A stretch of DNA of 64,000 nt. Origin: Limnoperna fortunei. Lineage: Eukaryota; Mollusca; Bivalvia; Mytilida; Modiolidae. Below are positions 1 to 64,000 of the stretch, in pieces; the stretch's first letter is position 1, and every line of letters begins with the position of its first letter. The stretch covers positions 28,556,452-28,620,451 of the forward strand of contig OX104124.1 of the NCBI GenBank assembly GCA_944474755.1, read 5' to 3'. Both the position numbers and the translations under genes were made by a program. A model generated the notes under the pieces. It was not told where the DNA came from. It made no database searches and saw only the letters and a program-made list of their open reading frames with translations.

Positions 1-1010
1 CTGTGTTCTACTTGTAGTATACTACACAGTTATACAATACACAATGTATTCACAGAAACTGTTAGAGTGTTCTACTTGTAGTATACTACACAGTTATACA
101 ATACACAATGTATTCACAGAAACTGTTAGAGTGTTCTACTTGTAGTATACTACACAGTTATACAATACACAATGTATTCACAGAAACTGTTAGAGTGTTC
201 TACTTGTAGTATACTACACAGTTATACAATACACAATGTATTCACAGAAACTGTTAGAGTGTTCTGCTTGTAGTATACTACACAGTTATACAATAAACAA
301 GGTATTCACAGAAACTGTTAGAGTGTTCTACTTGTAGTATACTACACAGTTATACAATACACAATGTATTCATAGAAACTGTTACTGTGTTCTACTTGTA
401 GTATACTACACAGTTATACAATACACAATGTATTCACATAAACTGTTAGAGTGTTCTACTTGTAGTACACTACACAGTTATACAATACACAAGGTATTCA
501 CAGAAACTGTTAGAGTGTTCTACTTGTAGTATACTACACAGTTATACAATACACAATGTATTCATAGAAACTGTTACTGTGTTCTACTTGTAGTATACTA
601 CACAGTTATACAATACACAATGTATTCACAGAAACTGTTAGAGTGTTCTACTTGTAGTACACTACACAGTTATACAATACACAATGTATTCATAGAAACT
701 GTTAGAGTGTTCTACTTGTAGTATACTACACAGTTATACAATACACAATGTATTCACAGAAACTGTTAGAGTGTTCTACTTGTAGTATACTACACAGTTA
801 TACAATACACAATGTATTCACAGAAACTGTTAGAGTGTTCTACTTGTAGAATACTACACAGTTATACAATACACAATGTATTCACAGAAACTGTTAGAGT
901 GTTCTACTTGTAGTATACTACACAGTTATACAATACACAATGTATTCACAGAAACTGTTAGAGTGTTCTACTTGTATAGTATACTACACAGTTATACAAT
1001 ACACAATGTA
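1..1010. repeat. 64-bp satellite, first block
   Basis: Head-to-tail monomers of 64 bp fill this block; the TTCTACTTGTAG motif recurs every 64 bases. Each monomer carries the perfect 12-bp palindrome GTAGTATACTAC, mutated to GTAGTACACTAC in some units. Variants include AAGGTATTC for AATGTATTC and TTACTGTG for TTAGAGTG. Open frames here are by-products of the repeat. The block continues beyond the left edge of the window. Confidence 0.97.
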
Positions 1011-1905
1011 CAGTAAAACTTCGGTAGCTCGAACTCGGATGGCTCGAACACCACCGATTTCTCGAACTGTTTTTAAAGTCCCGACATTTATTTCTATATA
1101 TATTTGTAAAAAGAACCCCGGTTTTTCGAACACCGATTTCTCGAAAACTCGAACTCATTTATAGGTCCCTTTGATAGTAAACTCATGTAAGTCACCATCA
1201 ATAACTCGAACTAAAATTATAAGCGTCAGTGCGAAGCAATTAACTTCAGGTACAAAGAACGTGGATAACAGAAGCCATAACAATTAATACAGGTATGTCA
1301 ATTAAAACATAAAAGATAATAATTATGTCATGACTGGTGATTAGTTTGAACAGGCAAATAGACATCAATTGTTTCTTTATTAAAAAATATGCAATGTACC
1401 AAGCGGATTATCAAATCAACGAAAATATTCCAATTGAAAATCATTTACGACTTTTGTTGACAACTGTGGTTAAATTGATATTAAAAACGAAATATTAAAG
1501 CTAAAATAATTGATGAAAAATGTGTCGGCAATAAATATTGTGGAAATTATTTACTTAATTTAACTGCGATGGATATACCGAGTACAAACGGGTTTTTGCG
1601 CAATAACGGAAGTAAATAGTAAGCGATGTAGAAATTTCAAATTTCACAAACTATTACACCTAAAATAACTTTATTCGTGTCAAAATTCATGAAATAAACA
1701 TCTACATACATTCAAAACGAATATTAGTTCGCCAAAACAACCATACCGCGTGTAGGATAATTAACAAGCAACTTATAAGAAAAATCGGTCACGGTACGGA
1801 ACAGATACAATTTCCGGAGGTTGTCAAACTTCGGTGGCTCGAACAACCGATAACTCGAACTATTTTTGGCGACCCCATCGAGTTCGAGTTATCGAAGTTC
1901 TACTG
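1011..1905. mobile_element. Non-autonomous pogo/Tigger-like DNA transposon
   Basis: An 895-bp insertion splits one 64-bp satellite monomer. Its ends are inverted repeats: CAGTAAAACTTCGGTAGCTC on the left and, read inward from the right, CAGTAGAACTTCGATAACTC; 21 of the first 24 bases agree. The element is flanked on both sides by TA (1009-1010 and 1906-1907), and removing it with one TA restores the monomer. TA duplication and CAGTARAACTTCG ends are typical of pogo/Tigger elements. No transposase frame is present, so movement would need a transposase from elsewhere. Confidence 0.9.
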
Positions 1906-4900
1906 TATTCACAGAAACTGTTAGAGTGTTCTACTTGTAGTATACTACACAGTTATACAATACACAATGTATTCACATAAACTGTTAGAGTGTTCTACTT
2001 GTAGTATACTACACAGTTATACAATACACAATGTATTCACAGAAACTGTTAGAGTGTTCTACTTGTAGTACACTACACAGTTATACAATACACAATGTAT
2101 TCACAGAAACTGTTAGAGTGTTCTACTTGTAGTATACTACACAGTTATACAATACACAATGTATTCACAGAAACTGTTAGAGTGTTCTACTTGTAGTATA
2201 CTACACAGTTATACAATACACAATGTATTCACAGAAACTGTTAGAGTGTTCTGCTTGTAGTATACTACACAGTTATACAATACACAATGTATTCACAGAA
2301 ACTGTTAGAGTGTTCTACTTGTAGTATACTACACAGTTATACAATACACAAGGTATTCACAGAAACTGTTAGAGTGTTCTACTTGTAGTATACTACACAG
2401 TTATACAATACACAATGTATTCACAGAAACTGTTAGAGTGTTCTACTTGTAGTATACTACACAGTTATACAATACACAATGTATTCACAGAAACTGTTAG
2501 AGTGTTCTACTTGTAGTATACTACACAGTTATACAATACACAATGTATTCACAGAAACTGTTAGTGTTCTACTTGTAGTATACTACACAGTTATACAATA
2601 CACAATGTATTCACAGAAACTGTTAGAGTGTTCTACTTGTAGTATACTACACAGTTATACAATACACAATGTATTCACAGAAACTGTTAGAGTGTTCTAC
2701 TTGTAGTATACTACACAGTTATACAATACACAATGTATTCACAGAAACTGTTAGTGTTCTACTTGTAGTATACTACACAGTTATACAATACACAATGTAT
2801 TCACAGAAACTGTTAGAGTGTTCTACTTGTAGTATACTACACAGTTATACAATACACAATGTATTCAGAGAAACTGTAAGAGTGTTCTACTTGTAGTATA
2901 CTACACAGTTATACAATACACAATTTATTCAGAGAAACTGTTAGAGTGTTCTACTTGTAGTATACTACACAGTTATACAATACACAATGTATTCACAGAA
3001 ACTGTTAGAGTGTTCTACTTGTAGTATACTACACAGTTATACAATACACAATGTATTCACAGAAACTGTTAGAGTGTTCTGCTTGTAGTATACTACACAG
3101 TTATACAATACACAATGTATTCACAGAAACTGTTAGAGTGTTCTGCTTGTAGTATACTACACAGTTATACAATAAACAAGGTATTCACAGAAACTGTTAG
3201 AGTGTTCTACTTGTAGTATACTACACAGTTATACAATACACAATGTATTCATAGAAACTGTTACTGTGTTCTACTTGTAGTATACTACACAGTTATACAA
3301 TACACAATGTATTCACATAAACTGTTAGAGTGTTCTACTTGTAGTACACTACACAGTTATACAATACACAAGGTATTCACAGAAACTGTTAGAGTGTTCT
3401 GCTTGTAGTACACTACACAGTTATACAATACACAATGTATTCACAGAAACTGTTAGAGTGTTCTACTTGTAGTATACTACACAGTTATACAATACACAAT
3501 GTATTCACAGAAACTGTTAGAGTGTTCTACTTGTAGTATACTACACAGTTATACAATACACAATGTATTCACAGAAACTGTTAGAGTGTTCTACTTGTAG
3601 TAAACTACACAGTTATACAATACACAATGTATTCACAGAAACTGTTAGAGTGTTCTACTTGTAGTATACTACACAGTTATACAATACACAATGTATTCAC
3701 AGAAACTGTTAGAGTGTTCTACTTGTAGTATACTACACAGTTATACAATACACAATGTATTCACAGAAACTGTTAGAGTGTTCTACTTGTAGTATACTAC
3801 ACAGTTATACAATACACAAGGTATTCACAGAAACTGTTAGAGTGTTCTACTTGTAGTATACTACACAGTTATACAATACACAATGTATTCATAGAAACTG
3901 TTAGAGTGTTCTACTTGTAGTATACTACACAGTTATACAATACACAAGGTATTCACAGAAACTGTTAGAGTGTTCTACTTGTAGTATACTACACAGTTAT
4001 ACAATACACAAGGTATTCACAGAAACTGTTAGAGTGTTCTACTTGTAGTATACTACACAGTTATACAATACACAAGGTATTCACAGAAACTGTTAGAGTG
4101 TTCTACTTGTAGTATACTACACAGTTATACTATACACAAGTTATTCACAGAAACTGTTAGAGTGTTCTACTTGTAGTATACTACACAGTTATACAATACA
4201 CAATGTATTCACAGAAACTGTTAGAGTGTTCTACTTGTAGTATACTACACAGTTATACAATACACAATGTATTCACATAAACTGTTAGAGTGTTCTACTT
4301 GTAGTACACTACACAGTTATACAATACACAATGTATTCACAGAAACTGTTAGAGTGTTCTACTTGTAGTATACTACACAGTTATACAATACACAATGTAT
4401 TCATAGAAACTGTTACTGTGTTCTACTTGTAGTATACTACACAGTTATACAATACACAATGTATTCACAGAAACTGTTAGAGTGTTCTACTTGTAGTACA
4501 CTACACAGTTATACAATACACAAGATATTCACAGAAACTGTTAGAGTGTTCTACTTGTAGTATACTACACAGTTATACAATACACAATGTATTCACAGAA
4601 ACTGTTAGAGTGTTCTACTTGTAGTATACTACACAGTTATACAATACACAATGTATTCACAGAAACTGTTAGAGTGTTCTACTTGTAGTATACTACACAG
4701 TTACACAATACACAATGTATTCACAGAAACTGTTAGAGTGTTCTTCTTGTAGTATACTACACAGTTATACAATACACAATGTATTCACAGAAACTGTTAG
4801 AGTGTTCTACTTGTAGTATACTACACAGTTATACAATACACAATGTATTCACAGAAACTGTTAGAGTGTTCTACTTGTAGTATACTACACAGTTATACAA

Positions 4901-6095
4901 TACACAATGTATTCACAGAAACTGTTAGAGTGTTCTACTTGTAGTATACTACACAGTTATACAATACACAATGTATTCACAGAAACTGTTAGAGTGTTCT
5001 ACTTGTAGTATACTACACAGTTATACAATACACAAGGTATTCACAGAAACTGTTAGAGTGTTCTACTTGTAGTATACTACACAGTTATACAATACACAAG
5101 GTATTCACAGAAACTGTTAGAGTGTTCTACTTGTAGTATACTACACAGTTATACAATACACAAGGTATTCACAGAAACTGTTAGAGTGTTCTACTTGTAG
5201 TATACTACACAGTTATACAATACACAAGGTATTCACAGAAACTGTTAGAGTGTTCTACTTGTAGTATACTACACAGTTATACAATACACAAGGTATTCAC
5301 AGAAACTGTTAGAGTGTTCTACTTGTAGTATACTACACAGTTATACAATACACAATGTATTCACAGAAACTGTTAGAGTGTTCTACTTGTAGTATACTAC
5401 ACAGTTATACAATACACAATGTATTCACAGAAACTGTTAGAGTGTTCTACTTGTAGTATACTACACAGTTATACAATACACAAGGTATTCACAGAAACTG
5501 TTAGAGTGTTCTACTTGTAGTATACTACACAGTTATACAATACACAATGTATTCACAGAAACTGTTAGAGTGTTCTACTTGTAGTATACTACACAGTTAT
5601 ACAATACACAAGGTATTCACAGAAACTGTTAGAGTGTTCTACTTGTAGTATACTACACAGTTATACAATACACAATGTATTCACAGAAACTGTTAGAGTG
5701 TTCTACTTGTAGTATACTACACAGTTATACAATACACAATGTATTCACAGAAACTGTTAGAGTGTTCTACTTGTAGTATACTACACAGTTATACAATACA
5801 CAAGGTATTCACAGAAACTGTTAGAGTGTTCTACTTGTAGTATACTACACAGTTATACAATACACAATGTATTCATAGAAACTGTTACTGTGTTCTACTT
5901 GTAGTATACTACACAGTTATACAATACACAATGTATTCACAGAAACTGTTAGAGTGTTCTACTTGTAGTAAACTACACAGTTATACAATACACAATGTAT
6001 TCACAGAAACTGTTGGAGTGTTCTACTTGTAGTATACTACACAGTTATACAATACACAATGTATTCACAGAAACTGTTAGAGTGTTCTACTTGTA
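1906..6095. repeat. 64-bp satellite, second block
   Basis: The same 64-bp family resumes in phase after the insertion and stops at 6095. About 65 monomers are present, some 3 bp shorter with TTAGTG for TTAGAGTG. Several monomer variants reappear in the same order as in the first block, for example a unit with AATAAACAAGG followed by an ATTCATAG/TTACTGTG unit and an ATTCACATAAAC unit, near 290-450 and near 3170-3330. This suggests multi-monomer duplications. The array ends about 220 bp before the first recognisable exon and probably lies in an intron or just upstream of gene X. Confidence 0.95.
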
Positions 6096-6315
6096 AATGT
6101 CAATGCTGTAATGTTCAGATGAAATTTTCAGTGGGAACAGAAAATAACTGAAATAAAACATATATATCATGAATATCCATACATATTTTGCAAAAAAAAC
6201 CCCACTGAATATTCCAGAATTTTAGATCCCAAAATGTATAATGAATCATCTTATTGCTTAAAGCTACCAAGTATACCTTTGTATATGTTTGTATTCTGTT
6301 ATGTACTATTGATAG

Positions 6316-6434
6316 GTATAGAGTGATGTCATTCTTCAAGTACCATCGGCAGTTCTGGAAACTGTACATGAAATACCTGTCAGCAGCCATGTTTGTATCA
6401 TTTACTTCAATGCTGTGTGTCACGATGAGTGAAG
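6316..6434 (+). CDS. Gene X, internal exon (unrecognised protein)
   Basis: This is a candidate exon of 119 nt. It follows a TTGATAG acceptor and ends at GAAG before a GTAACT donor. In the open frame it reads YRVMSFFKYHRQFWKLYMKY, then an alternating hydrophobic stretch (AAMFVSFTSMLCVTMSE). It starts with one base of a split codon and ends with one base (G). That phase fits the next candidate exon at 8108 exactly, giving an Asp codon across the junction. The polypyrimidine tract is modest. I do not recognise the family. Composition and phase agreement argue for real coding sequence. Any 5' exons must lie within or beyond the satellite to the left. Confidence 0.5.
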
Positions 6435-6636
6435 GTAACTATGGTAACAGATCTCTGTTTATTCTTTTGTTTGCCAATACACACCTTGTCCATGATTTAC
6501 TTGCTTATTTGGATAACTTGCTTAGCAATTTTTGTGTATTACTGCAGTTATGGACCCATTGTCCACCTTTATCTCATACTTACTCTTGAAATGAGATCTA
6601 GTAGGATGTGATAAAAATGTGTTCAAATGGTTGACA

Positions 6637-7735
6637 TAACTGTGCACAGTTACACATGCCAGTACATCTTGTACCTCACAAGAATGTGTTCTCATTGTTG
6701 ACATCTGTGGACCATTACACATGCCAATATATCTTGTACCTCACAAGAATGTGTTCTCATGGTTGACATTTGTGGACCATTACACATGCCAGTACATCTT
6801 GTACCTCACAAGAATGTGTTCCCATGGTTGACATCTGTGGACCATTACACATGCCAATATATCTTGTACCTCACAAGAATGTTTTCTCATGGTTGACATC
6901 TGTGGACCATTACACATGCCAATATATCTTGTACCTCACAAGAATGTGTTCCCATGGTTGACATCTGTGGACCATTACACATGCCAGTACATCTTGTACC
7001 TCACAAAAATATGTTCTCATGGTTGACATTTCTGTGGACCATTACACCTGCCAGTACATCTTGTACCTCACAAGAATGTGTTCTCATGGTTGATATCTGT
7101 GGACCATTACACATGCCAGTACATCTTGTACCTCACAAGAATGTGTTCTCATGGTTGTCATCTGTGGACCATTACACATGCCAGTACATCTTGTACCTCA
7201 CAAGAATGTGTTCTCATGGTTGTCATCTGTGGACCATTACACATGCCAGTACATCTTGTACCTCACAAGAATGTGTTCTCATGGTTGTCATCTGTGGACC
7301 ATTACACATGCCAGTACATCTTGTACCTCACAAGAATGTGTTCTAATGGTTGACATCTGTGGACCATTACACATGCCATTACATCTTGTACCTCACAAGA
7401 ATGTGTTGTCATGGTTGTCATCTGTGGACCATTACACATGCCAGTACATCTTGTACCTCACAAGAATGTGTTCTTATTGTTGACATACTTGTGGACCATA
7501 ACACATGCCAGTATATTTTGTACCACACAAAAATGTGTTCTCATGGTTGACATTTCTGTGGACCATTACAGATGCTAGTACATCTTGTACCTCACAAAAA
7601 TGTTTTCATGTGGTTGACATATCTGGGAACAGTTACACATGCCAGTACATGTACACCACAACTTGTGTATAGGCAGGTGGTTGACATATCTGTAAACCAT
7701 TATGTATGTTTATTAGTACATGTACCTCAATAGTT
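6637..7735. repeat. 65-bp satellite in a gene X intron
   Basis: About 16 tandem units of 65 bp, with recurring motifs TGTGGACCATTACACATGCC and ATCTTGTACCTCACAAGAAT. Units vary at the TTGACAT/TTGTCAT position and decay towards 7600-7735. The open frames across it arise from the repeat and are not genes. The block lies between two phase-matched exons of gene X. Confidence 0.95.
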
Positions 7736-8107
7736 ATTTTCCTAATAAAATTCCTGGTAAAAGAAGTTTTGTTTGCTAGTAATGGAAGTACCATTTTCAG
7801 AAAGGGAAATGCCATTTTGTGGTATTAATGTAATCCTCTTATATTAATTCACTGTTTAAAAAACATAGGGTATTTATAGTGTAAACTTGTACTAAGGGGT
7901 GCCAAAAAAAATCCACTGTTTCAACACATAAATTGTTAACATTATGAATCTTTCTGAATATATCAAAACACTGTATGAAGATAACATAAAAAATCTTTCA
8001 GGAATTATACATTTGGAAACATTTTTAGACATTAAGGCATTATATAGCTAAAACATGACTGAAAGTGGCACAAAACACCAATTAAAAAAATGAACAATCT
8101 GTTACAG

Positions 8108-8188
8108 ATTTGGTGGACTGGTTTAGAGGGTTCCACACAAAAATTGATGTGAAGAAGTTGGCTAAAGAATATGCCGATGACAGTAATA
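8108..8188 (+). CDS. Gene X, internal exon
   Basis: Exon of 81 nt with a good acceptor (CTGTTACAG) and a consensus donor (GTAAGT). Frame: two bases completing a split codon, then LVDWFRGFHTKIDVKKLAKE and YADDSN, then one base. The entry phase matches the exon ending at 6434 and the exit phase matches the exon at 8713. Three exons with compatible phase and no in-frame stop until the last are unlikely by chance. The family is not recognised. The peptide is charged and helix-like, as in the end of a soluble cytosolic protein. Confidence 0.6.
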
Positions 8189-8199
8189 GTAAGTTGTCT

Positions 8200-8303
8200 T
8201 AGAAAAATGATGTCCCTCCCCCTACCAAAAGATAGGAAAATGATGTCCCTCCCCTTACCAAAACATAGAAAAATGATGTCCCTCCCCCTACCAAAACATA
8301 GGT
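8200..8303. repeat. Three copies of a 33-bp unit
   Basis: TGATGTCCCTCCCC recurs at 8209, 8241 and 8274, spaced by AAAA-rich and CCAAAACATAG stretches. It begins about 20 bp after the gene X donor, so it lies in the intron. Confidence 0.85.
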
Positions 8304-8712
8304 AAACACTGCATTTTGTCATGTCATTCACAAATTTAAATTTATAGGGGTAAATGTTTTCATTTTTAAAATCTGAACAATGTGTCACCAAATAATTCAA
8401 TAGCATTTGAATGATTCAAATAAAAATCCTATAATTTGTTATATCCTTCTGTCAGTAAGCAGTGTCACACATACTAATGATTTTATTAGGCATGAATAAT
8501 AATTAAATGATTTTAAAAAGTTAAATCTTTTTGTATCTTGTTGTGAATATATACATGTATGATAATATACTTACCCAGATGAGGAGAGTCACAGCTGCAT
8601 AAGGTATTTTGTGCTTGCACTAAATGATACCATTTATATGGACTATAGGCAAAGACTTCAAAACAACAGTATGCCCAAAGAGGGAGGTCACTCAACTATC
8701 ACCACCTTACAG

Positions 8713-8744
8713 TTAATCCAAATGATGTACCGAATTTTGGGTGA
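8713..8744 (+). CDS. Gene X, last coding exon
   Basis: After a pyrimidine-rich acceptor (ATCACCACCTTACAG) the exon supplies TT to complete an Ile codon, then reads NPNDVPNFG and a TGA stop. The phase matches the donor at 8189. This would give the C-terminus of gene X; the bases after 8744 would be 3' UTR. It is short, so on its own it would be weak. Support comes from the acceptor and the phase. Confidence 0.45.
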
Positions 8745-8832
8745 AGCAGGATGTGAGATTTTTTTTTTGTTTCTGATTTTTAAGGTGTAGAAAATATATT
8801 TAATCAATTGCGTAATGGTAGTAAATAACTAA

Positions 8833-9414
8833 AGTAAAACTTTACTGTGTCTTTTCGATGGGTGTTTGCCTGACAAAATGAAAAACTGCTACTGCGTTTG
8901 GTCGAGTTTATGATCCTTTTGTAGATCTCAGATTACACTTTTTGAATTGAACAATTATTTTCCACAGTTAATCCTCGTTCTGAAATGCTGCTGAGTTTTC
9001 ATTTTGATACAGTGATTTTCCATACCAAATATTGACCTTGTTTTGAACAGAAGTGTACTTTAGGAAAATTTCTTTGTTGTCTATTCGAAACCCTTTGGGT
9101 AATGTAACTGCAGTTGAGGCGGGAAAGTCTCGCCGTTTGTCCGAATACCATTGTACGTTACGAAAGCAGACGAACGTTTGTAAACAACATTAGACCCCTT
9201 TAGAAACAAAAATGGCTGAATTCCTGGAAATTTGATTTATCAAAATGAAAATTCAGACGCATTTCAGAATGCCAATTAACTGTGGAAAATAACTGTTGAT
9301 TTCAAAAAGTGTAATATGAGATTTACAAAAGTACCATAAACTTGACCAAACGCGGTAGCAGTTTTCAATTTTTTCAGGCAAAAACCTGTTGGACAGACAT
9401 GGTAAAGTTTACTA
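8833..9414. mobile_element. Inverted-repeat element with ~190-bp arms
   Basis: The sequence at about 8833-9030 is matched in reverse complement by about 9220-9414. Shared blocks include AGTAAA.CTTTAC at the tips, CGCGTTTGGTC/CTGCGTTTGGTC, ATTACACTTTTTGAA and TATTTTCCACAGTTAA. The arms differ at many positions, so it is an old copy. There is no coding capacity. It looks like a MITE or foldback-type DNA element; TA flanks on both sides are possible but not certain. Confidence 0.75.
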
Positions 9415-9477
9415 TAATGTCTTGTGTTTATCATCACTACAAAATTAAAATGTGATAAATCTTCAAACTTAGGTAGT

Positions 9478-9540
9478 TATACCCCTGGTTCGAAGAAGAA
9501 GGGTATACTGTTTTACCCTTGTACGTTCGTCTGTTTGTCA
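9478..9540. repeat. ATACCCC short dispersed repeat
   Basis: TTATACCCCTGGTTCGAAG...GGGTATACTG forms a small inverted repeat followed by a TACGTTCGTCTGTTTGTC tract. A related tip (TTATACCCCTGCAAAC...GAGGGGTAT with CTGTCTGTCCGTCTG) occurs at 12893-12955. The shared hairpin and the following pyrimidine-rich tract suggest one repeat family. Confidence 0.5.
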
Positions 9541-9847
9541 AAAATTTATGTGGCAGCTTTCTATGACTTTATACTGTTGGATGCAGAAACCTGTTATTTG
9601 CATATTGCTGTATCATATACTACCATATGGTGTATAGTAATATTATGCTCCTTGGTCATCTACTTTGTGTGTACTGTGTACTTACTGTTACCCTTGACTT
9701 AGGATTGTCATTCTGTATAGTTATTTGTTCCTGTTACTCTTCACATAGGAATGTCATTCTGTCCTTCTGTATAGATATTTGTTATTATTGACTTACAGTA
9801 TATATTTTTCATGTGAAGTAATTTCGGATGTTTTCATTCATTTTTTT

Positions 9848-11118
9848 AGCTCACCTGACCCAAAGGGTCATGTGAGCTATTGTTATCACTTTGCGTCCGT
9901 CGTCGTCGTCGTCGTCGTCGGCGTCGGCGTCTGTAAACTTTTTACATTTTAATCTTCTTCTCTGAAACCACTTGGCCAATTGAAACCAAACTTGGCCATA
10001 ATGTTCATTGGATGGACCTTTACAAAGTTTGTGTTTTTTATTTTGATTGGTAAACCAATATGGCCGCCACCTCAAGACTTAGTTTAACATAGGACCCTAT
10101 GGGAAAAAAGTTAAAAAGGGATTCTTCTCTGAAACCGTTTAACCAATCAAAACAAAACTTACTAGCAATATTGTTTAGATGGTCCTCTATAAAGTTTGTG
10201 TTTTAGATGGGAATTGGAAATTCAAAATGGCCGCTACTGCAGGACTTAGTTTAACATAGAACCCTATGGGAAAAAGTTTTAAAAGGCTTCTTCTCTGAAA
10301 CCGGTTAATCAATGGAAACAAAAACTTACTAGCAATATTGTTTGGATGGTCCTCTATAAAGTTAGTGTTTTTTATGGCAATTGGAAATTCAAAATGGCTG
10401 CCACCGCAGGACTTAATTTAACATAGGACCCTATGGGAAAAAGTTTGAAAGGCTTCTTTTCTGAAACCGGCCAACCAATGGAAACAAAACTTACTAGCAA
10501 TATTGTTTGGATGGTCCTCTATAAAGTTAATGTTTTTTATCCCAATCTGATATTCAAAATGGCCGCCACCGCAGGACTTAGTTTAACGTTGGAGCCTATG
10601 GGAAAAATGTTAAAAAGGGCTTCTTCTCTGAAACCGGTTAACCAATCAAAACAAAACTTACTAGCAATATTGTTTGGATGGTCCTTTATAAAGTTTATGA
10701 TTTTTATGCCAACTGGAAATTCAAAATGGCCACTACCGCAGGACTTAGTTTAACATAGGACCCTATGGGAAAAAGTTTTTAAAGGCTTCTTCTCTGAAAC
10801 CGGTTAATCAATGGAAACAAAAACTTACTAGCAATATTGTTTGGATGGTCCTCTATAAAGTTTATGTTTTTTATGGCAATTGGAAATTCAAAATGGCCAA
10901 CTCCCCCGCAGGACTTAGTTTAACATAGGACCCTATGGGCAAATAAAAAAAATCTCTATACAACTGGTTAACCAATGAAACAAAGCTTTCTAGTAATATT
11001 GTTTGGATGGTCCTATTTAAAGTTTATTGAAAATTACAGGACTTACTTTAACATCAGGGAAATGCCATCTTGCCTATAAAATCAGGTGAGCGATACAGGC
11101 TCTTAAGAGCCTCTGGTT
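9848..11118 (+). mobile_element. Arm-and-core repeat, copy 1 (Helentron/pearl-like)
   Basis: It begins with a nested hairpin, AGCTCACCTGACCC..GGGTCATGTGAGCT, and a CGTCGTCGTC tract. The core holds about six 166-bp tandem units marked TCTGAAACC and AATTCAAAATGGCCGCC. It ends CAGGTGAGCGATACAGGCTC TTAAGAGCCTCTGG, a terminal hairpin. GCTCACCTGA at the start and TCAGGTGAGC near the end are mutually inverted. Subterminal inverted repeats, a tandem core and a 3' hairpin are the architecture of DINE-1/pearl-type non-autonomous Helentron relatives. The assignment to that class is inference; the structure is directly visible. Confidence 0.8.
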
Positions 11119-11348
11119 CCAAAATGATGTCAGCGTGTAAGAGTTAACTGTTTCACTACTTCCGGAATTACTGTTCCATGCCCAAGAAAGATGCACACAT
11201 ATTACAATCTCATTCATGTCATTTGAAGATTGTCACTCATAATGGAATTTATTTGCTCAGATCAACCAATGGCATCCAAAAAGTTTAACATGGCCAACCA
11301 AGATCCTTTATTGTGATCACTCTCTCTGTACAGTCTGTAAGTTAATAG

Positions 11349-11526
11349 AACAGTTATTTAATGCCTTTTCATGGAGCAGTCAAACTATTATGCCCTCAGT
11401 GCTCAGGACATGTTTTAGGCACCGTTGCCTTCTGCCTGCGGCCTCAGGCAACAGTTCCAAAATCATCTCCAGCACCTCAGGATAATAGTTTTGACTGCTC
11501 CATGAACAGGCATTTAAATAACTGTA
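11349..11526. repeat. Palindromic element around TCATGGAGCAGTCAAA
   Basis: The arms AACAGTTATTTAATGCC and TTCATGGAGCAGTCAAACTA recur inverted at 11477-11526. The interior (GTTGCCTTCTGCC...GGCCTCAGGCAAC) is also self-complementary. The whole can fold into one long hairpin. No coding capacity is seen. Confidence 0.75.
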
Positions 11527-11689
11527 TACTGTTACTCTTGACATAGGAATGTCATTCTGTATAGTTATTTGTTACTTTTACCACTGACTTTGAAATGTTA
11601 TTCTGACATTCTTATACTTTGCTATCTAGATTTTTGTTTATTTTTGGTCATACATACTATATACTCTACTTTGTTTGTGGTGTTTTAAA

Positions 11690-11905
11690 ATGTATTTGTT
11701 TGTTTGCTTGAATGATGTTTAACAACATTTTCAGCAATTTTTCAGCTATATCATGGCAATGTCCAGTTTTTATAGGGGGAGGAAGCCAGAGTTCCCTGAG
11801 AAAACCCAGGACCTTCACTAGGAAAACTGTCAATCCATTTTCAATTAAGATTGAAGTAGAGTACATCCTGCCCGCAGTGAGACATGAACCCCCAACCTGC
11901 TTATA
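11690..11905 (-). mobile_element. tRNA-headed SINE, reverse orientation
   Basis: On the minus strand it runs from a B-box-like GGGGGTTCATGTCTC through CTCTGGCTTCCTCCCCC to ATATAGCTGAAAAATTGCTG, then AAATGTTGTTAAACATCATT and a CAAACAAACAAA tail. The same 3' module ends the SINEs at 36362-36620 and 41935-42165. The tRNA head is only partly preserved. Confidence 0.7.
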
Positions 11906-12068
11906 TTGTGTGTGTGTATGTGTGTGTGTGAATGTAAAACTTGCATGAAAATAAATTGAATGTTTGACATTGTTTTGAGAGGTTATGCCTATTTATATAA
12001 CTTATTAATAGCTCCCAATGGTTGCAAAGTGTTAATTGTTAAAGTGCTTCATTGATATCTATTATGTA

Positions 12069-12299
12069 GATAAAAGAAGTAAACAAACAAACAGACACAC
12101 ATACAATGTCAATTATTCTCTCAGTGCAAAAGATTATTGACACAGATTTATTACATGAATAAACATTACATGAATAAACATTAGCAGTAGTTAACTGCTA
12201 TTATTTATTCATGTAATAAATCTGTTTAAATAATCTTTTGCACTGAGAGAATAATTGACATTGTATGTGTGTCTGTTTGTTTGTTTACTTGTTTTATCT
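12069..12299. repeat. Near-perfect 230-bp palindrome
   Basis: The left arm (GATAAAAGAAGTAAACAAAC, continuing through CAATTATTCTCTCAGTGCAA) is repeated inverted from 12195 to 12299 with very few mismatches. The centre AGCAGTAGTTAACTGCT is itself palindromic. It could form a cruciform or a long hairpin RNA. It is probably a foldback or MITE-type element. Confidence 0.85.
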
Positions 12300-12355
12300 A
12301 ATAGTGTAAAATTTAAAAATTCAAAAATACATGTGGCTAAACCATGTAAACATGA

Positions 12356-12662
12356 AGACATCTAGAATCCAGTTTACAAAACTTCTGTTGTTGCCTTTTG
12401 TAAAACATCTGGTATCCAGTTTACAAATCTTTTGTCCGTGTCTTATTAGATCCAGTTTACAATGTTTTTGTCCTTGTCTATAAGACATCTGGTATTCATT
12501 TTACAAAGCTTTGTCCTTGTCTTATAAGACATCTGGGATCCAGTTTAGAAAGCTTTTGTCCTTGTCTTATAAGACATCTGGGATCCAGTTTAGAAAGCTT
12601 TTGTCCTTGTCTTACAAGACACCTGGTATCCAGTTTAAAAAGCCTTTTGCTCTTGTATTTTA
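12356..12662. repeat. ~57-bp tandem repeat, about six units
   Basis: Units contain ATCCAGTTTACAAAGCTTTT, GTCCTTGTCTTATAAGACAT and CTGG(T/G)ATCC. The first units are degenerate, while those at 12500-12620 are nearly identical to each other. Confidence 0.85.
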
Positions 12663-13517
12663 AGGCATTAGTCTAAAATATTACTTGCTGGATATCAAGC
12701 AAACATTTAATCTAACAAATCATTAGAACAATAAAAAGTTGCATGGTATTTTATACCCTTTCCATAGAAAATGAAAGGACTATTCATATTAATGAGATAT
12801 AGAGTCATTTAAATACTAGTATAAAACCCCATAGTATTTGGAGCTTCCTATGTGAAGTTGAATTCCACTTTTACTTCCAACAACTGAGTAATTATACCCC
12901 TGCAAACTTTGTTTGAGGGGTATATAGGAATCACCCTGTCTGTCCGTCTGTCCACATCCCTTGTAAGCGTAACTCCTCCTAAACTGCTTGATGAAATTTA
13001 ATGAATTTTAGCATATAGGAAGTACATTATATGTAGATGTGCATGAAGGATTTTTATTGACCTCGGATATCTTTAAGGGGAGATTTTTTTGTCTAACATA
13101 CAAAGAGAATTGGAGTATACATGTATAGAGATCGCCACATACATCTGTGCGTCTGTCCGTTAGTCTGTCTGTTAGATGATAATTAAAAAAGCTTGAATAT
13201 AATTTCAATGAAACAATTGGATATTATTATATATCAAGTGGGTAAGAAGGAGGAATTCGGTCAAAGATCAAGCGACATTCCACAAAAAGTGTTAGAGATT
13301 TTCCCAAAATAGACATTTACCGACAATATTTCTAAAAGTGTGTCTTTTTTTTTCAATGAAACTTTGAGATATAGTTTCATATCAAGTGAATCACAAGCCT
13401 ATCCATTTTTGGAAAATTCCTTCAAATTTCAAGGTAACATTTGCCAAATAAACATTTGATTTTTTTCACAAAAAGACATTTTTTTATGATAACTTAGGAA
13501 GTTTGCATCTGATAACT

Positions 13518-16500
13518 ACACCCCCTGAAACGTAAAACGTTCCCCTACAAACGTTAAATGGACGAACCAAAAACGACATACGAATGGATGAAGAACAAAT
13601 GAACGCTCTTATCGTCCAGACGAACCATTTAAAAATTGACCAATAAGAGATAAATACGCTTCAATCGTTCGTATGTGGGAAAACGAATGGAAACACCTAT
13701 ATCATGCTTTGTAAAAATCAAGAAACGTTCGATCATTTTAAATAAAATCTTGAGAATTAAGCTGGTTTATAGTAAACAAATAAAAAATTGAAAAGGAATA
13801 AATAATAAAATAATTATACTTTATTTTCATTAAATCATCATTTAAATCATTTGTGACAGCTCAAAAAGGTAATACACACACACACACAAACGTGACAACA
13901 TAACAAGCCTACGAGAAAATTTGTGGGGTTGAGGAATTTTTTTAAATATTCACGTTCGGGATTTGGGCTAAACATGGAAATGTTTTAATAATGGACCTAT
14001 AAATATTTTTTATCACAGTGTAAAAAGAAATGAGCTTAATCGTCCATTTTATTTTGATTACAGTAATTATTACACATTCCCGAGGAAGCTTTTATAATTA
14101 ATCTTTATTGCATATAATGAAATGTACTAATCCAACTGTATATTTATTATGTTAAACCTATAGTTTCATAAATTTAGGGGTAATTTATAATAATAATTCT
14201 CTATTGGAAAATGTTCATCAAGGTGGTGTTCAAATAACATATTTAAAATCACATATGTAATATCACTCCCAAGACCTTTACAATAATATCAAAAACCATA
14301 AACCATAAAAAAAAAACTACTGAGACCTTCGAGATAGTTTAAAAACTGAATTAAACATATAAAATCACTCCTGATACATAAGAAATGCAATCAAAAAACC
14401 ATAATACAAATATAAAATCAATCTTGAGAACTTAGCTATGCAGTGAAAAAACATATAACACATACAATTTCTATACTGAAACCTTTGCACTACCATTGAT
14501 AACCATATTACACATAGAAAATCACCCTGAGACCTTAGCACTACAATTAAAGACCATATTTCACATGCAAAATCACTCCTGAGACCTTAGTAATACAATT
14601 AAAAACCATATTACACATAGAAAATCACCCCTGAGACCTTAGCATTACAATTAAAGACCATATTTCACATGCAAAATCACTCCTGAGACCTTAGTAATAC
14701 AATTAAAAACCATATTACACATAGAAAATCACCCCTGAGACCTTAGCACTACAATTAAAGACCATATTTCACATGCAAAATCACTCCTGAGACCTTAGTA
14801 ATACAATTAAAAACCATATTACACATAGAAAATCCCCCCTGAGACCTTAGCACTACAATTAAAGACCATATTTCACATGCAAAATCACTCCTGAGACCTT
14901 AGTAATACAATTAAAAACCATATTACACATAGAAAATCACCCCTGAGACCTTAGCACTACAATTAAAGACCATATTTCACATGCAAAATCACTCCTGAGA
15001 CCTTAGTAATACAATTAAAAACCATATTACACATAGAAAATCACCCCTGAGACCTTAGCACTACAATTAAAGACCATATTTCACATGCAAAATCACTCCT
15101 GAGACCTTAGTAATACAATTAAAACCATATTACACATAGAAAATCACCCCTGAGACCTTAGCACTACAATTAAAGACCATTTTTTACATGCAAAATCACT
15201 CCCGAGACCTTAGTAATTCAATTAAAAACCATATTTCACATACAAAATCACTTCTTAGACCGTAGCAATACAATTAAAAACCATATTACATATATAAAAT
15301 CACTCCTGAGACCCTAGCAATACAATTAAAAACCATATTACACATATAAAAATCACTCCTGAGACCTTTGCCATACAATAAAAAACCATATTACACATAT
15401 AAAATCACTCCTCAGACCTTTGTGATACAATTAAAAACCATATTACATTTATAAAATCACTCCTGAGACCCTAGCAATACAATTAAAAACCATATTTCAC
15501 ATGCAAAATCACTCCTGAGACCCTAGCAATACAATTAAAAACCATATTTCACATGCAAAATCACTCCTAACACCTTTGCAATTCAATTAAAAACAATATT
15601 AGATATATAAAATCACTCCTGGCACCCTAGCAATACAATTAAAAACCATATTTCACATGCAAAATCACTCCTGAGACCTTTATGATACAATTAAAAACCA
15701 TATTACACCTATAAAATCACTCCTTACACCTTTGCGATACAATTAAAAACCATATTACATATATAAAATCACTCCCGAGACCTTATAAGATGCAATATTA
15801 AATCATAGCATACTCTAATCCACTCCTTTGACCTAACTAAGAGATGCTAAATCAGTCATGAGACATTACACATGCAATTTAAAACCTACTAAGGAAAGGA
15901 AATGTCTGTATTTCCAAAAAATACTGTGACATCTATTTAAGATTTTATGCAAGATTATTCAGTTTTTGTATCAAATGAAGACAATGTAGGGTCATATTCA
16001 AAGAATGTTGGATAAAACATACATTTTTTAATGGTTTTAGGAACTAAAATAGAAAAAATTCATAATTATTATGTGTTTATAAAATTTGGAGAGTGTTCAA
16101 ATAAATCATATATATTTGTACAACCTGAATATTGTAGATGACAAAATAGACAAAAAAAGTATTTCGTATTGTTTATGTTTATATTTAATTTAAAAGATTT
16201 TATTGAATTTATAGTTTTAAAATAAATACACTTTATTTGACATTTTAATGTTCAGGTCATTTTAATTTGAGAACAGAATGTAGTAACTCGATCAGACTAA
16301 CAAAGTGGAAACTATTTTCTTTTGCGAATGCTGACGAACGAATGAACCTTTATTTTTACCTGTACTGCGCATGCAGACGAACGAACGAACAGTTTTATTT
16401 ACTTGTTTTGTGCATGCGGACGAACGAACGAACGATGGACGAACGAAAAACGATGTACGAACGAACAGAAAACGAAAAACAAACCCATAAATGGGAACGT

Positions 16501-16519
16501 TTTACGTTTCAGGGGGTGT
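13518..16519. mobile_element. 3-kb terminal-inverted-repeat DNA element
   Basis: The ends are inverted copies: ACACCCCCTGAAACGTAAAA on the left, and the reverse complement of the right end gives the same string followed by CGTTCCC. Inside both ends lie GACGAACGAA-like tracts (ATGGACGAACC.. left, ACGAACGAACGATGGACGAA right). About half of the interior is a 52-bp satellite. No transposase-like frame is seen, so it is non-autonomous. A clean target duplication could not be fixed, so the superfamily is left open. Confidence 0.75.
14222..15800. repeat. 52-bp satellite with a dimeric zone, inside the TIR element
   Basis: Monomers of 52 bp read CATATTACACATAGAAAATC...CCTTAGCACTACAATTAAAG or CATATTTCACATGCAAAATC...CCTTAGTAATACAATTAAAA. 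From about 14519 to 15190 the two types alternate strictly, giving a 104-bp higher-order unit; outside that zone the monomers are mixed and more diverged. Confidence 0.92.
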
Positions 16520-16599
16520 TAGAAATTTTTTTAAGTTTGGAGAAATTTTTTCACAAAAAACACAGTTTTGGAAAATAACTGTAAGTCATAAGGTTAGGA

Positions 16600-18180
16600 A
16601 ATCTGCCTTTTCAAACTTTGATACAATATGACTATGTGATGCTTGATATGATTGAAACTGCACTAGCTGGAGATTCCACATTTTAGCATGGAAAATGTGA
16701 GCGCTTATTATTTTGGACTCAGTGCTAAACAATATTATCCTGAAAAAACCCTGAAAAAGACACACTTTTCCGAGCTATGTTGGAAATTTGGTCAGAAATT
16801 GTACACATTTCCGACTGATTTTCCCACATAAGCATAGAATTTGTAAAAAAAAAAAATTAGGAAAAGTTTGAATACTACGCACTACGTCGGCAAAATAGCT
16901 TGGAATTGTCGATTGCTCTGCACTAGGTCAAAAAATAGCTCGGAATTTTCCAAATACTCCTTGCTATGTCAGAAAATAGCTCGGAAATTAGCTTGGAAAA
17001 TTCTAAATACTCCCCACTATGTTGGAATTAAGCTCGGAATTTCAAGCAACAACAGAATTTTTTCCATACATGTCAGAAATTTAGCTTTGAATTTTTCTCC
17101 AAGGACTTGGAATTTTTTTCCTTGAGATCTGATATTTTAGTTCCTGGGATGTCAGAATTTTGTTTCTTGCTTAGTCTTATTTTTTGCCATCTAGACGATA
17201 GTTGATCTCATCAATGCTCATAGCTAGATCATTTTTAGTGGATGATTGCATGTAAAATCTGTACAAGGGCCACTGAGTTTTTTTTTTGGTAAAACAACTA
17301 TTAATAAGATTTTATCTTTTTTTTTTTTAGGATAAGCACAACTGCATTCTTGTAAAATAAATATTTAAAATTCAATAGAACATTAATAAATTAATATTAT
17401 TTGTTTTCCCCATCATTATGACAGCAAGGGATACTTGTCAAGTTCTTTGTTGCTTCTGCTTTACATAGAAGCCTGATATCATATTCACATGTCCATTTTT
17501 CATTTTTGCTTATTAATGTTTTCCTGGAAGAAAATAGAATTAAAAAATAACATACTTTCAGACTGAAAGTATAGTCAAATTATGGTCAATATATACATGA
17601 TTTTCTAATGATAAAAATGTTCACACACATTTTATTTTATTGTCATTTTATTCATTGTATTTACAGAAAAATTTACAAATATTGCTATGACATGTTATTA
17701 ATTAGAACTTTAAAATTTCTACAAGTAGAAATCAGTTTTTTCAAAATACAAACATAACAAAAGTACTGTTTTTACACATGCAATTTTACTGTTTTAATGA
17801 AAAAAGAAACACTAGTAACTTCAAAACAATTTGATCATTTTCAGTTAGCTTGTATGTTGTCATAGGTAAATTGCCTAAAGAAATAAATACATGCTCTTGT
17901 TTTTATTACAAACTTTATGTAATTTATAATGAACTTTACGGGCATACAAAATAGATGATGTGCACCATTTTTACACAAAACAAAATAATTAAATTCCAAC
18001 TTAACATGCATTTTCCAAGCTAAAAAATTACAAAGTTTAAATTTCCGAGCCAATTCCATGCTTTAAAAAGTCCTAAATTCCAAGCCTTTTCCGTCCAAAA
18101 ATGCAGAATTTCGAGCAAAACAGTGCATAATTCTGAGCACAGGTCGGAATCTCCAGCTAGGGGTAAAAGGACCCATTCAA
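16600..18180. other. Gene-free stretch with degenerate repeats
   Basis: No supported exon. 16860-17130 has irregular repeats of AATAGCTCGGAATT and ATACTCC.CTATGTCGGAA. Related reverse-oriented phrases (AATTCCAAGC, TTTCCGAGCCAATTCC) appear at 17990-18150, so the stretch may be a decayed inverted-repeat element. The rest is AT-rich with T runs. Confidence 0.5.
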
Positions 18181-18186
18181 ACATCA

Positions 18187-20608
18187 AAGCATCAGTAGTT
18201 GTACAGTCAGTGGAGTCCACAGTAGGGTACAGTGTGGTCCACAGTAGTGGTACAGTCAGTGGAGTCCACAGTAAGGGTACAGTCAGTGGAGTCCACAGTA
18301 GGGGTACATTGTGGTCCACAGTATTGGTACAGTCAGTGGATTCCACAGTAGGGGTGCAGTGTTGTCCACAGTAGTGGTACAGTCAGTGGAGTCCACAGTA
18401 GGGGTACAGTGTGGTCCACAGTAGTGGTACAGTCAGTGGAGTCCACAGTAGGGTACAGTGTGGTCCACAGTAGTGGTACAGTCAGTTGAGTCCACAGTAG
18501 GGGTACAGTGTGGTCCACAGTAGTGGTACAGTCAGTGGAGTCCACAGTAGGGTACAGTGTGGTCCACAGTAGTGGTACAGTCAGTTGAGTCCACAGTAAG
18601 GGTACAGTCAGTGGAGTCCACCGTAGGGGTACAGTCAGTGGAGTCCACATAGGGGTACATGGTGGTCCACAGTAGTGGTACAGTGTGGTCCACAGTAGTG
18701 GTACAGTCAGTTGAGTCCACAGTAGGGGTACATTGTGGTCCACAGTAGTGGTACAGTCAGTGGAGTCCACAGTAGTGGTACAGTCAGTGGAGTCCACAGT
18801 AGGGTTACATTGTGGTCCACAGTAGTGGTACAGTGTTGTCCACATTAGTGGTACAGTCAGTGGAGTCCACAGTAGGGTACAGTGTGGTCCACAGTAGTGG
18901 TACAGTCATTGGAGTCCACAGTAAGGGTACAGTCAGTGGAGTCCACAGTAGGGGTACATTGTGGTCCACAGAAGTGGTACAGTCAGTTGAGTCCACAGTA
19001 GGGGTGCAGTGTTGTCCACAGTAGTGGTACAGTCAGTGGAGTCCACAGTAGGGGTACAGTCAGTGGAGTCCACAGTAGGGGTACATTGTGGTCCACAGTA
19101 GTGGTACAGTCATTGGAGTCCACAGTAGGGGTGCAGTGTTGTCCACAGTAGTGGTACAGTCAGTGGAGTCCACAGTAGGGGTACAGTCAGTGGAGTCCCC
19201 AGTAGGGGTACATTGTGGTCCACAGTAGTGGTACAGTCAGTTGAGTCCACAGTAGGGGTGCAGTGTTGTCCACAGTAGTGGTACATTGTGGTCCACAGTA
19301 GTGGTACATTGTGGTCCACAGTAGTGGTACAGTCAGTGGAGTCCACAGTAGGGGTACATTGTGGTCCACAGTAGTGGTACTGTCAGTGGAGTCCACAGTA
19401 GGGGTACAGTCAGTGGAGTCCACAGTAGTGGTACATTGTGGTCCACAGTAGGGTACAGTCAGTGGAGTCCACAGTAAGGGTACATTGTGGTCCACAGTAG
19501 TGGTACATTGTGGTCCACAGTAGTGGTACTGTCAGTGGAGTCCACAGTAGGGGTACAGTCAGTGGAGTCCACAGTAGGGGTACATTGTGGTCCACAGTAG
19601 TGGTACAGTGTGGTCCACAGTAGTGGTACTGTCAGTGGAGTCCACAGTAGGGGTACAGTCAGTGGAGTCCACAGTAGGGGTACATTGTGGTCCACAGTAG
19701 TGGTACAGTGTGGTCCACAGTAGTGGTACTGTCAGTGGAGTCCACAGTAGGGGTACATTGTGGTCCACAGTAGTGGTACATTGTGGTCCACAGTAGTGGT
19801 ACTGTCAGTGGAGTCCACAGTAGGGGTACAGTCAGTTGAGTCCACAGTAGGGGTGCAGTGTTGTCCACAGTAGTGGTACATTGTGGTCCACAGTAGTGGT
19901 ACAGTCAGTGGAGTCCACAGTAGGGGTACATTGTGGTCCACAGTAGTGGTACATTGTGGTCCACAGTAGTGGTACTGTCAGTGGAGTCCACAGTAGGGGT
20001 ACAGTCAGTGGAGTCCACAGTAGTGGTATATTGTGGTCCACAGTAGGGTACAGTCAGTGGAGTCCACAGTAGGGGTACATTGTGGTCCACAGTAGTGGTA
20101 CATTGTGGTCCACAGTAGTGGTACTGTCAGTGGAGTCCACAGTAGGGGTACAGTCAGTGGAGTCCACAGTAGGGGTACATTGTGGTCCACAGTAGTGGTA
20201 CAGTGTGGTCCACAGTAGTGGTACAGTCAGTGGAGTATTCAGTAGGGTACAGTGTGGTCCACAGTAGTGGTACAGTCAGTGGAGTCCACAGTAAGGGTAC
20301 AGTCAGTGGAGTCCACAGTAGGGGTACATTCAGTTGAGTCCACAGTAGGGGTGCAGTGTTGTCCACAGTAGTGGTACAGTCAGTGGAGTCCACAGTAGGG
20401 GTACAGTCAGTGGAGTCCACAGTAGGGATGCAGTGTTGTCCACAGTAGTGGTACAGTCAGTGGAGTCCACAGTAGGGGTACAGTCAGTGGAGTCCACAGT
20501 AGGGGTACATTGTGGTCCACAGTAGTGGTACAGTGTGGTCCACAGTAGGGGTACAGTCAGTGGAGTCCACAGTAGGGGTACAGTAGTGGTTCAGTCAGTG
20601 GAGTCCAT
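18187..20608. repeat. ~25-bp minisatellite built from two unit types
   Basis: Unit A is GTACAGTCAGTGGAGTCCAC plus AGTAGGG; unit B is GTACATTGTGGTCCACAGTA plus GTG, with a GTGCAGTGTTGTCCAC variant. They alternate in recurring blocks, such as A-A-B-B repeating about every 100 bp at 19380-20180. It ends about 120 bp before the C1GALT1-like exon. Minus-strand open frames with TVDSTDCTTTVDH peptides are repeat by-products. Confidence 0.95.
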
Positions 20609-20731
20609 TGAATGTTTCTATTTTTTGCATAATTGTATCTTTAAAATGAGTTATGCAGTATAAGAATCCACTGTATAAACACATTCTAGGATAGAACAAA
20701 ATCTAAAAATGTTATCTTTTCTTTTTTTCAG

Positions 20732-21399
20732 TTTATGCAGACACTGCAATAGCTGACCAAATGTTCAAAAAAGTGAGAGTTTTGTGTTTGGTTATCACTG
20801 TTGAAAGCCATTTAGAAAAAGCTGTAAATGTAGTGAACATAACTTGGGGAAGCCGTTGTAATAAAATCATATATGTATTGTGTACAGATAAGAATGAGAA
20901 GGATTTTTTGAATTCATGCCATCTCAGAGAATCTAAAAGTCATTTGGTTGGGAAAGTTCGCTTTACATTTCGTCATGTGTATCAGCATTATGTTGACCAT
21001 TATGATTGGTTCTTAAAAGCAGATGATGACACGTATGTAATTATGGAAAATTTGAGATTTTTACTATCATTTCATAATCCTGACTTACCTGGTTACCTAG
21101 GGTACCATTTTAAAATGCATTTGAAGCAAGGATATATGAGTGGGGGCGCTGGTTACGTTATTAGTCGAAAAGGTGTGAAAAAGTTATTTGAGGATGGATT
21201 TAAAGTTGATGGTTGTGATGCTGATGGATATGATGAGGATCTAGAAATCGGAAGATGTCTACAGCGTGCTGGTGTGCCTCCTTTGGTATCTTATGACAAA
21301 TTTGGAAGAGAGACTTTTCATACCGATAAAATGTGGCAACATGTTTATGGAACATATCCTTCATATTTAAATAAATACTCATGGAATGGTTTGAGAAAT
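20732..21399 (+). CDS. C1GALT1: C1GALT1-like core-1 beta-1,3-galactosyltransferase, catalytic exon
   Basis: This exon encodes most of a GT31-family glycosyltransferase. In the known family this enzyme adds galactose to O-linked GalNAc (Tn antigen to core 1) in the Golgi lumen. The acceptor is TTTTTTTCAG. After two bases the frame reads YADTAIADQMFKKVRVLCLV. The donor GTAAGT follows Asn in phase 0. Counted from the Met at 20761, residues 85-93 give FLKADDDTYV-type metal binding (Asp 88-90), 125-132 give YMSGGAGY, and EDLEIGRCLQ lies near 160. One NIT glycosylation sequon is at 26-28. Together with the last exon, 279 codons are visible. The 5' exon for the cytosolic tail, membrane anchor and stem was not found in the upstream repeats. 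A paralogue such as a C1GALT1-like lineage copy is possible. Confidence 0.92.
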
Positions 21400-21498
21400 G
21401 TAAGTACACTGTAATTTATATATATATTTAGTAAGGAATTGGTTGATCAACAACTGCAGTTAACATTATGGCTATAGGGGATTTGTTCTTGGCCTGAC

Positions 21499-21850
21499 TG
21501 CGGGGGGGGGGGGGGGGGAGGGGGGGCAGATCTTTTCTGGTATTGTGTTTTGGGCATTTTTACAGTTTTATAACTTTTTTTTTTTAATGAAACAATTATT
21601 AACTGTTTTTCACCCTTTAGCTGTTATCTGTTTTCTTAGAAATTGCTGTTTGCTGTTTAATAGTATATTTTGCCCTTCTATGAGATTCTGCTGTTATCTG
21701 TTTTTTCTAACTCTCTATTTTCTGTAAACTCATGTAAATTGCTGTTATCTATTTTCATCATTTTAAATTTACTGTTATCTGTTTTGGGAAAAGTTACAAA
21801 TTTTTTACCTGTCAATGGACCCACCATAGCCCCCCCCACCCCACCCCCCT
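21499..21850. mobile_element. G-run/C-run bounded insertion in the C1GALT1 intron
   Basis: The intron sequence at 21432-22110 resembles 32092-32410. In the second copy GCCTGACT runs straight into GATGATTGG. Here the same point holds about 350 bp that start with a long G run and end with C runs (CCCCCCCCACCCCACC). The inside has repeated CTGTTATCTGTTTT phrases. It therefore looks like an insertion with G/C-run ends. The class is unknown, and the G run may also be hard to assemble. Confidence 0.5.
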
Positions 21851-22196
21851 GATGGTTTTTTATTGTTTTTCATCACTAATTATGTATACTATTTTAGCTG
21901 AATGTACAGTATTTATTTGTTAATATGTCTGGCATAAATAGCTTGACGAATGAGAGAGAGGTATTATATATTATATTAAATAATTCACATATGAGTAAAA
22001 TATGACTTGTGTTAAAATTTGAAGGTAAGCAGTTAGAAGTGAAATGAATGAAAATAAAAGTTATCTATGCAAATGAACATGATACATAATATGATAAAAA
22101 TAACACAATAAGCTAATTTCACAAATATACTACATTATTTTTCCTAGTACAACATAGAAACATTGGTTAGCTGGGTGCAGATTGTTGTACATGTAT

Positions 22197-24141
22197 AAGT
22201 AGTTTTCTGTTATAATCCACCATGTTTATCTGTTTTCCAGGGTGCTGGTTGCTGTAGTATGTTTTCCTTAATATTCAACCATGTTTATCTGTTTTCCAGG
22301 GTGCTGGTTGCTGTAGTTAGTTTTCCTTAATAATCAACCATGTTTATTTGTTTTCCAGGGTGCTGGTTGCTGTAGTTAGTTTTCTGTTATAATCCACCAT
22401 GTTTATCTGTTTTCCAGGGTGCTGGTTGCTGTAGTATGTTTTCCTTAATATTCAACCATGTTTATCTGTTTTCCAGGGTGCTGGTTGCTGTAGTTTGTTT
22501 CCTTAATATTCAACCATGTTTATCTGTTTTCCAGGGTGCTGGTTGCTGTAGTTAGTTTTCTTTAATATTCAACCATGTTTATCTGTTTTCCAGGGTGCTG
22601 GTTGCTGTAGTATGTTTTCCTTAATATTCAACCATGTTTATCTGTTTTCCAGGGTGCTGGTTGCTGTAGTTAGTTTTCCTTAATATTCAACCATGTTTAT
22701 CTGTTTTCCAGGGTGCTGGTTGCTGCAGTTAGTTTTCCTTAATATTCAACCATGATTATCTGTTTTCCAGGGTGCAGGTTGCTGTAGTATGTTTTCCTTA
22801 ATATTCAACCATGTTTATCTGTTTTCCAGGGTGCTGGTTGCTGTATAGTATGTTTTCCTTAATATTCAACCATATTTATCTGTTTTCCAGGGTGCTGGTT
22901 GCTGTAGTTAGTTTTCCTTAATATTCAACCATGTTTATCTGTTTTCCAGGGTGCTGGTTGCTGTAGTTTGTTTTCCTTAATATTCAACCATGTTTATCTG
23001 TTTTCCAGGGTGCTGGTTGCTGTAGTTAGTTTTCTGTTATAATCCACCATGTTTATCTGTTTTCCAGGGTGCTGGTTGCTGCAGTTAGTTTTCCTTAATA
23101 TTCAACCATGTTTATCTGTTTTCCAGGGTGCTGGTTGCTGTAGTTAGTTTACCTTAATATTCAACCATGTTTATCTGTTTTCCAGGGTGCTGGTTGCTGT
23201 AGTTAGTTTTCCTTAATATTCAACCATGTTTATCTGTTTTCCAGGGTGCTGGTTGTTGCAGTTAGATTTCCTTAATATTCAACCATGTTTATCACCATGT
23301 TTATCTGTTTTCCAGGGTGCTGATTGCTGCAGTTAGTTTTCCTTAATATTCAACCATGATTATCTGTTTTCCAGGGTGCAGGTTGCTGTAGTATGTTTTC
23401 CTTAATATTCAACCATGTTTATCTGTTTTCCAGGGTGCTGGTTGCTGTAGTATGTTTTCCTTAATATTCAACCATGTTTATCTGTTTTCCAGGGTGCTGG
23501 TTGCTGTAGTTAGTTTTCCTTAATATTCAACCATATTTATCTGTTTTCCAGGGTGCTGGTTGCTGTAGTTTGTTTTCCTTAATATTCAACCATGTTTATC
23601 TGTTTTCCGGGGTGCTGGTTGCTGTAGTTAGTTTCCTGTTATAATCCACCATGTTTATCTGTTTTCCAGGGTGCTGGTTGCTGCAGTTAGTTTTCCTTAA
23701 TATTCAACCATGTTTATCTGTTTTCCAGGGTGCTGGTTGCTGTAGTTTGTTTTCCTTAATATTCAACCATGTTTATCTGTTTTCCAGGGTGCTGGTTGCT
23801 GTAGTTAGTTTCCTGTTATAATCCACCATGTTTATCTGTTTTCCAGGGTGCTGGTTGCTGCAGTTAGTTTTCCTTAATATTCAACCATGTTTATCTGTTT
23901 TCCAGGGTGCTGGTTGCTGTAGTTAGTTTACCTTAATATTCAACCATGTTTATCTGTTTTCAAGGGTGCTGGTTGCTGTAGTTAGTTTTCCTTAATATTC
24001 AACCATGTTTATCTGTTTTCAAGGGTGCTGGTTGCTGTAGTTAGTTTTCCTTAATATTCAACCATGTTTATCTGTTTTCAAGGGTGCTGGTTGCTGTAGT
24101 TAGTTTTCCTTAATATTCAACCATGTTTATCTGTTTTCAAG
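22197..24141 (+). repeat. 59-bp array copying the splice acceptor and start of the C1GALT1 last exon
   Basis: Thirty-two tandem units precede the real last exon. Each has TTTATCTGTTTTCCAG, then GGTGCTGGTTGCTGTAGT, then about 25 bp ending in CAACCATG. This is the same order as the true junction (TTTTCAAG, then GGTGCTGGTTGCTGCAGT, then CAGTTTTCTG and CCACCATG). The exon part reads Gly-Ala-Gly-Cys-Cys-Ser, the conserved GCCS segment of the enzyme. Most units then have TAG in frame. One unit has CCGG in place of CCAG. The last three array units and the real exon share CAAG. One unit carries a 12-bp insertion near 23293. Confidence 0.95.
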
Positions 24142-24315
24142 GGTGCTGGTTGCTGCAGTCAGTTTTCTGTAACATTCCACCATGTTAATCCACAGACGAT
24201 GCTATTTATGGATCATTTGCTGTACAGGACAAGTGTCTATGGCAGAAATACACCCACAGACATCAATGATATATTTCCACAAGCAAAAGTATTACCTCTT
24301 GATATGAAGCATTAG
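24142..24315 (+). CDS. C1GALT1: C1GALT1-like gene, last coding exon
   Basis: It begins directly after the last array acceptor (TTTTCAAG) in phase 0, matching the phase-0 donor at 21400. It reads GAGCCSQFSVTFHHVNPQTM and continues for 37 more codons to a TAG stop. This agrees with the family C-terminus, where a GCCS motif is followed by an SFHYV-like strand and a helical segment rich in Tyr and Leu. The C-terminal tail is shorter than in vertebrate enzymes. The exon was not obvious as a Met-initiated frame and was found by the junction. It is the only unit of the array that stays open past the repeat. Confidence 0.88.
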   Translation, partial: GAGCCSQFSVTFHHVNPQTMLFMDHLLYRTSVYGRNTPTDINDIFPQAKVLPLDMKH

Positions 24316-24537
24316 CAATGTGTATTGCTGCCAACCAATGATATGGTCTGGATTAGTAATATTATTATAGAAACAAGGAATTAATGGGAAATTGGAATTA
24401 TATACACAATTTATTATTTCTGAGGTCTAAAATTTATCTGGCACAGAATGCTCAGTGTCTTCAGTGGTTAACTAGAAGTTTTACCACTAGTATTCTGTTA
24501 GCCATGTAAGGCTAGCTTTTCTTACACAGGTTATATT

Positions 24538-24543
24538 AATAAA
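24538..24543 (+). terminator. Possible polyadenylation signal for the C1GALT1-like gene
   Basis: AATAAA lies about 220 bp after the stop codon. AT-rich sequence makes chance matches common. Confidence 0.35.
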
Positions 24544-25699
24544 TAAATTATTACAGTTATAAATATGGCCACTTTCAAATAATTCCTTGTAAAAAGCATA
24601 ATATTTTATAAATATATTTTCTTGCATTTTTCTGTATAATCTTTTTCTTTAGAAATGCACCCAGTTTTTCTAGCAATTTTTTCCCCTTTAACTATTGATG
24701 TTAATCAGTAACTGTTCATTATAAAAAGCAGTTTAACTTGTTTCTACGTTTTTTACATAGGTGTGCAATTAACTGTTTGTTTCCCATAGTCATGCAAGAA
24801 AGCTGTCTTATGAAACATAACAGTTACCTCCCATGTAGCTAAGCATGATCGTTCAATTTGTAACAAATTTTCTTTTTTTAAATGAAGAGCAAAATAATTT
24901 CTTTTTAAATTAAAACAAGGCTCTTCTATCAACTTTCCATCAACTAAGACAGCTTCTTATTAATGACAGATTAAACAACAAATTTTACCAGGACATTAGA
25001 GCTGTACAAATACCAACATGTAGTCCAGGATGCTACTGATCCTTCCAGTTATCCCAGTGTCACATGGTGTACTTTGGGGTTAATTTTAACTCAAGGTTGA
25101 ATTTTGTCCTGTGGTATTTTGAATAGAGGTTCAAGTTTGTATTTTAACCCATAGTTAGTTTGTCCATGGATTTTATACCTTCTCTTGGGAAATTGAACCT
25201 TCTGGAATAGTAAATTAAACCCATTGAACCCTCTCCAATAAGAAATTGAAACCTATGGAATGGGAAATTGAACACTCTAAGGAGCCCCTGATGAAGTAAG
25301 GGACATGATGTAATCAATGTATAGGTTTTTGAGGATGTGTTGAACCACATTTGGTTGTTAGGTCTTGAAATAACAATTTCAAAATTGGGAGGAAACTACT
25401 CTTGTACATGTTTTTTTCAAAGTTAACTTTTTTTTTGTATTTTGTATGCAGTTCATATAATTGTTTATTTATATCATTTACATTTGTATAACCATTTATA
25501 TGTGTGTATTATATCAAAGGTTACTAGTAGAACATATATTGTAAATATTTTGACACAATGTTTTATTATACATTTGACCCTGGTGGAGTTATACTGCTGT
25601 GTTCTACCATTGTTTGTTTTTAGGACTTGTGTGCTGTGAATCAGGGTAAATTCACAAGAACTTTATTTATATGTCTTTGTTAAGGAATGTACAGTCAGA

Positions 25700-26070
25700 A
25701 CAATTGCATAACTTTTCAAATTAAATTCTGTTTGTCAGAAACATAACTTTCCAAATAAAATTCTGTTTGTCAGAAACATAACTGTCCAAATAAAATTATG
25801 TTTGTCAGTAACACAACTTTCTAAATAAAATTATGTTTGTCAGAAACATAACTGTCCAAATAAAATTCTGTTTGTCAGTAACACAACTTTCTAAATAAAA
25901 TTATGTTTGTCAGTAACACAACTTTCTAAATAAAATTATGTTTGTCAGTAACACAACTTTCTAAATAAAATTATGTTTGTCAGAAACACAACTTTCTAAA
26001 TAAAATTATGTTTGTCAGAAACATAACTGTCCAAATAAAATTCTGTTTGTCAGAAACATAAATGTCAAAA
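25700..26070. repeat. 35-bp tandem repeat, about ten units
   Basis: Units read ACATAACTTTCCAAATAAAA then TTCTGTTTGTCAGAA. Variants AACACAACTTTCTAAATAAA and ACTGTCCAAATAAAATTCTG alternate in patches, showing local homogenisation. Confidence 0.92.
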
Positions 26071-26768
26071 TAATCTAGTCATTAATCTGGTTCTATATAA
26101 TTGTTTATTAAAATCCACCAACTATACTTACCTATAATTACAGGGAGAATTCAGATGGTGGATTTTAATCGGAGTGTTATTTAATTCCCCCTGTTGGTTG
26201 TATCAATGTATATATGCTATTCCTCATTTTGGAGGAGCAGGTTAAGGTGGTGGATACTAATCAGAATGTTGTAGTATTTAATGACCCTTGTTGCTTTTTT
26301 TTATTACTGGAATAAAATTCGATTTTGGGGTATTTCTTTTTTTTTTAATTTTTCTTAACTTTTTTGCTAAATGCTTGCAGATAATGAGCTAATAATTAGT
26401 ATGTGAGTTACATATCAATTGTAATTGTCATATCAGTCCAATTATATTTGAGGAAATTATGGCCCTCGAAATTTAACATTTTATTTGCCAGTAGTTGACA
26501 GTAAACAATACTATCCACACTGTTTTATTTAAAGAAGGGTACTATTTTATTCCAATGTAATTTAATTTGCTTTGTAAGCTGAAATCTGATTGGTTAATTC
26601 AAATTAAGCAACCCATATTATTAGATATAACTTGCGTGACCTTTGACCTATTCTTACGCCATTAAAATTCCAATACTTCTATAACGCCATCTACGTTTTT
26701 ACTTTAAAAATTGTTAAAATTTACAGTAACAATTAAATTACAAGGAATATTTCAAATTTGTGAACAGG

Positions 26769-26965
26769 TTATACGATATAATATGGTTTGGGTCTGTTTA
26801 CACCATTCATAAAACGCTTTGCGGTTTATTAGGCGTAAACAGACCCAAACCATATTATATTGTATAGCCAACTCACTCACAAACATATCATAAAAGTCCT
26901 TCGGACTTTTATTTGTTTGTCATAAAAGTCCTTCGGACTTTTATTTGTTTGTGAGTGAGTTGGTC
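26769..26965. repeat. Two adjoining hairpins with CTTCGG loops
   Basis: The first hairpin is 26769-26866: ATAATATGGTTTGGGTCTGT and GTTTAC inverted around an AAACGCTTTGCGGTTTATTA centre. The second runs from CCAACTCACTCACAAAC (about 26869) to GTTTGTGAGTGAGTTGG (about 26963). Between its arms it holds two copies of the self-complementary ATAAAAGTCCTTCGGACTTT TAT. Long perfect stems closed by C(TTCG)G loops are unusual for intergenic DNA. It is probably a foldback element. Confidence 0.8.
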
Positions 26966-27654
26966 TTGTTGATATACCGATAAATCCATTGAAAACGGTG
27001 TTTAATCCTTATAATTCTTTAAAATTGCATTAAGAAATTAATTTATCTAGCGTGTTTCTCAACTTCATATTTCTTGTGTATTTGGTAGCGGGATTGACTG
27101 AACGTATGAATATTTTGTTTATTTTTACATATGATTATTACATAAACCATTTTCTGATTTTAATAAACACAATTAAGTTTTACATCAATCTATAACCTTA
27201 TTTTCTGTATCGAACACAAGGAAAGTTTTAAATTTAACAAATCATTAATGATAATTCATCAAACAAATAATTTGTAAGTTGATCGCTACTTTCGATATTG
27301 AAAGCCGCCATCTTTGTTTACGTTGGTAACGGTAAAAATAGTTCGGTCAACGTCATTTATCCAAAAAATAAATTAGGTCAACTTCAATTATCAAAAAATT
27401 AATTTCGTTGAAAACCTCAACCGGAAGTAATCTCAACGTATTTCTAAATATGCAAATCATATTAGAATTACATGTTCATACACTAGATCTGTTCATCAAA
27501 AAATGAATGAAAACAGGATAACAGTCGACCAATGAAAAATGAGTAACAATAAATATGTAATGTTTTATGTATATATATATGTTATTTCTCTGTTTAAAGA
27601 AAACAAGCACTGATGTATAAAACACATAAGGGGTTTTATGTTTATACAGACTAA

Positions 27655-28550
27655 TTTAGATGTCAATACCCCGTACATTTGTCAATTAGATGTTAATGAC
27701 AATACCCTATACAGGTTAATATGTAGATGTCAGTACCCTATATATGGTAAAACCATGTAGTTGTCAGTACCCTATATATGGTAATACCATGTAGTTGTCA
27801 GTAACCTGTATATGGTAATACATTGTAGATGTCAATGTCAATACCATGTGCTTGTCAATACCTTGTACTTATCAATACCTTGTACTTGTCAATACCTTGT
27901 ACTTGTCAATAACTTGTACTTGTCAATTCCCTGTGCTTGTCAATACCATGTAGATGTTAATACCCCCTTACTTGTCAATACCATTTAGATGTCAATACCC
28001 TGTACTTGTCAATACCAAATAGATGTCAATACCTTGTACTTGTCAATACTATGTAGATGTCAATACCTTGTACTTGTCAATACCCTGTGCTTGTCAATAC
28101 CTTGTACTTGTCAATACCTTGTACTTGTCAATTCCCTGTGCTTGTCAATACCATGTAGATGTTAATACCCCTTACTTGTCAATACCATTTAGATGTCAAT
28201 GCCCTGTACTTTTCAATACCAAATAGATGTCAATACCTTGTACTTGTCAATACTATGTAGATGTCAATACCCTGTACTTGTCAATACCATGTAGATGTCA
28301 GTACTCGGTATATGGTAATACCATGTAGATATCAATACTCTGTACAAATGTCAGTACTCTGTACTAGATGTCAATACTCTGTACCAGATGTCAATACTCG
28401 GTACTAGATGTCAGTACTCTGTGCCAGACGTCAGTACCCTGTACCAGATGTACAGTACTCTGTACTAGATGTCAATACTCTGTACTAAATGTCAATACTC
28501 TGTACTAAATGTCGATACTCTGTACCAGATGTCAAAACTCTGCACTTGTT
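27655..28550. repeat. ~17-bp minisatellite (TGTCAATACC)
   Basis: Units alternate between CTTGTCAATACCTTGTA and GATGTCAATACCATGTA, drifting to ACTAGATGTCAATACTCTGT at the right end. The open frame at 28023-28226 is a by-product. Confidence 0.9.
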
Positions 28551-28574
28551 AATATAATGTATAAATTTCTTTTT

Positions 28575-29697
28575 TAGCTCATCTGATTCAAAGGTTCATG
28601 TGAGCTATTGCCGCCACTGGCGTCTGTGGTCGTTGTCCGTCATCATCATCATCGTCGTTATCTTTTCTCTAAAAATCTTCTCCTCTGAAACCACTGAAGG
28701 AGTTTTGCAACTTTGCACACATCATAAGTAAAATGTCCTCTACCAAATTTGCACAAATCATGGCCACAGAACAATCAACATGGCCCCTTCGGCTGAAAAT
28801 GGAACAAGGGAGTCAAGATATTGTTTTTGCGTTGCATTTCAAAACATATAACAGATACTGGAAGACCGAAGAAAGTTTCCTTCTTTAGCATCAAAAGCTG
28901 TACAAAACTCTCCATTGAGTTGAAGTTGTACAATGACCCCCTTGTAGGAGTTATTGCCCCTAATTGTCAAAATTGAGGATTTGTGCAATTTTTTCCTAAA
29001 AATGTTTAAAATTATTATAAGTAGAGAAAATGTCAGCATTGCTTTATTATTCAGTTCTATGAGAGCTACATTAATGACTAAATGGTCAAGATTGTACGAT
29101 GAACTGTTTAGGAGTTATTCCCCTTGAATGTTTCTTTTTGATCAATTATAACTGATTTTAAAAAATATCCTCCTCTTAAACCAATGAAAGGACTGCTTTG
29201 AAACATTGCACACATCATCTTTAGGATGTTCTCTTCTACCAAAATTGTGTAAATCATGACGGCTGACCCCAACATGGCTACCTTGGCTTAAAAAAGAACG
29301 GGGGAGGGGAGATAAAGATAGTTTATGGCTGTTAGTAAAAAACTAATAAAAGGGATACAGAAAATTTGAAGTGAACCTCTCTCCTAAGCTTCAAAAGCTC
29401 TACAAGACTCTCAATTTTTTCTTTTTCCTGACTAACTTCAAAACCATAAGAGGTAGAGAAAATCTTTTACATACAATATTATTTGGCTAATAAGATCTGT
29501 AAAATGATTATTGATGCATATGTGTTGGATAGCTCCTTATAGAAGTTATTTCCCTTAAAAGGTCAAAATTAATTATTTTTGCAGAAGTGTTGGACTATTC
29601 CTTATAGTTAAAAAAAGCTGGATAAAAAAAGAATTGCAAAGTTGTTCAATTGGTTTTAGGTTCAGGTGAGCAATACAGGCTCCTGGGAGCCTCTAGT
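28575..29697 (+). mobile_element. Arm-and-core repeat, copy 2 (second subfamily)
   Basis: The start AGCTCATCTGATTCAAAGGT..CATGTGAGCT and the end CAGGTGAGCAATACAGGCTC CTGGGAGCCTCTAG match the family arms. The core differs from copies 1 and 3: about 490-bp units with CTCTGAAACCACTGAAGG, TTTGCACAAATCATGGCC and TAGGAGTTATTGCCCC. The 3' hairpin GGCTCCTGGGAGCC followed by CTAG is well preserved. Confidence 0.8.
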
Positions 29698-29699
29698 TT

Positions 29700-30375
29700 C
29701 TCCAGGACAGAGGACATGACAGTAATGTAAAAATCTTTACTGTCTTTCCATGTAACATTGTTATTCTGTTGTAAAAACAAACAACATTCAAAGCTGTTAC
29801 ATTTACCCCATGTACCATAGTTCTGTTGTAAGAACACAGAACTTTACAGTCAGTTACAGTGAACATGTACATGTAATAGTAATGAATGCAGGCATCAACA
29901 TTAAGATACATCAAACCCCCACATTTTAGATAGCCATAAATAGTTTCTATATATTTATGTTGTTTATTTTCCTTCCTCCTATTAAAGGAGTGTTGTAATT
30001 ATGAAATGAATATTAAATGAAGATAGTTACAGCGACATAATTTTAGTGGGAGAATATTGGCTATCATTTAATTATTCAACTATACAGATCTTTATCGAAG
30101 CAGAACTAAAAATTGGATATATTATTGTACTTTTTAAACGTAACTTAGCCTACTGGCTAACCATATCACATTTGGACCGATTTTTGGTCCATATCCTACA
30201 CTTACCTCTGAAATTACTTTCCAACCATAACAGAGGTGATCTGAGTGGTAACTCTATTTGATCAAGTATGTATGATCCTCCCTTTTGTTAGAGCACTGTT
30301 ATAAATAATCAACTTATTTGTAGATGATCAAATACATGTATTTGGTATGTATAATGTATAATACTCATCAGTTTT
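29700..30375. other. No supported gene
   Basis: AT-rich. A minus-strand TTCAGAG|GTAAGT donor-like site near 30200 has a short open frame before it, but there is no second exon to pair with it. Confidence 0.4.
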
Positions 30376-31643
30376 TAGCTCACCTGACCCAAAGGGTCAT
30401 GTGAGCTATTGTTATCACTTTGCGTCCGTCGGCGTCGTCGTCGGCGGCGGCGTCTGTAAACTTTTTACATTTTAATCTTCTTCTCTGAAACCACTTGGCC
30501 AATTGAAACCAAACTTGGCCATAATGTTCATTGGATGGACCTTTACAAAGTTTGTGTTTTTTATTTTGATTGGTAAACCAATATGGCCGCCACCTCAGGA
30601 CTTAGTTTAACATAGGACCCTATGGGAAAAAAGTTAAAAAGGGCTTCTTCTCTGAAACCGTTTAACCAATCAAAACAAAACTTACTAGCAATATTGTTTG
30701 GATGGTCCTCTATAAAGTTTGTTTTTGATGGGATTCGGAAATTCAAAATGGCCGCCACCTCAGGACTTAGTTTAACATAGAACCCTATGGGAAAAAGTTT
30801 TAAAAGGCTTCTTCTCTGAAACCAGTTAATCAATGGAAACAAAAACTTACTAGCAATATTGTTTGGATGGTCCTCTATTAAGTTTGTGTTTTTTATGGCA
30901 ATTGGAAATTCAAAATGGCTGCCACCGAGGACTTAATTTAACATAGGACCCTATGGGAAAAAGTTTGAAAGGCTTCTTTTCTGAAACCGGTCAACCAATG
31001 GAAAGAAAACTTACTAGCAATATTGTTTGGATGGTCCTCTATAAAGTTAATGTTTTTTATCCCAATCGGAAATTCAAAATGGCCGCCACCGCAGGACTTG
31101 GTTTAACATTCGACCCCATGAGAAAAAAGTTTAAAAGGGCTTCTTCTCTGAAACCGTTTAAGCAATCAAAACAAAACTTACTAGCAATACTGTTTGGATG
31201 GTCCTCTATAAAGTTTATGTTTTTTATGGCAATTGGAAATTCAAAATGGCCGCTAGCGCAGGACTTAGTTTAACATATGACCCTATGGGAAAAAGTTTTT
31301 AAAGGCTTTTTCTCTGAAACCGGTTAATCAATGGAAACAAAAACTTACTAGCAATATTGTTTGGATGGTCCTCTATAAAGTTTATGTTTTTTATGGCAAT
31401 TGGAAATTCAAAATGGCCACCACCGCCGCAGGACTTAGTTTAACATAGGACCCAATGGCGAATAAAAAAAATCTTCTCTATACAACGGGTTAACCAATGA
31501 AACAAAGCTTTCTAGTAATATTGTTTGGATGGTCCTATTTAAAGTTTATTGAAAATTACAGGGCTTACTTTAACATCAGGGAAATGCCATCTTCATTGCC
31601 TATAAAATCAGGTGAGCGATACAGGCTCTTAAGAGCCTCTGGT
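30376..31643 (+). mobile_element. Arm-and-core repeat, copy 3 (sister of copy 1)
   Basis: It has the same arms and the same order of 166-bp core variants as copy 1, in the same orientation about 20.5 kb away. Examples are the CTTGGCCATAATGTTCATTG first unit and the GAAAATTACAGG last unit. The end is CAGGTGAGCGATACAGGCTC TTAAGAGCCTCTGG. The two copies bracket the visible C1GALT1-like exons as direct repeats of about 1.27 kb. Confidence 0.85.
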
Positions 31644-32091
31644 TTACAGTTGATTCCATATGGGTATTAAAAGGATTAATTGTTCTGTATTCCATCAACT
31701 CCTACCCAATTTATTTATACTCAGATCTTTGTTTTAAGTGAACCTTATTCATTGGCTGATTTACAAATTCTGAGTGTATTTTAACTAATCACAATGCTGT
31801 TTTTTACTAGAAACAAGGATTTATCCATTTCTGAATTCACACATTTGTTAGTACAGTAGTTAATGCAGTAGAATCATCATGAAGCTTTCATCTCATTATA
31901 CTGTTCTTGCCAAAGTTATCAGTTACATTATGAGATTAAAATCTGTATATTTTCATTTACTCCATAGATTTACAATAGGGTATAACCCATGTTGAAGTCT
32001 TAACTTGTAAGAAAAATACAGTATTAAATTAACATTAGAAAGTTATATTTTGGTATTAATAATTCACATTAAAAATCTAATTTATTTTAAT

Positions 32092-32410
32092 AAGGAGTTG
32101 ATTGACCAACAGGTAATGTTACGGCTGTTGGTGATTTGTTGTCGTTGGCCTGACTGATGATTGGTTAATGTTTTTCATCACTTATTATGTATATTATTTT
32201 AGCCGAATGTACAGTATTTATTTGTTAATTTGTCTGGCATAAATAACATGTTGAAAAAATACTATTTTTTATTTGACACATGAGAGAGTTAGTATACTAA
32301 ATAGTTTAAATCTGTGTAAAATATGGCTTGTTTTAAAAAGTGAAATGTATGAAAATATAGCTAATCTATGCTAATGAACAGGATACAATATACGATAAAA
32401 ACAGCAATAT
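32092..32410. repeat. Dispersed repeat shared with the C1GALT1 intron
   Basis: AAGGAGTTGATTGACCAACA, TTTTTCATCACTTATTATGT and GAATGTACAGTATTTATTTG match 21432-21500 and 21840-22110 in the same order and orientation. This is either a repeat family or a local duplication of intron DNA. No copy of the neighbouring exon accompanies it. Confidence 0.75.
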
Positions 32411-32816
32411 GAGCTTTGTTGTAATAAAATTAGGACTCAATAATTAAACTGTTCCGCTAATAAACCAGACTTTTTTTTAATTTAACATTTTATCAAAGAT
32501 CAAGTAAAACAAAGCCATATTACATTTTCTTCATATGTGATAGTTTTTGTAACATGTTTGAATGTTTATTTTTTTTTTATTTGTGTTTTCTGCAAAGGGA
32601 TATAATTTATAAGAGTTATCTCTCTTTGTATAGGATAGTCTTCCTTGCATAACTTATATTATTTCTTGTATAACCATACTGTAACATTACAACTGATGGA
32701 TATTGAAGAATCAGCATTTAGATATTTATTGTTATGGCAAACATGTAAATAGTGTGTTATTCTGCACAAGAACTTAAAATAAAGTGCAATAATATCATCA
32801 TATTCCTTCTTCACAG

Positions 32817-32844
32817 TTTTTGGCACCTACCATTTTCCAATCAG
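32817..32844 (+). CDS. Gene Y, candidate small exon
   Basis: After TCCTTCTTCACAG, 28 nt read FLAPTIFQS plus one base, ending at a GTGTTG donor. With phase 0 at the start, the exit phase supplies G to the next candidate exon and makes an Asp codon. The exon is very short, so confidence rests on the chain of three. Confidence 0.35.
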
Positions 32845-32969
32845 GTGTTGTGGATGTATCTGGAGTCAATATTTTGTCTTCATTTGGACCACAAAATTGA
32901 GCTTCATTATCCATTTTTCTGTGTATATTCTAGATAAATTTGAAAATAAAATCATGTGTTGACTTCCAG

Positions 32970-33007
32970 ATGAAATCCCCTTCTGCATTAACCCAGATCA
33001 GAAAATG
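32970..33007 (+). CDS. Gene Y, candidate exon
   Basis: Acceptor GTTGACTTCCAG; 38 nt; donor GTTAGT. Two bases complete a split codon, then EIPFCINPDQKM in phase 0 at the exit. Both entry and exit phases agree with the neighbouring candidates. The family is not recognised. Confidence 0.45.
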
Positions 33008-33120
33008 GTTAGTCCCTTATCTCAGAACAAACATTGTACTATTGTCTGTTGTCTGTAGTTGGCTGATGTGACAGCAAAATGTTTCTCAAGTTTCTTAGTT
33101 GTCTAAAATAATGTCTGCAG

Positions 33121-33291
33121 GATAATGTTGAAGTGTTCAAAGCCATGAGAGATGTTAACATACCTTTAGATAGAAATCTGGTGGTCAAGATTGCCACTTT
33201 TCCTACGAATGTCAAGGGTTTTCACCATGTACTCTGGCTTTGTGATGCCATAACAACAGACAGGCTCACAACTATAGTGTTGCTTGGCTAA
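33121..33291 (+). CDS. Gene Y, candidate last exon
   Basis: After ATAATGTCTGCAG the frame is open for 56 codons from GAT to a TAA stop. It reads DNVEVFKAMRDVNIPLDRNL then VVKIATFPTNVKGFHHVLWL, with a stop in this frame just upstream of the acceptor. Composition is protein-like (balanced charged and aliphatic residues, Trp, Cys), unlike the flanking AT-rich DNA. Together the three exons would give a C-terminal segment of about 78 residues. I do not recognise the family. A donor inside the exon (for example at CACCAT|GTACTC) would mean the gene continues. Confidence 0.5.
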   Translation, partial: DNVEVFKAMRDVNIPLDRNLVVKIATFPTNVKGFHHVLWLCDAITTDRLTTIVLLG

Positions 33292-34600
33292 CCTCAATTT
33301 ATGTTGCTTGTTTAAGAATCAATGGCGATGCAGATCCCAAATGTTCAGTCAGTAAAGTGTAGAGTGGTATCCTGTGTGTTTTTTACAAAAGTCGCCGGAC
33401 ATATTATAAGTTATATACGTTCATATCCGTAGATATGAAGATGTTAACACCTGAAGTGCCCCAAGTACGCACTGAGGCTAAAGGTAGAACCCAACAGTTC
33501 CTGAAAAAGAACAATTTTTTGTTGGATTCAAAACAATGTTTAAGAAATAAATTTTGGATGTTCTGAATGTCTTGCAGAGACGTCATAATAATGTGACGTC
33601 GTTGTTTGTCAAACTGCATATCTTTTGTTTCTTTTTCTGTTAAAAATAAAACACATTTTGAACCTTTTGTTAAAGATTTGATCATCCTATATATGACACA
33701 AACCGATTACCATTTATAATATAAAGGCATCTTAAGTACTTTTTAACCTGGTATCCTGGTGCAATATTTTTCCTTGACGCAAGCTTCACTTCAAATATAA
33801 CTTCACCGTTGAAGTCCAATGCTCCTGACCTGACGTTATATCCGAAGGCCGCTTAGGCTAAAGAGAATATCATCGTCAGGGTACCAGAATAAAGTACTTT
33901 TGTGCAACTAACGCTTGGCAACACCCGGGTATATGACTTAGCAACTAGCCGGGTATATTGGTTTTGTAAAGACGTGTAACTGACCAATCAAATTCCAGGA
34001 ATAATACCGATACGGGGATAATATCAGTTACCTACCTTAATATGGAGTAGGCATTGCCAAAATGCGAGCACAGACAATATATTCCTTTATTACTTATATT
34101 TAATGCGCTTTCATAATTGACGTTACTTCCCAAATACCCTAAAAGTGCCTCAACTACACAAAATATTATGAAATTTTTGTTATTATTTTTTAATATAACA
34201 TTTATATTTTTATCGAATGTCAATTTTATTTTTAAGTCATTCTTTGAAATTAATTTTAGCCGTTCTTCATTCACTTTGTTACAGTTTTTTGACGATATCA
34301 ACTTCCGGACGAAAAAAATCAATATCAGCTCTCCAGAAGTACTTTCAGGTGGTACAATTTCCATACATCCGGGTTATAACGTAGGTAACGGATTTATCCC
34401 CGGCTGACAAGATTGAAAGGCTGAAAATAGGTTCTTTTGTCGTCAGAAATAAGCTATTGCTAATTGTGCAACGTCAACAAAGTTTCTCACAATTTTTTTA
34501 CGTTTTTCATGCAGAAAATGCCCATTGATGGTACCAACCTCAGACTTAACGGGTTTTAGCAGTTTTAATTCTGTTTTCCGTTGTTTTTCTCCTTTCGGTA
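33292..34600. other. No supported gene
   Basis: Two minus-strand open frames (33404-33685 and 34032-34364) and an overlapping plus frame lack motifs and splice context. The 34032-34364 frame is Lys/Asn/Ile-rich, as expected from AT-rich DNA. Nothing else is recognised. Confidence 0.4.
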
Positions 34601-34642
34601 TTTTGGCGGCTTAAGTCACGTTATTATAACGTCAAGAGACAA

Positions 34643-34650
34643 TGACGTCA
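34643..34650. promoter_or_regulatory. Consensus CRE palindrome
   Basis: A perfect TGACGTCA, with a second AACGTCAAG 15 bp away. CREB/ATF sites of this kind occur in promoters. No transcript start can be tied to it here. Confidence 0.3.
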
Positions 34651-34659
34651 AGTTCCGAT

Positions 34660-34815
34660 TTCATTCTTACTGATGTATGTCTGTGTGAACGTAGTGCATT
34701 TGCAGTGTTTGAAATGAAGTAAAAATACAAATATAAAAGACAGATTTGAACTCGCGCGGTTGTAACACTGTGGCACCAATTCGCCTGCACTATGTCCAGC
34801 GGTCTAGACCCCTCG
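34660..34815 (-). mobile_element. tRNA-derived SINE head
   Basis: On the minus strand TAGTGCAGGCG (34792-34782) fits the pol III A box and GTTCAAATC (34751-34743) the B box, 31 bp apart. The region cannot fold into a full tRNA with an acceptor stem, so it is a SINE head and not a tRNA gene. The 3' boundary is uncertain. Confidence 0.55.
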
Positions 34816-34817
34816 GT

Positions 34818-35070
34818 CAAATCCGCTATATAAAAAATAAAGCTTCATTAACCGGGGTAAATCGTAGACATAGACATAGTACATGTGTACTAGCGTGTGA
34901 AGATAGAATTTTCGTAACCAATACGTATGAATTTGACAGTAATCTAATTCAACATTTTTGTATATATTATATAGAATGACAACGTTACTAGTCATACAGT
35001 CACAGTATGTTAATTATATACAAACGTCTAAGTATTGTGACAACCATATAATATATCTATCCAGCGGATT
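34818..35070 (+). repeat. Dispersed repeat shared with 61776-61970
   Basis: AAATCCGCTATAT, GCATAGTACATGTGTA-like, CGTAAC.AATACGT and AGTATT.TG.CAACCATA occur in the same order in both places. The other copy runs on into a SINE-type 3' end with an AATC tail, so this may be a body segment of the same family. Confidence 0.65.
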
Positions 35071-36270
35071 TCTGAAACATCAGAAATACAGGGTTAATAT
35101 CAAATTTTTATATATACGTCTACAACACTCTAAATGCTTAAAGTATTTTTTCATTTAGAGATGGAATAATATAAGTACTGAATTAAACACCTTGGTAATA
35201 TTGATAACATTTTGTTGGAATATTTGAGCAAAGCCAAGTGAAGCTCGTCCCTAGGTGGGATAATGGTTGGAGCATTGCATACAAGTTTTAAGGTTCAGCT
35301 AAAGTGAGAATGTTCAAGACCAATATTTTATGATTTGTTTACGTCATGTATTTATATTGATTAAGGTCATTCGTTGGTCAGTCTGTGTCTATAGATGGGA
35401 ACTTCAATGTCTAAAAAGCGTTGGACGGCAGCGGATTATTAGGTATATAGGTACATGACAGTCTGGTAGGTGTCACATGACCTTTACCACAGTTTCACTG
35501 TCCAGTTTTTGGCTCAGTTTCTCGGTAACCATGCATGGAAGGGTGACAGTCTTCGATATTCTAGTGATGACACTTGACCTTTACCACAATTGAAGTATTT
35601 ACCTTAAGTTTTCAGACAAGGTCAGTTCTAACCGTGCATGGCAGAATTATAAAGTGGAAATAAAGGTTGCTATACACAACAGTGCGCATAAGACTTGCCT
35701 AACATTTGTTATGGTTATTATGATTAAATTATAATTATATTGTTTCGACTCTTGTGCTTAAAACTAATATTAAAAAGTAAATGAAATTTTGATAAATTTA
35801 TATTTATGAATGCAATAAAAGAATAATTCAGTTACATTAGAAAAGCTGTTAATATGATAGGTTCTTCTTACTACATTTGTGGGTTTATTTGAAATAATGC
35901 ACATGTTCTTAACAATGTTTAAGCACACAGAAGTACGGTAATGGCAAATCTTTCGGAACAATTTTACTAACTGTCGAAATACTCCGGAACCTATAAATCA
36001 ATTAAATATACTAGTTCTATAAATAATTCAATGGAAATTAAAATTGGTCTTCTTTAATCTTCGGACAATGCTAGACAGAGGGACATGATAAGTGCTTCCT
36101 CCACCCCCCACCCCCCCCCCCCGAAAAAAAACCCCCAAAACCCAGAAAAGTCACTAATGTCATTCACCTGTTATTCATGGTGTGATTTTTTCACTGCTAA
36201 TGCGGATTGCAAACAGGTCATTTTTCTGTGTCCTCACGACAAATTGGCAAAATCGGGCTCGATAGTTGAA
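35071..36270. other. No supported gene
   Basis: AT-rich DNA. Two related phrases (CATGCATGGAAGGGTGACAG and CGTGCATGGCAGAATTATAA) about 115 bp apart hint at an old duplication. A C-rich run lies at 36105-36122. Confidence 0.4.
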
Positions 36271-36273
36271 CAC

Positions 36274-36340
36274 TAGCTACAATAATGTAGCTCCTCTTTT
36301 TTTTATGGTCCATAAAAAAGGAGCTACATTATTGTAGCTA
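36274..36340. repeat. Perfect hairpin with 22-bp arms
   Basis: TAGCTACAATAATGTAGCTC CT is matched exactly in inverted form by AGGAGCTACATTATTGTAGC TA across a T/A-rich loop. The arms themselves contain AGCTACAATAATGTAGCT, a smaller palindrome. Confidence 0.85.
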
Positions 36341-36361
36341 TTTGATCACTGTCATATTGTC

Positions 36362-36620
36362 TGTTGCCGAGTGGTTAAGATAGTTCCTCTGATTGATCAC
36401 GTGGTTTGTCAAAACTGAGATTGCGGGTTCAATTCTCACTCCAGGCAGTGTGTACTCGCCTCCAATCTTAATTGACAATGATTGCCAGTTTTCCTACCGC
36501 AGGTCGGGGGTTTTTTCCGTGTACTCCGGATTCCTCCACCAATAAAAACTGGAAGCCATGATATAGCTGAAAAAATGCTGAAATTGGCGCTAAATAACAT
36601 TTAAACAAACAAACAAACAC
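36362..36620 (+). mobile_element. tRNA-derived SINE, full length
   Basis: The head GTTGCCGAGTGGTTAAGATA (A box) and GCGGGTTCAATTCTC (B box) resembles a Ser/Leu-type tRNA. The body has CCGTGTACTCCGGATTCCTC and AAAACTGGAAGCCATGATAT. The 3' module is ATATAGCTGAAAAAATGCTG then GGCGCTAAATAACATTTAAA with a CAAACAAACAAAC tail. Head, body and tail are complete. A target duplication is not evident. Confidence 0.85.
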
Positions 36621-36635
36621 ATTTCAAAATGTTAC

Positions 36636-36836
36636 AGGCTGAATGATTAAGGTTAGTTCGTCTATTATTGATCAAGTGGTCTGTCACCAATGAGATTGCG
36701 TGTTCAAATCCCCCTGCGGACAGAGTGCGCTCGACTCCAATCTTAACTGCCTTATCCCCCAACCCCCCCCTCAAAAAAAAAAGGATTGGAAGCTGACTTA
36801 ACGTTGAAAGTATCGTAACAAACATTTAACAAACAC
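36636..36836 (+). mobile_element. Decayed SINE of the same family
   Basis: A-box-like TGAATGATTAAGG, B box GTGTTCAAATCC, body CGACTCCAATCTTAACTG, and an eroded end AACAAACATTTAACAAACAC. It follows the intact copy directly, in the same orientation. Confidence 0.7.
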
Positions 36837-36839
36837 ATT

Positions 36840-37947
36840 GTTACACCCCAAAAGATATAGCAAATTGTTCGCAAATGTCTTTCCCAAATTTCTGTGAGAA
36901 AGTGATTATTGATATCGAATTATGTTGTCCTGAAATTAAAAAAAAATGGTTTGCTAGGAACTGTTTGAAACATCGTGTGGCTGCATAAGACCTTAAATGT
37001 TGTTCTGAACGCATAAATATATGGTTGCTATAAGGTCTTTTAATGAGTTTTTAAAATTGGAAATGTCCTATACCGAAAATATATTGGTGCAAGGAAATTT
37101 TTTTTTAACCGAAGTGACTTTTAAACCTTAAGTGAACTCTATCTCTAAATGGAACCATGTTACAGCTTATGTTGTTTTAAATCCCTACATTATGGTTGCT
37201 GGTCACTTTTGGCGAGAAAGAGGTCACTTCCGAATTGTTAGGACGCATTTTTATAGCGGCATATTTAACAAAAATACTGAGAAAAAAAGAAAAAAATAAT
37301 AACTCGCTGCTTTGCAAAATCAAAATGGGCCAACCCTAGTTATAATCCGAAGAAAAACAATACGGTCTTTTCCATTGGAAATAGAAAGACCTTAACATAT
37401 TAAAACATTTACAAATAAATATAAACGTGAACTGTCTGCCAGCCCACAAACTCAATAATGAAGATGCTTTGCCTAGATATCTTAAATATAATTGTTACAA
37501 AAAATCCAATAACTTTAGATTTGTGAATAAGTTTCCTGAATGGCATTAGTTTTCAAATACATATAAGTGTTCTTAAGTATATCACTTAGTATTATTGGGA
37601 GTCGTTGCAACAACTAAAATTATTGTACAAAAATTAAAAATACATCAAAGAAAATTGACGTAGAATGTTTAGTGGCTATTAAATCATTTTTGAAGTGTAA
37701 CACTGAGTACTTTCATTATGGACATAGAGTCGATACAAATATAGAGTTGCAAGTTGATCTAATGTCATAGATTATAACCTGTATCTTAAATTATAAAGTT
37801 TTATAATATTTTGCAAATAATATTTATCTCACGACAAATCATGCATACAAATTTTGCATAGCGTGCATTCAAAAGGCAACAACTAAAGGTACTAGGTAGT
37901 TTTAAGGATACACAATATCGACATTTACGAGGCATTTACACCGCTGA
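36840..37947. other. No supported gene
   Basis: AT-rich sequence with A and T runs. No open frame, motif or repeat unit stands out. Confidence 0.4.
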
Positions 37948-37956
37948 TAATAGAGA

Positions 37957-39043
37957 GGCATGTTGTAAAACATGGAGTGGAGTCTGGAGTCAAAATTGGA
38001 GTGGAGTCTGGAGTTAAAATTGGAGTGGAGTCTGGAGTCAAAATTGGAGTTGTATTTGGAGTCAAAATTGGAGTTCTTAGTAATTCTGTGTGAATGATTA
38101 ATGTTTTTACTAGCTCATAAAAATGTTATTTAATACATTACTAATTTAAAAGAAATAACAATAATCTCACAAAATGTTTGTCTGTCATTCCTTCTCTTAT
38201 CTTAGACTGATCTCACACCTTATGACCTGAAGATAATATACATGGATGCTGAAATTTAATATCTGTTCTGTGAAAGTCGTCAACATGTCATTTTCATGGT
38301 TTTATGTAACATATTTTCAACTTCCACATGTGTACAAAATGACTTGTAAAATCTGCATTGTCTTAAAATAAGGGCAGAAAACAAAACAAATAAAAATAAT
38401 TAATTTTGACAAATGGGTGATAAAATTGCACTAAAACTGTTAGCCAATATCTTGCTGAAAAGGTGGCTAGAATTTCACATTCTTTACAAATGCTATTTTT
38501 ATTTTAGGAGCAGATATAAGCCTCAAAAAAATGCAAACAGGTTTATTTATATATGAAAAAATCCTTAAACTAGTAACAATCTAAACTCTTTATATGATTA
38601 TATTACAATTACAGAAGATATTGTTTTATAATCTAACTTGACTTAATAGTCAAATTATGCATTTTTTGTCAGACCTTTAATTAAAAACAGGTTTCATGTA
38701 ATTTTGCAGAAAACATGTTACATGAAAATGACTTGTTGACAACTTTCACAGAACAGATACTAAATTTCAGCATCCATGTATATTATCTTCAGGTCATACT
38801 AAGATGAGATCAGACCAAGATAAGAGAAGGAATTTCTTTTTAATTAGTTATGTTTTAAATAACATTTTAATGAGCTATTAAAGACATTAATCATCACACA
38901 GAACTACTTCAAAATTTAAAAGGAACTTTTATTTTTGACTCCAAATACAACTCCAATTTTGACTCCAGACTCCACTCCAATTTTGACTCCACACTCCACT
39001 CCAATTTAGACTCCAGACTCCACTCCATGTTTTACAACATGCC
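37957..39043. mobile_element. 1087-bp foldback element with 9-bp target duplication
   Basis: The ends GGCATGTTGTAAAACATGGA and CCATGTTTTACAACATGCC are inverted. TAATAGAGA is repeated exactly on both sides (37948-37956 and 39044-39052). The arms are about 375 bp and open with 24-bp tandem units GGAGTGGAGTCTGGAGTCAA AATT. Further in, CATGGATGCTGAAATTTA and TCTGTTCTGTGAAAG are mirrored near 38740-38780. There is no coding frame. Long arms made of tandem repeats plus a 9-bp duplication fit foldback/Mutator-like elements; the superfamily assignment is inference. Confidence 0.9.
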
Positions 39044-39052
39044 TAATAGAGA

Positions 39053-39540
39053 TACGGCAACCATTTGTTATAAATAATTTCTGATGGTCCAAAACCTTGG
39101 TGATGAATAAACAGGTTTTTGTGTTTTTCAATGTGTCGCGAGTAATACAACTCAATGCCACGTCTAATGTTATAGAAAAGCAATGCAACATTATTTCATT
39201 GATTAACAATCGATTTTACCTCGGAAGAATTGTTGCTACTATCAACACGTCTTTTGCACTATAAACATTCAGGGGTCGATATTAATCCAATTAATCTGTT
39301 GTTGCAATTATATCGCTATATTCCTCCGCGCAATAATTATAAACTTATCATATTCAATTCCCTATCCCAGGGGAGCCCCATTATCTTCACAGTCTCTGGA
39401 TCTTAGATCAATATACAATATTTCCGACTTGTAACTGTGACTCAGGTTAAAACATTCTCGCCCTGTAATACATTTCTTGTCGATTTCATCGGTAAGAAAC
39501 TGATTGTTATGAACATGTGTTGATGTATTATTGTCACCGC
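39053..39540. other. No supported gene; possible upstream region of the 44224 gene
   Basis: No repeats or exons recognised. It precedes the TATA-like site at 39552. Confidence 0.35.
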
Positions 39541-39551
39541 TGTTAGTGGTG

Positions 39552-39601
39552 TATAAAGCTTCACAGCGGGAGAATTACATAGTTTCTGTTAGGAAGAAAA
39601 C
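39552..39601 (+). promoter_or_regulatory. Possible TATA box and short 5' exon
   Basis: TATAAA at 39552 is followed 44 bp later by a consensus donor (GAAAAC|GTAAGT at 39602). This spacing would allow a start near 39580 and a 20-nt noncoding first exon. If real it would serve the plus-strand gene at 44224. The evidence is only the two motifs. Confidence 0.3.
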
Positions 39602-40061
39602 GTAAGTGCTTTAAATGTAACATTTTAATTATTGTTTTGCCATTCATTATAATATTTTGTTTGCTATACGTAGTTACTTTACACAAAAAAGATGTAACTG
39701 GTTCTGTCAATAACCTTTAACGTATACTGATAGAATGAGTACAAATAAGAATTCGCGTTTTATTTTTTCCATGTTCCTTGTTTCATGATAACTACATGAT
39801 AACAGTATACTCAACCTTTCCACGTGGTGTTGGAAAATAGTTCATCGATTCTTAACTGGCGTGTTTCTAAAGGTTTTTATTTATTTTGTTATTTAAATTG
39901 GCATTAAGTTGTTCTTCCGACCACACACAATTAGGAATAAAACTGCAACAAAAGTTTTAATTGATGTGTTAATAGTGTTATATTAGCCTTCATGTAGCTT
40001 TTTAGTTGCAGGATGAACAAAATGCATGTTCTTAGTCATTGTCGCAAATTCCGTCAGGTCC

Positions 40062-40112
40062 AACCCCCCCCCCCCGCCCCCCCCCCCCCAACCAAACCCC
40101 ACCCCAAAAAAA
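40062..40112. repeat. C-rich run
   Basis: Long C runs broken by G and AACCAAACC, then an A run. The opposite strand could form a G-quadruplex. Similar runs of C or G occur at 36105, 41367, 43326 and 43843. Confidence 0.8.
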
Positions 40113-40574
40113 ATGTCCACAGTACCTTAGATAATCATTATATAAAGGGAGTTCTTAGTGGGTTGCGTGTATGGAGAATGCCACGCTCCTTCACGTGCGC
40201 TCCTTGTACGATAAAGTTTTCGAAAAAGAGTAGGCTCTATAACAACACACTTTGTAATAACAACGCATTTTGTTATAATATTTGAAAAAGTTAAATTAAA
40301 GTTGTCTAACTGTATGCAAACCACTGTTTGGCTATTTAAGTCATAAATTATTATAAAAATATTCGGGAGCTTTAACTACTCGGACTTTTTTTACAAAGTG
40401 CGTTTTGTTTACTAACGCAGTTCGTAATACATTTTAAATATGTAATAACGCCCTTTGTAATAAAATAAGAAAAAAAATACGATACGATTGGAGGAGTGTG
40501 TAAGTACCATTATTTGGTAATCCAAGGACTGAAAAAGACTTATTAGTTAACTAGATATCGGTGAGATGGGACCC

Positions 40575-40870
40575 ATCTCTGTGGGCCCCATCGACCTTGA
40601 GGTCGAGGTCAAAGGTTATCAACCGTGGTATACGACACATCGCCTTGATTTAATCTACCCACATTCTAAATATCAAAAGCCTACCCAAAAGATAAAAAAG
40701 TTACAGCTCGGACATGAATTTGTCATTCAGAAAGCAATAATGTGACCTTAAGGTCAAAGTTCAAGGTCAAGGTCAACAACTACGGTATGCGACACATCTC
40801 CTTGATATTATCTACCCACATTCCAAATATCAAAGGCCTGCTTCAAAAGATAAAAAAAATAACAAGGCTC
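40575..40870. repeat. Two copies of a TGACC/AAGGTCA-bearing unit
   Basis: GAGGTCAAAGGTTATCAACC..GGTATACGACACATC and AAGGTCAAGGTCAACAACTA CGGTATGCGACACATCTCC are followed by matching TCTACCCACATTC(T/C)AAATATCAAA blocks about 145 bp apart. The AGGTCA repeats resemble nuclear receptor half-sites but here belong to the repeat. Confidence 0.7.
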
Positions 40871-41166
40871 AAATGAAAAAATTAAGGATATGCCCTATCA
40901 TTACAACATTTTTTCAAGTGGCAATCATTGTTGATGTTTGCTCATCCCTTTCCTCTGTTAACCTGTTCTCGTCCGTCTCTATATAGTTTTGTTGGGCCTC
41001 TATAGTACCATTATGATAACAAGATACTGTTTTTGTTTCAATTTTTAGAATTTTTTTTATTATTCATGATCAGTTTCACAATGGTTTGTTACCTTATACG
41101 TTATAAATCTCACAATAAACTTAAAACATTTCTAAAATACCATCTAATCGATTGATTTATATTTAG

Positions 41167-41236
41167 ATACAAGCAATTGGGAAATCCATTGGTTACATGT
41201 ATATGTGGCAACGGAAGGTTAACATTGTTGAGGACA
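41167..41236 (+). other. Candidate 5' UTR exon
   Basis: A 70-nt segment between an ATTTATATTTAG acceptor and a GACA|GTAAGT donor. Joined to the exon at 44218-44221 its open frame meets a stop within six codons, so it would be untranslated or carry a short upstream ORF. The splice motifs are good. Linkage to the 44224 gene is inferred from position only. Confidence 0.3.
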
Positions 41237-41934
41237 GTAAGTAAAAAATGATCTCTTGTCATTACTCATCCTTACAGGGTCATTGCGAAAGAATAATTTG
41301 TAAACGGTAGCGAAAATTAGTTACTTAATATACATCCTGATTTATCCAATTCTAATGTCCCACGCGGGGGGGGGGGGAGTGCAGCTAGGGATATTGAATT
41401 ATTAATTCAGACATATATGCTATATTTGGCAATGCGAAAAAAGCTACCTTTTCCTATATTTTGGAGAGCTGAAAAGGGTGCCGCACATCCGTATTACCCT
41501 ATATATACCAAGTTACCCTCCGTGTGATATCCTAGATATTGTTGCATCGGAGCTTACATGACTTTTTAAAACGTGTAGTAAGAACTGTTTTGATTTTGCA
41601 CAGAAAAAAGATTTAATACAATTTTCGGCCTGTTAGCCGGATACCTACCATTAGCGTGTAGTTTTTATCTCTCATAAGTTAACGCTTAATATTTATATAT
41701 CATAAGATATTTGATAAAAGTACAAGATATCTCACAAACTTCTATAGTTATCTAATAAAATATATAAAATATCATATCAAGTATTCTGAATATTGCATTT
41801 AGTATATGCGATACATAATGAGCTTCTGTCTTTGACTAGGCATAAATCGAGTTTGTTGTAGGGACCTCTTTCGACAGACTTGCCAAGACAAGACAAAACA
41901 ACTGTTTAATAAGCCTCATTAAGCCTTTATTATT

Positions 41935-42165
41935 AATTACGTGCATGTCAATACAGAGGTTGTGAGTTCGAGCCTTATTGCGGACAGCTAGGCTGAGGTC
42001 AAAAAGTATTTAAAGTTTTCCAGTAGATGGTCGGGAGTTTTCAACCGGTATTCCGACATTTTCCATAAAAAATACTGGTCGCCAAGATATAGCTGAAAAA
42101 CTGTTGAATGTGGCGTTTTACCCCATTTAAACAAATAAAACAAACAAATGTTACAGGAGACCTTA
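41935..42165 (+). mobile_element. 5'-eroded SINE
   Basis: B box GTGAGTTCGAGCC at 41960, body AGATGGTCGGGAGTTTTC, 3' module AAGATATAGCTGAAAAACTG then GTGGCGTTTTACCCCATTTA and an AAACAAATAAAACAAAC tail. Confidence 0.75.
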
Positions 42166-42169
42166 TACA

Positions 42170-42545
42170 TGTATCAGCGTGATGGTAGTTAGTAGGTGTA
42201 TAGATAGTCAGAATATTTGACACTTTGAGGGCTGGCTGGCAATACAGAGATCCCGAGTTCGATCCGTATTGTTTACATGGTGTTATTTCATGCTCTATTG
42301 TTATTTTGGCGCCCAACACATAAACGATTTGTCGGGTTTGGTGTGAATACCATGAGGATGATGATTCTTTGTTAGGGAGAAAAGTGTAACTGGAGGCCTA
42401 TCTGTGTGCATGCAGGTAGTAGGTATACAGTCAGTAAAATCGACTGAACTGACGGAGTACTTCGTTAGATGGCCGACTGGCATCACAGAGATCCAGCGGG
42501 TTCGACCCCCCAGTGTTGATATAGTATTGTGTTATGCTTTATCAT
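42170..42545 (+). repeat. Two diverged tandem units with tRNA-like B boxes
   Basis: GGCTGGCAATACAGAGATCC CGAGTTCGATCC and GACTGGCATCACAGAGATCC AGCGGGTTCGACCCC lie about 255 bp apart. Each is preceded by a GGTAGTAGGTATACAGTCAG-like block. The units look like SINE heads that were duplicated in tandem. Neither folds as a complete tRNA. Confidence 0.6.
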
Positions 42546-42627
42546 TATACAAACAATGATTACAGAAAGCTAATTGAACAAAATTCTACTCAAATTCATT
42601 ATTTAAGTAGAAATATTGCTGTGTTAT

Positions 42628-44097
42628 TAGCTCACCTGACCCGAAGGGTCATGTGAGCTATATTGCCATCACTTGGCGTCCGTCGTCGTCGTCGTTAACT
42701 TTTCTTCAAAAATCTTCTCCTCCAAAACCACAGAAGGGATTGCTTTGAAACTTTGCATACATCATCAGTAAAATGCCCTCTACCAAGTTTGCCCAAATCA
42801 TGGCCTTAGACCAACCAACATGGCCTCCATGGCTAAAAATAGAACAGAGGGGTCAAAATACAGTTTTTTGCTTATAGTTAAAAAAGTATAACAGATACAG
42901 GAAAACCGAAGAGACTTTCCTCCTTTAGCATCTAAAGCTCTACAATACACTCCATTGGGTCATAGTTGTATAATGACTCCTTGTAGGAGTTATTTCCCTT
43001 TAATTGTCAAAATTTATTATTTTTGCCATTTTTGCCTCAAAATCTTGAAAATTATTAGAACTAGAGAAATAGTTAGCATTGCTTAATTGTTCTGCTCTAT
43101 GAGGGCTACAAAAATGACTGAAGGGTCAAGATTGTCTGATTAACCGTTTAAGAGTTATTCCCCTTGAACTGTTTTTTTTAATCGGTTTTAACTGATTTTT
43201 TAAAATTTTCTCCTCTGAAACAACTGAAAGTACTGCTTTGAAACTTTGTACACATCATCCGACAAATGTCCTCAACCAAGTTTGCACCAACCATGGCTGC
43301 AGATTAACCAACATGGCCACCATGGCTAAAAATAGGATTGGGGGGGGGGGTAAAATACAGTTTTTGGCTTATATTTAAAAAGTGTAACAGATACTGGAAA
43401 ACCGAAGAGACATGCCTTCATCGGCATCAAAAGCTCTACGAAACACTCCATTGGGTTGAAGTTGTATGATGACTCCTTATAGGAGTTATTGCCCTTTAAT
43501 TGTCGAAATTGATTATTTTTTACATTTTTGCCTCAAAATCTTGAAAATTATTAGAACTAGAGAAAAAGTTAGCATTGCTTAATTGTTCTGCTCTATGAGT
43601 GCTACAAAAATGACTTATGGTCAAGATTGTCTGATGAACCGTTTAGGAATTATTCTCCTTGAACATTTTTTTAATCAAATTTACTTGATTTTAAAAAATC
43701 TTGTCCTCTTAAACCAATGAAAGGACTGCTTTGAAACATTGCACACATCATCTTTAGGATGTCCTCTACCAACATTGTCTAAATCATGATACCTGACTAC
43801 CTACATAGCTACGTTGGATTAAAATAGAAAAAATGAAAAAAAGGGGGGGGGGGTCGAGAGAGTTTTCGACTGATAGTTAAAAAAGTATAACAGGTACAGA
43901 AAATTTGAAGTGAACCTCCCTTCTCCCTCTAACCATCAAAAGATCCTCCTTATAGGAGTTATTTCACTTAAAAGGTCAAAATTAATGATTTTTGCAGAAG
44001 TGTTTGGCAATTCCTTATAGCAAAGAAAAGCTGGATAAAAAAGGGTTGTTTGATTTCAGGTTCAGGTGAGCGATACAGGCTCCTGGGAGCCTCTAGT
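42628..44097 (+). mobile_element. Arm-and-core repeat, copy 4 (second subfamily, longest)
   Basis: Start AGCTCACCTGACCCGAAGGG TCATGTGAGCT; end CAGGTGAGCGATACAGGCTC CTGGGAGCCTCTAG. The core has three ~490-bp units that share CTCTGAAAC.ACTGAA, ACATGGCC(T/A)CCATGGCTAA and TAGGAGTTATT. It ends about 125 bp before the start codon of the 44224 gene, so it lies in the intron directly upstream of that exon. Confidence 0.85.
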
Positions 44098-44217
44098 ATG
44101 ATAATTCTAACAAGTATTAGGTCGGCGGTATGAGGTGTTTAATTTTCAAAACATCATTTTCAATTTCTTGAGAAGAAATAAAAAGTAAAATAACTAAACA
44201 ATTGTCTTTTTTTTCAG

Positions 44218-45549
44218 CAGGATATGGAAACAACTGCTAACATTTGTAAAAAGAAAATCTTTCCGTTCCCAACAGAACACGAAGTAGACCGAGCCCGAAA
44301 TGTGTTCATAACTAGATTTATTGCTAGATTTGTTCAAAAACATAAAAAGTATATACAGTTACTTCATGAAAATGGCTCATCACTTCCGGAAGCATTTAGT
44401 AACTTCTCTGTTAATGTCTGTGAGTCATTTGAAGACGAGGTTGACATGATTATCAGTGAAAAAAGAAACAAAATAAAGAACGCATGCCGAATAAAAGGGG
44501 TTTACAGTGTTAAAGGACTATTTCGACAAGTTTATCAAATAGTCCGTCGAGCACGGGCTGCAAGAATAGAAAGTAAACTAACTGACGTTTCAAAGCAAGA
44601 TATAATGGATTCGTTAACCGATATAGCAAACGAGTTGGCGTATGCGTATGAATATCAAATTGTGATGCTTATATCGGAACAGGAAGTGCGACAACTAGCA
44701 GACCAAGCTGTCAGTTGTGTTATGAACTATTTAAAACATTCGGATGCCCTTTTTCTTAGGTGTAACATTTTAGAGGCATTAACTGACGTTCCACCCAGAA
44801 AAAGCTTTCGAAGAGCAGAAAAAGTTTCAACAAGGATAATGAAAATTGATGGCATAAAAGGAAACAGATATCAAAAATGGTGTTTGTCGGAAGTTTTCAA
44901 ACAACCTGGTCTACGTATGCCGAAACTGAACAGTAGTGGTTATGTGTTTTATGGCTGCTTTACTCCATATGGAAGTTTATGCAGACCAAACAAATACGGA
45001 TTTCGTGGACCAATACATGTTTGGGATGAGAAGCAGTCGAAATTTGTTCTCTTATTTAATGACCAGGTTTCGGTTAGCCCTAAACATCGTACTGAAATTG
45101 CACGAGACCCAACCGATGTTCACCAAAACTATGAACCAGTCATGCTTTGTGCACATTTTGAACCTGATTTATGTGTCTCGTCTGAAAATTTAGAATGCAA
45201 TAAAGGAAGAAATAATCAAGAATCGCATTCAACTAGCCAGGAAGATAAATCTGAGCCTGACCTCAATTTCCCATCTGATGAAATTTTAGAATGCAAAAAA
45301 GAAAGAAATTACCAAAACATGCATTTAACTTTCCAGAAAGATGTTTCTGAAACCGATCAATCTGTCTCGCCTGAAATCTTATTAGTCAATACAGAACGAA
45401 ATCATGAAGAATCTCTTTCAACTTTCCAGAAAGATATATCTGAACCCGATCTATCAATATCGATTGGAATTGTAGAATGCAATAAAGAAAAAAATAATCA
45501 AGAATCGCATTCAACCTTGCAGGAAGAAATATCTGAGGCCAAATGGTAG
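44218..45549 (+). CDS. Orphan 441-residue protein with four C-terminal repeats
   Basis: The coding region starts at ATG 44224, seven bases after the first AG of a tandem CAGCAG acceptor, and runs uninterrupted to TAG at 45547. I do not recognise the family. Residues 15-190 are Arg/Lys-rich and predicted helical (RFIARFVQKHKKYIQLLHEN; RQVYQIVRRARAARIESKL). Residues 205-305 look like a compact domain with conserved-looking aromatics (WCLSEVFKQPGLRMPK, YVFYGCFTPYGSLCRPNKYG, FVLLFNDQVSVSP). From 312 to the end are four imperfect ~33-residue units of the type EPDL..SxExLECNKxRNNQES, acidic and Ser-rich. No signal peptide or membrane segment is seen. A 5' UTR intron is implied. The open length and codon structure make it the most secure protein gene here after C1GALT1. 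Confidence 0.8.
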   Translation, partial: QDMETTANICKKKIFPFPTEHEVDRARNVFITRFIARFVQKHKKYIQLLHENGSSLPEAFSNFSVNVCESFEDEVDMIISEKRNKIKNACRIKGVYSVKGLFRQVYQIVRRARAARIESKLTDVSKQDIMDSLTDIANELAYAYEYQIVMLISEQEVRQLADQAVSCVMNYLKHSDALFLRCNILEALTDVPPRKSFRRAEKVSTRIMKIDGIKGNRYQKWCLSEVFKQPGLRMPKLNSSGYVFYGCFTPYGSLCRPNKYGFRGPIHVWDEKQSKFVLLFNDQVSVSPKHRTEIARDPTDVHQNYEPVMLCAHFEPDLCVSSENLECNKGRNNQESHSTSQEDKSEPDLNFPSDEILECKKERNYQNMHLTFQKDVSETDQSVSPEILLVNTERNHEESLSTFQKDISEPDLSISIGIVECNKEKNNQESHSTLQEEISEAKW

Positions 45550-46250
45550 GTCATCAGTGCTTTAAATATCGATAAGAGTACACACTGACGGCAAGGGCAG
45601 AACAAACAAATGGACAGTGGCTTCACGACAGAAACGGATTCAAATCATGACAGATATAGAGTCGGAAACTCTTATAAAGATGCCCGAGGATTATATTCAT
45701 CATGATCAGAGTTTTTTTTAAAGGAAGATACTGCACTAATAACACCTGATTTGTATAAATTTTTGGAATCCGACTATCTGCAGCTTTAGGTGTGTAAACA
45801 CTAATCCAATTCTTTAAGATTTTCTACTAAATTTCTTATTTTTTTAATTAGAGCAGCTCTTTTACCTTAAGCGCAACTTGACCGACATCATATATATCCT
45901 GAATCGTACGTGACAGGCCTATGTTCACTCAAAATTTCATGACCTCTTTAAAACCTTCCAAGAGAAAACCAGCTTCCGGGGGTAAACCCCACTCTAAAAG
46001 TAGCTATTTCTTTTCAGAAAATCTTGTTTATAGGTCATGTAGTGCATGTAACATAAAACATACTAAACACCATTAGGATCCATTAGAACAGAGCAAGTTA
46101 GGACTCTAAATTTTTCTAATATATTCACCTTTCAGAAAAACTTTCATTCATTAAAATCCAGTTAGTAGTTTTTAATATTCACTAAGATAAACAGGACTAT
46201 TTTGTTGTTATGTACTATTTTCTTAAATGTTCCAAATTTGGTTGGTCCCC
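45550..46250. other. Probable 3' flank of the orphan gene; no other gene
   Basis: No exon supported. GGAATCCGACTATCTGCAGC at about 45767 has an inverted counterpart near 49510-49540. Confidence 0.4.
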
Positions 46251-46254
46251 TTTA

Positions 46255-46400
46255 GTGTCTTGGCACCTTTAGGACTAGGTATCACGTGACTCTATGAGCA
46301 TGAAAAGGAACAGTGCGCATGTGCGTGTTCATCCACTTTTCAAGATGGAGAAGCAGAAGATGCTCTGTTTCGTGGTCTGTTGAAAATACGGGTTACCGTT
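46255..46400. promoter_or_regulatory. Promoter-like cluster: E-box, NRF1-like, YY1-like
   Basis: TCACGTGAC (46283), GTGCGCATGTGCG (46313) and CAAGATGGAG (46342) lie within 70 bp, GC-richer than the surroundings. This set is familiar from housekeeping promoters. The ATG in AAGATGG opens only 12 codons, so no gene start is claimed. Confidence 0.3.
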
Positions 46401-46773
46401 TAAATTTAGCTGACACAATTAGTTCTATTGACATATTTTAATTGAATGTGATACAATGATAGTAATGATAATGTAGCAGTGTTCCAATAGGCAAATAACA
46501 CACAACTAATACTCGGGGTGTTAGATTCTTAATTTATTTTATACTAGGACGAAAATGCCCTGAAACTACAATTTATAACTTAATTACAAAATATAATAAA
46601 GTTACAACAAAATATCTGGTAAAAGTAGTATCTTCACAATCTATTAGAATGCATGTTCCTTCCCTTCTAGATTTGTTGTAAAAATATACAGATATGTATT
46701 AAATTATTCCTACAAAATGTTGTGTCACATTTTGTATTAACATAGACATATTTACTTAATATATCTATATAAA

Positions 46774-47340
46774 CGGAAAATTTCATAAAACATTGCAATT
46801 TAAGGGCAATAACTCCTATAAGGAGTCATCTGACAATTTCAGACTTAAATAGTAATTTGTAGGGCTTGTATTGCTGATCATTTTTGCTATCAACAGTTTC
46901 ACTCTAGCTGTTACACTAAGTTACAGGACAAAAACGGAAAATTTCATAAAAAATTTTCATTTATGGGCAATAACTTATTTAAGGAGTTGTCTGACAATTT
47001 CAGACCAATCAAGGGAATTGTAGGGTCTTTATTGCTGATCATTTGTGCAATTTACAGTTTCAATCTAGCTGCTATAGTTTTCAAGTGACAGGACAAAAAC
47101 GGAAAATTTCATTAAAAATTACCATTTTTAAGGGCAATAACTCATATAAGGAGTAATCTGACAATTTCAGACCAATCAAGTGAATTGTAGGGCTTTTATT
47201 GCTGATCATTTTTGCCATTTACATTTTTACTCTACCTCGTATAGTTTTCAGGTTATATTGTAAATACCAAAAATTTTGTCAAAAATCACCAAAAAAGGAC
47301 AGTAACTCCTACAAGACGCAAATACACAACTTCGCACTAA
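46774..47340. repeat. ~162-bp tandem repeat, about 3.5 units
   Basis: AACGGAAAATTTCAT recurs at 46774, 46934 and 47098. Each is followed by GGGCAATAACTC.TATAAGGA, TCTGACAATTTCAGAC and a TATTGCTGATCATTT block. The phrase AAGGGCAATAACTCCTATAA resembles phrases in the core of arm-and-core copies 2 and 4. Confidence 0.85.
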
Positions 47341-48900
47341 TAGCAACTATTGTAGACCTTAAAGTGCTGATAAATTTGAAGTAACTGTTTTCTCTATAGC
47401 TATTATAGTTTTTAGATGATGAGATAAAAAAAGAAAAAAGAGAAAATAAATCCATTCTTCATATTTCCAAAAAACTGAATTCATTATTCATTACTGTTTT
47501 TTATATAAGGGAGCAAGGGTGTACTAAGGGAAAAGTATATGTAGCTTACTGATTTCTTATCTTGTCTGAAAACAGTTGTGGTGAGAATGATGAAACTCTG
47601 GAAAATTTAGTTTAAAAACTAATAATGTCATAGTTTTAAAATATCTTAACCAATTTTTTTTGTTTTTAACTAATTGGTTCTGGTGAAAATTTGAACCCCA
47701 TACTTTTGTGAAATTTGGGTAAAACATAATATTCTTTAAGAACAACTTTAGTCCCTTGTATCTGTAATTTTTTTCTATTCCATCATACATCTGAAACAAA
47801 AGAATTGAAAGGCGATCCCATTTTTGTGCATATCCCATTTCATGCAATTTGGGGTAGTTATAACTGAAACATTTTATGCATGTTTCTACAAAATTTAATT
47901 CATAACATTCAGAAAAAAATCTAGTTTGATTCTATCTATACCAATACCAATATTTTTATTTTCCAAATTGTGTCCCCATTAGGGCAATGACATATAACAG
48001 TTATGATTGAAACAAATGTTAACATTACAATACAGTATTACTTATACAAATACATGTATCATGAAAACAATTAACATGTAAATGTAAAATTTAAGTATTG
48101 TTACTGTAGACAGAACCAGCACTCGCAAACCCCACCAGCGAAATGAAAGACTTTTACAAAAAAAAATCTGTTCACATTTAATTACTGATGTACTTGTACT
48201 AGTCTAAAGACTAAAAAGATCATACAAAAAGTATTATCAGTAAATTTCAGATTCAGGTACTGCCTGTGTATTTTAAATATTGTAAGGAAATGAGAGTAAT
48301 ATTATTTTCTTGATCATATTATATACTAAACAGATTATAACTCTCAATGTAGAAATTGTTTTAAATTTCTGAATCAAGATGAACATTTTACATTGTACCT
48401 CATTTTTTAAATATTTTGTTTTCAAGGAACTGTAGTCTTAAGGTGGGTGGGTAGTCTGTAATTGCCTGCAAATGAGGTTACTAAATTATTATCTTTAAGA
48501 TTTAACCTAGAGATTGTTAAATACAGCGACTGTCTACACTGTATATAATGTCCCTGTTCCATATTGGAACAAAACAGTGTTCATTCTGTTTTATGATAGC
48601 ACTATCAGCATATTTGCTCATTATATTTAGTCAATTTTAGACTTTATGTTGATTTTATGTTTTTTTAAAGTTAACTATCGGTAATAAATATATGCAACAA
48701 ATAGGATTTTCTATTCTGTATACAAAACTAAACACATATATTAGTAATATTTAGTCCACACACTAGAATTGACTGTGTCCATACTGTGTAGACCAACAGT
48801 TCATGGTAACACAGATGCACAAAACTGAATGAATGATAAAAATAAAGCAAATGTAGACTTCATGATTATAAAAATATAGTGCTTCTTGTTTTCTACATAC
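47341..48900. other. No supported gene
   Basis: AT-rich. The minus frame at 47557-47847 has low-complexity composition and no motif. Confidence 0.4.
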
Positions 48901-48969
48901 CTGCATGGGTGTAAGGGTAAGGTCAACAGTACAACCACACAGTATTCTCATTATTAAGACATTTGTTTC
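48901..48969 (-). CDS. Candidate isolated exon
   Basis: On the minus strand a CAACTAG acceptor and a CAG|GTATGT donor enclose exactly 23 open codons (ETNVLIMRILCGCTVDLTLT PMQ), phase 0 on both sides. No partner exon was found downstream, so this may be chance. Confidence 0.25.
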
Positions 48970-49024
48970 CTAGTTGACTTAGACTCTTTAATAAAAACAT
49001 TTTTGACCATTTTGGTGCGTATAC

Positions 49025-49248
49025 CACAGGCACTTGCTTCAGAAATTTTTTTTACCCCTATACTCTTATAGAACAGGTGTGTTCTACATGGTTTTGTAGA
49101 TAAATTACTGTAGTTTAAGATTGTGTGGTTCCCAAGTCCGACGCCCGATCGGAAAATTCTTGAAATTCAAGAGCTGGTCGAAAATTTTTTTTTTCAAAAG
49201 TTATATTAGAGTATAGGGGTAATTTTTTTTTCTCAAACAAGTGCCTGT
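49025..49248. mobile_element. 224-bp MITE with target duplication
   Basis: The tips CACAGGCACTTGCTTCAGAA and ACAAGTGCCTGT are inverted, with TTACCCCTATACTCT mirrored further in. TGCGTATAC is repeated exactly at 49016-49024 and 49249-49257. A 1-bp ambiguity at the tips leaves an 8- or 9-bp duplication, consistent with hAT or Mutator-like elements. Confidence 0.85.
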
Positions 49249-49259
49249 TGCGTATACAT

Positions 49260-50960
49260 TTAATTTTACTATGCTTCAGAAATAGACTTCCGTCGCCCAC
49301 GACAGAACAAATATATAGTTCTATATAATGAGAACCTTCCAAGGACCCTTCGCAATTTCATTTCATAAAAATGTATCATTTTAATTATGTATTGTTTCTT
49401 CCGTAGAAGTCCTAAAAATCCGCTAAAAATCCATATTCTGTTTGTTTACAAACTACATTACTCGGAACTGGTTACTGAAATTACCGAGTTATTCCGAATA
49501 GCCTAGTCCTAAAGGAAAGCTGCAGATAGTCAGATCCAAATTTTTGTAAGAGTTATTCCCCATGAGTAACACATTTTTCAAAATATTTGCAAATTTTGAA
49601 TGTTTTTTTCGTCGTTCTATGTCACAAAATCAATTATGCTAAGTAGCGAATGGCTTGAAAAACGATTTCTCTTTGCAAAATTATGAGGGACACTAGGACG
49701 TAAGTTTACGATCAATTTTACACGTAACTTACAACTACGAATCTTTGAGAATATTAAAACAGACGTAAACTTACGCTACGTCTAAAATTACGTCTACGAT
49801 TTTTTTAGAATATGGCTGCAGCTGCCTCCCCTATAAAATCTGAACGTAATGATATTGCTGAAAAATTGCTGAAAGTGGCGTTAAACAACATTCCAACAAA
49901 TTCAACATCGAACATTTTTATGTCAATAAGACAGCAGTATGGAAACCATAACCAGTGGTCAGTTTAACAGAGGACTCTCTTTTCATATACCGTGTTTTCT
50001 TAAACTGCAAACTTAAGCTGATTGAAGCCATACTGTATATCCTTTCAACAACCACCATCATTTGTAAACGAACATCCGTAGCGTACTTTTGGAAATCTTA
50101 ATTTCATTGTTCAAAAATTGTTTCTCTCCCAGCCCTAGAAAGGCCAAAATATTGATGTTTTTCTTCATTTTCAATTAAAGTCTGAAGAAAATTGTTAAAT
50201 GCAATATATGTAACCTTATTATATCTGGACAGATAGTTTTCTTTTTTATCTTTTATAAAAAATGTTTAATTGGTATTAATTACTGATTAAATCTAATCAA
50301 TTTTCATCTAAGTAAATAAAAAACAAACCCACTTTTAAAAAAGCAAAATTTTACTACGAAATCTAGTATTTTAGGATAGTTTGGATATTGCTCACGCTAG
50401 AATATTCCTTTTCAGTGCAGTTGATGACATTAAAAAAAAATATGATTGCTTATAATCAAAATTTTAATAGTTAATTAATCAATTAATATTTCACAATTCT
50501 ACGCATTGGCTGTTCTGAACAAAATGACAGGTTGCGCAAATTACTGCTATGACTGTTTGAAGGAAATATTAGAATACACACAGCCATTACTGAATAATGT
50601 GTTAATTCATAAAGAAGAATTTGATGTAATGTAGTTTTTGCTTACCTAAAGTATATGTGGAGACAAACAAAACATCCAGAGCGTAAGCACATGTAAACTA
50701 AGGAAACAAGTTTACTTTCAATGTGTATTAATGTGCATTTTGTTCTGACACTAATTATTACGACCCAGAAGATTCAGAGTGCTGCAATGAGGAAGCCAGA
50801 GAATGACAGCACTGCCAAAGTACATAAATGTGCATTTTATTTGTTAAAGATGTGTCTGTCCACTGTGAAAATATGTGCTTGTTTTAGCTTTTACATTTAC
50901 TGGCAACCAAAACTGTTGTGTAAAGATGCGTAAGGATTCTACATTACAAGTTGTTGATTT
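49260..50960. other. No supported gene; one SINE 3' end
   Basis: 49809-49905 carries the SINE 3' module (AATGATATTGCTGAAAAATT, GGCGTTAAACAACATTCCAA). 49690-49800 has repeated ACGTAAACTTACG-like phrases. The rest is AT-rich and unrecognised. Confidence 0.5.
50836..50841 (-). terminator. Possible polyadenylation signal of the OTU gene
   Basis: AATAAA on the minus strand, about 130 bp beyond the stop codon. Confidence 0.4.
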
Positions 50961-50968
50961 GTGGTTTT

Positions 50969-53151
50969 CTATATAAGATGTATAAAAATGTGTATAACTT
51001 CAATATTATAATGGAAGTCTTTTCTATTATATGGAAAGTCCTTTGAAGAAAAATGTGCATGATTTCTGTATTTCTGTTCTTTAGCCTTTCCCAATAATGT
51101 TGCTTTACAACCTGGATTTGGTCCTTCAAACTTTTGTTCTTCAATTCTTAAAAGTTTACTTGACCATTTGATATTGAACAGTTTTTCTGTTTCCTTATTT
51201 ATCTCATCATCTTCGCTTTCATATTCAGACGATTCGTCCTCATCTATGTCAATGGTTTCTTGGAAATCTTCATCACTTTCATAATCTAGGTTTACAGTTT
51301 CATCCAAATCGATATCTTCGTCACACTGTTCATCGTCGCCTTGCTCAATTAACGTTCTTTTTGCACGTTTAGTATTTGATTTATTAGGGTCTGTATCAGC
51401 ATTATTACGCTTTTTTGCCATTTTTTTTCTTCGACGAGCAATCTCTATAAGTGACAGTTCATCTGATGTTGTGTCTTGACTGTTATAAATATTTGGGTTG
51501 ACTTCAATTTCATCTGCATTTACGGCAGTCTCTACTTTCTCATTATTACGTTTTTTTGCCATTCTTTTTCTTCGAAGAGCAATCTCTATATGTGGCAGTT
51601 CATCTGATGTTGTGTCTTGACTGTTATAAATATTTGGGTTGACTTCAATTTCATCTGCATTTAAGACAGTCTCAACTTTCTCATCTTTATCTTCAATATC
51701 TTTGTTTTGTTTCTCATCTTCATCTTCAACATTTTTGTTTTGTTTTTCATCTTTATCTTCGACATCTTTGTTTTGTTTCTCATCTTTATCTTTAACATCT
51801 TTGTTTTGTTTCACATCTTTATCTTCGACATCTTTGTTTTGTTTCACATCTTTATCTTCGACATCTTTGTTTTGTTTCTCATCTTTATCTTCAACATCTT
51901 TGTTTTGTTTCTCATCTTTATCTTCGACGTTTTGTTTCTCATCTTTACATGTGACATCTTTGTTTTGACTCTCATCTTTATCTTCAATGTCTTTGTTTTG
52001 TTTCTTATCCTTATCTCCCATATCTTTGTTTTGACTTGTAGTATCTTTATCTTCGACATCTTTGTTTTGTTTCTCATCTGTATCTTCGACATCTTTGTTT
52101 TGTTTCACATCTTTATCTTCGACATCTTTGTTTTGTTTCTCATCTTTATCTTCGACATCTTTGCTTTGTTTCTCATCTTTATCTTCGACATCTTTGTTTT
52201 GTTTCTCATCTTTATCTTCGACATCTTTGATTTGTTTCTCGTCTTTATCTTCGACATCTTTGTTTTGCTTTGCATCTTTATCCTCGACATCTTTGCTTTG
52301 TTTCTCATTTTTATCTTCAACATCTTTGTTTTGTTTCTCATCTTTATCTTCGACATCTTTGCTTTGTTTCTCATCTTTATCTTCGACATCTTTGTTTTGT
52401 TTCTCATCTTTATCTTCAACATCTTTGTTTTGTTTCTCATCTTTATCTTCAACATCTTTGTTTTGTTTCTCATCTTTATCTTCGACGTTTTGTTTCTCAT
52501 CTTTACCTGTGACATCTTTGTTTTGACTCTCATCTTTATCTTCAATGTCTTTGTTTTGTTTCTCATCTTTATCTCCCATATCATTGTTTAGGTTTGGAAA
52601 GTCATCTTGACTCTCCATTTCTGTCCACATACCTTCTGGTATTTCATTCCATTCCTTTTCATCGCAAATTAGTATTGGGACAAAATGATTTGGCTGAAAA
52701 ACTGTACCTACTCGGTTATCAAGATTACCATCCCTTGACCAAAGTATAAAGATAACTTTATTTATAGTCTCTTTCTTATTTGGCATCAGAACTGGAGCAA
52801 TCCTGGCATTAAATAAAGGACGGAGAGCCTTGTTTGCATCAGGATAAACAGACCAAATATTTGATTCTAGCACAGATGAAAGCGCAAATAAATGAATAAG
52901 TGCTGACCATGATCTTGGTTTTGTGGTATATAGTGCTTCTTTTTTAATGGAACCTACGTAATCATCGGTTTCACTGTAAAACTTGGAACATTTATCAGTA
53001 AGAGCAATGCTTTTGTATGTGTTAGTTGTCATCGTGGCATCTGGTGATTTAATGGCTTTGTCAAAGTTGGGATGTTTTGAATATAGATCTGCATTGATCA
53101 TTAATTCTGCAGCAGTCATTTCCCTTAGGAGTTTACTCAGAGATTCATTTC
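50969..53151 (-). CDS. OTU-type cysteine protease gene, exon 2
   Basis: It continues exon 1 (54316-54067). The junction G|GA restores Gly-Asn-Glu in the series TLIG-NESLSKLLREMTAAEL. Joined, the CDS is 811 codons. OTU proteases remove ubiquitin using a Cys-His pair; here the His is in FQPNHFVPIL (about residue 239 of the joined protein). Residues 85-245 complete the fold. From about 270 to 570 come ~27 copies of an 11-residue unit (DKDEKQNKDVE), then two ~45-residue repeats around NADEIEVNPNIYNSQDTTSD ending in basic RRKRMAKKR, an acidic stretch (DEDIDLDETVNLDYESDEDF) and a short tail. The basic runs could be nuclear signals. The domain arrangement resembles vertnin/OTU-like genes expanded in invertebrates; that link is inference. 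Confidence 0.75.
51680..52600. repeat. 33-bp coding minisatellite in the OTU gene
   Basis: Plus-strand unit CATCTTTATCTTCGACATCT TTGTTTTGTTTCT, 33 bp, always in frame. A distinctive block (DIEDKDESQNKDVT, then a shortened EKQNVEDKDEKQ) occurs twice about 540 bp apart, so a group of units was duplicated together. Long plus-strand frames over this region (FLIFIFDIFVLF type) are shadows. Confidence 0.92.
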
Positions 53152-53405
53152 CTAAAAGAGACATTATTTTGATTTTTAGACTTTTGTTTTGATTATGTAT
53201 ATATATTTTTTTTAACAATAGGCATCTGGTGATTTAATGGCTTTGTCAAAGTTGGGATGTTTTGAATATAGATCTGCATTGATCATTAATTCTGCAGCAG
53301 TCATTTCCCTTAGGAGTTTACTCAGAGATTCATTTCCTAAAAGAGACATTATTTTGATTTTTAGACTTTTGTTTTGATTATGTATATATATTTTTTTTAA
53401 CAATA
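53036..53405 (-). repeat. Identical 185-bp tandem duplication over the exon 2 acceptor
   Basis: 53036-53220 and 53221-53405 are the same base for base: about 70 bp of intron, the TCTCTTTTAG acceptor and the first ~115 bp of exon 2. The copy nearer exon 1 also has an intact acceptor, but its frame ends after SPDAYC at a TAA made by the junction. The inner copy is the one that continues to the full protein. Confidence 0.95.
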
Positions 53406-53439
53406 GGCAATAATGTGTCCTGTTAAATAAATGGATAAT

Positions 53440-53960
53440 AAAGAATGAATGTGTCTATGGGACATGGAAGGCCCTGTTGGCCCCAAACAGGAAGTAAAAG
53501 TCCGAGAAGTCTGAAAGTCGCTTAGGACATCTTGAACTATCCTACCAAGTTTTAAATCATTCTAATGTATGGTTTCTGAGAAAAGTTTGACGGAAATTTG
53601 TATTAACGTAAAGTGCATTTTCAGATCGGTCCAGCCCTTAACAGGAAGTTTAGGTCTGAGACGCCTGAAAGTTGCTTAGGACGTATATCCTACAAAGTTT
53701 CAAATCATTCACATGTACGGCTTCTGAGAAAAACTTGACGGAGTTTTAAAAGTCTATTTTCATATCGGCCCACACCTAAACAGGAAGTAGATGTCCGGTA
53801 GGTGTGAAAGTTACTTAGGACATATAGTTGGTCATGCATAACCATCCTACTAAGTTTCTAATTATCCCCATATACGGTTTCTGAGAAACGCTTAACCGAA
53901 AATCCGGACGGACGGACATGAGTAAAACTTAATGCCCCTGACATGTCGTCACAGTTCATA
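53440..53960. repeat. Dispersed repeat in the OTU intron
   Basis: Three related blocks of about 150 bp: AAACAGGAAGTAAAAGTCCG, AACAGGAAGTTTAGGTCTGA and AACAGGAAGTAGATGTCCGG. Each is followed by TGAAAGT(C/T)(G/A)CTTAGGACAT, CCTAC(C/A)AAGTTT and GGTTTCTGAGAAA. It ends in a CGGACGGACGGACATGAG tract common in mollusc repeats. Confidence 0.75.
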
Positions 53961-54066
53961 AAAAACATCCGCATGTCAAAGGGTGATAACAAGGTCATTC
54001 ACAGGAATAGTAATTTACTAAACATGAAATATGGTATAGTTTACTTTAATTAAAATTAATACTTAC

Positions 54067-54316
54067 CAATAAGAGTTATGGAAACTGAGTTGTACAAGCA
54101 GTCCCCATTTCCTGTTGTTTTAGCAACTTTGATCAGTCTGTCTGTATAAATAAAGTCTCTTGGGATAAGTGATTCCCCTAAGCTATCTGGTTGGATATCT
54201 GTGTAAACCGCTGCTCCATTTTGTGTCCTGTTTGATATATTTTTCAGCTCTTTCTTGCATTCCTGGAGTCTGTCTTTAAGCTTGTCTATCTTATTAAGAC
54301 GAATATACAAATCCAT
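54067..54316 (-). CDS. OTU-type cysteine protease gene, exon 1
   Basis: The start codon is at 54316; 83 codons plus one base, then a perfect GTAAGT donor. Residues 7-26 (LNKIDKLKDRLQECKKELKN) suggest a short coiled coil. Residues 64-80 (VAKTTGNGDCLYNSVSI) carry the OTU signature, with Asp72 and Cys73 as the expected catalytic pair. Splicing to 53151 keeps phase (1+2). The intron of about 0.9 kb holds a dispersed repeat and the duplicated acceptor. The start is the first Met of the frame; an extra 5' UTR exon cannot be excluded. Confidence 0.75.
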
Positions 54317-55370
54317 TATAGATCTATAATGACATATATGTATATAATAAATATCTTTGGTTGATTCATGACATGGTCACAAACTTCAAACTAGAATTAT
54401 TTTGATTGTCAATTTATATAGTTGGTTTCATACATAAATCATTTGTCAAGTTTAAATTTAGTAAATTATATGTTTAAATTATGTTGGTTTTTTCAAAGAC
54501 GGAACAGCTTCATTACTCAATAAACATTTTTCGTTGATAATAATATCAATTTATTATAGAATCAAATGATATTTAATCATTTGAAAATTTAACTAACTAA
54601 AAGTTTACTTTTATACATAATTAATTAATAATTAATATTTTAATAAGTACATGACTACAAGAATAATGAATAAGATAAGCATTGAAATGAACTTACTTTT
54701 CATATTTTGTGCATCCTTCTTTCACTTGAAAATGTGTGAAATGCCATGTGGAGTTCTCTAAATCATTGCAGAATAAAGTGTAAGCAATCTTTAATTACTT
54801 CCATCTGTAGTGTATTTATGTTGATAATAATGGATTTTTCTTACTTCAAAACCATAGCAGAAAAATGTGTAATAAGTAAGATCGTACTGATAGCATAACA
54901 TAAGTTTTTACAATCATATTTTTTAGCAAAAGTCCATAGAGGTAAAATGTTGATTAGGGATTATCAAAAGATATATGTCCCCAAAGGCTGGAACAGTCAA
55001 ATTAGTAAAATTATAAAATGTCCATAGAAAAGCAAGAGCGTAGTAGCTCTACATTAAAAACATAAAAAGCAACTAGAGAGTATTCATGTGCATTTTAATA
55101 AAATCATAAATTGCTTTCTAGCAGCCATTGTGAACAAATGTGCATTTTGATGCATTGTATTTTCTATATATTCAATGTAATCCATTACTCCTAAAACATC
55201 ATTTTTGCACATAAATACCTATGGCTTTGGGAAAACAAACCCAAAATTACGCAATGGCTGTCCTACTACAAATCTTGATTTAATTTTTAGCCTCTGTATA
55301 TATGGTGCACATTACCACACTTTGGTTGTGGAAAGGATATGAATGTTAATCCGATGGTGCTCTTAAAAGT
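54317..55370. other. Upstream of the OTU gene; no other gene
   Basis: Very AT-rich. No TATA box at a convincing distance, no exon and no clear repeat. Confidence 0.4.
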
Positions 55371-55374
55371 GATC

Positions 55375-55620
55375 AAAAATCCATGATGGCTGCAATTTTA
55401 GTAATTAATTTAACATAGAATCTACCAGATAATATGTGAAAATAGCTTCCTTGAAACCAAACAACAAGATTCATTAGAGGGTCTCAACAAAGATAATGTT
55501 AATTATGCCAGTAGAAAATTGAAAAATACAGGACATAGTTTAACATAAGGGAAAAACCATCTTTATTGTCTATAAAATCAGGCGAGTGATACGGGCTCAT
55601 GTGGACTCTGTTCCTTCTAA
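55375..55620 (+). mobile_element. Decayed 3' fragment of the arm-and-core repeat
   Basis: TTTAACATA, CTTGAAACCAAACAACAAGA, GACATAGTTTAACATAAGGG and CTATAAAATCAGGCGAGTGA TACGGGCTC match the end of copies 1 and 3, with many substitutions and a broken terminal hairpin. Confidence 0.65.
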
Positions 55621-55639
55621 GCGAATAGTCTTTTGACCT

Positions 55640-56220
55640 AGGCCTTAATTTTTTGAACATATGGATGTATCATCATGATCCGGTGTGTTGCATATTCTGA
55701 CATTTATGTTACTTTAACCTTTGACCTCGAAGTCAAGTTCATGTTATTTTAATATTGAAATTTGTCCGGCTTCTTACCCTGTTGTCTATTTGGACTTGGG
55801 CTTTTAGATATTGTACATATATATGCTTCACTGACAGGGTGTGTCGCCTATTATAATTACTGTTATTTGACAATAACCTTTGGCCTCATGGTCAAAGTAC
55901 TACTAATGTTGTATAGTATAAGGACGACGTGCATACCAGAGTGGTTGATTCTGAATTTTTTCTTATATGGATCATCATAGGGCAGTATGTCATATTCCGT
56001 GGTGGATTTCTTTGACCTTAACTTTCAATGTCGAATCTTCTTCTTTGTTTGTCCTTTTACCAAAGCCTACGATATATGTTATGTAGATTGGTAACCTTAT
56101 AGTGACAAGTCCTTTGCCAAGATTTTTGACCTTGGATGGCTTTTGGCCTGACCATTAAGGTCGAATTACAACATTGACCTTATAGTCATTTGACCCGACA
56201 AGGAAAAAAAGGTCAATAAA
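55640..56220. repeat. Degenerate TTGACCT-rich repeat
   Basis: TTTGACCT, TTTGACCTCGAAGTCAAG, TTTGGCCTCATGGTCAAAG and TTTGACCTTAAC recur at about 100-150-bp spacing with GGATCATCAT/TGTCATATTC phrases. It looks like an old tandem or dispersed repeat. The plus frame 55762-55980 lies within it and is not supported. Confidence 0.5.
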
Positions 56221-56354
56221 ATATCGGAACAATCAGATGTATTTATTTTTTCAAATTCAGATTGATAATTCATTGATTGATATATTATCCTTCTTATAAT
56301 TAACAAAACACGCAGAGAACAAATATATTATTAAGAATTACATGTATATATGTG

Positions 56355-56543
56355 TTATACTGAATGTCTTGGCCAATCAGGATTGCCCCCACTTGAATAC
56401 ACGCCTCTGAAATAATGGATACAGGGACGTGCCTGCTCGATCCCATTGCTGCTAAAGTTGTCGAAAATGTTCAGCAGGCCTTTCTCTGTGTGATTACCAT
56501 GGGTGCATGGAGATGGAAAAAATGTGATTTGACATGGATCGCC
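56355..56543 (-). CDS. Gene Z, last coding exon
   Basis: On the minus strand, after TTTTAATTACAG, 62 codons run from GGC to a TAA stop: GDPCQITFFPSPCTHGNHTE, then KGLLNIFDNFSSNGIEQARP and a tail ending PDWPRHSV. Entry phase 0 matches the phase-0 donor of the candidate exon at 60756. Three Cys, an NHT and an NFS sequon and Pro/His content suggest an extracellular or lumenal domain. I do not recognise the family. The exon lacks a Met start, which is why a Met-based frame scan misses it. Confidence 0.55.
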   Translation of the reverse strand, partial: GDPCQITFFPSPCTHGNHTEKGLLNIFDNFSSNGIEQARPCIHYFRGVYSSGGNPDWPRHSV

Positions 56544-56574
56544 CTGTAATTAAAACAGGAAATATTATATATAT

Positions 56575-58985
56575 TTATTGGTAAATATTTATTTATATTT
56601 ATTTATTGCAAACAAAATAACCTAAATAGGCTATAGCAATACAACATTTTAACAAAACATATAACATACAAGCATATATTCACATGTAACAAATATTGAC
56701 ATAAGATAACAAATTGCAAGTATGTATGGATTTGACCAGTATGGATCTTATTTTCGCAACTCCAAAGATTGCTTTATAAAATCTATAATAATGGGCAAAA
56801 CATTCATATCACAATTTAATATAGTTATAAGTTTATTAAAAGAGTCAAGCTGGTTAAAATCTAAGTTTATATTGGATAGTTTACTAAGAAAACTAGTCCT
56901 TATATCATTATTAAATTGACAATTAAAAAAGAAATGATTTTCATCATCTAAGACTTTACATAACCTGCAAAGTCTTTGTTCCCTGGGGATATTTTTATAT
57001 CTACCAAGCTCCATTTCCAAATTATGATCACTTATTCGGAACTTTGTAAGTATTTTGCGACTATTAAAGTTTGAGATTTTTAAGTATTGTGCTGGTTTAT
57101 TATCAAAATTTAATTTGCTAAAAAGGTAAAGTTAAGAGGTGTTATCAAAAGTTGAAATTTTATCAGTCAAGAGCTCATTATATTTTTCTTTAATACACTT
57201 TTCACTATGTCTTTTAACTTGTAATCTTATTTCTTTGAATGATTTATCAGGATGTTCAAAATCATTTTGTTCAAACTGATACTCATTCATAATGGAGGTT
57301 GCAAAACTGTACCATGTAGTTTTTTGCTAGTCAAAAAAGCTTCTCTAACTAGGGGATTGATTTCTTTTGAATTTATTCTTGCAAAATAGTTAGTTACTTG
57401 AGTTTTTATGAATGAATCCAGAGGCAACCTACCAAGTTCAGTTTTAGAATCAATATTGCTGGCTGTCTTTTTCACACCTAAAACATTTTTACAAAATTTG
57501 TTATGTACTTTCTCAAATGGAAATCTATCTACTAAAGATATTTTATCTACAATTTTGTCACTAATGATAGATCTTTTAACAGCATTGAAAATAGTAAAAT
57601 ATTCATCCATAAACCAGATTTCACTGTTATAGAGTAAAATTGGCCTAATTAAGGCATCAAATAATTTACAGGATATATTCACTGGAACATGTTTAAAATT
57701 GAACAAATATTTTTTAAACGAAAATAATGCCTTTAATCCCTTTTTTGAGAGTTCTTGTGAAGACTTTTTAAATTTTCCCTTTTGGTCTATAATATTTCCA
57801 AGAAAATTAAATTCTGTGACTTCTTGCAATATTTGCTGTTTATAATAAAAAATGTTATTTCTGGATTGATTTCCTCCTTTAAAAATCATTATTTTGGTTT
57901 TATTAATATTGACAGTTAACTGCCATTTATGACAATATTCTTCTATCTTTTCTAATGCCTTTTTCAAACCACCTGCTGACTCAGAAAAAAGAAGAAGATC
58001 ATCAGCAAAGCTCAATGAATTAATTTTTTTTTCATCAAGACATACAGGATCACAGGATGCATTGAATATCAAATGAAGATCATTAATAAAATAGTTAAAC
58101 AGAGTGGGGCTCAAGCTGTCCCCTTGTTTAACACCTCTTTCAACTTTAAAAAAATTTGAGTGTTTATTTTCAATTTTAACAGACGACTCCCAACATCTAT
58201 ACATGTCCTTAATAACATTAAATATTTTATAGCCTACTTCATTATTTCTTAACTTGTAAAGTAATCCATCATGCCACACAGTGTCAAATGCACGACGCAG
58301 ATCTACAAAACAAGAAAATATTTTCCCCCTTTTTTTAGTTAAATATTTATTAATAAGTGATTTCAATATGAATATGCTGTCTGTGGTTCTATGATTAACT
58401 CGAAAACCAAACTGCTGAATAGCAAACTTATTTTCATAAAAATTTACTAATCTTGAATTGATCACTGCACTAAACAGTTTGGCTATACAATTTTGTAAAG
58501 AAATTCCTCTATAATTGTTAACATTAAGTTTGTCTCCTGATTTATGAATGAGGATTATGAATGATTTTCTCCAATTAGCTGGATATTTTCCTTGCAAGTC
58601 ACAATACCACTGTATTTTATAATTTCATTGGAAATCTTATCTGGCCCAGCACATTTTACGTTCTTAATTTCTTTAAACATTTATTCACTTCGCTTATTGT
58701 GAATGGAGTATCGGTTAACTCGTTAGGTAAGGGAGACAAGTCAGAATCTTCTTCTACCTTTTCTTTAAAATCTTTATCAAAGTCAAGGGTTTCCCCTTGT
58801 GTTTTAAAATGGTTAGTAAGCTCAGTAAAACCAGCTTGAAGCTCTATGTTATAATTTGAATCTTCAAATTTTAGAGATTTTAATATTTTCCAATATTGCT
58901 TAGGGTTAGTGTCCCTTAATGTAGAAAGTTTATTTAAAAGCTCTTTTCTATATACTTGAGTTTTTTTCTTAATAAGTTTTTACAC
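56575..58985 (-). pseudogene. LINE reverse transcriptase, 5'-truncated and frameshifted
   Basis: Minus strand. The longest frame (58597-57287, 436 codons) is a non-LTR reverse transcriptase: FILIHKSGDKLNVNNYRGIS, catalytic Asp in FVDLRRAFDTVWH (residue 99), GVKQGDSLSPTLFNYFINDL and FADDLLLFS (199-200). Upstream in another frame is the preceding domain with CAGPDKISNEIIK, broken by two shifts near 58600-58670. Downstream frames give CRLCKVLDDENHFFFNC, a C-terminal Cys/His motif typical of L2/CR1-like LINEs, with a stop near 57135 and a shift near 57287. No endonuclease domain remains. The AT-rich end near 56575-56610 marks the 3' tail. It sits in the last intron of gene Z, same strand. Confidence 0.85.
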
Positions 58986-59256
58986 TCAAACTAGATAGGT
59001 GATGCGTTATCCGTAATCTAATAATTATTTGAGAGAGGTAATTTAAAAATTGCAAAGTACTTCTATCTAAAGGTTATCACTCTTTGTTCATATTTGTTGT
59101 ATATTAAGTTATTCATTGCTACTTTTTCTTGATAAAATAACTGAAAATAACACGCTTTTGCTGTCGTTCTCTTTTTCAAAAATATTGCTCAGAAGTGCTA
59201 TGATAAGATACCAGATTCACATGATCAAAAACACAATATTATACGGTAAATAAAAT

Positions 59257-59316
59257 CATAAAGCTCCCTCTCTCGGCGTGACCTCCATAAAGCTCCCTCT
59301 TTCGGCGTGACCGCCA
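59257..59316. repeat. 29-bp direct duplication
   Basis: CATAAAGCTCCCTCTCTCGG CGTGACCTC and CATAAAGCTCCCTCTTTCGG CGTGACCGC lie back to back. On the minus strand the second ends in AACATGGCGG, a start-codon-like context, but the frame leads nowhere convincing. Confidence 0.8.
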
Positions 59317-59883
59317 TGTTAATGTGAGCACAATATAACTAGATTATTTTCATAACTCAAATCATTGCATTGTATCACACGTGGCGTTATAACTAATTTC
59401 AGGTACGGTTTACTGAGCTATTGCGCGATAATTAGTTCGATGTTTGCATTTACCGAAGTAAGTACTTTCTATCTGTAATATTGTTTTGACTATTTTTCAG
59501 GTGAAAAACAGTATGTTTTGTAGTGCGAAATGTAATAATTTTGTTCTTTGCATTTGAATAAAAATATAATTCTGTTCATATATTCGTACGCGATCAAGCT
59601 GGCTAGTGTTGTATTCATTACATTATGTGCACGTGATTATGTGTCATAACCATTTATTGTAAATCACGTGTTGTAAATGTGTTGAACAAATAAACATTCG
59701 TACTATTATCATAAATGCACATTAAATCTGCTCTCATTTGAATTTAATTATATAACAAGAAAAGGTATGCGTTAAACCCATATCCAGAGATGTTCGATTT
59801 ATATGTTATAGGTGTATCCCATTTGGTTTAATAGTTTTTTTTTCAATTTGTTTTATTTAAAATTTTATCATATGCTGTAAAGG

Positions 59884-60109
59884 CAGGGGCGTAGCTAGAC
59901 TAGTTACAATGTGGATTCACAAAGAACTAGTGGGGTCCGGGTATGCACCCCGGAATATTTTTGAAAACAATGGTGCAATTTGGAGAATTCTAAAGTGGTT
60001 TATTTGAACTGAAATGGACAGTTTATTGATTACAGGGATAGATTGCAATTTTGTTCTTAAAATAATGTGGATTCAGCCGCGTACTCGCGTATAGGCAGCT
60101 ACGCCCCTG
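59884..60109. mobile_element. 226-bp MITE with CAGGGGCGTAGCT ends
   Basis: Left tip CAGGGGCGTAGCTAG; the right tip read inward is CAGGGGCGTAGCTGCC. AAAGG occurs on both sides as a possible short target duplication. Ends of this type are known from hAT-like MITEs, whose duplication is normally 8 bp, so the class is not certain. It lies in the last intron of gene Z. Confidence 0.75.
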
Positions 60110-60755
60110 AAAGGGATGCAAATATAGACGATTGTGAAAGGCAAGAAATAATCATCTTGATTATAATATCTCAACTTTGAGAAGAGTACTGTAATAAAAA
60201 AAGCAAAGTTTTCGAAGAACATATATATATTGTTTACCAATAAAAACCATAGTCAAGTGGTTCTGTGGGGGAAAATGTGAATGTAAGATCGGCAGTTATC
60301 GCGTCCTCGGAAAATCAAAGAAAACATACCGACAAGTTACAATTTTTATTGATTTAATTTTACTGTAAATTCATGTGATGTTATATATTATTTTCCATTA
60401 CACTATTTATTGTAGATGAGTTTGAGCCAATAAAATTATTTATATTTGTATTTGTATTTGTATTTTAATAATCTCTCATATTACAATACAAAATGGGTTC
60501 CTGTTTTAATCCTCCATTTACTTTAATTGAGTTTCCCCGATAATGGTTCAACCATATCTTCTCTTGTTATAACCAGAGTACATGTAGAGGGAATAACAAA
60601 CAATGAAAACTAAAACCACACTGACCCTTTGACACATTGAATAATGGAAAACGTAGTTGTTTGTTTTAAAGACCCAATAATTTAATGCAGGCGATTATAA
60701 TAAGTCTACCCTATTTATAAGATTACCCGTACACAAGGCGTTAGTAAGTTCTTAC

Positions 60756-60863
60756 CTTGTTGGTATAAAGCGTAGTAAATATTTCTTTTCCCGTGTCTAA
60801 AGCGTACTGGTATCCGGCTATTTTTACTCTATCCGAAATCTGTGGGAATACTATATAACCAAC
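60756..60863 (-). CDS. Gene Z, candidate exon
   Basis: Minus strand, acceptor CTGTTTGTTTCAAG, 36 codons in phase 0 on both sides, donor GTAAGA. The peptide starts VGYIVFPQISDRVKIAGYQY and continues ALDTGKEIFTTLYTNK. Its exit phase fits the last exon at 56543. Unrecognised family. Confidence 0.5.
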
Positions 60864-60934
60864 CTTGAAACAAACAGTATCAAACAATGAAATGTAACGA
60901 AGGAATCTTCTGTATATACGGGCCACGAACCCAC

Positions 60935-61079
60935 ATACTCTGCATTTTCACAAACGACACCAATTTCTTCGAGATAGACTTGTAAACCAAATAACTCGTC
61001 AACGCCTTTAGTAAGTTTTACCAATATATACCATACCATTTCCTCTTTGATAAATATTCTATCTCTCGAGAAAATATGA
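60935..61079 (-). CDS. Gene Z, candidate exon
   Basis: Minus strand, acceptor ATCTGTACAG, then one base and 48 codons (HIFSRDRIFIKEEMVWYILV, then KLTKGVDELFGLQVYLEEIG and VVCENAEY). A phase-0 donor at TAT|GTGGGT is possible but weak. The entry phase needs two bases from the previous exon, which the candidate at 62168 does not supply, so an exon is missing or a border is wrong. Confidence 0.35.
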
Positions 61080-61417
61080 CTGTACAGATAGTTTTTCCAA
61101 TGTTCTAATACAGTACAGTGATTGAGATGCGATGATCACACATATTTCTTACTAGTGGTGAAGTTGCTATATTTTGGTTGTTGGTTCTCAAGTTTGCTGG
61201 TTTCTTGGACTTTGAATTGGGGATGGTCTTTTTCCACCGTATCGTTGGTGCTCGTTGTTTTGTTATTACCTTCCCTTTAAGTTGTGTTACTGAGAACAAT
61301 GTTTATATATTTCTTATTTTTGTGCTGTCTTTATTTTTGGTCTAGCTTTGATTCAATTTACATGAATTTTTTTAAAATAAATTTATAGTTTAGTGTAATA
61401 AACTAGAACTAAAACTG

Positions 61418-61772
61418 TCTTTGTTGTGTGTCCCCAGCACTTTAGATCAATCCTTTGTTGTGTGTCACCAACACTCTCAATCAACCCAGTTTGTGTGTCC
61501 CCAGCACTCTAGATCAATCCTTTGTTGTGTGTCCCAGCACTCTAGATCAATCCTTTGTTGTGTGTCCCCAGCACTCGGCTCAATCCTTTGTTGTGTGTCC
61601 CCAGCACTCTATTGTCTTTGTTGTGTGTCCCCAGCACTCTATTGTCTTTGTTGTGTGTCCCCAGCACTCTATTGTCTTTGTTGTGTGTACCCAGCACTCG
61701 GCTCAATCCTTTGTTGTGTGTCCCCAGCACTCTATTGTCTTTGTTGTGTGTACCCAGCACTCTAGATCAATC
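61418..61772. repeat. ~30-33-bp minisatellite
   Basis: Units TTTGTTGTGTGTCCCCAGCA CTCTAGATCAATCC, a shorter form ending CTCTATTGTC, and a CTCGGCTCAATCC form. Three contiguous short units lie at 61610-61700. It lies in an intron of gene Z. Open frames in both directions are by-products. Confidence 0.93.
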
Positions 61773-61775
61773 TGC

Positions 61776-62036
61776 CAAATCCGCTATATATACGAATTTA
61801 TCTCCATTAATTTCGGCTAATCGCATAGTACATGTGTAATTGTCGTAACAAATACGTCTTAATCTTACAGCAATATAACTCAGCGTTTTGTATATGTTAT
61901 ATTGGATGACAAAGTTACATGTCATATAGATTTGTCTTAGTATTCTGGCAACCATACAATATATCTAAATCGCCTGAATATAGCTGAAATATTGCTGCTC
62001 GGGCGTTAAAAACCATTAATCAATCAATCAATCAAT
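61776..62036 (+). mobile_element. SINE-like repeat with AATC tail
   Basis: The body shares blocks with 34818-35070. The end is GCCTGAATATAGCTGAAATA TTGCTGCTCGGGCGTTAAAA then AATCAATCAATCAATC. The same 3' end closes the element at 63367-63885. Confidence 0.75.
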
Positions 62037-62167
62037 GTATCTATACAGCATTTTATTCCATACAAATATTTTGATCCTAAGTGGCTGTAGTATTGTTTAC
62101 TGATCATATCAAGCGCTTTTGTTTAACCCAACTGAGAACAAAGAATCAACAAAAGACAAAGACGTAC

Positions 62168-62445
62168 CTGTACATCAATGCTGTCAAATATGTCAATCAT
62201 GTGCTTCACGGCGTTTTGCGATTTTCCATTATACATAATCAATTTCTCTGCATTTTCACAGCGTCCCCAATGCCAGCTTACAGAATAATGGGTGAGCAGA
62301 CGACCATTTACTTGCTTGCTTGCTTCTGTTTTGATCACATTCAAATTATGGAGATACCTAATTTGATCGGCATCTCCTTGGTGACACTTTATCGGTGCAT
62401 ATGCTTCGTTGTTCACTGCCATGCCATCAAACCTTTCTTTTTCCG
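62168..62445 (-). CDS. Gene Z, candidate exon
   Basis: Minus strand. The acceptor has a long pyrimidine run (TTGTTTTTTTTTTCAG) and the donor is CAG|GTACGT. Two bases complete a codon, then 92 codons are open: EKERFDGMAVNNEAYAPIKC, HQGDADQIRYLHNLNVIKTE, then a part with VSWHWGRCENAEKLIMYNG and a final KHMIDIFDSIDVQ. Exit phase 0. Both splice sites are strong and the composition is clearly protein-like. CENAE occurs here and in the exon at 60935-61079, perhaps hinting at a repeated domain. The family is not recognised. Confidence 0.6.
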
Positions 62446-62747
62446 CTGAAAAAAAAAACAATTTTAATAACCATCATTCAAACTACAGAAAATATAATGT
62501 AAAGTGATATATTGTTCATAGTTAAACTTAAAATAAACTTGACTTATAAGTGTTATTACTGCAGAATCTGTGTATTCCATCTGTAGCATTTGTTGTCTAA
62601 ATAATATTGGGAAATCTTGGTAATAATTCGACGAATATACATATACAAACAGATCTACACACTTACAAACTTGTGAGAATTCCAGTTACATGAGCCATAA
62701 GCATATCCCATTTAGATGCATTTTTCGTAACATGACATTTTGGTAAT

Positions 62748-62945
62748 ATTAGCCTCTAATACTGTTGGTTTGATTAAATATTAGCCCTCCAATACTGTTG
62801 GCTTCATTTAATAAAAGCCCTCCAATATTGTGGTTTGATTAACTATTAGCACTTCAACACTGTTGGCTCGATCAACTTTCAGCCGCCCAATAATGTTGGC
62901 TTGATTAAATAATAGCTTTCCAATACTGTTGGCTTGATCGATACA
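62748..62945. repeat. ~38-bp degenerate tandem repeat, five units
   Basis: CCAATACTGTTGGCTTGATT then AAATAATAGCCCT recurs with substitutions (GGTTTGATTAAATATTAG, GGCTCGATCAACTTTCAG, GGCTTGATCG). Confidence 0.8.
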
Positions 62946-63089
62946 GATTAGTAGGCGACACGCTCGTCTGGCACAGTAAAGTTATAACCTTGGTATCTAT
63001 GAGAAAATATATTAATAATTGGAATTTATTGCAAGTTTTAGAATTTAGCCTTGTTTGTACGCAAACGCCAGACAATCTGTTGCAATTAC

Positions 63090-63191
63090 TTCGTTCGTCT
63101 GCTGTGATGAAACAAAAGGCGTACCGACGGTTTTCACTGGGTGGTCATCTAAAAAGGTTTGTTTTATGTTTCGATCAGAAATCCGAGACGT
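63090..63191 (-). CDS. Candidate exon upstream of gene Z
   Basis: Minus strand, acceptor GGGCATTTGCAG, donor GAA|GTAATT, exactly 34 open codons (TSRISDRNIKQTFLDDHPVK, then TVGTPFVSSQQTNE). The phase is 0 on both sides, whereas the exon at 62445 needs one base, so a direct join is not possible. It may belong to gene Z with an unseen exon between, or to another gene. Confidence 0.3.
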
Positions 63192-63366
63192 CTGCAAATG
63201 CCCATCTTATATTAACTTAGCGTCGAGTGAACTGCAAACGAATCAGTTACATGCGCAACGCGAAAGTGTACGACAAAAACATATGAGTACATCTGACGTA
63301 ATACAAATCTTTTGCTTTTCAGTTTTTGCTTGTAAAAAATTATTAATATTATTATTACAATACTTG

Positions 63367-63885
63367 CCCCGTGCGGGATCCGGGTGGCTAAAAGAATAGA
63401 CCGCAGTCGCGCTAGCTTGTCGTAAAAGGCGACTAAATAGCGCCCAGTACCCTGACCGGCGTGTCAGGTCGGTTTGCCTAAAGACCGACTGGGATGTGTG
63501 CCCCAGGTGGTTGAATGGGGTACCCCTGGCAAGCTGGGGTTGTCGGGCCATAATACGGAAAACCTGACCGCAAACCATATTAGTGCACCTTGTTGGGAAA
63601 AATGCCACGTTCCTCGCACGTTAAAGAACGCTGCTGTAGTATTCGCTATGAGTAGGGATTTCGATCCCGCTACAGGAGGCTAAATTGCCCGACCCTATCC
63701 ATCCTCCCATTTGCCAGTGGCAATCTAAAATCCGTTACCCCTATTTTTCCTTGTGTCCCATCCCATTTTCATTCATCATCATTTCATGTTCATTTTATCA
63801 TCCATTTCATGTTCATCGCCTGAATATAGCTGAAATATTGCTGCTCGGGCGTTAAACACCATTAATCAATCAATCAATCAATCAA
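63367..63885 (+). mobile_element. 519-bp SINE with perfect 14-bp target duplication
   Basis: TATTACAATACTTG occurs at 63353-63366 and again at 63886-63899, bounding the element exactly. The start is CCCCGTGCGGGATCCGGGTG, the body is GC-rich (GTGTCAGGTCGGTTTGCCTA, GGGGTACCCCTGGCAAGCTG), and the end is GAATATAGCTGAAATATTGC TGCTCGGGCGTTAAACACC plus AATC repeats. The frames on both strands inside it are not genes. Intact flanks and a GC-rich body point to a recent insertion by LINE machinery. Confidence 0.92.
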
Positions 63886-64000
63886 TATTACAATACTTGT
63901 ATAGCGCTTATCTAAAATGACATTACTCTAAGCGCTTTACAGAGCATAAAATCACATCAGAAGCAATTAAGTATATTGTAGCGGCCTTACCCGATACCGC

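Follow-up and report, generated by a model that had tools for sequence, protein, structure and literature searches.

The last intron of a C1GALT1-like gene in the mussel Limnoperna fortunei carries tandem copies of its own 3' splice site, a layout that raises two questions: how the gene still reaches its real last exon, and whether the array is a device kept for its effect on splicing or a repeat that the gene tolerates. The choice that the spliceosome makes among identical neighbouring 3' splice sites is normally studied with artificial duplications. Here, we address both questions through a computational analysis of the 64-kb stretch of contig OX104124.1 that contains the gene, referred to below as the window.

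The gene and its true last exon

On sequence grounds, the gene is C1GALT1-like (GT31). Its product matches the solved C1GalT1 structure 7q4i (E 2.9e-57, residues 3-265), the protein encoded by exons 3 and 4 matches Fringe (PF02434), and both the DDD metal motif and the C-His are present, with ADDDTYV and TFHHV aligning with ADDDTYT and SFHYV of the Drosophila enzyme in the 7q4i alignment. The CCSD motif is absent and reads CCSQ instead, as in the scallop and oyster relatives P0006, P0007 and P0009; one study argues that this motif is structural and not essential (PMC11005171). Among the 120 matches listed of 2238, the nearest named relatives are Mytilus proteins, M. galloprovincialis P0003 reaching 75% compared with 60% for scallop P0006.

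The best of these 2238 protein matches (120 listed) is P0001, a protein of 343 aa that is 99% identical over the whole 279-aa query, and the coding exons, all on the plus strand, were placed with it by tblastn. The coding part of exon 1 (6326-6434; P0001 residues 1-36, 100% identity) ends at a donor at 6435 (AAG/GTAACT), and the codon split between exons 1 and 2 is GAT. Exon 2 (8108-8188; residues 37-63, 100%) lies between the acceptor ACAG/AT and a donor at 8189, and the codon split at its junction with exon 3 is ATT. Exon 3 (20732-21399) contains the DDD motif and most of the catalytic domain and is followed by a donor at 21400 (AAT/GTAAGT), while the true last exon, exon 4 (24142-24315), starts with GAGCCSQFSVTFHHV, carries the C-His in FHH and ends with the stop codon at 24313-24315. 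Two further repeats adjoin these exons: a second minisatellite with a different unit (18193-20589, plus strand) occupies part of the intron before exon 3 and ends ~140 bp before its acceptor, and a 33-bp three-copy repeat (8200-8301) begins 11 nt past the exon 2 donor, so that a second splice site of the gene borders a small array.

Joined together, the four exons encode 343 aa, of which 341 equal the residues of P0001, and the split codons fit; both differences fall in exon 3, and exon 4 has none over its whole length. Since the longest contig bearing P0001 measures 2,630 nt, against an exon span of 18 kb in the window, spliced RNA, either from this species or from a very close relative of it, must be the source of this protein (its source label, 'lgn', we take to denote assemblies of public sequencing reads). 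As judged from this protein, productive splicing to 24142 occurs, at a frequency that P0001 does not give.

Anatomy of the array

Tandem Repeats Finder places the 59-bp minisatellite at 22200-24190 on the plus strand (period 59, 33.5 copies, 92% matches, score 3320). In each unit, ~41-47 nt from the start of exon 4 precede a pyrimidine-rich tract of ~12-17 nt and, with one exception, an AG. A readout of every junction between the donor at 21400 and the true junction at 24142 yielded 32 decoys, from 22241 to 24083, and together the two approaches bear out the initial annotation, which had described some 32 tandem 59-bp copies of the junction followed by the real exon. Spacing is regular: the 34 matched junctions are separated by 33 steps, of which 29 measure 59 bp and the others 67 (from a decayed copy), 58, 61 and 71 bp. 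The decayed copy (22174-22240, plus strand) has an exon-head-like GGTGCAGATTGTTGTA with CTG in place of the acceptor AG, followed by the tract that precedes the first decoy, and its acceptor score is -5.1 (all splice-site scores in this work use vertebrate frequencies, not mussel ones).

The last intron triplet is CAG in 28 decoys, AAG in three and CGG in one. The units headed by decoy junctions 1-29 (22241-23964, plus strand) comprise all 28 CAG copies and the CGG copy at 23611, and the last three (23965-24141, plus strand; junctions at 23965, 24024 and 24083) read AAG like the true acceptor, which forms the 3' edge of the last unit at 24142. The earlier statement that nearly all copies keep their AG thus stands for 31 of the 32, the exception being the CGG copy, and the decayed copy at 22174 lacks it as well; likewise, the real site does have the weaker CAAG, but it shares this weak AAG with three decoys.

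An exon head is recognisable in every unit and the consensus acceptor scores 9.96 (vertebrate weights), so the array is not a product of chance. The 29 units of exactly 59 bp differ from each other by 5.9% on average and from their consensus by 3.4%, whereas the decoys differ from the true exon head by a mean of 17% over 43 nt (range 12-51%, ungapped and with indel-bearing units included), which suggests that the founding duplication is older than the last homogenisation. When the array DNA was searched against its own genome it matched only itself, in a search that skips very common words, and RNA families and tRNAs were absent from the 64-kb window. Tandem arrays are where mis-assembly usually occurs, and an assembly error could in principle account for the length or even the existence of this one. 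However, the 32 units comprise 19 distinct sequences whose order shows no periodicity, the contig measures 65 Mb in an assembly of 285 contigs and 1.335 Gb, and the same kind of array appears in gene models of M. coruscus (see below), all of which makes an artefact extremely improbable.

Products of joining a decoy

Whichever of the 32 decoys the donor of exon 3 is joined to, the part encoded by exons 3 and 4 would comprise 228-267 residues instead of 279. All 32 products are truncated and none keeps the C-His of TFHHV. After 21 of the decoys the frame stops following six codons (Gly-Ala-Gly-Cys-Cys-Ser), and after the other 11 it reaches other stops; two units, within the class of 21 or beyond it, read Gly-Ala-Asp or Cys-Cys-Ile instead. 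In the earlier view, each copy encodes this hexapeptide and most copies then stop at once; the immediate stop is seen in the 21 and not in the 11 that run on, and the two variant units depart from the hexapeptide. The predicted loss of 51 residues is right for the commonest decoy product (228 versus 279 aa). Without the metal-coordinating histidine, each of these products should be catalytically dead.

Classical nonsense-mediated decay (NMD) depends on an exon junction downstream of the stop codon. The decoys lengthen only the last exon, so that the early stop would have no exon junction after it and classical, junction-dependent NMD is not expected. A truncated form was not found among the 120 matches listed of 2238, an absence that is weak evidence, as short-read assemblies break at repeats and the database is clustered at 90%.

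Two other kinds of splice site were considered and rejected. A recursive (zero-exon) splice site is an acceptor directly followed by a donor, AG/GTRAGT, and the 31 AG decoys read AG/GGTGC. Donor-like sites in the array score at most 4.64 with the vertebrate weights, the best being GTATGT or GTTAGT some 16 nt into the unit; over 22241-24083, we count seven GTATGT and twenty GTTAGT at ~16 nt past the decoy acceptors, weak sites at which micro-exons of 16 nt would end. NAGNAG and other short tandem acceptors resemble the mussel array in that several acceptors compete for one donor, but their geometry does not fit: as described, NAGNAG-type sites lie 3, 6 or 9 nt apart and cause small in-frame changes, whereas here 32 decoys are spaced at 59 nt and all truncate the protein.

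The uniform outcome of decoy joining could nonetheless be put to use. Under a dosage control, a share of the transcripts would be joined to one of the 31 AG decoys, the outcome being either an inactive, shortened enzyme or an unstable mRNA, and copy number would set the enzyme level. In its favor, every decoy product lacks the counterpart of the Drosophila C1GalT1 His324, which coordinates Mn2+ (PMC9065035), 28 decoys outscore the true site with vertebrate weights, and the length of a human splice-site minisatellite, that of ABCA7, correlates with splicing and expression (PMC5954066). Against it speak the lack of a truncated form among the 120 matches listed of 2238, the position of the stop in the last exon, where junction-dependent NMD is not expected, and decoys that show no significant conservation (see below). 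We consider dosage control unlikely; regulation through decoys is possible but unproven.

Splice-site strength and RNA folding

With the vertebrate weights, 27 of the CAG decoys score 9.96 and one 10.56, compared with 4.97 for the true site and the three AAG decoys and 2.31 for the CGG copy. On the same scale the other acceptors of the gene reach 12.04 (exon 3) and 3.21 (exon 2), and those of six paralogues at the same intron position, all CAG or TAG, 7.26-11.87. On strength alone, the decoys should be preferred to the true site; however, the exon 2 acceptor scores only 3.21, and a weak score is thus not enough to call a site unused. Position is a possible answer, in that only the true site precedes an intact exon and a poly(A) region.

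Folding offers another. In most decoys the AG would lie inside a hairpin, CCAG-GGUG-CUGG, that the CAAG of the true site cannot form, so that the latter would be the more accessible of the two. The predicted fold of the 19-nt junction is -4.8 kcal/mol with CCAG versus 0.0 with CAAG, the exact hairpin is kept in 25 of the 32 decoys, and a fold this stable with its AG paired was found at 2 of the 274 acceptor-like sites of a 200-kb genome sample (described below). At 37 °C, the predicted chance that the AG is unpaired averages 2% (1-6%) in the 28 CAG decoys versus 7-14% at the four AAG sites, but at 15 °C the values for the CAG decoys (0-6%, mean 1%) overlap those for the AAG sites (2-9%). Moreover, the three AAG decoys lack the mask just as the true site does, and bound proteins easily open a 4-bp stem. 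Since the AG of the ordinary exon 3 acceptor is itself predicted to be unpaired only 7% of the time at 37 °C (2.5% at 15 °C), and that of exon 2 16% at 37 °C, the folding case is suggestive only; the hairpin having been noticed after the fact, we give masking of the decoys a slim chance.

Genomic background, paralogues and selection

As background, we sampled 20 random 10-kb stretches from five contigs (200 kb) and recorded minisatellites with periods of 15-400 bp. The sample contained 58 arrays that cover 28.6 of the 200 kb (14%), seven of them at least 1 kb long, and the window contains 29 arrays over 18.9 of its 64 kb. None of the 58 sampled units attained an acceptor score of 9.96 (vertebrate weights); the best among the 12 sampled arrays with at least 10 copies was 7.84, and among the window arrays with at least 10 copies the next best after the 59-bp array was 6.63, both with the same weights. 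Large arrays are, on this coverage, routine in the genome, and a unit made of a splice junction is not.

Several other repeats and open frames were seen in the window. A 167/332-bp tandem repeat occurs twice, at 9954-11027 and, 20 kb away, at 30477-31549; the two copies have almost identical consensus sequences (CTTCTTCTCTGAAACCGGTTAACC...) and are perhaps a mobile element with internal tandem repeats. On the minus strand, a 754-aa open frame (50969-53233) contains ~28 copies of an 11-residue charged repeat, KDVEDKDEKQN, and has no Pfam match; its N-terminal side is overlapped by an exact 185-bp tandem duplication (53036-53409, 100% matches) that is possibly very young. A reverse-transcriptase open frame (57287-58624, minus strand; RVT_1, E 1.1e-38) marks a retrotransposon remnant or copy.

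P0001 matches 21 places in its own genome, four of which are the exons of the C1GALT1-like gene itself and the other 17 paralogous loci. The last exon could be read in six of them (L003, L008, L010, L015, L021 and L022; for L021 and L022 the scan covered the 1.5 kb before the acceptor), and in all six the junction 20-mer at the same intron position occurs once per locus and no tandem repeat crosses the acceptor. L003 does contain two repeats nearby, each in two copies: one of 40 bp covers the end of its last exon, and one of 173 bp stops 380 bp short of the acceptor. An origin of the array from a paralogue was rejected, as the array DNA matches itself only, the nearest paralogues are ~40-45% identical and the six junctions are single.

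Selection on the acceptors was tested through column variability in 29 of the 32 units, the three with indels being left out. Variable columns make up 5 of the 29 in the acceptor and exon head (unit positions 45-59 and 1-14) versus 11 of the 30 elsewhere, a difference that is not significant (Fisher p = 0.14), and the AG is intact in 31 of 32 decoys versus ~30 expected from the mean divergence of 3.4%. Neither retention nor purging of the decoys is clearly indicated.

The orthologous junction in Mytilus coruscus

A check of orthologues had been proposed in the initial annotation. In M. coruscus, the homologue of exon 3 leads into a tandem series of this exon head, GGGCCSQFSVTFHHVNP, in two gene models: P0004, of 414 aa, has six copies in frame plus three frame-shifted, and P0121, of 595 aa, has four. 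Both are computed models that may read intron as exon, so that what they make visible is the repeated DNA and not its translation, and they presumably lie on the same contig (834,524 bp for both). Residues 282-564 of P0121 match window positions 44356-45204 at 65%, within a gene on the same strand ~20 kb downstream of the C1GALT1-like gene; because P0121 thus continues into the homologue of the downstream gene, gene order supports orthology. In the window, this gene corresponds to an open frame at 44194-45549 that has no Pfam match and whose homologue is fused to the C1GALT1 model P0121 in M. coruscus.

The tandem exon heads indicate that amplification of this junction also took place in Mytilus, a second mussel genus. 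An array already present in the common ancestor of L. fortunei and Mytilus, functional and kept by selection, would account both for the copies in P0004 and P0121 and for their place at the ortholog, with P0121 running into the downstream homologue. However, the M. coruscus repeats are spaced differently, with in-frame distances of 23 and 26 codons, or of 49-50 codons where two units are taken together, versus 59 bp here. These units also closely resemble the M. galloprovincialis exon (P0003), as expected of a separate or recently reseeded amplification, although gene models favor open frames, and the M. galloprovincialis protein is normal (P0003, P0005), as seen at the protein level. Given the differing spacings and this closeness, we rate a single ancient array and an amplification that was repeated or recently reseeded as equally likely, and we find an ancient array maintained for its function distinctly unlikely. 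The repeat part of P0004, used as a query, matched P0004, P0121 and, weakly, the normal protein P0005 (8000 candidates scored), and a 98-aa query of the M. coruscus repeats gave no match at E <= 0.001 among 727 candidates.

Known splice-site minisatellites

Minisatellites built on splice sites have been described in two human genes. Intron 18 of ABCA7 contains a 25-bp VNTR that starts with the exon 18 splice donor and ranges from ~12 to 427 copies; one isoform retains exactly one unit, and longer arrays are associated with more exon 19 skipping and lower expression (PMC5954066). Like the mussel array, it is a minisatellite built on the splice site of a real junction, but it lies on the donor side, begins at the GT, includes no exon, is polymorphic and has been measured in RNA, whereas the mussel array lies on the acceptor side, combines exon head and acceptor and is known from DNA. 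In CBS, a 31-bp VNTR, c.1444_1467+7(16_21), lies across a donor junction in 16-21 copies (PMC2630376). Its units, composed of 24 nt of exon and 7 of intron according to the name, span an exon-intron junction and are not a multiple of three, as in the mussel, on the donor side instead of the acceptor side of a last exon. Going by the title of a 2001 study by Lievers, the CBS VNTR is reportedly linked to lower enzyme activity. Among molluscs, a polymorphic intronic minisatellite is also found in intron 3 of an abalone TSSK1-like gene (27-bp unit), with no splice junction mentioned in the unit in the excerpted text (PMC6905558).

Compared with the human arrays, the mussel array has splice-site-like units (AG in 31 of 32 decoys and an exon head in each) built on an acceptor and not on a donor. 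It thus mirrors, on the acceptor side, what the VNTRs of ABCA7 and CBS are on the donor side. The initial annotation had known of no described case of this form. For acceptors this goes uncontradicted, as we found no description of a tandem acceptor array among the titles and abstract openings listed from the open-licence literature, but the donor-side equivalents in ABCA7 and CBS are published.

Discussion

Three explanations had been offered for the array, namely tuning of enzyme level by unproductive splicing, production of a truncated protein and tolerated expansion. The last fits best: we favor the view that the array is probably a minisatellite that was seeded on an intron-exon junction and is near-neutral, being tolerated and not selected. 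This is favored because minisatellite expansion is routine in the genome, which holds many kilobase-sized arrays, because the acceptors are not significantly conserved, their AG being kept at the rate that divergence predicts, and because a correctly spliced protein exists; the six readable paralogue junctions, all single and outside tandem repeats, also count for it.

A short tandem duplication would have captured the 3' end of the last intron, with its pyrimidine tract and AG, together with ~41-47 nt at the start of the last exon, and unequal exchange or slippage would then have expanded it to ~33 units and kept these similar. The copy pattern suggests that the true acceptor, as the 3' edge of the last unit, was remade by the same turnover, which would explain the AAG that it has in common with its three upstream neighbours. 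Judging by the one spliced protein, P0001, this last acceptor appears to be reached often enough for the enzyme, most likely because it is the sole one before an intact exon and a poly(A) region, while the upstream decoys probably cost some transcripts.

Three points weigh against tolerance. A random event rarely hits the same junction twice, as the M. coruscus models would require, unless the array is inherited or the site locally prone; tolerance has to explain why 28 CAG decoys scoring 9.96-10.56 do not win over a true AAG at 4.97 (vertebrate weights); and the acceptor core varies less than the rest of the unit, if not significantly. A bolder reading takes the array as a splicing device kept in mussels, in which a train of strong but masked CAG sites would guard a weak, unmasked AAG, array length and RNA folding, and hence temperature, would set the amount of C1GALT1-like enzyme, and the junction would have been amplified repeatedly in Mytilidae. 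We regard this as a long shot.

As a tolerated minisatellite, the array illustrates that minisatellite growth can swallow a splice junction, leaving a functional site that is the last repeat unit and evolves with the array. It also provides a natural experiment, in which ~32 near-identical acceptors with small differences precede the true site of a gene that is still spliced productively, and in which a second mussel genus carries its own array at the same junction.
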